From a virus, in IMG/VR virus record IMGVR_UViG_3300042563_001835, positions 1 to 32,925 of that record: a DNA stretch of 32,925 nt, one strand, 5' to 3'. This document shows positions 1 to 32,925 of this stretch, piece by piece. Each line of letters starts with the position of its first letter. Position 1 is the first letter of the stretch. A program made the translations under genes and the position numbers. The notes beneath the pieces are model-generated. The model was given only the letters and a program-made list of their open reading frames with translations. It was not told where the DNA came from and ran no database searches.

Positions 1-3000
1 TGATTTTAATTTTAGATAATCATCCATATTAAATGTAACACCTAAGTTCTTTAAGAAATTAATCATCTCTTCAGGATCTTTAGGAAGCTTCTCAGGCCAT
101 AACTCTGAGTCAGTGTTAACTTGATATGTTTTAGTTTCACCATTGAATCTAACAAGCCCATTACGAGTTTTAGCTAGTGCTCTCATTTGACTAAACCAAT
201 CTTGTTCTACTTGTTTAGTTATTGTAAATTGATTAGCAGGAGCAGTGTACACTTCATTTCCTATAACATATTGAATAAGAGCATTTGGTTTTTGCTTTGT
301 AAATGTTTGATAGAAGTTAATGAACAATCTCCAGTCTTCTGGTGTTTTAAATTTACCAAAATCTATATTTTTTGAAAGATTACCATTATCATCAATAGAA
401 TAAGATCCACCAATACGTTGAAAGAATCTAACATACGTAGCATCATAACTAGCTAGATCAACTAATTTATCAATCACTCTATCAATACTTGTTGTATTAG
501 ATATCTTATCTAATAATGTAGCAAACACTCTACTAAAATTTACTAACTTAAATCCTCCAACAGAAGATTTTTCTCTTACAGGTAATTTTAAACTAGTAGA
601 GTTTTGTTGATTAGTAGGAACTACTTGTGGCAATGTAGCAGCAACAAGTTTAATAGCAAATGGAGAAGTCTTTTTATGATCAACTGTAAAAGCTTCTTGA
701 GAATAACCAACGCTAGTTACATTCTCATCATTAATGTCTACAAGATCTTCTTCATTGAAGTTTACACCTATTGTACGTAACAATTGTTTACCTTGTGTAA
801 ACAAAGCATTGAAACGTTCTTCTCCTAATTGTTGATATACATTACCAGCAATATATGTTTGTTTAATATAATTATATATTTCAGCTCCTGTAATTTGTTG
901 TAAATCAAATATAGATTCTTTATTTTCACCAAATATATAATTTGCTGCACGAGAAAATATATCCTCTGCATATTCAGCAGCTTGTGTTTCTGTTATACCA
1001 GGAATTCTACTATATGCAGGTGGTCCTTTCTTTTGTGATTCAGAGATGGTAAATTCTTTATACTTACCAGCATCAATAGCTTTAAACAAATCTTTAGCTA
1101 ATGAAGGATTAGCATTTCTAGACATGATGAAGTTTATGATTCTTCTAAAGAAGTTACGTACTAATTCACTTAATGATCTAGCAGGAAGTTTACCCACTTT
1201 GAATTCACCAAAATCATCACCATATCTTTCTTCTACTTGTTGATCTGTAGCACTAGCATAATCTATTTTCTTACCAGAAGCTCTATCTGTAAATTGTCCA
1301 GGTTTATTTCTAAACTCTTCTTCAAGAGCAGTTCTTTCTTCAGGAGTTAAGAAGTGTTTCCATATAGGGTGGAACAATTCATGGTAACCTACTGTTCTTG
1401 GTCCAGCTTTGTAGAACTTAGCTACACCATCAACATATACACCAAAAGCTTTTTCACCATCATATGTATCTACAAGATCTTCTAACACTTCTAATGGTAC
1501 ACCAGGAAGGTTTTCAGCTTGGAAGTCTTTTAATATCTGAATATCATTCTCAGACATTACATCTTCTTGAGCTGTAACTCCCACTCTCATGTAGTTATCA
1601 TCAGGTAGGTCAGTATCGTTTATATCAATAGGGTCTATTTTCTCTTCAGGAGTAATCTCTGGACTAACTTCTTCTACAGCTGTAGTAGGAGCTTCATCTG
1701 CAACTGCAGGAACTTCTTCAGCTTGTTGTGTACTTTGTATTTCTTTTAATACATCAATAAGTTTACCACCAACAAATGTTACAACACGTTGTTCAGCACT
1801 AGCTTGTTCATCATATTGACCAATGTTTTGTAATACACCATCCACTGTAGCTAATATAGCTTCATTCTCTGCAGCTTTTGTTATTGTATCATTAACTATT
1901 ACATCTACAACATCTACATTACCATCAGCATCAACTGTTCCTGTAAACTCAACTGGACCAGTTGCAAATTGATATGTGTTAGGTGTTGTTCCATCCATTA
2001 TATATTCTCCTATCATACCAGGAGTTGTTGGTGTAATAGGAGCAGTTTTAGCAGCCTGTGCAACAGGAACAGGTTTTATAATAGGAAGATCAAAATCAAT
2101 TAATGTAGCATACTTCTGAGAGAATGAATAAGGAACAGTTGGTGTAGGAGCAGCCACTTTAGTTGTAAGTGGTGTGTTCTCACTAGAACGTGATGTTTTA
2201 CCATCAGGAAGTTTAGATGATAATAAATATGATTGGTAGTTTTTCCAATATCTAGCTACAAGCTGACCTTCAGCATTCTTCTCTCCTGTATATTCATAGA
2301 ACTTACTTGTAAGATCTTTAATAGTTTTACTATTGATGTTATGATATGTATCTGTAAGTTGTTTTACTATATCAGCTTCTTTGTTTTCAATATCTATAAT
2401 AGGATATTTTACACCACCTAAGTAAATACTTCTTGAGTTAGTATCAATATAGAATTGATTACCTAATGTAGATGCACCTTTACGTAAGTACAATACATTC
2501 TGTAAGTATGCTAGATAGTTTACATCTATATCTACTGGTTTACCAGATGTAGATTTTTCTCTTATGTCAAGAGCTAATGCTTTAAGTACTTCATATACTG
2601 ATTTAGCTTTCTCTTTTCCTAATTTACTATTATTCAAGACTTCTAATACATCTTCGTATTGAAGAATAACTATTCCCTTTTCTTTAAATGTTACGTTCCT
2701 TCCTTTATGAGCTACAAATCCTGCAGTGTTTATTTGAAGAAGCTTTGGTTGAGAAGCAATCTTTGATTCAGGTATTAATATACCACCAATTTGATTTCTT
2801 TCAAAAAGACCATTTGCAAGTTTATTAATAATAGCTATACCTCTAGATACATCAATGTTATACACTTTATGTTCTGATGTATTGTTTGCAAATAATGTAG
2901 CTCTCTCTTGTCTCCAACCATTAGCTGCAGATGCAAGATTTTCTTTTTCACCTTGTCTATATCTAGGAACTCTTTGTCCAGTCTTAGGATCTGTATATGT

Positions 3001-6000
3001 GTAATACAGTTCTGTTGTAGGCATAGCTTGATATATCACTTGACTTAAATCAATCTGTGTTCCAACTTCTCCTATACGTTTTCCTTCTTTATCTACAAAA
3101 TAAGATTTACCTTTATCTTGTTCTACAAATACTTGTGCAACAAATCCTGTATCAACATCAGTCACTTTATCTTCTGCAGTTGTTGGTCTACCATATTGAA
3201 GCTCCGTAAGTCCTTTAAGCCCCATTGCTTCTTCATTATTAGGTGTAACTAATATTGCACCTATTCTCTTAGCATTCTTAAAGTTTTTAACATTGTTTAA
3301 GAACTCTCTAGAATTTTTAACATGCTGAGGAGCATTAGCACGAGTCTGAGCATTCTCAGATTCACTAGTACCAGATATAAAGAAGTTTCTCCATGTCTTT
3401 AAGAAACTCTCATCTTCTTTTACAACAGCTTCTGATGTTGCAGTTTCTGTAGGAATAGGCGTAGCAATCTCTCCAGAATTAAGCTCTGCTTTATCCTGTT
3501 GTCTATCCACCTCATTTTTAGTCACAAGCATTGCTTGCTCTTCTTTTTCTAAGGCAAGATTCTTTTCTTTTACAGCTTTATATGTTTCATCTATGTTGTT
3601 TGTTATAACAGCAATAGTTTCATTTAATAAGTTTTCATTAGTTGTACCAAATAATCTTCTGAAGAATGTTTTTAATGAATTAACAAATGTTTCCCATGTA
3701 GAAGTTTGTGTATTTTTATATGGAACAGTTTGTAAGTATCTTTGGAACTCTCTATTAGATAAAGCCTCTGTTGCAAACTCATAGATGTTTTTGAATGCAT
3801 AGTATTCACCATTCTTAATCAGTCCAGCTTCAGCATATTTATTAGGATCATTCTTGAATGTTTCTTGTACAAACTTAAATAATGGATCCAACTCTTTAAA
3901 GAATTGTCCATTAGTATCTGATAATCCATATACAGTTAAGTCATGTCCTATCTCATGTAATAATACATGTTCAACAGGAAGACTTCCAGCTTCATAATCA
4001 AAAGCATTGTCTTCATAATTAATACTACTTACAGCAGTTTCTTTCCCTAATGTTCCTCCTCTAGAAACTCCAGCACTAGATAATGTTCTATCTCCTAAGA
4101 TGATTTTACTATCTCTAGTAGTAAATTTTAAGAAAGCTGATGCTAATTGTTTTTCTAGAACTGTAGCATAAGGTGATTCAGCAATCTTCTCTAACACGTC
4201 ATATTTACTTTTCTCTCCTTCACCATATTGACTTACAAGATCAGAATAAGTTCTCTTATCTGATTTGAACTTATCTCTACTCTTAGAAAAGTAATTACTA
4301 TTTTCTGCATTAGGAGTAGTAGTTCTTGTCTTTTTTCCTTCTGGTGTGAATTCTTCTTTCTCTCCAGTGAATGAATAGTTTTGAGGATTATCTTTTAAAT
4401 CATTATATTCATTAACAAATAATTGTCTTCTTTTAGAAAGCTCAATTACATCTTTTAATTCTTGTTTAACAAGATCCGTATCAATTCTATCTGATTTTTG
4501 TTGATCTATGTTATACAACACCTTAGCAAGGCTTACTGATGTATCACTACCTAGCTCATCATTAATTACATCCTGTACAGGAATATCTGCTCTTAGAAGT
4601 CTTGCAGATACTTGAGGGATACGTATATCATAATCAGCTATCTTAGCAGCTGCATATACCATCTTATCAATGATTAATGGAGAATACTTTCTGATTTGAT
4701 TACCTGATGCATCAAGATATGTACCACCCTCTGCATCTTGCATTACAGCACCACCATAACTAAGATTTACAGACTTGTATAATTCTTGTGTATTCTTTGC
4801 TGTATTTTCAAATAAACTTAATCTTTTTTGGAATGATTCAACTGTATCATTAATATTAGCTACTCCTTCTTCTTTTAAATCGCTAAGTCCTTTATCAGAC
4901 ATTCCTGCTTGTCTAAGATCTTTGATATCATCCATGATCATATCAAATCTTCCAAACTTAATACGTGGGGCAAGATATGTATGATACAAATCTGCATTAA
5001 GATCTCTAGCTTCTAATTCATCTCCTTGAATAATAGCATTTTGTTGTTGTTCTTGAATATTAGTAAATCTATCTACAGCTTCAAGTTTTTCTTTATATGC
5101 AGCTTGAAATGTAGGAGCATTATTAAGTTCATTAATAAATCTTTCTGTATTAGACTTTGCAGCTTTTGATCTAGCTATTTCTCCACTAGGTCCAAACGTT
5201 TGCATTAATCCTCCAGTAATACCACCAAGTATTCCACTTTCGATTCCTTCTTTAGATACTAATGCACCAACATCTTTACCAGCTTCATCTTCACCCAACA
5301 TTCCATATAAGAAACCATCAGTCCAAACACTTGCGTTCTTACCATCATATCCTTTATTGAAATAGTTTTGTGTACCTACTTGTAAAGCATATTGTCCAAG
5401 TTCTTGAACTGCTTCTTTAGGATCAAATACATATTTACCTACTCTAGCACTTTTCTCATAAAGTTTACCAAATCTAGTTGCTGCACCAGGTACTGCTGCA
5501 TATCCACCTTCTTTTAATAATACATCATCTGCACGTCCTAATAAACTATTCGCAGCTTGTTTATCAGCAGCATAAGAACTTCCTAATAATTTATTAAGTT
5601 GAGCATATTCTGTAACACTTAACAAAGCTAAGTTACCAAAGAAAGAAGTTTTACCTACACTTTCTGAAATTGTATTTATATTATCTAAGTCAGCACCTTG
5701 AGGTTCTTCACCAAAATGGTTTTCTTTATATTGTTTTATTAAATTATTTCTATATTCATTTGATGTTTGTAATGCTTCAAAAGAAGCTTCACCTGCAGAT
5801 GAATATGCAGCAACAACTGTTCTTCTAAATTTATCTTGAAATCCAGCTATAGCATTTTTTGTCTTAGCTATATTTAAAATAGCAGATTCTCTAGCACTAA
5901 GATCAGCAATAGATGAAATATTTTTTTCAAGAATTGCTGCAGCTTCAATATTTTTACCAGCAGAGAAAGCTCTTGATGTACCTTTTAATAATGGTGTGAA

Positions 6001-6696
6001 TAATTTAAATGCTTGAGATGCTTCAGCAGCTATAGCACCTTCTGCAGCTAATCCACCAATTACAGCACCTGTTCCTTTTATAGCAGCATTTGCTATATTA
6101 CCAGAAAGCATAGCTCCAACAGCAAATCCAGAATTCTTAACTAATTTATCAAATAAGAAATTTGTTTTCCACCAGTTATCAGGAGAATACCAAGATGCAT
6201 TTTTTTCTTTATCAGTATAATAATTTGGTAGGTAGTTCTGATCCACCTCATTATTATATTCATCTAACATTTGCATTGCTGGGTTATCCCATATATCAGC
6301 AAGTCTTCCAGAGAATGGAGATTTTGCTAAACCATATAACATACCAAAACTTCCTGCAACAGTAGTAGCTGCAAGATTAACTCCTTTTAATATACCATTA
6401 GTAGCTTGTGTTAATGCAGATTGTGCATTAGCATTCTGATCTTCAATATCAATTGTATCTCTAGAAAACATATCATATCTTCTATTCTCATACAATTCAT
6501 TTGCTGTAACAGTAGAAAGTAATCCTTTACCTATTTCAGGACCATTACCAAATATAGGATCACCATTATTTCTTCCTGATAGATCTGTGGTTAATGGTCC
6601 ATAGTTATTTGGAATAGGTGTTGATGGACTAGGCAGATTAGGAAGTTGCTGATCTGGATTTATAAGAATTGGATTAAGGTTTTTAAAATCTGGCAT
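1..6696 (-). CDS. Giant virion 'cargo' protein with two zincin-like HExxH motifs (C-terminus beyond window)
   Basis: The frame is open for 2232 codons from ATG at 6696 (protein begins MPDFKNLNPILINPDQQ) and runs off the left edge. Glycine/alanine-rich hydrophobic stretches lie near residues 97-122, 185-225 and 487-500. They could insert into membrane, as expected of proteins ejected with the DNA. HEIGH is at residues 914-918 (bases 3943-3957). It is followed about 70 residues later by YEFATEALSN, whose Glu is a likely third zinc ligand. A second motif, HELFH, is at residues 1772-1776 (1369-1383), with a downstream acidic segment containing EERYGDDFGEF. Both are followed by a basic segment with an FFRR core, so they look like two divergent copies of one zincin-like domain. 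Large multidomain genes downstream of the muzzle are typical of crAss-like phages and may include virion RNA polymerase; no polymerase motif is seen in this part. Function is inferred from position and motifs only. The start lies 15 bases after the previous stop. Confidence 0.8.
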   Translation of the reverse strand, partial: MPDFKNLNPILINPDQQLPNLPSPSTPIPNNYGPLTTDLSGRNNGDPIFGNGPEIGKGLLSTVTANELYENRRYDMFSRDTIDIEDQNANAQSALTQATNGILKGVNLAATTVAGSFGMLYGLAKSPFSGRLADIWDNPAMQMLDEYNNEVDQNYLPNYYTDKEKNASWYSPDNWWKTNFLFDKLVKNSGFAVGAMLSGNIANAAIKGTGAVIGGLAAEGAIAAEASQAFKLFTPLLKGTSRAFSAGKNIEAAAILEKNISSIADLSARESAILNIAKTKNAIAGFQDKFRRTVVAAYSSAGEASFEALQTSNEYRNNLIKQYKENHFGEEPQGADLDNINTISESVGKTSFFGNLALLSVTEYAQLNKLLGSSYAADKQAANSLLGRADDVLLKEGGYAAVPGAATRFGKLYEKSARVGKYVFDPKEAVQELGQYALQVGTQNYFNKGYDGKNASVWTDGFLYGMLGEDEAGKDVGALVSKEGIESGILGGITGGLMQTFGPSGEIARSKAAKSNTERFINELNNAPTFQAAYKEKLEAVDRFTNIQEQQQNAIIQGDELEARDLNADLYHTYLAPRIKFGRFDMIMDDIKDLRQAGMSDKGLSDLKEEGVANINDTVESFQKRLSLFENTAKNTQELYKSVNLSYGGAVMQDAEGGTYLDASGNQIRKYSPLIIDKMVYAAAKIADYDIRIPQVSARLLRADIPVQDVINDELGSDTSVSLAKVLYNIDQQKSDRIDTDLVKQELKDVIELSKRRQLFVNEYNDLKDNPQNYSFTGEKEEFTPEGKKTRTTTPNAENSNYFSKSRDKFKSDKRTYSDLVSQYGEGEKSKYDVLEKIAESPYATVLEKQLASAFLKFTTRDSKIILGDRTLSSAGVSRGGTLGKETAVSSINYEDNAFDYEAGSLPVEHVLLHEIGHDLTVYGLSDTNGQFFKELDPLFKFVQETFKNDPNKYAEAGLIKNGEYYAFKNIYEFATEALSNREFQRYLQTVPYKNTQTSTWETFVNSLKTFFRRLFGTTNENLLNETIAVITNNIDETYKAVKEKNLALEKEEQAMLVTKNEVDRQQDKAELNSGEIATPIPTETATSEAVVKEDESFLKTWRNFFISGTSESENAQTRANAPQHVKNSREFLNNVKNFKNAKRIGAILVTPNNEEAMGLKGLTELQYGRPTTAEDKVTDVDTGFVAQVFVEQDKGKSYFVDKEGKRIGEVGTQIDLSQVIYQAMPTTELYYTYTDPKTGQRVPRYRQGEKENLASAANGWRQERATLFANNTSEHKVYNIDVSRGIAIINKLANGLFERNQIGGILIPESKIASQPKLLQINTAGFVAHKGRNVTFKEKGIVILQYEDVLEVLNNSKLGKEKAKSVYEVLKALALDIREKSTSGKPVDIDVNYLAYLQNVLYLRKGASTLGNQFYIDTNSRSIYLGGVKYPIIDIENKEADIVKQLTDTYHNINSKTIKDLTSKFYEYTGEKNAEGQLVARYWKNYQSYLLSSKLPDGKTSRSSENTPLTTKVAAPTPTVPYSFSQKYATLIDFDLPIIKPVPVAQAAKTAPITPTTPGMIGEYIMDGTTPNTYQFATGPVEFTGTVDADGNVDVVDVIVNDTITKAAENEAILATVDGVLQNIGQYDEQASAEQRVVTFVGGKLIDVLKEIQSTQQAEEVPAVADEAPTTAVEEVSPEITPEEKIDPIDINDTDLPDDNYMRVGVTAQEDVMSENDIQILKDFQAENLPGVPLEVLEDLVDTYDGEKAFGVYVDGVAKFYKAGPRTVGYHELFHPIWKHFLTPEERTALEEEFRNKPGQFTDRASGKKIDYASATDQQVEERYGDDFGEFKVGKLPARSLSELVRNFFRRIINFIMSRNANPSLAKDLFKAIDAGKYKEFTISESQKKGPPAYSRIPGITETQAAEYAEDIFSRAANYIFGENKESIFDLQQITGAEIYNYIKQTYIAGNVYQQLGEERFNALFTQGKQLLRTIGVNFNEEDLVDINDENVTSVGYSQEAFTVDHKKTSPFAIKLVAATLPQVVPTNQQNSTSLKLPVREKSSVGGFKLVNFSRVFATLLDKISNTTSIDRVIDKLVDLASYDATYVRFFQRIGGSYSIDDNGNLSKNIDFGKFKTPEDWRLFINFYQTFTKQKPNALIQYVIGNEVYTAPANQFTITKQVEQDWFSQMRALAKTRNGLVRFNGETKTYQVNTDSELWPEKLPKDPEEMINFLKNLGVTFNMDDYLKLKS

Positions 6697-6711
6697 AATT
6701 ATTTATTATAA

Positions 6712-9285
6712 TTAGTAATCTAATGTTGAGAAATCAAATTTTGGATAAGCTTCTTGAAGTACATTGATCAAAACTTTATCATTTAAAGCGTCTAAGTTTT
6801 TAACTCCTTGTTCATATCCAACTCTAGCTAATTTATTACTTCCTGAGAGTTCGAAAGAATTATATTTACCTTGTTTATTTTTAATAAATACTGTTGGAAT
6901 ATATAACTCAGGATTAGATCTATCTTGTTTTAAGTTAGCTGTAATTTGGAAACGTTGTACTCCAGGGAAATTTCCAAATTGTTTTTGCATTACTGCTTCT
7001 TCAGCAACATTGCTTCTAGTTATATCTGTATTACCTCTTCCTATTCCTACTCTAGCAGATGCTTGAGTATTAGGATTTACATATTTTTCTCCTAGATATC
7101 CAGCAACTTGTGCAGCACTAACTTTTAATCTTTGTGGTGTACCTGAATCTTCTGAATTTCGTATTTGTATTTCATAACTATCCCCATCTTGTTTTACAAT
7201 TACATTAGTATTTTTCATAACTTTTTCATCTGTAACCCATCTGTTTGATGTTTCAAAATCCCAATTTGAATCAGTCTTAAGTGATTGCTCTTGCTGTGCA
7301 ATAACTAATGCACTAAGCCCTTTCATTACAATTGGTGGAACTTCTCCTTTAGCATTAGCTACAGCTTTTATACGTGGAACAAATGAATTTGCAGATTTCC
7401 CCATTTTTTGCATATATATATCATCTGCTTTTTTATAAGCTTCTTTAACTTTATTTGCAGCAGGTTTAAAACTAGTTAGAAATCCTCTTATATCTTCTCT
7501 AGTTTTATTATCAGTTTTAGATAAATGACTCATTGCTTCACGAACAAATCTTCTTTGATTTTTATTTAATGATTTTTCATCAATGTAAGATTGTTCTGTT
7601 GTTAATTCTCCTGATGGAACAGTTTGCGTTTTAATTGCATTATTTATTCCAACCATTTCTCTAGGAGTTAAAATTATTCTTTCTCCAGCTTTTGTTGAAA
7701 AAGATATATTACCTCTACCTTTTGTAGCTGCATTAATCACTTCTTCTACATTAGCTTCTTTTTCTGAATCAGCTCTTGTCTTTTTCTCAAACCTATCTAA
7801 TGTTTTTACATAGTTTTGATTCTTTGCAATTCTCATTATTGAGTTAATTGCATCTGCTGGTATGTTAGCTTTTGAAGGTACACCTTGTGCATTTTTCCAT
7901 TCAGCTAACATTCCATTAATTTTTATATCATCATAACCTCCTGCAGCTAATGCTTCTCTATCTGATTTAATTGAATCATCTACAGACGTAACATGAGAAG
8001 CAAATAATTCAGCACCTCTATTTTCATTATCTGTTGGATTTCCTATATCAGTCCAAGGAGCATCTACACCATAAGTAAGAGCTTTATCTAGTGCAAGTTT
8101 TTCAGCATCTATGTTAATTTTTCGTTCAGTTTGTGAACTAGTAATACTAAATTCATAACGTTGTCTATTTTCAACTTGTTGCTTATGTCTCATCTCAGCT
8201 AAAAACTCTTGATGTTCCATTAATGGATTTGTAAGATATTCAACATCTTGACTTTGCCATTTAAAAGCATTAGCAAACTCTTTAACAAATCCATCTTTGT
8301 ATATGTTATACTTCACTTCATCAGGATTAGTTCTAGCTTGTTTAACGTTATTATAAAAGTTTTCATCAAGCTTACCAACTTTACCATCTCCACCTAGTAA
8401 ATCTTTATATTGTTCAATTTCATTCTCAATATCATTTAACTTAGTAGGATCCGTAGTGATAGCTTTTTGAACTTGTAGTTTATCTAATTGACCAATTGCC
8501 AATTGTCTATTTACATCATAATCTTGTTTAGCTTTCTGTGCAAGTTGTTCAGGACCTGCTCCTCTAAATTCATATTTAGAATCAATTCTTAATTGATTTA
8601 AATCATCTGGAGTCATACCTGCAGCAATAGCTTGTTGGATTTGTGTTTCACTAATTCCTTCAATCTTATATCGCTTCATTGCATCAGCAATCTTATTTAC
8701 ATTTATTTTACCATTACCATCAACTTCAAAAGGAATATCATATTTTTGAAGATTAGGATGTAAAGCTTTGATTGTATCCATAGCTTTTTTCTTCACATCT
8801 GTATACTGTGTATATCTTCCATTAAATGTTTCTCCAACTTTATCAGAATTTAAATATTTACTTGCTTGTTCGTTAAAATCATACATATTAGATTGAGAAG
8901 ACTTTCCTTCCTCAATAGCTTTTTCCATAGATGATTGTTGTTTTCTTAACCAAGCTGTAGAAGATACAGCAGTTTGAACATTTTTATCATTAGCTATTTT
9001 ATTAGTCATTCCATTAACAGAATTAACTAATTGATTATTTGAAAAATCTCCAGCTGCTACAAATGTTAAGTCATTACCTAATGCATTAAGTTTGGATTGT
9101 AAGTATTGTTTATCTACTCCTCGCATAACATCAAGTCCAGCAACATTATCAATAGTTGATTGTATCTTTTGAATACCTTCATCATATTGAGCTTGTTTCT
9201 GCATACCAACTTTTACCATTGCTTCCACTGGTAATTGTTGTACGTAAGGATTAAATGTAGGAGTTTTATCTGCCCATGAAGCCAT
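6712..9285 (-). CDS. Cargo-type virion protein, 857 aa
   Basis: The protein begins MASWADKTPTFNPYVQQLPV and continues with a charged, mostly helical N-terminal region (residues 20-170: VGMQKQAQYDEGIQKIQ, NVAGLDVMRGVDKQYLQ). I recognise this N-terminus as recurrent in crAss-like phage genomes, where it belongs to large proteins packed in the virion and ejected with DNA. No enzymatic motif, signal peptide or clear transmembrane helix is visible. Residues 170-860 are mixed helical and beta sequence without a domain I can name. It is the first gene of a short operon with the giant protein downstream, and it is preceded by the best promoter in the window (9325-9332 and 9353-9356). Assignment as an internal virion protein is inference from recalled similarity and position. 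Confidence 0.72.
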   Translation of the reverse strand: MASWADKTPTFNPYVQQLPVEAMVKVGMQKQAQYDEGIQKIQSTIDNVAGLDVMRGVDKQYLQSKLNALGNDLTFVAAGDFSNNQLVNSVNGMTNKIANDKNVQTAVSSTAWLRKQQSSMEKAIEEGKSSQSNMYDFNEQASKYLNSDKVGETFNGRYTQYTDVKKKAMDTIKALHPNLQKYDIPFEVDGNGKINVNKIADAMKRYKIEGISETQIQQAIAAGMTPDDLNQLRIDSKYEFRGAGPEQLAQKAKQDYDVNRQLAIGQLDKLQVQKAITTDPTKLNDIENEIEQYKDLLGGDGKVGKLDENFYNNVKQARTNPDEVKYNIYKDGFVKEFANAFKWQSQDVEYLTNPLMEHQEFLAEMRHKQQVENRQRYEFSITSSQTERKINIDAEKLALDKALTYGVDAPWTDIGNPTDNENRGAELFASHVTSVDDSIKSDREALAAGGYDDIKINGMLAEWKNAQGVPSKANIPADAINSIMRIAKNQNYVKTLDRFEKKTRADSEKEANVEEVINAATKGRGNISFSTKAGERIILTPREMVGINNAIKTQTVPSGELTTEQSYIDEKSLNKNQRRFVREAMSHLSKTDNKTREDIRGFLTSFKPAANKVKEAYKKADDIYMQKMGKSANSFVPRIKAVANAKGEVPPIVMKGLSALVIAQQEQSLKTDSNWDFETSNRWVTDEKVMKNTNVIVKQDGDSYEIQIRNSEDSGTPQRLKVSAAQVAGYLGEKYVNPNTQASARVGIGRGNTDITRSNVAEEAVMQKQFGNFPGVQRFQITANLKQDRSNPELYIPTVFIKNKQGKYNSFELSGSNKLARVGYEQGVKNLDALNDKVLINVLQEAYPKFDFSTLDY

Positions 9286-9324
9286 AATATTTTTTATTTA
9301 ATACATGTTGTACATGCGGATTAA

Positions 9325-9356
9325 CAAATGTAATATGAATTATTAGAACTACCAAA
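9325..9356 (-). promoter_or_regulatory. Bacteroidota-type promoter for the 857-aa/giant-protein operon
   Basis: On the minus strand TTTG (9356-9353) is separated by 20 bases from TACATTTG (9332-9325). This fits the Bacteroidota primary sigma consensus (TTTG at -33, TAnnTTTG at -7). The start of the 857-aa gene lies 40 bases further downstream, behind an AT-rich leader. The -33 element lies inside a 14-bp hairpin, so promoter and hairpin share DNA. Confidence 0.6.
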
Positions 9357-9380
9357 ATTAATAATCAATTCTGGTAATTC
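9346..9380 (-). terminator. 14-bp minus-strand RNA hairpin after the 982-aa gene (terminator-like, no strong U tract)
   Basis: Arms 9346-9359 and 9367-9380 enclose a 7-base loop. On the minus-strand RNA all 14 positions pair, two as G-U. On the plus strand those two are C-A mismatches, so the minus transcript is the folded form. It lies 17-51 bases after the stop of the 982-aa gene. The downstream bases (TAATAATTC) are U-rich only in part, so it may be a weak terminator, a 3'-end stabiliser or a processing site. Confidence 0.5.
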
Positions 9381-9396
9381 TTTATAATTAAATTAG

Positions 9397-12345
9397 TTAT
9401 ATATTTTTATAAGATTTTACTATTGAACCATTTTTAGCAACATCTTTTTCTTTCTTTTTCTTTTTTAGAATAGTTTCATATTCATATCCTTCAGGAGCTT
9501 CTGATGATTTTCTACCAGCTGCACCTTTAACTGATGTATCAAATTGTGCTAAAGGATTATAGTTTTGAGCTTTAAAGCCAGGATCAAATCTATAATTGTA
9601 TAGATTCTCATATGTTTGTAATGTTCTACCTTCTAGTTTATTCTTAGCAACTTTATCAGACATAGAATTTAATGCAGCTTGTGTTGTAGCTTTAGTATTA
9701 GCTTGTGCTAATGCTTGTCTTTCATATTGCTTATCAAATATACCAAGGTTTTGTAACTTAGATTGATTTAATATATCTCTATTTCTTCCATACACACCAG
9801 CTTTTTCAGCTTGATTAAGTCTAAACTGTTCTCCTAACACTTTTGAATTAGCAGCATATTTCTGTGCAGCTAAATTAGCTTGAGCAGCAGGATTACCTGA
9901 AGTTTGTCTTTGCATAGATCTAAAGTCTGCTTGATTAGCATTCAATTGATCTTGTAAAGATATATCATATGGTGTTCCTAACTCAGGTTGATAACCTTGT
10001 GCAGGTACAGGTTCTAATTGATTAGATGCCATAGCATACATTTCAGGATAAAGTTGTGCATAATCTAATGCTTCAACATCTGAAGGTTTTGGCATAAATT
10101 GACTAGCTAAAGACATCCATGGAAAATCTCTTTTCTCTTCAGGTTGAACAGCTTCTAATGGTAATGTAGTTTGTTGTATAGTTGTTGTATCAGCAGGAAT
10201 CTCTGCAGCTTTTGGTAATAATAATTCATTAGCTGCCCAACCATAACCAAAATGTTCTGGATCCACCCATGGATCTTTGCCATATAAGTTTTGGTGTCTT
10301 GCTTTAATCAATGGAGCACTCTCTTTATTTTGTAAAAGAAACTCTTGAAACTCTTTATTACCTTTACCTTTAAATCCTAACTTGTCTGCTACCTCATCCC
10401 ATTGTTGTGTAGAGAATCCAGAAGCAGTAGCTTTACCATATTTATTTCCTTTAGATACATTACCTTGCCAAGGAGTTAAATCATATCTACTAGTACCTTG
10501 TTGTGCTTTAGCATACTTACCACCATTTTTAGAAATACTTGAATCTAAAGATTCTTTTCCATATTTTATTTTTGTACCACCTGATTTAATAAAATCATCA
10601 CCATTAATCTCTTTACCATAAATATCATTTTGTTCATCTATCACTTCATTGGCACTATTCTGCCATGCTAATGCACTATTTACTTTAGCTGCATTGATAC
10701 CATACTTCATATTAATTCCTTTTTGATTTGCAATTAAAGAATTTTGTTTCAATTTATCAATTTGAGTTATAGGTGTATAAGCTAATAACTCTTGTGTATT
10801 TTTATCATCAAACTTATTTAGTTTAGCATCATCAGCAGCAACTTTTCCTTGAATATTTTTTATTTTCATACCTTCAAATTCTTTAGTAAATGCTGGACCT
10901 AAATCATAAAAATTAGAATTGTATGTTCTATTACCTGATATTTGTGCAGACTTTCCTGCTTGTCCACCATCTTTTCTTTCACTTATATACTCACCTCTTT
11001 CAGCTTCTATTGTTGTACCTTCTGCATCACCACCTTCTGCCATTTGATAATCCCCATTTTGCTCATTTGGATTACCACCATATTTCATAATAATTCCTGT
11101 ATGATCTAAACCAGGAGCTTGTTCAACATGTGATTGTCCATAAAACTTACTAGTAAATCCTGTACCACCTGTATGAGGGTTCCAAGCTACAGGTTTAAGA
11201 TATCCACCTGATTCTATACTAACATCACCAACTTGATCTGTACCAACATCACCACCATTAGCATATGTCTCCATAGCTCTTTCACTAGGAGGTGTATATG
11301 ATTGTAAATGTCCACCAGCTCTATATTGATCTTTATGTGCATAGTCAGCAAAGTCTTCAGCAGTATGATCACCAAACATTGTAATTACTTGTGGATTATA
11401 TTCAGGATTTAAATATCCACCATCTTTCATAAATCCAGAATGTCCTGCTCTACTAGCTGCTCCAAATTGATTACCAAACATAGTGTCCATTGATTTTTTG
11501 GTTTGTCTATTATATTTAGCTATCTCAGCTGGATTTTCATCAAACATATTTCCAACCATTGCACCCATTGTTCCCCACACTGGACCAAATGCACCACCAA
11601 TAGCACCACCTAATTGTCCTCCAGCATTCTCTGCTCCAAATTGAGCTTTTGGTATATCCAACGGTTCATATCCACCATCTGTATATATATCATTTCCTTC
11701 ACTATAAGTGTTTTGTATTTCTGTTTGATTACCTTTTATTGGCTTACCATTTTTTGCTTTTCTAACACTTCCTCCATTTTTAGTAATTGCATTTGTTCCA
11801 ACACCTAACACAGGAGAAAGTGCTTCACCTGTTTGAACATTATCCCAAGGAGTTACAAATTTTCTTTTAGATTTTTCTGCTTGTGTTCCTGATGCTATTG
11901 CTGATATATTTGCCACTTGACTTGCTTGATTAGCAGCTTGTTTAGCTTTTTTCTCTTGTTCAAATGATCCCATAGCATTTATAATTCCTCCTATGACAGG
12001 AATACCTTTAGCATAATCAAATCCTCCACCACCTTGTTGTCCAGTATTAACAGAACCTCCTGAAGTAATAGGTTGTAGTGCAGTTTGTTGAGTACTCATC
12101 ATTGTTCCTCCAGTAAGTGTTCCCATTACAGGTTGTCCAGATAATCCAGCAGATTGAGAATTAAAATTATCTGCTCCACTATTTGCCCAAGAATTGTTTC
12201 CCCAAGATTGTCCTATAGATGCTCCCACTTGAGCTTTCTTAAACTCTTTACCATGAACCTTCATGAAGTCTGCTTCTGTTTTATATTTCTTGTAAAACTC
12301 TTTCTCAGATTTTACACCAGCAATTTTAAGTATCTGTGCTTTCAT
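9397..12345 (-). CDS. Cargo-type virion protein, 982 aa, with repeated GG motifs
   Basis: The N-terminus (MKAQILKIAGVKSEKEFYKK, then HGKEFKKAQVGA) matches a peptide I recall at the start of internal virion proteins of crAss-like phages. Many short motifs of the type K-(N/D/S/Y)-G-G recur: KNGGS, MKDGGYL, YRAGGHL, YANGGD, ESGGYL, MKYGGN, RKDGGQ, KSGGTK, SKNGGK. A hydrophobic glycine-zipper-like segment lies at about residues 236-266 (GGQLGGAIGGAFG, then WGTMGAMVG). A compact conserved-looking block around residues 640-700 contains QWDEVADKLGFKGKGNKEF and DPWVDPEHFGYGW; I cannot name it. The C-terminus is Lys-rich. The gene begins 1 base after the 265-aa gene, with which it shares the GG-motif style, suggesting a common packaging or assembly role. 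No catalytic motif is recognised. Confidence 0.72.
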   Translation of the reverse strand: MKAQILKIAGVKSEKEFYKKYKTEADFMKVHGKEFKKAQVGASIGQSWGNNSWANSGADNFNSQSAGLSGQPVMGTLTGGTMMSTQQTALQPITSGGSVNTGQQGGGGFDYAKGIPVIGGIINAMGSFEQEKKAKQAANQASQVANISAIASGTQAEKSKRKFVTPWDNVQTGEALSPVLGVGTNAITKNGGSVRKAKNGKPIKGNQTEIQNTYSEGNDIYTDGGYEPLDIPKAQFGAENAGGQLGGAIGGAFGPVWGTMGAMVGNMFDENPAEIAKYNRQTKKSMDTMFGNQFGAASRAGHSGFMKDGGYLNPEYNPQVITMFGDHTAEDFADYAHKDQYRAGGHLQSYTPPSERAMETYANGGDVGTDQVGDVSIESGGYLKPVAWNPHTGGTGFTSKFYGQSHVEQAPGLDHTGIIMKYGGNPNEQNGDYQMAEGGDAEGTTIEAERGEYISERKDGGQAGKSAQISGNRTYNSNFYDLGPAFTKEFEGMKIKNIQGKVAADDAKLNKFDDKNTQELLAYTPITQIDKLKQNSLIANQKGINMKYGINAAKVNSALAWQNSANEVIDEQNDIYGKEINGDDFIKSGGTKIKYGKESLDSSISKNGGKYAKAQQGTSRYDLTPWQGNVSKGNKYGKATASGFSTQQWDEVADKLGFKGKGNKEFQEFLLQNKESAPLIKARHQNLYGKDPWVDPEHFGYGWAANELLLPKAAEIPADTTTIQQTTLPLEAVQPEEKRDFPWMSLASQFMPKPSDVEALDYAQLYPEMYAMASNQLEPVPAQGYQPELGTPYDISLQDQLNANQADFRSMQRQTSGNPAAQANLAAQKYAANSKVLGEQFRLNQAEKAGVYGRNRDILNQSKLQNLGIFDKQYERQALAQANTKATTQAALNSMSDKVAKNKLEGRTLQTYENLYNYRFDPGFKAQNYNPLAQFDTSVKGAAGRKSSEAPEGYEYETILKKKKKEKDVAKNGSIVKSYKNI

Positions 12346-12346
12346 A

Positions 12347-13144
12347 TTAGTTATATTTTTCCAACCATGAACCTGGTTGTGGTTTATTGTAATTTGTAAA
12401 GTTAGTTAGATTATCTAGATTCTGCAAACTCTTTTGTTCTTGCCTTAATCCATTCTGAGCCATAGGATATTCTGTAAACTTTGTTGCTCCTGGAAATTCA
12501 TGATTTCCTGTATTAGCATAGACTACTCTAGGTTCACCAACATCTGGAACTACATATAATGTATCATCATATCCATCAGTACCCATAACGCTTCCTTGTA
12601 TCTCTACAACTTTTCCACGATTATTAGGATTTCTATATCCATCTTGATCACCTTTAACTATTCCCCCATCTTCATATTGATCTAACCATCCACCATTCTT
12701 ACTAATACTTTTAGGTTGCCAATCTAATCCATTCTGATAGTATTGCATCTCTTGACCATTTTGTGCACTAGCCATTGTTTTCTTTGCATACTTCCCATTA
12801 CTAGGAGCAGCTCCTTGTGTACGTGCATATGAGAAACCTACAGCTCCTGGAATAGAAGCACCCATTGCTGCTTCAGGAACATAATTAACTGGATAGACAG
12901 ATCCACCCATTTGAAATGAACCACCCCAAGCTGGACTGTAGTTTCTACCTTTGTTAGAATATCCATCTCCTATCATTCCTTCAGGAGCAGAAGCTTGTGA
13001 ATCATTATAATTATCTAACCAACCACCATTCTTCATGTTGTTAGAGTTATCTCTACCACACTCATGACATATATACATATCCTTCTTACTAGAATCAGAT
13101 TTGTCCCATGACCATCCACATGTGCATTTTACTTTACTAGCCAT
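12347..13144 (-). CDS. Zinc-ribbon virion-associated protein with three spaced G(G/S)WL(D/E)xY motifs
   Basis: 265 aa. The N-terminus holds a four-Cys zinc-ribbon pattern: C7-x-C9-G-W, then YIC26-HE-C29-G. The motif GGWLDNY is at 40-46, GGWLDQY at 151-157 and GSWLEKY at 258-264, at nearly equal spacing (111 and 107 residues). Between them are SPAWGG, SIPGAVGFSYARTQ and SAQNG, which I recall from crAss-like genomes next to the muzzle. The start codon overlaps the previous stop (TAATG), which implies translational coupling. A cofactor, scaffold or cargo-recruiting role is possible; no enzymatic function can be assigned. Confidence 0.7.
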   Translation of the reverse strand: MASKVKCTCGWSWDKSDSSKKDMYICHECGRDNSNNMKNGGWLDNYNDSQASAPEGMIGDGYSNKGRNYSPAWGGSFQMGGSVYPVNYVPEAAMGASIPGAVGFSYARTQGAAPSNGKYAKKTMASAQNGQEMQYYQNGLDWQPKSISKNGGWLDQYEDGGIVKGDQDGYRNPNNRGKVVEIQGSVMGTDGYDDTLYVVPDVGEPRVVYANTGNHEFPGATKFTEYPMAQNGLRQEQKSLQNLDNLTNFTNYNKPQPGSWLEKYN

Positions 13145-14010
13145 TATTTATAAGATATTTGTGCAGGGGTTAATATGAATTGGCTTACTAAATGCGTTGT
13201 TGCAGAGTTATCCAATATATGTCTCACTTTTAATTCTTTTGCTCTTAGCGTAGCTTTCTTGAAGCTTCTAGGACCATAATCCATATTAGCTTGATTCACC
13301 ACCTTATCTATAGAAAGACTTTCACAAGTTGTTCTAAATAATGGAATCTGAGAACTTATCTCTGCAGCCCAGAATGTATTATACTGATAGAAGTTATCAC
13401 TCTTAGTGTATGTGATAGTTTTACTCTCAGCATTAAGAATAGGATATTGCATATAAGCTTTTAAATTATTGAGAGGCTTAGCTACAAGCTCAAGAATACC
13501 AGAACTTTGTTGTCCATTATATAAGACAGCTTTGTTAAACCATTTATCATTTGTTTCTATTCTTGTGTTATCATCAAACACTCCATCAAATATAGGATAG
13601 TATTCATATGCTTTTGTATAATCTTTTACATTCTGTAAGATTTCATCTTGGAATTTATATGCAAAAGGATATTCAATTATATATGGTTCTATGTTTCCAT
13701 AGAATGTATTATATAATTGTATATTTGTTAAGTGTCTCCATAAACATCCAGTTACAGATTGTGTATATTTTACATTTGCATATTCTGCTTGAGTAAATGA
13801 TTCCAAAGAAAATGTTTTTGTTAATTTACATTTTCCTGTAGAGGTCAATGTTATTGATTTAACATTAACATCTACAACATAACTAACTCCACGAACCAGA
13901 ACTTTTTTAGGAACATCCGTAGCTACAACATCACCTAAATTAGTGGTGATGATGAATGGTCCAGAATTAGATCCAACCTTTATTAATTTTATTGTTATAA
14001 CCTTTGTCAT
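13144..14010 (-). CDS. C-terminal portion of the muzzle protein, separate +1 frame (288 aa), with N-terminal SGPF module
   Basis: I place the start at ATG 14010 (MTKVITIKL). The frame stays open upstream to 14052, but that part is only the Thr-tract DNA of the previous gene read in another frame. Residues 1-75 match the small module seen in the 96-aa and 220-aa fibre proteins (ITIxL, SGPF at 16-19, T-x-GKC near 57-61). Residues 88-288 (CLWRH, then NTFYGNIEPYIIEYPF, QDEILQNVKDYT, NGQQSSGILEL, TKSDNFYQYNTFW, MDYGPRSFKKATLRAKELK) look like the conserved C-terminal end of the crAss-like muzzle protein, normally in one chain with the preceding gene. Only 4 bases separate the two frames. The product could be a separate chain that assembles with the 2001-aa protein, or a +1 frameshift extension of it. 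Confidence 0.7.
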   Translation of the reverse strand: MTKVITIKLIKVGSNSGPFIITTNLGDVVATDVPKKVLVRGVSYVVDVNVKSITLTSTGKCKLTKTFSLESFTQAEYANVKYTQSVTGCLWRHLTNIQLYNTFYGNIEPYIIEYPFAYKFQDEILQNVKDYTKAYEYYPIFDGVFDDNTRIETNDKWFNKAVLYNGQQSSGILELVAKPLNNLKAYMQYPILNAESKTITYTKSDNFYQYNTFWAAEISSQIPLFRTTCESLSIDKVVNQANMDYGPRSFKKATLRAKELKVRHILDNSATTHLVSQFILTPAQISYK

Positions 14011-14014
14011 AATA

Positions 14015-17000
14015 TTAAAGAGTTGTAGTAGTAGTTGTTGTTGGAGGATCAATTAGATTAGCTGATACACAACTTGCAACTTGTGTACCTGTTGTAATAT
14101 TAATATCTAATGTATTTGTTAATACTAAAGGATAAGGAGATGTTCTAGCTAATATATAAACTTCTCCAATAGTATTTCCTATATAGATATTACAATCACA
14201 TTCAAATAAAGAAACTGGTTCATCAATTGCACTGTCTGTAATATCTATTTCTAAATCAAGAGTTCCAGTTACATAATCATATTGCGATAAATAATAATCT
14301 GATGTTATATCATCTTGTGTAACTATAAGAAGTTTTTCACTAGTGGTATATAATATATTAGACCAAATAGTTCTATCTGTAGGTAAACTAAATATTATAG
14401 TACTAGTTGCAATCAAAGTGGTAACATCTAATTCAACTACATCTTGTGGAGAAATAGAATCATCTATAGCAATTAATGTTGTAGCATCTTTAGCAATTAT
14501 TCCTGTAGATGTTGTAAATCCAATAGGTGAAACTATTGTTCTATTATATACAGCACTAAATGGACTTAATGTTATATCCCATTCTGTAATATCTGTATTA
14601 ATTGACCAGAATTTAGTTTGTGTTAAAGCTATTGCTATTGATTGTATGTATCCTGGTATATCTAATGTATAAGTAATAGTTGTAGAATCATTATAGTTTA
14701 CAAGTGAAATATTATCATTTGTTGAATTAAATAACACACCACAACATTCATTTACAATTGGAACTATTGTAGTTGTCGTATCTACAGTGCAAGAGTAATA
14801 ATCTACTTCAACAAGTACTCCATCTGATATACGATAAACTATATTATCTAACCAACTTTGTTGTGATATGTACCAACCATCAGAAATTAATGTACAATCT
14901 GTTGCATATACATCATAATACATAATAGAACCAATTTCAAATGTTTCAGATGCACTTGTTAATGAAGTTAATGTAATTAAAGAACTATTAGATTTTGCTA
15001 ACAATAAAGCATTGAATGCATCTTCTTTACTACCAGTAAAGTTCACAACTGGATCTGAACCTATTTGATATTCTGAATAAAATATTGTCCAAATATAAGT
15101 TATACCTCTTTGACACATAGTGGTAGTAGTTGTTGGTGGAACTGTAATTATTCCTGTTCCTTCTAATATACAATCTGTAAGTATTCCTACTCCTTCCAAT
15201 ATACAATCTAAAACTTGAGTAGTTGTAGATGTTGTAGTTATAGGAATTATAGTAGTTGATGTAGTTGATGTTGTTGGAGGCATACCTCTATTAATTCCTA
15301 CAAGAGCAGTGAAATTTGTAGCAGTATCAATATCCTCACAACATCCATTAATACCAGAATAGAAGAAATTATTTTCTGCTATATAAAAATTAGGTATATA
15401 ACTATGAAAAGAAACCCAACTTTTAGTATTCATATTAAAAGAAAGTGTCCATGATTTATTACAAAAGTAATCAGAATCTGTTAAGTGAACTTCTGTTTTT
15501 ATTATAACATCATTAACTATATCTTCTACATAGAATGTTTTTGTTATATAATCATATTTTATATCTTTATCTAATGGAATATAATCGAGTTTACTGATTA
15601 TCACTCTATCAAACTTACTGTCGTATACACCATGTAATCCAACTCCATTAAAATTATTATCTGTATCAACTCCTGGTATAGTTACTAATTGTCCATCTAC
15701 CATAATTTGTGTAGTTGGAAAATATCTTAATATTTCAAAAGCTAAATGATCTGTAAAGAATCTATTCATACCTGAACCAAATGCAGATAAGTCTACAGCT
15801 TGTGTACCAGAAATTAAAAACACTTGTCCTCTTTTAGCATCTACAGTAATTTGTCCTTGAGGAATTTTCAACAAGAACCTATTTTGACTTCCTACATATC
15901 CAAGATCTGTTTCAGCAAAATCAATAGGTGGTGCTCCTGCAAATAAATTAGGATTACCTAAATACGCAGCTTGAGGATTACTTGTATCCACTGTAAGTAA
16001 ATTATTGTACATTAAAGATTTATTTTCAAATCTTGCAAGTATAGCTTTATTCTGAATACCATCTAATGATATAAGTCCACCGTAATTCTGTGGAAAGTCA
16101 TAAGACGATGTAGCTCCATAACTTAACCAGTTATTAACTCTATTATCAGCATTAGTTTCTTGTGCATCTGAATAGATAGCTCTAAATGGATAATATGTAA
16201 AACAAAATTGAGACTTCCAATCTGGAGGAAGATGAGAAAATGTATTTTCTTTATTTTGTTTTGAATAAGTTATATTATAATAATATGAATTATCTTGAGC
16301 AATAGGAACAAAAGTTTCTTGCATCCAATCATCAGGAATACCTGTAGATACATGAGGCCAAAAATCTCCTTCTTTATTATTAAATGCTTGTCTAAGATCT
16401 GTATTATAAGAACTCTCACAATAGAAGTTAGGAACACCATATGCAAATAAATAAAAATATCCATCATAAAAAGTTCTTAATGTTCCAGCTACACCACCTG
16501 TTCCTGTTGGTGCAGGATAAGATTCAGGTTTAGAAGGACAATCAAAATTATGTGCTTTATATGAAATTATATTAGCCATTAATGTAGGACCAGCTAAATA
16601 GTTTTCTAATATAGATCTAGCAGAATGCCAGTATTTCGGATAGGATACATTACCAATCTCATCATAGAATACATCACTATCATCAGGAGCATTAACTCTG
16701 TTATCAATAAAGAAAGGAAGTTTAGTTTTGAATGCAAATCTACTTATAAATGTATCTCCACCAAATACAACATCTGGAGATATAGTACCAGAGTTCATAT
16801 CTATTTGATAACCTGTATCAATTGTATCATAAGAATACATTTGTCCCCATTGGTTATTAAATATATTTTTCATAGAAGCATAATATGAAACTACACTTAT
16901 ATCTTGTTCTTTAGTAGGAGTATCACACACATTACTTTCCCCAATAGTAAGTCTTGATTTATCAGTTACAATACTATTTCCATTAATATCTAAAAGACTA

Positions 17001-20000
17001 TCTGTTTTACTTGGAAAAGGAAAAGGAGATAGTGCATTATCAAATTGTTCTTCTTTTGTTTTAATAAACACTGAAGATTCTCTTTGCCAGTTATTTATAT
17101 TAACTCCTCCTGGTTCTCCAACTGATTGTACAACAGGAATTAAATATCTTGCTATATCAATAGTTCTTTGTTTGATACCAAGTCCATTTTCTATTTCAGC
17201 ACTATAGTCATAGTTAGCTCTTGAGTTATATGAATAAGCATAATTCTTTCTTGTAATACCATTAATATAAATAGTTAAATATGCTTGATATGCTGTAAAC
17301 ATAGCAGTGGCATTAAATGCACTAGTTGTTATTCCACCTATTGCAGCTGAACTATTTAAAGCATCTATCTGAGCTTCTCTTGAAAGAAGTTTATATTTAG
17401 CATTATTCTTAACTTGTACAAAATGTGCTCTTCCTCTACCAAACATTACATTTTCCAATTTTAAGACTTGTCCTAAAAATGGTTGACCAAATGAAGTTTC
17501 TGGAGAATTAAATACTTGTCTATACTTAGAATCTTCTGTAACCATTCCTTTTAAAGGAGGTGCAGATCCACAAGTTAATGTTGATCTTCTTCCTTTATAT
17601 GCTGGGACTCCTACTTGACCAAGTCCATTTTCTCTACAACCAGTTGCTGTAAATAAAGCAAACTCACCATCTACCATTTGTCCAGCATATGGAGAGGCAA
17701 ATTGAATTGTATCTAAAGGTTGTAAAGGAGAATCTGTTAAAGACCAACCAAGAGCTTTTTCTGGAAAATAATCTTGCATATAAACAAAACCACCTACCTT
17801 TACTGGTATAAAATAATTTAAAGGTCCTGCTGGAATTATATCCTGAAATCCTAATATATGTGCATCTACTTGACAAGATGTTCTAGTAGAATTAAATACA
17901 ATAGGAGATTCCCACGATGCTCTATAACCATTAGGTAATGTATAAGCTGGAACTTGAATTACATCATAATTAGCTGGTAATATAGTTACTCTACCTGTTA
18001 ATGCTACTGGTTTACTAATAGAACAAAGTTCTTTTACAGGAACATTACTAACATTTCTAGGAGTACCTTCTGGTGGACCAACATAAGGTATAGTTATTCT
18101 TTTTGGTAAGTAGTCATTACAATCTACATATTCTAGAAGTACCTCTTCAAAACAAACAATTAACCAAGCTGTACACTCATCTATATATGCATTGTTTCTT
18201 TCATTTAAGAAAGGATCTTCTTCAAGATCATTATATGGATAATTAGGATAATAAAAATCTTGGGTTTCTCTTGTATACTTTCCAACATTTCTTAATATTC
18301 CTTTAGCTATAATAGATTTATTTGTTCCTCTATTACCTCTTACTATTTTATATCCAACAATTTCAGATCTTTGTTCTTGTGTTAATTCTGAAGAATTAAT
18401 AAGTCCTGATATTTGTTCAAAGTCTATTTTAACACCTATAGGATAAACTACATCATTTTGCATTACCATAGATTTAGAATCAACAAACATTGCTGATTCA
18501 TAATGTGGAGAAACTAATACATCAGGAAATTTGTGATGTCTAATAGGTGTATTTGCAAGATCTCCCCACACATCTATATTACATGGATATAGTTCTGTAG
18601 ATTCCCAATAAGCAAACTCACCATATTGATGTGGTGTAGCATTACCTATTTTAGAACCACTAGCATTTCCTATAACAGAAGCTGTGTTATATATTTTCCA
18701 ATAAGAACTATAGTTTGTACCTGGTTCAGGTTCACCAATAAAGTCTGGATCAGTTGTTTGAATATTTGGTTGAGAAAGTTCATTAGAAGTTAATGCTCTC
18801 CCAGGAATATGAAAACCATCTGTCTGTTTACCATTCTTTAATAAGAATACTATTTCAAATGCATACACTTCATCTCTAAGATATCCTCTAAGATTTGTAG
18901 CATTTAATTCATCAGCATAGTTTTCATCTGCAGGTAGTTTATAAGTCTCCCATAATAGAGATATTTTATTTGCAATTCCTTGATAGTTTAATCTATCTAT
19001 AGATGTAAGATTATCCCATACAAGAACATCTTGTACAGCTGTTAAATCTTGAGCAATATCATAATAAGGAAACTTTTCAAATATATCAGCAATAATTAAA
19101 AGTTCCTGTTCAACATTTTGACCAGTATATGTTAATTGCATATGATCATTGTTGATAAAATATGTACCTACTAATTCAACAGAAGTAATATCATTTATTG
19201 TTTTAATTACAGCTAGATTATAATATTGAAATTGTCCAGTTGTATCAAGATTAGATATATCAATTACAATAGATTTACCAACTGGATAATTAAAATTAAT
19301 AGTAGTAACATTTATATCTGCAATTGGAGTGGGATTAGTAACTGAGTAATACGATGTATATGGATTACCTGAAGGATCACAATATTGTATAGCAAATTGA
19401 TATGTACCTGATATAAGACTTCCTCCACCAGTTATAACATCTGATATATCTAATTCAGGAATATTGAAATTTGGTTGCATCTTTAATTGATTACAATCAA
19501 CTTCATTTGTATATGTAGGAGAACACAATTCAGATAATGGTGCTAAAATATATGGAACATTATTAAGATCTAAATATCTTCTTGGATTATATCCATCTGT
19601 CCAATATATCTCTGTAGTACAATTTGATATTTTATGCACCACCTTATGTATTGGATAATTAACATCAAAATTAAGACATGCTGATTCTACTAATGTAACA
19701 TAGTTACAATCATTATTATCCATATATCCAATCTGACTCATTCCTATATTAGAATTTACTATAAAGAATATATGTTTATTTTTTTCATTAATAAAATGTG
19801 TCCCTATCAATGAATATCCCGAAGGAAATTGTAAACAAAATTCATTACCTTGTTCATTCTGATAATTAACAGAACTAGCATCAAAGTTTTCTAAAGCAGC
19901 ATTTAGTGCATAGGTAAGAGTACCTGGTTTAATTTGGTTCAAAGTTTGATCCATATTTAAACCAATAGTAGCATTATTATACTCCAATTTAATATTTCCT

Positions 20001-20020
20001 TGTTGTTGTTCTTCTGCCAT
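14015..20020 (-). CDS. Muzzle (tail nozzle) protein, N-terminal and core portion, with Thr-linked extension (2001 aa)
   Basis: Residues 1-1570 resemble the large beta-rich muzzle protein closing the tail of crAss-like virions (gp44-type of phicrAss001). Landmarks are GLNMDQTLNQIKPGTLTYALN, YQNEQGNEF, the central PxNYDVIQVPAY and KSWVSFHSYIPNFYI near the end. In relatives the FYG-IIEYP part follows directly; here residues from about 1578 are instead Thr-rich linkers. These enclose a tandem 11-residue repeat (DCILEG-type), a module at about 1698-1744 shared with the 220-aa fibre protein, and a propeller-like repeat-rich region at about 1760-1985. The chain ends in TTTTTTTL-stop, and the missing part follows in the +1 frame. 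The start 6 bases after the ring-type gene is clear. Muzzle identity rests on recalled family features and on position after a ring protein. Confidence 0.75.
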   Translation of the reverse strand: MAEEQQQGNIKLEYNNATIGLNMDQTLNQIKPGTLTYALNAALENFDASSVNYQNEQGNEFCLQFPSGYSLIGTHFINEKNKHIFFIVNSNIGMSQIGYMDNNDCNYVTLVESACLNFDVNYPIHKVVHKISNCTTEIYWTDGYNPRRYLDLNNVPYILAPLSELCSPTYTNEVDCNQLKMQPNFNIPELDISDVITGGGSLISGTYQFAIQYCDPSGNPYTSYYSVTNPTPIADINVTTINFNYPVGKSIVIDISNLDTTGQFQYYNLAVIKTINDITSVELVGTYFINNDHMQLTYTGQNVEQELLIIADIFEKFPYYDIAQDLTAVQDVLVWDNLTSIDRLNYQGIANKISLLWETYKLPADENYADELNATNLRGYLRDEVYAFEIVFLLKNGKQTDGFHIPGRALTSNELSQPNIQTTDPDFIGEPEPGTNYSSYWKIYNTASVIGNASGSKIGNATPHQYGEFAYWESTELYPCNIDVWGDLANTPIRHHKFPDVLVSPHYESAMFVDSKSMVMQNDVVYPIGVKIDFEQISGLINSSELTQEQRSEIVGYKIVRGNRGTNKSIIAKGILRNVGKYTRETQDFYYPNYPYNDLEEDPFLNERNNAYIDECTAWLIVCFEEVLLEYVDCNDYLPKRITIPYVGPPEGTPRNVSNVPVKELCSISKPVALTGRVTILPANYDVIQVPAYTLPNGYRASWESPIVFNSTRTSCQVDAHILGFQDIIPAGPLNYFIPVKVGGFVYMQDYFPEKALGWSLTDSPLQPLDTIQFASPYAGQMVDGEFALFTATGCRENGLGQVGVPAYKGRRSTLTCGSAPPLKGMVTEDSKYRQVFNSPETSFGQPFLGQVLKLENVMFGRGRAHFVQVKNNAKYKLLSREAQIDALNSSAAIGGITTSAFNATAMFTAYQAYLTIYINGITRKNYAYSYNSRANYDYSAEIENGLGIKQRTIDIARYLIPVVQSVGEPGGVNINNWQRESSVFIKTKEEQFDNALSPFPFPSKTDSLLDINGNSIVTDKSRLTIGESNVCDTPTKEQDISVVSYYASMKNIFNNQWGQMYSYDTIDTGYQIDMNSGTISPDVVFGGDTFISRFAFKTKLPFFIDNRVNAPDDSDVFYDEIGNVSYPKYWHSARSILENYLAGPTLMANIISYKAHNFDCPSKPESYPAPTGTGGVAGTLRTFYDGYFYLFAYGVPNFYCESSYNTDLRQAFNNKEGDFWPHVSTGIPDDWMQETFVPIAQDNSYYYNITYSKQNKENTFSHLPPDWKSQFCFTYYPFRAIYSDAQETNADNRVNNWLSYGATSSYDFPQNYGGLISLDGIQNKAILARFENKSLMYNNLLTVDTSNPQAAYLGNPNLFAGAPPIDFAETDLGYVGSQNRFLLKIPQGQITVDAKRGQVFLISGTQAVDLSAFGSGMNRFFTDHLAFEILRYFPTTQIMVDGQLVTIPGVDTDNNFNGVGLHGVYDSKFDRVIISKLDYIPLDKDIKYDYITKTFYVEDIVNDVIIKTEVHLTDSDYFCNKSWTLSFNMNTKSWVSFHSYIPNFYIAENNFFYSGINGCCEDIDTATNFTALVGINRGMPPTTSTTSTTIIPITTTSTTTQVLDCILEGVGILTDCILEGTGIITVPPTTTTTMCQRGITYIWTIFYSEYQIGSDPVVNFTGSKEDAFNALLLAKSNSSLITLTSLTSASETFEIGSIMYYDVYATDCTLISDGWYISQQSWLDNIVYRISDGVLVEVDYYSCTVDTTTTIVPIVNECCGVLFNSTNDNISLVNYNDSTTITYTLDIPGYIQSIAIALTQTKFWSINTDITEWDITLSPFSAVYNRTIVSPIGFTTSTGIIAKDATTLIAIDDSISPQDVVELDVTTLIATSTIIFSLPTDRTIWSNILYTTSEKLLIVTQDDITSDYYLSQYDYVTGTLDLEIDITDSAIDEPVSLFECDCNIYIGNTIGEVYILARTSPYPLVLTNTLDINITTGTQVASCVSANLIDPPTTTTTTTL
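15147..15212 (-). repeat. 33-bp tandem duplication inside the muzzle extension
   Basis: Two adjacent 33-bp copies (period seen from the ATTCC starts at 15150 and 15183) differ at a few bases. They encode two copies of an 11-residue unit, DCILEG(V/T)GI(L/I)T, between Thr-rich linkers. Confidence 0.75.
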
Positions 20021-20025
20021 AATTA

Positions 20026-21000
20026 TTAATTGTTACGTCTTCTACCATATCTATTAGTACGGTTAGGAAGTTCATACATATTAAATCTATTAAGATCATT
20101 TTTGATCCTTCTTTGTTTCTCCCAAGGAGTTTGTTTCTTGATTTCAATACTAGCCATAATAAAAGCTTCTTCATAAGCTTGTTTATGATAAACTAACTTC
20201 TGTTGTAATTGATTAAATGTTTCATCATTTGTTTGGTTAGTAAGCATTTCAAATATCTTAAACTTAAGAAATGCTTCTACATATTCTCTTATACGATAAT
20301 TATCAGGAATTAATTGATTTCCTATCTCATCATATTCTGTAGCATAGAATATCAAATGTACTACACCATTTCTGAAATTGGTTACAAACTTATTATCTCT
20401 AATATCAAAACTATCATAACTAGCAGAGCCAGGTGTGAATTCATGAATAGGTGGAGCTTCTGAATACATCTCCCAATTGTTTGTATATTCTACCCCACAG
20501 TTTTGTCTTGCAGAGATGTTTCCAGGCTTAAGTAGATAGTCATGAGTAAATCCTCTAGCTACACTATTATTTGTCTTATATACAGCCTGTACAAGCACAG
20601 GCATACATGTGCCATCACATTGTGGAGTTTGACAACCAGGATTATTACAAGGAGTTCCTCCAATAGTTAATGGTGACACTTGTATAGTGGTTGCAGAAGC
20701 TGCTTGTGAATAAAATGAATTAGCTGATTGATACGGTAAACCTGCTACTTCTGTAGTCATCCAAGCTTCTCTAACAGCATAAAAGTTATCAGGAAGTCTA
20801 GCTTCAAAGTTTTCAACAAATAATACTTGATCAGTAATTACATAAGTAGTTCTTCCTAACTTCTTTAGAGCTTTGTCTAAGTAAGTAGGAAATAACAAAT
20901 CATCTACAGCACCAGTATCAAAATAACTCTTAAGTTCTTCTTTTACAGTTGAGTAGACAGGTTCTGGGCTAATGAAAGCATATTTATAATAGTATGACAT
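20026..21000 (-). CDS. Neck ring-type protein, probable R1 position (324 aa)
   Basis: The protein begins MSYYYKYAFISPEPVYSTVK and ends with a helical segment (residues ~240-300, REYVEAFLKFKIFEMLTNQ). Its layout is that of the P22 gp4-like adaptor proteins that form stacked rings under the portal in crAss-like virions. It lies directly before the muzzle, as gp43 (ring 1) does in phicrAss001. A Cys cluster (PCNNPGCQTPQCDGTCMP, about residues 120-137) could bind metal or form disulfides. The C-terminus is Arg-rich (RTNRYGRRRNN). Ring identity is inferred from order and from the shared C-terminal helix pattern with the 242- and 243-aa proteins. Confidence 0.65.
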   Translation of the reverse strand: MSYYYKYAFISPEPVYSTVKEELKSYFDTGAVDDLLFPTYLDKALKKLGRTTYVITDQVLFVENFEARLPDNFYAVREAWMTTEVAGLPYQSANSFYSQAASATTIQVSPLTIGGTPCNNPGCQTPQCDGTCMPVLVQAVYKTNNSVARGFTHDYLLKPGNISARQNCGVEYTNNWEMYSEAPPIHEFTPGSASYDSFDIRDNKFVTNFRNGVVHLIFYATEYDEIGNQLIPDNYRIREYVEAFLKFKIFEMLTNQTNDETFNQLQQKLVYHKQAYEEAFIMASIEIKKQTPWEKQRRIKNDLNRFNMYELPNRTNRYGRRRNN

Positions 21001-21003
21001 AGT

Positions 21004-21480
21004 TTATTTTTTCCATTCTTGATAAATGTGTTGATACTTGTCGTTGGTTTTTAAGTAATGTGATAGAAGTCTTGATGTAAGTCTAGAAGGTTTGAAATAC
21101 CAGAGATCAGAATTTTTAAAACGTGCTGTGGATTTAAACCACATCCAACCAAAAAAATAACCTTCTGTATGATAATTAAAATTATATATAACCTTTCCTT
21201 TCTCTTTAGTTTTTTGCCAATCGATTGGTAAGTTAACAAACTCTTTTCCATCTACACCTTTTAGTTTTCTTCTTTTCTTTTTGTTAATAGAGAACTCTCC
21301 AAATCCATAAGGTAGCTTTGCTTTGTATCCTGTCTCTAATATATACTCTTTGAACAATTCATTATAAGTGTAGATAATATTTCTCCACTCATCATATGTA
21401 AGTTTTATAGCTGGGTGTTTTTTACAAAACAAATTATAGTTATCTTTACTAGAAGATCTCCAATCTACAGCTACACGCAT
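21004..21480 (-). CDS. Conserved small protein between two ring-protein genes (158 aa)
   Basis: A basic, Tyr/Trp/Phe-rich protein starting MRVAVDWRSSSKDNYNLF. It has a charged KKKRRKLKG stretch near residue 70 and an aromatic-rich segment GYFFGWMWFKSTARFK near 108-123. I recall similar proteins in the tail region of crAss-like phages but cannot name a domain. It lies 3 bases after the 242-aa ring-type gene and 3 bases before the 324-aa ring-type gene, so co-translation and a role in neck or tail assembly are likely. It has no signal peptide or membrane segment. Confidence 0.6.
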   Translation of the reverse strand: MRVAVDWRSSSKDNYNLFCKKHPAIKLTYDEWRNIIYTYNELFKEYILETGYKAKLPYGFGEFSINKKKRRKLKGVDGKEFVNLPIDWQKTKEKGKVIYNFNYHTEGYFFGWMWFKSTARFKNSDLWYFKPSRLTSRLLSHYLKTNDKYQHIYQEWKK

Positions 21481-21483
21481 ATA

Positions 21484-22212
21484 TTAATTAGTTGGTTTTG
21501 AGTTAGGTGCTTGACCATCTATTCCTTCTTGACTAGTGTCTGTCTTAATATTAAAATAAGTAGATAATAGTTTTTGTGAGGTAAGTTGTAATACTTGTTG
21601 TTCTAAGTATCCAGGAAGAGCAAACTCTTTATCTAAAGGATTCTTACATATTTCATCGGTAGTGTATTCTGGTGTACCACATCCACATTCTGGATACATA
21701 AGATCATTGGTTACATCTTCTTCAAAGAAAGCTACAAATCTAATTGCTTTAAGTAAAGGATTGTTTACATATAGATATCCATTAGATATCCAGAAGTATT
21801 CTTGATTCTTAATTACAGGAAGAGTTAATAGATTTATATATCGATTGACAGTTATTTCTTTTAACTTCTTTCCTTTACCACTCATTGCATTAATAGAATA
21901 AACTCCTTGAATAACATATTGGTAATTACCTTCTGATATACGTGGGAGTTTAAATTTAGTTCTAGCTATAGAACAAGGATCAACATAATCACAACATTCA
22001 GAAATAGATACTTCCATCATCTCTAAACAAGGGATAGTGGTAAATAATGTATCAGTTGCCCAAAGTTTTCTTAAATTGGTTTCTCTCTTTATTAATAACA
22101 AGGAGTTGTTTCTTATTTCAGATGCAATTGCTCTATCTGTAATAAGACTGTCTGTAGAAAGTATCTTGTGGACACTTCTAACATCTGATACTAATTTTCT
22201 TAATGTTGCCAT
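21484..22212 (-). CDS. Neck ring-type protein, probable R2 position (242 aa)
   Basis: An N-terminal helical region (residues 1-50) is followed by a beta-rich middle with Cys pairs (SECCDYVDPCS near 72-82, ECGCGTPEYTTDEIC near 178-192). The C-terminal helix PGYLEQQVLQLTSQKLLSTY matches the helix TYLEDELLDLTVQNLAMYT of the 243-aa protein at 30606-31337. This points to paralogous ring adaptors, as in the neck of phicrAss001, which has several ring proteins with one fold. It begins 2 bases after the phosphoesterase stop. Identity as ring 2 rests on order and this internal similarity. Confidence 0.6.
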   Translation of the reverse strand: MATLRKLVSDVRSVHKILSTDSLITDRAIASEIRNNSLLLIKRETNLRKLWATDTLFTTIPCLEMMEVSISECCDYVDPCSIARTKFKLPRISEGNYQYVIQGVYSINAMSGKGKKLKEITVNRYINLLTLPVIKNQEYFWISNGYLYVNNPLLKAIRFVAFFEEDVTNDLMYPECGCGTPEYTTDEICKNPLDKEFALPGYLEQQVLQLTSQKLLSTYFNIKTDTSQEGIDGQAPNSKPTN

Positions 22213-22214
22213 AA

Positions 22215-23438
22215 TTATATTCTTGTTTCGAATTCAGCTATCTTACCTAGATTAAGATCATAGACTAATGCTAAGGCAGCTCTAACTGAATGTACGTAAT
22301 TATTATCTAAGTGCCATCTGTCAGTTCCTGACAAGCTAGGCATTTGTTGTATTCTTACTCCCTTAACCTCTTTAGCCATATAGTGATGTTTATCACCTGT
22401 ATGAACTTCTCTATAAATAGCATCACCGAACTGATGACTATATTTTGGATGCGTTGCAAATAATAATGGAAGATCTTCTATCTTACAGTTACCATGGTGC
22501 CATCCAATAAATGTATTTCCTAATGTCAAACCTTTAACAATACTATGCTCTCTGATAAACTCTACATCTAATGCATCTTTAAAGAATACATCTAGTGCAT
22601 GTGCTAGATAAAAAGATTTAGTTCTGTCGTGATTTCCTTGTACCAACACTACTTGTACAGTGCTAGAATGTTTTCTCAACATATTGATTGTATCTACAAG
22701 AATAGCAAATCCTAATTCATACTCATCAGCATAATCCATTATAGTATCCTGTGGAGTACCATTTGTAGTTTGATGTTGATAGTTATCAGTGTGGAAATAA
22801 TCATTCGATATAGGAAGAACAACAGTGTTTATATTGTAACAAGCTTCCACTTTATCAATCAAAGACTGAGCCACAGTAACATATCTTAAAGCTCTTGTAG
22901 TTACATCATTATCACCATCTACTGTTCTTTTAGCTAAATGATAATCAGATATAGAGATTTCTACATCTACGTAGTCTTTATCATTAGTACGATCTACTTT
23001 GGTGATTGATATATTATTTGGTTTGTAGTTTTCTAAAAACTTAGCAAAGTCTTCAGGAGAATAATCTTGTGGTTGTTTTCTTTTTGAAAAGACTGAGGAA
23101 GTAAAACTTCCACTTGGTAACATCTTAGACCAATAGTTGGTAATGACGTATTTATCTAGGTTTATCTTATGTAACGTAGCTAACTCAAGATCATCTTTAG
23201 GTTCAAATGTACTAGTGACAGTACTTTCTATTGTTCCTTTTTCAACATTTACTTTTCTAATTTCTCCTGTAGAAACATTAAGTTCTATTGGAGATTCATT
23301 ATCTTTCTCTTTGAGCTCTCTCATGAGCTCATTCACTTCGTATTCACTTATTCCTAACTTCTCTGCATAGAACTTTTTACTCTTCTTCTGCGTCAATAAC
23401 TCTTCTAATCTGTATAATAAACTTTGATTTTCAGACAT
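22215..23438 (-). CDS. Calcineurin-like metallophosphoesterase with N-terminal HTH-like segment (407 aa)
   Basis: Metallophosphoesterase motifs appear in order: D165-Y-H167 (SDYHL), N222-D223 (SNDYFHTDN, in place of the usual GD), G268-N-H-D271 (QGNHDR), the histidines of GWHHG near 313-316 and HTGDKHH at 356-362. The fold uses two metal ions to hydrolyse phosphodiesters or phosphomonoesters; the substrate is unknown. Residues 14-44 (KKFYAEKLGISEYEVNELM) look like a helix-turn-helix, followed by a charged linker. It is the first gene after the terminator at 23555-23578, so it opens the neck/muzzle operon. Similar proteins occur in many Bacteroidota phages, where DNA processing (SbcD-like) is one possibility. 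Confidence 0.85.
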   Translation of the reverse strand: MSENQSLLYRLEELLTQKKSKKFYAEKLGISEYEVNELMRELKEKDNESPIELNVSTGEIRKVNVEKGTIESTVTSTFEPKDDLELATLHKINLDKYVITNYWSKMLPSGSFTSSVFSKRKQPQDYSPEDFAKFLENYKPNNISITKVDRTNDKDYVDVEISISDYHLAKRTVDGDNDVTTRALRYVTVAQSLIDKVEACYNINTVVLPISNDYFHTDNYQHQTTNGTPQDTIMDYADEYELGFAILVDTINMLRKHSSTVQVVLVQGNHDRTKSFYLAHALDVFFKDALDVEFIREHSIVKGLTLGNTFIGWHHGNCKIEDLPLLFATHPKYSHQFGDAIYREVHTGDKHHYMAKEVKGVRIQQMPSLSGTDRWHLDNNYVHSVRAALALVYDLNLGKIAEFETRI

Positions 23439-23467
23439 ATATATTTGTATTAGTTAAAAAAATATCG

Positions 23468-23500
23468 TAAAGATAAACAATAGTTTTTATATATTCCAAA
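23468..23500 (-). promoter_or_regulatory. Candidate promoter for the phosphoesterase/neck/muzzle operon
   Basis: On the minus strand TTTG (23500-23497) is followed after 21 bases by TATCTTTA (23475-23468). This is one base off the Bacteroidota TAnnTTTG element. It lies between a terminator and the phosphoesterase start and is the best candidate in the gap. The imperfect -7 element keeps confidence low. Confidence 0.4.
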
Positions 23501-23524
23501 TAATTTTAGTTAGAGCTGTAATTC

Positions 23525-23547
23525 TTTATAACTAAAATAGTTATAAA
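23525..23547. promoter_or_regulatory. Perfect inverted repeat (10-bp arms, 3-base centre), operator-like
   Basis: The arms TTTATAACTA and TAGTTATAAA are exact reverse complements around AAA. The repeat lies between the terminator (23555-23578) and the candidate promoter (23468-23500). It could be an operator or activator site, or an AT-rich hairpin adding to termination. Confidence 0.5.
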
Positions 23548-23548
23548 A

Positions 23549-23578
23549 CAAAAACTCCCCAGACAAATGTCTAGGGAG
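23549..23578 (-). terminator. Intrinsic terminator closing the fibre operon
   Basis: On the minus strand a 10-bp stem (23578-23569 with 23564-23555; one U-G pair; loop AUUU) is followed by TTTTTG. On the plus strand the U-G position is a C-A mismatch, so the minus RNA is the folding one. It lies about 30 bases after the stop of the 96-aa gene. Confidence 0.8.
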
Positions 23579-23608
23579 AAACCTTAGAAAACCAACAAAC
23601 TAAGGTTT
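23579..23608 (-). terminator. Second stem-loop just after the 96-aa gene
   Basis: Arms AAACCTTAG (23579-23587) and CTAAGGTTT (23600-23608) form 9 bp around a 12-base loop, directly after the stop codon and before the main terminator. In the plus direction a T run follows, so the pair might also stop plus-strand transcription. No plus-strand gene feeds into it. Confidence 0.45.
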
Positions 23609-23609
23609 T

Positions 23610-23900
23610 TTAAGTAGGTTCAGTTAGAGTGGTAGTTGTAGTGGTAGTTGGCACAAGTGTTGTAGTAGTAGTTGTTGTCACTTCATCTAAAACTATATCA
23701 ATATAGTTAGTACATGTACCAGTAGAAAGAACTCTTACTACTGTTGTGTAATCAGGTACAAGAGAGGATGCATATCCTGCTTCTAAAGAAGCTTTAGCTA
23801 CTCCCACTTCAAATGCTGATGTAAATCCATCAATATTTGAATACAAATTGAAAGGGCCTGAATCAGCCCCAGCAACTGTTAATGTTATTAATACTGTCAT
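23610..23900 (-). CDS. Short fibre-like protein: SGPF module plus Thr tail (96 aa)
   Basis: Residues 1-72 form the module that also starts the 220-aa protein: MTxLITLxV, (D/A)xGPFNL, LEAGY, LVP, then GxCTNYIDI. A weaker copy begins the 288-aa muzzle portion. The rest is a Thr-rich tail (TTTTTTTLVPTTTTTTTLTE) with nothing beyond it, as if a distal domain were lost or supplied by another gene. It is the last gene of the fibre operon. A virion-attached fibre or anchor subunit is likely; the function is not known. Confidence 0.65.
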   Translation of the reverse strand: MTVLITLTVAGADSGPFNLYSNIDGFTSAFEVGVAKASLEAGYASSLVPDYTTVVRVLSTGTCTNYIDIVLDEVTTTTTTTLVPTTTTTTTLTEPT

Positions 23901-23923
23901 AATTTAATTTTATTAAATATATA

Positions 23924-24586
23924 TTAACAATTATAGATTCCTATAACTATTCCAAAATTATCTACTCTATATGCAATTTGTGATATAGTTTCTTTATACC
24001 ATAAATTTGCTCCAACCAATTCTGTTCCTCCTACTGCATCAGTATATAATACACTTGACATAATTATTGGATTATCTCCACAATAAAAAGTTTCAGGATA
24101 TAATACTTCTGGACAACATAATGCTCCTCCTAAAGCTCCTGAATCACAAGCAATTGTAAAAATAAATGTATCTGTAACAGTTGTTGTAGTTGTTGTAGTA
24201 GGTGGGGCTGTAGTAGTAGTTGTTGTAGTGGTACTTGTACTAGTTGAACTTGTAGTAGTAGTTGTTGATGTACTTGTAGAAGTACTGGTACTTGTAGAAG
24301 TAGAAGTAGAAGTAGATGTGCTAGTAGATGTGCTACTACTACTACTTGTAGTGGTAGTTGTAATAAAATTAATTGGTATATCAATATAATTTGTACATAT
24401 ACCTGCAGATACCACTCTAATTATAGTTGCTCCAGAAGGAACAAGTGTTGTTGTATATCCAGCTTCTAAAGTTGAAGCAGGTAGATTTGTTTCAAATGAA
24501 TTTACATATCCATCTGCATCTGAAAAAAGATTGAAAGGACCTGCATCCCCATCAACTGGTATAACTAATGTTATTAATGTTGTCAT
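23924..24586 (-). CDS. Modular fibre/adhesin: SGPF module, Ser/Thr linker, distal domain (220 aa)
   Basis: Residues 1-72 repeat the module of the neighbouring 96-aa protein (DAGPFNL, LEAGYTTTLVP, GICTNYIDI). Residues ~75-137 are almost only Ser and Thr, encoded by simple repeats. Residues ~140-220 form a small Cys-containing domain ending VLYTDAVGG, then LWYKETISQIAYRVDNFG and YNC. This end aligns by eye with muzzle residues 1698-1744 (MYYDVYATD, GWYISQQ, NIVYRISDG, YYSC), so a domain is shared between a fibre gene and the muzzle. It probably binds a host surface ligand through the distal domain. Confidence 0.68.
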   Translation of the reverse strand: MTTLITLVIPVDGDAGPFNLFSDADGYVNSFETNLPASTLEAGYTTTLVPSGATIIRVVSAGICTNYIDIPINFITTTTTSSSSSTSTSTSTSTSTSTSTSTSTSTSTTTTTSSTSTSTTTTTTTTAPPTTTTTTTVTDTFIFTIACDSGALGGALCCPEVLYPETFYCGDNPIIMSSVLYTDAVGGTELVGANLWYKETISQIAYRVDNFGIVIGIYNC

Positions 24587-24603
24587 ATTTTATAATTGTT
24601 AAT

Positions 24604-24936
24604 TTATATTTGATTAGCTTCTCCAGTGAATTCACATATTAGAACATGACTTGCATTTCCTGTAAAATCACATGTTAGACAACATATATTAAGATGATTG
24701 TTTATATCAATTATATCTTCTCCTATAATCATTAAATCTTCAGTAATGTTTGTTACATTCTCTGTAAGTGTTTCTACATTAGCTATAGCAGAACATAATA
24801 CATTATCTAATTTAGTAAGAATTGTATCCAGCCCATCACAAGGTTTTATATTTGTACAAGGAAGTCGAGGGCCATCATATGAGACAGCACTCGTTCCTAT
24901 TATTGTTGTATTGTTTATTTCAGAGCAATCAGCCAT
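24604..24936 (-). CDS. Short fibre-like protein with Cys-rich anchor motif (110 aa)
   Basis: I use ATG 24936 (MADCSEINNTT). A longer frame to 24993 only reads the Thr-repeat DNA of the upstream gene. The segment YDGPRLPCTNIKPCDGLDTI then LTKLDNVLC parallels the 323-aa protein (YNGPILSCIIAEPCDTLNVI, then LQKIDEIIC). A heptad-like Asn/Ile/Thr-rich helical stretch follows (residues ~55-90), then Cys-rich DFTGNASH and CEFTGEANQI at the end. It looks like an anchor plus coiled-coil without a distal adhesin domain. Probably a minor fibre or assembly partner of its neighbours. Confidence 0.6.
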   Translation of the reverse strand: MADCSEINNTTIIGTSAVSYDGPRLPCTNIKPCDGLDTILTKLDNVLCSAIANVETLTENVTNITEDLMIIGEDIIDINNHLNICCLTCDFTGNASHVLICEFTGEANQI

Positions 24937-24944
24937 TTTTATAT

Positions 24945-25916
24945 TTATAATGTTATAGTGGTAGTTGTTGTTGTTGTTGTGAACTGAGGACAATGCTCAT
25001 TTACTATTACATTATCTATAAAAATAGTATCTACAATCAAATTACAAGAATCGTATGCTTGTATTCCAAACATTGGTGTATTAGTACATTGCAAAATAAG
25101 ATTTATAGTTTGATTACCTACAATATTAAAAGGACCATACACTGTATCTCCTGCATATACATTTATGTAAAAAAATAAAAGTTCTGTACAAGTAGGATTA
25201 TTCATCCATAAATCAAATGTTATATCATATGTAACTCCTGGAGTTAATATATCTTGATAAAGAATTCCTTGTTCTTCTCCTTCTACATAATTAGCTCTAC
25301 CAGCAGACCATACCCAGTCATTAAATACTGTTTGACTCCATCCATTTAAATTAGTATCAAATGTTCCATTTACAATAAGATTAGGATTATTACATGTAGT
25401 AGTAGTTGTTGTAGTGCTACTACTAGTAGATGTACTGGTAGATGTACTTGTAGATGTGCTTGTAGATGTACTGGTAGATGTACTTGTAGATGTGCTTGTA
25501 GATGTACTGGTAGATGTACTTGTGCTACTACTTGTAGTAGTTGTACTAGTAGAACTTGTACTAGTTGTTGTTGTACAACACTCACCTAATGTATTATTTA
25601 TATCAACTATGTCGTTATTGATATTTATTATCTGATTAGTAATATTAGCAACTTGATTATTTAATGCATTAATTTGATTTAATAGATTACATATAATCTC
25701 ATCAATCTTTTGTAATATTACATTAAGTGTATCACATGGTTCAGCTATTATACATGATAATATAGGACCATTATAAACAATAGTACTAGATGCAGTTATA
25801 GTAGTTGAACATGAATTATTACAGCCACTATTAGTGACTACAGAACTACATCCACAAACATCATTTACAACTACAGTTCCACAAGAAGGATTAACTGGTA
25901 AAAAAGGATATGCCAT
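24945..25916 (-). CDS. Modular adhesin: anchor, coiled coil, Ser/Thr linker, jelly-roll carbohydrate-binding-like domain (323 aa)
   Basis: The Cys-rich start (VNPSCGTVVVNDVCGCSS) leads to the YNGPxLxC-PCD anchor shared with the 110-aa protein. A coiled-coil-like stretch (NQINALNNQVANITNQI) follows and ends in CC near 113. Residues ~117-170 are alternating Ser-Thr. Residues ~175-305 begin NPNLIVNGTFDTNLNGW, typical of CBM4/9-like beta-sandwich domains, with ILTPGVTYDITFDLW and TIFIDNVIV matching that fold. The chain ends in a free Thr tail (FTTTTTTTTITL). Binding of a host surface glycan is a reasonable inference. Confidence 0.72.
   Translation of the reverse strand: MAYPFLPVNPSCGTVVVNDVCGCSSVVTNSGCNNSCSTTITASSTIVYNGPILSCIIAEPCDTLNVILQKIDEIICNLLNQINALNNQVANITNQIININNDIVDINNTLGECCTTTTSTSSTSTTTTSSSTSTSTSTSTSTSTSTSTSTSTSTSTSTSTSTSTSSSTTTTTTTCNNPNLIVNGTFDTNLNGWSQTVFNDWVWSAGRANYVEGEEQGILYQDILTPGVTYDITFDLWMNNPTCTELLFFYINVYAGDTVYGPFNIVGNQTINLILQCTNTPMFGIQAYDSCNLIVDTIFIDNVIVNEHCPQFTTTTTTTTITL
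25426..25521 (-). repeat. 36-bp tandem repeat (2.7 copies) encoding Ser-Thr
   Basis: Perfect 36-bp units at 25426-25461 and 25462-25497, plus 24 bases of a third, each made of three 12-bp near-copies. Each unit encodes six Ser-Thr pairs in the adhesin linker. The length can change by recombination without frameshift. Confidence 0.85.
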
Positions 25917-25928
25917 ATTATTGATTTA

Positions 25929-27059
25929 TTAAGGTATGTATATAATATAGTAACAAGGAAGGGCTGGTTGAACATTTGTATGATATTCATTACCTCCTAT
26001 AATAGAATTACTCACTGTAACATTTTCTCCATTTAATCCTGTAAATTCTGTACTAGTGTAAGCATGATTGCTTGTAGTTGAAGAAGTTTGAGTATTGATC
26101 GCACTTGGTACTAAAACAGGAGGTGCAACAGTGAATGAAGCACCAGAAGTAGCACCTGCCCAACCTTCAATATGTTTATGTCCAGGATCAACTATAGTTA
26201 CAGTGGCAACATGTGTATGCCCTGGTATTTGACCAATTTGCAATGTAGTGGTATTGTTACCATTTGCTACATTAAAATAATAAATTGGATTACCTCCACC
26301 AGGAATTGTTCTAGGAGGCATAATTGGTCCACCGAATGTACCATCTGTAGCACCTACACCAACAACTCCTCTTTTATCTGGTACACCAGGATTTCCTCCA
26401 TTGCATAAATATATTTTTTCAAATGGACCTGAATCTAAACCTTTACCTGTACTATCAAAATTACCTGATATAGTACCATAATATTCAACTACAGTGTAAG
26501 GAACCATTCTATTATAATACTTTGTAAGATATCCCACTTCATTTAAATATGCTGCAATTAAATCATAAAGTTGATCAATAGCTACATATGTAGTAGGTAG
26601 ATTAGTTAATAATAAATCAAAATCAACTTTTAATTGGCAAAGTGTATTTATAGTAGCTTGTACAATAGCATGTGTATCTGAAGAAGCTGTTACTCCTGTT
26701 AAACATCCAATTGTATAATCAGCATTTAATACAGCAAGTTCTGCTACAATAACATCAACTTGTTCTTGAAGATCACAAGCAGCTTGTATAAGAGCTTTTG
26801 ATATATCTACAATAGAAAGATCCCCACACGTAGGAAGATATTTCTGTACAAGAACACATACATCTAAATCACCTAGATCTATTTTTATTCCTGTACCATC
26901 TAATGTTGATACAAGAAATGTAATAAGAGCTTGTTCTACAAAAGATAGAGAATCACCAGTTTGGATTCCTAGGACAGGAACATCTATTCCTGTATATTTA
27001 ACACATCTGTCAGAGACAATCTCTGTACATCCTCCATAACAATTATTACAGTTATTCAT
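25929..27059 (-). CDS. Tail fibre with phage collar domain (376 aa)
   Basis: The N-terminus has Cys pairs (NNCNNCYGGC) and a segment VKYTGIDVPVLGIQTGDSL reminiscent of the anchor in the neighbouring fibre proteins. A helical middle follows (residues ~60-175). Residues ~195-376 have the features of the Phage_Collar domain of short tail fibres: IYLCNGGNPGVPDKRGVVGV, IPGHTHVATV with the metal-binding-type His-x-His, a second GHKH, and the ending HTNVQPALPCYYIIYI. In T4 gp12 such histidines hold a metal ion in the trimer. It is likely a trimeric receptor-binding fibre. Confidence 0.82.
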   Translation of the reverse strand: MNNCNNCYGGCTEIVSDRCVKYTGIDVPVLGIQTGDSLSFVEQALITFLVSTLDGTGIKIDLGDLDVCVLVQKYLPTCGDLSIVDISKALIQAACDLQEQVDVIVAELAVLNADYTIGCLTGVTASSDTHAIVQATINTLCQLKVDFDLLLTNLPTTYVAIDQLYDLIAAYLNEVGYLTKYYNRMVPYTVVEYYGTISGNFDSTGKGLDSGPFEKIYLCNGGNPGVPDKRGVVGVGATDGTFGGPIMPPRTIPGGGNPIYYFNVANGNNTTTLQIGQIPGHTHVATVTIVDPGHKHIEGWAGATSGASFTVAPPVLVPSAINTQTSSTTSNHAYTSTEFTGLNGENVTVSNSIIGGNEYHTNVQPALPCYYIIYIP

Positions 27060-27084
27060 TTTTGTTTATTTTAATTGTTTATTA

Positions 27085-28557
27085 TTAATCTTGAACTAAA
27101 CGTACAGAGAAACCAGAATTTTTACCATAATTAAAATCTCTGTAAATATTACTAGCATTATATGCTATGTAACGAATCCATGCTTTTGTAGTATCAAGTG
27201 GATATTCTGTTGAAGTCCAAAAGAAACCATAGTTATTTTTATTTTGAAATGCACCACTAATATTACAACCACCACCTGGAAGTGCTGTAAAACCACTAGT
27301 ATTTGTAGCACCTGTATTCGGGCTTGTCCAATGTGTAATACCTGTTTCTTTCATTGCTCCTCCTGCAACAGTATCACCTCCTAATGAATTTGTATAACAA
27401 GTAAATTCTTGATCACTTGGAACATGATAACCTATTGGTGCAAATCCACGAGGATCATTTATAGCATACCAATTGTACATTTTTCCATAAATAAGTCCAT
27501 TTGCAGAGTCAAAGTTATAATAACACCAAGCACCTGTGGTTAAAGCTGCCCAAGCAATTGCATTGGTAACTTCTGGTATTGTAGTTCCATCTCTATATGT
27601 AGTACCACTATAATTAGTAGTAGTAAAAATTATTGGAAGACATGTAGTAGTAGTAGTTGTTGTTGGTATATTATTACTAGTAGTAGTAGTTGTTGTTGGT
27701 GCAACTGTGGTTGTACTTGTTGTTGAACTAGAACTACTGCTAGTTGTAGTAGTTGTTGGTGTAGCTGTAGTGGTGGTTGTGGTAGTAGGTACAGCTGTTG
27801 TTGTTGTACTAGTTGTAGAACTACTTGTACTACTTGTAGTGGTAGTGGTTGGTTCAACTGTGGTGGTGGTTGTTGTAGTAGAAGGAGAACAAATTACTGA
27901 CACACAATCATCTTGTATTGTTTCTATATTTATATTAAATTCAGATGGAAGAGTTGTTGTACCTATAAACTCTAATATTTCAAAAACAAGTCCAGTATAG
28001 TCATCATAATAAAATTTACCAACAGTAAGAGGACCAGAATTTCTTCTTAAATAACCACCTAATGGTTCACAAGTTATACATGACAACTGTGCAATTCTAT
28101 AAATATAATTAACTACTGTAGTAGTAGTTGTAGTAGTAGGTTCTAATGTTGTACTTGTAGATGTTGTACTAGTTGAACTAGTAGAACTAGTAGATGTTGT
28201 AGAACTAGTTATTGGTCTTATAGGATTTGGTACAATAGTAATATCACAAGGAACCTCTATACAAGGTTCTGGAGTGTTACATCTACTAACACATCCTACA
28301 GTAATGCGTATAACTCTGCTAGCTATCATAGCTACAGAGTATTCATGTACATAATCAGGATTACAATACTTATGAGTTAGTATTCTTCTATATGTTATCA
28401 ATTGAAGAATTTCACCAGCAGGTATAGGTTTGTTCAACATATATGAAATATTGTTGTACAAGTTGTTACCAAGTTCTGCTAACTTACAATCTATTTTTCT
28501 AAGTAAAGATGGAATGTTAGCACATTCTGGGCAATTCGTTAGTCTTGGTGATAACAT
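27085..28557 (-). CDS. Modular adhesin with Thr/Ser linkers and C-terminal FISUMP domain (490 aa)
   Basis: Residues 1-115 form a Cys-containing anchor-like region (NCPECANIPSLLRKIDCKL, YNNISYMLNKPI). It is followed by a Thr/Ser linker, a small domain (residues ~149-222, YIYRIAQLSC, GPLTVGKFYYDDYTG) and long Thr/Ser linkers. Residues ~305-490 match the 'Fibrobacter succinogenes major paralogous domain': IYGKMYNWYAINDPRGFAP, GYHVPSDQE, FTALPGG, FWTSTEY, and the ending NSGFSVRLVQD. FISUMP domains belong to the C-type-lectin-like/formylglycine-enzyme fold group, often surface ligand-binding modules. A receptor-binding adhesin is therefore likely. It lies 10 bases after the small Cys-rich gene. 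Confidence 0.78.
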   Translation of the reverse strand: MLSPRLTNCPECANIPSLLRKIDCKLAELGNNLYNNISYMLNKPIPAGEILQLITYRRILTHKYCNPDYVHEYSVAMIASRVIRITVGCVSRCNTPEPCIEVPCDITIVPNPIRPITSSTTSTSSTSSTSTTSTSTTLEPTTTTTTTVVNYIYRIAQLSCITCEPLGGYLRRNSGPLTVGKFYYDDYTGLVFEILEFIGTTTLPSEFNINIETIQDDCVSVICSPSTTTTTTTVEPTTTTTSSTSSSTTSTTTTAVPTTTTTTTATPTTTTTSSSSSSTTSTTTVAPTTTTTTSNNIPTTTTTTTCLPIIFTTTNYSGTTYRDGTTIPEVTNAIAWAALTTGAWCYYNFDSANGLIYGKMYNWYAINDPRGFAPIGYHVPSDQEFTCYTNSLGGDTVAGGAMKETGITHWTSPNTGATNTSGFTALPGGGCNISGAFQNKNNYGFFWTSTEYPLDTTKAWIRYIAYNASNIYRDFNYGKNSGFSVRLVQD

Positions 28558-28567
28558 AATATAAATT

Positions 28568-28663
28568 TTATTTATTTACTTTAGCAGCACATGCTGCACA
28601 TAGTCCATTTTTCAATTGACATCCACACCCCACATTAGCTCCACATGAATTACATTGTGCCAT
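28568..28663 (-). CDS. 31-aa Cys-rich (zinc-knuckle-like) protein
   Basis: A short frame reads MAQCNSCGANVGCGCQLKNG then LCAACAAKVNK. Its six Cys follow C-x2-C-x5-C-x-C-x6-C-x2-C, a pattern suited to one or two zinc ions. The ATG is 2 bases after the 187-aa stop and the stop is 10 bases before the 490-aa start, fitting the operon exactly. The leader TTAATTATGGC is like those of neighbouring genes. The function is unknown; it may be a small fibre-assembly factor or a virion component. Confidence 0.65.
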   Translation of the reverse strand: MAQCNSCGANVGCGCQLKNGLCAACAAKVNK

Positions 28664-28665
28664 AA

Positions 28666-29229
28666 TTAATAAAAGTTTATTTGGTAGTTGTTACCAGAAC
28701 AACCACAGTTGGTTTTTAAAAAGTTGTTTAACATATTATCTGCCTGAGCATATAATGTATTTGATTCATATTCTGCACAGTTATTAGCTGCTGCAATAGC
28801 TCCTTGAATAAAGAAGTTAATTGTATTTAATGTTACGCTAGATTGCGTTTTAAGGGCTCTATCGCACTCCATCATATTTAATTGAAGAAAAGCACTGTCA
28901 AATTTCTCTTGAAGCCTCTCAACACGTAATATTGTTTTCTCCACATAGTTTACATATGCAGGAGCAACAGAATATCTTAATCTATACACTCCATCAGGAA
29001 GTGGTTGATTACAACCAGGATCTGTAATTCCCAAATTAGATGATGTAAATACATTGATTTTATTAGGAACAAAAGGTAACACCTTGGTTCCAAATCCTGG
29101 TATTTCAATCTCAATAGATGGTGCTGAAACCACTGGAGGATTGGTAGGATATACAGAAGCATCTGTAACACCAATTGTAAGTACACTATAAGTAGGAACT
29201 ACTAATATATCTAATTGTAAGTTTGCCAT
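28666..29229 (-). CDS. Conserved structural protein at the start of the fibre block (187 aa)
   Basis: Residues 1-95 are beta-rich and immunoglobulin-like in pattern (LDILVVPTYSVLTIGVTD, IEIEIPGFG, LPDGVYRLRYSVAP). Residues 95-180 are helical with spaced Cys (EKTILRVERLQEKFDSAFLQ, NMMECDRAL, NNCAEYES, TNCGCSG). I recall similar proteins in Bacteroidota phages but no named domain. It lies between the 418-aa structural gene with its hairpin and the adhesin genes. An adaptor joining fibres to the virion is possible. Confidence 0.6.
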   Translation of the reverse strand: MANLQLDILVVPTYSVLTIGVTDASVYPTNPPVVSAPSIEIEIPGFGTKVLPFVPNKINVFTSSNLGITDPGCNQPLPDGVYRLRYSVAPAYVNYVEKTILRVERLQEKFDSAFLQLNMMECDRALKTQSSVTLNTINFFIQGAIAAANNCAEYESNTLYAQADNMLNNFLKTNCGCSGNNYQINFY

Positions 29230-29244
29230 GTTTTTTTAATAAAT

Positions 29245-29285
29245 ATGCCAGAGGAATATGAGTAGTATCCTCTTTCCCCTGGCAT
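29245..29285 (-). terminator. 12-bp hairpin between the 418-aa and 187-aa genes (no U tract)
   Basis: Arms 29245-29256 and 29274-29285 pair fully on minus-strand RNA with one G-U pair (C-A mismatch on plus). The bases after it are ATTTATT and then the start region of the 187-aa gene, without a T run. It may be a partial terminator or a 3' stabiliser that lets the upstream gene be expressed more than the fibres. Confidence 0.5.
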
Positions 29286-29321
29286 AGGTTATTTAATAAT
29301 ATTTACTGTTCTTCTTTATTC

Positions 29322-30578
29322 TTAAGGAATGTTTGTAGAAGAAGTAGTTGTTGTTGATGGAGCAGCAGTAGAAGAAGTAGTTGTTGTAGTGATACAAGGA
29401 GAACCTTGATCAACAACAGCGCCTAATGCAGCAACTAATACAGTATCGATTGCAGCAGAAATAGTACTATATACGGTAGGACCAGTACTAATAACTGTAG
29501 CAGCATTTGGAGCAGCAATAATCACTGTAGAATCTTCTTGAATATAATCACCCCATTGGTATGCAGATTTATCATATTCATTAAATTTAACATAATATGT
29601 ATCATAAGTTACACCACCAGAAACATAAGTTTCAAAGTTCTCATTGTAACCATTCATTCTGTAAAGGTGTTTCAAGTAACCAGCTTGGTAGCTATAGAAA
29701 TTTTTCTCTAATTGAGCAATCTCTGCAGATGTACCAGTAGCATAAGAAGCACGTTGAGTGATGATAGGTTGAGCAACAAAGTTACAAGCATCAGCAACAA
29801 TAAAGTCAGCAGTAGTAGCTGGACCAGCATAAACAAACGTTCTGAAAGACATTCTGTCATATTCAAAAGGGAACGCTGCAATATCACATGGTTGACCATA
29901 TTGTGTTAATGGTTTTCCTGTAATACGTAGAATAGTTCCACCTACATTTTCAAATGTATAGAATGTGTTGAAGCTAATGTTGTCAGGGTTGATACCAGCA
30001 TTACCTGCTAATCCATCAGGACCATAAATGTTAGAACTAGCTTCTAATTTAGCAATCAATAGATCGATAATTGTATTATCACTTACATCAGCACATGGGT
30101 TTTCGTCACAACCACAACAAGGAGCTTGGATAGTTACTGAACGAGTGAAACCATTGAAATACAATGTATCAATATAAGAAGAGTGAGCACGTAAAGTTAA
30201 CGTGATACTTTCTCCACATTGTACAGTAAAATTAGTTACATCAGTAATTTGATTAGCAGCTGTTGGACATCCTGATACTTTGTACCATTCAGTTACATTA
30301 GAACCATTAGGTCTAATTGTTTGTGCGCTTCCTGTAAGAACTGATGCACCACCTGCAATTCTATCAGATCTTTTAGATCCTTGCAAATAAGTGTTTGTTC
30401 TACCTTGAGCAACGTAAAAATAAGGGAAGTCATTAATAGTAGTTGCATCAACTGTTGCATACAAATTATTAAAAATTCCAACTTGTCCTGCAGTCAAGTT
30501 TTGTGTTGAGCCAGAGCTAGGGAGTGCAGTTTGCCCTACTGGAACCACGAAGAGCGTGGTTAATGAAAAATCAGCCAT
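29322..30578 (-). CDS. Probable abundant virion structural protein with Thr/Ser tail (418 aa)
   Basis: The protein starts MADFSLTTLFVVPVGQTALP. It has beta-rich segments and a Cys group (APCCGCDENPCADVS, about residues 153-167), then a mixed region with TGTSAEIAQLEKNFYSYQ and EYDKSAYQWGDY. It ends in a disordered Thr/Ser tail (TTTTTSSTAAPSTTTTSSTN). No named domain is recognised. The position after a ring-type gene and the strong hairpin after it suggest an abundant virion component such as an auxiliary capsid or tail-decorating protein; this is inference. The leader is AAATAAATAAAA before ATG. Confidence 0.62.
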   Translation of the reverse strand: MADFSLTTLFVVPVGQTALPSSGSTQNLTAGQVGIFNNLYATVDATTINDFPYFYVAQGRTNTYLQGSKRSDRIAGGASVLTGSAQTIRPNGSNVTEWYKVSGCPTAANQITDVTNFTVQCGESITLTLRAHSSYIDTLYFNGFTRSVTIQAPCCGCDENPCADVSDNTIIDLLIAKLEASSNIYGPDGLAGNAGINPDNISFNTFYTFENVGGTILRITGKPLTQYGQPCDIAAFPFEYDRMSFRTFVYAGPATTADFIVADACNFVAQPIITQRASYATGTSAEIAQLEKNFYSYQAGYLKHLYRMNGYNENFETYVSGGVTYDTYYVKFNEYDKSAYQWGDYIQEDSTVIIAAPNAATVISTGPTVYSTISAAIDTVLVAALGAVVDQGSPCITTTTTSSTAAPSTTTTSSTNIP

Positions 30579-30605
30579 TTTTATTTATTTAAATGTTAAA
30601 AAAAA

Positions 30606-31337
30606 TTATTCGTTTGTTTGAATCCTATATGCTGCACTTTGTACAGCAGATTGATTCTCTGTATACATTGCTAGGTTTTGAACTGTAAGATCTAAAAGTT
30701 CATCTTCTAGGTATGTTTCTAATTCGCAATCAGCATCATATGATGGATTACCATCTAACATAATATATCCTGTCTTATTTATATACACTGGATATCTCAT
30801 GTACATTATTTGTATATTCTTAGGGGTAAACGTACCATCAGTAAATATACTGATTTCATCTGAGGCTAAGAAATTAAATGTTTCTTGGTATTCAAATGAT
30901 GGTTTGTAATGATCATTGTTTAATATGAATTGAAGATCACCATGTTTGGCAAGATCTCGGTTAATCCATATCTTTCTATCCTTACATCTACCTTTGTCAG
31001 CTAATGCATAACTGTCTACATAAAACATATACTTTGGTTCTAGTGTATGAATGTTAGCAGACCATTGATTTAAATTAGGATCCTTTAATGTTAATGTTAA
31101 AGGTTGGTGATTATAATCTAATATAAGACTTTGTAAGTCTTCGTATCTCTTTTTGAAAGAGTCCATTCCTAATCCACTAGCAGTACTAATGCCATCAACT
31201 TTTTGTTTTATCAACTTAATCTGAGCTTCATTCAAAGCTAAGATTTTGTCTTCTAATTGAATCTGTTGGTGCTCATTAGTTGATAGCTTATTTAGTCTTT
31301 GATCTACTTTATATAATAAACTATCTACTGGTATCAT
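30606..31337 (-). CDS. Neck ring-type protein, probable R3/R4 position (243 aa)
   Basis: Residues 1-50 form a coiled-coil-like helix (NKLSTNEHQQIQLEDKILAL). A beta-rich centre follows (KYMFYVDSYALADKGRCKDR, IQIMYMRYPVYI). The C-terminal helix TYLEDELLDLTVQNLAMYT corresponds to the end helix of the 242-aa ring-type protein. The layout is that of the adaptor-like ring proteins stacked under the portal of crAss-like virions. It lies upstream of the other ring-type genes and is separated from them by the inserted fibre block. Confidence 0.58.
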   Translation of the reverse strand: MIPVDSLLYKVDQRLNKLSTNEHQQIQLEDKILALNEAQIKLIKQKVDGISTASGLGMDSFKKRYEDLQSLILDYNHQPLTLTLKDPNLNQWSANIHTLEPKYMFYVDSYALADKGRCKDRKIWINRDLAKHGDLQFILNNDHYKPSFEYQETFNFLASDEISIFTDGTFTPKNIQIMYMRYPVYINKTGYIMLDGNPSYDADCELETYLEDELLDLTVQNLAMYTENQSAVQSAAYRIQTNE

Positions 31338-31364
31338 ATGCTTTTATATTTTTAAAACTAACTA

Positions 31365-32336
31365 CTAAATAGCAGCTAGTTTTTTAGTTTTCAATTTACC
31401 TTCTAATGTCAATAACTCATCTTGGTTATCATCATCTGCAAGGAATCTAATTAAATCTTCCTCATCTTTAGCTATTTCATATTCACCTTCATAAACCTTA
31501 CCGTTTGGTTTGATTCTATATACTGAATGTGCTACAGCTTGTTTTACTAAATCTTTTATATGGAGCAAGGCTTCTTTCATATCTGCAAATCTATTGAACA
31601 CTTCAACTGGACTCAATCCTGAATATTTACCATTCTTGAATTCTGTTTGTTTCAATACATTATCTACTAAGTTATAAACCACTTCTTCTTTTGTTTCTTC
31701 TGTTACTGGAAGACCTAAAAGTCTTGCAACTTTTTTCTTCTTCTCAGGAGACATAGAATCAAACTTAACAATAGCTTTATTAATCAATTGTTTTTTCTTG
31801 TAGATTACCGCATTTTCAATTTCATCATCTACAATATAAAATTGTGTATCTGCTGGAAATTCACCTCTTTCCCATGCTTGATAACTAGAAGCAATAGTTG
31901 GATGTACTCTCAACCATGAAAAGGCTATTTCTTGAAAAACATTTGATAGATCAAAATAGTTATCACCATCTAATAGTTTAACTACTTGAACGTGTGTTTG
32001 ATCATCTGTAGAAGTTGATAAACCATAGTTCCAAAATTGTGAACGAGGTCCTAAATCAATATCTCCTATTTCATTCTCAAGTCTTGTTTTAAGAGCTCTC
32101 ACTCTTTCAATCTCTAATTCTTGTTCTAAAGGATCTTGGATTCTTTTAATGTACGTAGCATTTTCATCTAATCCTGTTCTGTACTTTCCATCTAATTCTT
32201 TATAAGGATACTTGAATACTCCTGTTCCAGGGATTCTTGTCATTCCTTTTTGTGATAGTCCACTATCCATTGTTTGAAGTTGAGCACTATTTGAATAGTC
32301 TCTCTTAATAGTAGAAATCTTGCCTGTCTTTGCCAT
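31365..32336 (-). CDS. Conserved capsid-region protein, function unknown (323 aa)
   Basis: A charged, mostly helical protein starting MAKTGKISTIKRDYSNSAQL. It has an Arg/Glu-rich helix (EQELEIERVRALKTRLENEI, ~90-110), an aromatic block (LGPRSQFWNYGLS) and a Lys-rich stretch (SMSPEKKKKVARLLGLP, ~195-212). The C-terminal region is acidic then Lys-rich (DDDNQDELLTLEGKLKTKKL). I recall homologues next to the capsid gene in crAss-like phages but no assigned role. It follows the tRNA and is the first gene of the next unit. Confidence 0.6.
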   Translation of the reverse strand: MAKTGKISTIKRDYSNSAQLQTMDSGLSQKGMTRIPGTGVFKYPYKELDGKYRTGLDENATYIKRIQDPLEQELEIERVRALKTRLENEIGDIDLGPRSQFWNYGLSTSTDDQTHVQVVKLLDGDNYFDLSNVFQEIAFSWLRVHPTIASSYQAWERGEFPADTQFYIVDDEIENAVIYKKKQLINKAIVKFDSMSPEKKKKVARLLGLPVTEETKEEVVYNLVDNVLKQTEFKNGKYSGLSPVEVFNRFADMKEALLHIKDLVKQAVAHSVYRIKPNGKVYEGEYEIAKDEEDLIRFLADDDNQDELLTLEGKLKTKKLAAI

Positions 32337-32369
32337 ATGTAGTTAAATTTAATAATTGGTTTTAATTTG

Positions 32370-32443
32370 TTGCGTGGGTTGGACTCGAACCAACGACCTC
32401 AAGGTTATGAGCCTTGCGAGCTACCAACTGCTACTACCACACG
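32370..32443 (-). tRNA. tRNA-Met (CAU), initiator-like
   Basis: Minus-strand cloverleaf. The acceptor 5' strand CGTGTGG pairs with CCACGCA except for a C1-A72 mismatch. The D loop AGTTGGTA is flanked by AGC/GCT, giving A11-U24. The anticodon stem CAAGG/CCTTG holds loop CTCATAA (anticodon CAU, 32407-32409), and the T arm GTTGG-TTCGAGT-CCAAC is perfect. C1xA72 and A11-U24 are bacterial initiator hallmarks. The third, three G-C pairs in the anticodon stem, is only two of three. One extra base lies between acceptor and D stem, and 10-25 is T-C. CCA is not encoded. Confidence 0.85.
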
Positions 32444-32450
32444 ATTTAGT

Positions 32451-32504
32451 AGAGTGGTTCCACCGAAGGAACCTGAACATGGATACTATCCATTTCAACA
32501 CTCT
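32451..32504 (-). ncRNA. Three-stem folded RNA segment just upstream of the tRNA
   Basis: On the minus strand an outer stem AGAGT/ACTCT encloses two hairpins. One is TGAA+ATGGAT with ATCCAT+TTCA (one bulged G, triloop AGT). The other is GGTTCC/GGAACC around TTCGGT. All pair exactly. It does not fit a tRNA or any ribozyme I know. It may be a tRNA-processing or 3' UTR element of the capsid transcript. Confidence 0.4.
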
Positions 32505-32515
32505 GTTTGAGAAGC

Positions 32516-32548
32516 TTCCCCTCGGGGAGGGAGAGGAGGTGAGGGGAA
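32516..32548. repeat. GC-rich inverted repeat with G tracts
   Basis: TTCCCCTC (32516-32523) and GAGGGGAA (32541-32548) form a perfect 8-bp stem. The enclosed plus strand is purine-rich with several G runs. It is far richer in GC than its surroundings and resembles C/G-rich intergenic repeats common in Bacteroidota chromosomes, so it may be of host origin. Confidence 0.5.
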
Positions 32549-32557
32549 CCATCTCGG

Positions 32558-32601
32558 AAAAAAGAGATGTATGCTGTTCTATTATGGGAAGCAATACATC
32601 T
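32558..32601 (-). terminator. Intrinsic terminator after the capsid gene
   Basis: On the minus strand AGATGTAT(T)GC (32601-32591) pairs with GCATACATCT (32574-32565), 10 bp with one bulged T. It is followed by C and six T (32563-32558). It lies 13 bases after the stop of the probable capsid gene. Confidence 0.75.
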
Positions 32602-32613
32602 ACATTTTCGTTA

Positions 32614-32925
32614 TTAAAATTGTGGGATTTCCTCAATCAACACAGTTCTAGACAAATCTTCAATAAATACATCACATCTGTCTTTCATCCAGATTTCGTA
32701 TCCTGGGAATTTGTTAGCAGAGCTCATACCTTGAGATTTAGCAAAACCTAAGTGGTGACGAGTACCATCAATATAACCCCATGTCATAGAAGGAGCACCT
32801 TTCATACGTACTTCTCTAATGTTGTTTACCATAGATCCATCAGACATTGGAGAAACATCAAACACCATAAATACTGGAGTAGATTTTTTGTTTTGTCCAA
32901 ACTCTAAGTTAGTTTGTGGTAAATC
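32614..32925 (-). CDS. Probable major capsid protein, C-terminal 103 residues (start beyond window)
   Basis: The frame is open to the right edge (DLPQTNLEFGQNKKSTPVFM, then the piece from MVFDVSPMSDGS) and ends LSRTVLIEEIPQF. The segment VNNIREVRMKGAPSMTWGYI, then the closing PGYEIWMKDRCDVFIEDL, is beta-rich like the end of an HK97-fold capsid protein. It sits upstream of a terminator, the tRNA and the neck genes, which fits the capsid position in crAss-like genomes. The diagnostic N-terminal and central parts are outside the window, so identity is probable only. Confidence 0.55.
   Translation of the reverse strand, partial: DLPQTNLEFGQNKKSTPVFMVFDVSPMSDGSMVNNIREVRMKGAPSMTWGYIDGTRHHLGFAKSQGMSSANKFPGYEIWMKDRCDVFIEDLSRTVLIEEIPQF

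Follow-up and report, generated by a model that had tools for sequence, protein, structure and literature searches.

The window, which is the whole stretch of 32,925 bases analysed here and a linear virus record, comes from a crAss-like phage and holds one tRNA gene whose sequence supports reading it as an initiator. It appears to be a variant initiator and not a canonical one, since the rule of three G-C pairs in the anticodon stem fails at A29-U41. Such a relaxed stem seems to be general among viral initiators, with pair 30-40 nearly fixed and its neighbours free. We believe the tRNA is probably a working, relaxed variant of bacterial tRNA-fMet, carried to keep up the supply of initiator when the host's own is scarce late in infection. 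More tentatively, and with slightly less than even confidence, we propose that viral initiators are under a looser rule than those of cells: they would keep only G30-C40 together with a 1-72 pair that is weak or missing, and 29-41 and 31-39 would be free as long as they pair.

The window and its tRNA gene

The initial annotation was correct to call this DNA phage. The profiles crAss_MUZ (117 bits), CrAss_Ring_1 (36.5 bits) and CrAss_Ring_2 (61.5 bits) all match in the window above their Pfam cut-offs. The 19 main genes checked all lie on the minus strand, and a Shine-Dalgarno-like motif precedes 0 of the 19, which bears out the earlier description of a region without such sites. The features around the tRNA are these:

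32614-32925, minus strand: 3' end of the major capsid protein gene, 103 codons inside the window
32369-32443, minus strand: tRNA(CAU), read as initiator-type from ARAGORN, Rfam, residue parsing and the HMM isotype test
31365-32336, minus strand: next structural or head gene, 323 amino acids, starting 32 nt past the tRNA; PHROG 16383, function unassigned

The capsid gene end matches the Pfam family Crass_capsid with E 7e-4 and 18.5 bits, below the cut-off of 27, and the part of the protein inside the window is 41% identical to a Leptolyngbya phage protein. That cyanobacterial phage (PP438436.1 106614-111847, L488) is the nearest cultured relative by capsid, with Cellulophaga phages next; the muzzle protein is 29% identical to that of Cellulophaga phage phi4:1, a distant relative of the window phage. 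Since the nearest cultured relative infects a cyanobacterium, the window's group may have a host outside the Bacteroidota. The AT-rich leaders without Shine-Dalgarno sites would presumably suit a Bacteroidota host. A Fib_succ_major domain lies at the C-terminus of a protein of the late structural region (window 27085-28557, minus strand).

A gap of 277 bases separates the 3' end of the capsid gene from the start of the 323-residue gene, and the tRNA lies inside it. ARAGORN finds a single tRNA in the window, tRNA-Met(CAU), at 32369-32443 on the minus strand, and the Rfam tRNA model RF00005 matches with 41.4 bits (gathering score 29, E 1.2e-5). Two methods agree, and the gene is real. The annotation had put it at 32370-32443; the tRNA is there, one base longer at 32369, and on the minus strand, which had been left out.

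The acceptor stem is CGTGTGG/CCACGCA, with a C1xA72 mismatch, G2-C71, U3.G70 and the remaining positions paired. The D arm reads TA-G-U-AGC...GCU-C and has A11-U24 with an extra U between G10 and A11. The anticodon stem is CAAGG/CCTTG around the loop CTCATAA, so two of the three G-C pairs are present (G30-C40 and G31-C39) and 29-41 is A-U. The 3' end is A73 followed by CAA, and CCA is not encoded. The first reading of this sequence had named C1xA72, A11-U24, the CAU anticodon, an extra base before the D stem and the two remaining G-C pairs, and it was right in each particular. Pair 2-71 is the G-C expected as an aid to formylation, and 3-70 is U.G where C3-G70 is expected. The extra U recurs in 4 of the 17 distinct tRNAs of the clade described below (L003, the window type, and L008, L028 and L040), and two other phages, Sinorhizobium phage phiM12 and Rhodobacter phage RcXuper, have it in their tRNA-Met, so it is unlikely to be a sequencing slip.

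Relatives of the locus

We searched IMG/VR for relatives with a pattern for the 323-residue gene (at least 596 confirmed of at least 598 matches) and for the next gene downstream (at least 595). Eighty loci were kept per gene search, which with two further loci makes 162; 129 of these hold both gene ends and give 96 distinct gaps among the matches listed. Of these 96 gaps, 33 hold a CAU tRNA, with 17 distinct sequences among them, and 63 have none. We sort the 33 into five classes of our own labelling (I 22, II 5, III 4, IV 1 and V 1, among the matches listed). Six class representatives are 68-84% identical pairwise, and all classes are read as initiator-type and sit at one spot.

A tree of the downstream gene requires at least 12 changes between presence and absence of the tRNA (shuffled labels give a mean of 27 and a lowest value of 21) and 15 changes of class; this is a midpoint-rooted tree of a single gene, and recombination can inflate such counts. 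A search for a donor with the pattern CGTGTGGTAGNAGCAGTTGGTNAGCT gave 0 exact matches in genome contigs and no bacterial source; the pattern requires one base between GGT and AGCT and so covers most clade types, the window's own D loop excepted.

RNA elements of the gap and of related phages

The rest of the gap is filled by structured RNA elements:

32558-32601, minus strand: hairpin A1, AGATGTAT...ATACATCT, then CTTTTTT, a terminator-like element after the capsid gene
32507-32557, minus strand: C-rich hairpin B, CCGAGATGGTTCCCCTC...GAGGGGAAGCTTCTCAA, from sequence comparison
32451-32504, minus strand: three-way-junction RNA of 54 bases, P1 AGAGTG/CACTCT and two hairpins, 7 nt upstream of the tRNA

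The gap at the capsid 3' end (window 32507-32601, minus strand; loci L002-L081 and L237-L316) is a chain of optional hairpin modules that changes between close relatives. The order is A1/A2, B, F, D, C, E and then the three-way junction, and in gaps where our module patterns succeed the tRNA invariably comes after the junction. Our terminator scan of the window did not call hairpin A1. In distant relatives the stem of hairpin B still pairs, as judged by eye, though with different letters. Its loop holds CACCTCCT, which we take to resemble the 3' end of 16S rRNA. We rejected the idea that it mimics an anti-Shine-Dalgarno sequence: distant relatives keep the stem and lose the loop.

We collected 70 distinct copies of the junction by demanding complementary ends, a criterion that biases them towards the closing stem; a three-way junction is the fold of 65, as against 30 of 1400 shuffles. 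A covariance model, R1, built on 8 copies scores 43.9 bits in the window. When given 42 loci, the junction model located a single copy in every one, as it did in all 14 long records searched. In a further set of 36 sources it had no hit in L292 or the Leptolyngbya phage and a weak one in L282. In an alignment of 41 distinct rows 92.6% of cells pair, and 15 of the 19 pairs have changed on both sides. The alignment had been fitted to the model; its covariation score is 0.527, whereas slid structures never exceed 0.094, and the score is reached by 0 of 500 shuffles. Plain MAFFT and RNAalifold on 30 copies recover one hairpin only, because P1 and P2 are misaligned, a problem that the covariance model solves. 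At E<=1, Rfam has no match to the junction in the window (the tRNA is its only match there) or in 8 relatives. The junction is a strongly covarying, previously undescribed element, absent from Rfam and with no assigned function. Relatives have it whether or not they carry the tRNA, so its occurrence does not depend on the tRNA.

Each of the 12 gaps longer than 450 nt contains a short ORF in which a Cys/His pattern resembling HNH can be seen by eye. A Pfam search of two of these ORFs gave no HNH match, so the name is not established; their placement suggests a mobile element at the same site.

HNH-like ORF gaps: L023, L041, L066, L077, L081, L246, L274, L279, L282, L287, L293, L312

Other RNAs were seen in these phages. 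A tmRNA is encoded in 8 of 10 long records, its tag peptide ending in ELEMAA or VGLAA. Several records have near it a tRNA-like gene of 69-144 nt whose acceptor, D and T arms are normal and whose anticodon arm is abnormal or missing and very variable in length. Relatives of the window phage also hold group I introns.

tmRNA: L093 1730-2119; L095 1112-1500; L096 1150-1482; L097 1023-1427
tRNA-like gene: L092 1501-1569; L093 1500-1569; L095 1501-1645; L096 1501-1612; others
Group I introns: L092 2079-2302; L094 2133-2357

Initiator identity

The state of the 1-72 pair across the five classes is stronger evidence for an initiator than the one sequence by itself. Position 1-72 is unpaired in all 17 distinct clade tRNAs among the matches listed, as CxA in 10, GxA in 3, UxU in 2 and AxA in 2, and all 17 also have CAU, A73 and G30-C40. 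Cellular initiators are unpaired there in 93 of 93 cases (CxA, CxU, UxU, AxA or CxC), and elongator-type CAU tRNAs of cells are paired in 21 of 22, the remaining UxU looking like an offset in the ARAGORN start; all these readings depend on the end calls of ARAGORN or our parser. That the letters change and the mismatch persists is difficult to account for unless selection acts on initiator identity. The window tRNA has neither of the features we looked for as marks of elongator tRNA-Met or tRNA-Ile2, a 1-72 pair and Y11-R24; it has CxA and A11-U24.

Profile HMMs point the same way. The window tRNA scores 58.3 bits as an initiator, 35.6 against all elongators, 22.0 against the CTCATAA type and 35.2 against the TTCATA type. 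All 17 clade tRNAs score better as initiators, and the 22 cellular elongators do the reverse (22 of 22), with controls that are not independent: the initiator models were trained on 93 cellular sequences of which 10 were rescored, and the 22 elongators were rescored on the model that holds them. The margin is wide for class I, the window type, and narrow for class II (28.8 against 24.5 bits). This is the comparison with elongator Met and Ile2 that the annotation had proposed, made with profile HMMs in place of the isotype models of tRNAscan-SE. Its proposal of a phage-encoded, modified tRNA of initiator type is supported by these scores together with the 1x72 non-pair across five tRNA classes.

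Classes II and III have U11-A24, but they have three full G-C pairs and the 1x72 mismatch. These two elements turn an elongator into an initiator when transplanted (PMC7949028, PMC11231383). Reasoning by hand, we rejected an elongator reading of these classes: shifting the acceptor by one base gives G1-C72 but displaces U8, A14 and G10.

The anticodon stem in viruses and in cells

The stem of the window is not an isolated case. At 29-31/39-41 the 17 clade tRNAs have AGG/CCT in 6, GGG/CCC in 5, GGA/TCC in 2 and TGG/CCA, AGA/TCT, AGC/GCT and AGT/ACT in one each, with G30-C40 constant, among the matches listed. To learn whether this is special to the clade, we ran a wider scan of IMG/VR in which the pattern held the initiator body constant and let the anticodon stem vary; it gave at least 120 loci and 102 distinct tRNAs sampled in an unknown order. 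Among the matches listed these hold 17 stem types: AGG/CCT is commonest (28), followed by GGG/CCC (27), and others make up 47. Position 29-41 is A-U in 49, G-C in 41 and U-A in 12, with none unpaired; 30-40 is G-C in 99 of the 102; 31-39 is G-C in 65 and unpaired in 3. Five of the 102 were parsed with more than two mismatches in the acceptor stem. Removing the window's clade leaves GGG/CCC in 27 of 97, and thinning to sequences less than 85% alike leaves it in 8 of 32, again among the viral matches listed.

Bacteria differ. GGG/CCC is found in 152 of the 170 genomes with an initiator-type match: in 39 of 39 for the Bacteroidota (198 searched), in 72 of 74 for the Bacillota (149 searched), where AGG/CCT occurs in 1 of 74, and in 41 of 57 for the Pseudomonadota (150 searched), where AGG/CCT accounts for the other 16 of 57. 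We take these phylum names from titled loci and from the taxonomy of the organisms named there. The genomes without GGG/CCC, over all 170, have AGG/CCT in 17 and AGG/TCT in 1. A Fisher test of GGG/CCC in viruses (27 of 102, among the matches listed) against cells (152 of 170) gives p = 8e-27, a value that is too small since the sequences are related. All these patterns fix the initiator D arm and AGGTCG, so that viral and cellular counts alike miss more divergent initiators, and the D-loop gap allowed in the Pseudomonadota and Bacillota pattern could be one base wider than that of the viral and Bacteroidota patterns. We left a first cellular set out of the stem comparison because its pattern fixed 29, 30, 40 and 41; the other counts were made by eye.

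Named phages give a similar picture. A similarity search with the window's gap gave 105 records, and in the 14 of them that we read, a set that is therefore not random, the initiator-like tRNA has a stem other than GGG/CCC in 11. AGG/CCT is found in Cellulophaga phage phi4:1_13 and in cr60_1, GodonK, CBB, GAP32, XbC2 and Myrna; phiM12 has TGC/GCA, RcXuper TGG/CCA, and nt-1 and phi-Grn1 AGT/GCT. Donnerlittchen, QDWS359 and Lak-B1 keep GGG/CCC.

If viral initiators do follow a looser rule, then the three G-C pairs of cells would serve something besides starting translation, such as fidelity, ribosome maturation or not being cut, and phages could dispense with that further role or would have to avoid it. 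In any case the 17 stem types of phages amount to a natural mutagenesis of the three-G-C element, with the role of each pair directly testable using natural sequences. Phage initiators also qualify the published remark that phages generally avoid encoding tRNA-fMet, which was made for VapC-LT2 and Shigella flexneri (PMC10264068). Our literature search, which covered few subscription papers, found no paper that describes phage initiators with a relaxed three-G-C stem.

What the tRNA may do

We picture the supply of initiator as follows. The tRNA would be transcribed with the late capsid region and cut from that transcript. The host would add CCA, charge it with methionine and formylate it, as the 1x72 mismatch, G2-C71, A11-U24, A73 and CAU suggest, and the phage tRNA would then start translation at AUG. 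It would do this with an anticodon stem short of the full three G-C pairs; the middle pair, G30-C40, is present, as it is in nearly all viral initiators of our comparison (among the matches listed). It would top up or replace host tRNA-fMet when that is scarce late in infection, and the scarcity would most plausibly come from tRNA-cutting defences, which is the weakest step.

Since some bacteria carry the same stem in their initiator-type tRNA, real if perhaps reduced activity is the natural expectation. According to an overview of jumbo phages, phage tRNAs stand in for host tRNAs that have been cleaved (PMC7824862); this, the cutting by VapC and the tmRNA of the clade fit a role in supply and rescue without proving it. 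Several things count against a working initiator. The minimum-energy fold of the tRNA by itself is not a cloverleaf. A review gives both G29:C41 and G30:C40 as required for efficient synthesis in E. coli (PMC11231383), and the window tRNA lacks the first. It has U3.G70 where E. coli has C-G, an aid to formylation (PMC7949028). Finally, 63 of 96 relatives, among the matches listed, manage without the tRNA. The same count, set beside the absence of Shine-Dalgarno sites throughout the window (0 of 19), lends no support to the annotation's further suggestion that the initiator is supplied because the late operon lacks such sites.

The alternative we take most seriously, possible in our view if somewhat doubtful, is that a change in the stem hides the tRNA from VapC-type host toxins, which cut tRNA-fMet, while the loop and CAU stay fixed. 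VapC toxins cut between A38 and C39, at the border of loop and stem (PMC4105405), and it has been hypothesized that phage tRNAs evade such enzymes by loop changes, in a paper that also has phages generally avoiding tRNA-fMet where VapC-LT2 targets it (PMC10264068). In our data the loop is constant and the stem varies: 31-39 is not G-C in 37 and 29-41 is not G-C in 61 of the 102 viral tRNAs among the matches listed. The tmRNA in 8 of 10 long records of the clade, a rescue RNA for stalled ribosomes, is also consistent with this. However, the window tRNA retains C39, which lies at the cleavage site, and so do 65 of the 102 (among the matches listed). Escape through the stem would be a testable route.

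We think it unlikely that this is a methionine tRNA of dual use, in which relaxing the stem, together in other phages with weak pairing at 1-72, would let one tRNA serve both the start and internal AUG codons. Such a role would suit the 33 of 102 viral tRNAs read as paired at 1-72, mostly by weak pairs, and the loss of three G-C pairs is commoner when 1-72 is paired (28 of 33 against 47 of 69 by hand sum), both among the matches listed. But all 17 tRNAs of the window's clade, among the matches listed, keep the non-pair, which according to a review excludes a tRNA from the A site (PMC11231383), and phage phi4:1 has a separate elongator tRNA-Met beside its initiator-type one.

The tRNA stands alone between the capsid and the next gene within a chain of structured RNA modules, so it might be mere punctuation, a signal for maturation enzymes to cut the capsid transcript with decoding incidental. 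Any tRNA would serve for that, yet the tRNA-bearing regions have CAU in 33 of 33 and the distinct tRNAs initiator hallmarks in 17 of 17 (among the matches listed), and the 63 of 96 relatives with no tRNA there, among the matches listed, get by without the signal. We find this quite improbable.

It is very hard to credit that the tRNA shuts off the host, as a formylated but poorly initiating molecule that jams initiation factor 2 and ribosome maturation like the "3GC mutant" of E. coli. That mutant, UA/CG/AU, does not initiate, yet it is charged, formylated and bound by IF2 and causes a defect in ribosome biogenesis (PMC10486304). However, G30-C40, which is flipped in the toxic mutant, is kept in 99 of 102 viral stems among the matches listed, and the window's stem type is natural in the initiator-type tRNA of cells. 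Least credible of all is a captured, drifting passenger with no function, which would suit the way the tRNA has come and gone (at least 12 switches between presence and absence on the tree) but not the pairing of most stem positions and the unpaired 1x72 across diverged sequences, with 0 unpaired at 29-41 and 3 at 31-39 in the 102 viral tRNAs among the matches listed.

Comparison with known systems

Bacterial tRNA-fMet is the model that the window tRNA resembles most in score, with the best HMM match, and the two share CAU, the 1x72 non-pair, G2-C71, A11-U24, A73, G30-C40 and G31-C39. They differ in that the window tRNA has A29-U41 instead of G29-C41, U3.G70 and an extra D-stem U, lacks an encoded CCA and lies in a phage late region. 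In the Pseudomonadota, 16 of 57 matching genomes have an initiator-type tRNA with the same letters at 29-31/39-41, AGG/CCT, but these tRNAs are cellular and differ in the D loop and outer stem pairs. The tRNA-Met of Sinorhizobium phage phiM12 shares the extra D-stem U and a relaxed anticodon stem, in its case TGC/GCA, but it has a U1-A72 pair and an encoded CCA. The initiator-type tRNA of Cellulophaga phage phi4:1 shares the 1x72 non-pair (as A1xC72), A11-U24 and AGG/CCT; it sits in a cluster of many tRNAs, whereas that of the window stands alone beside the capsid gene.
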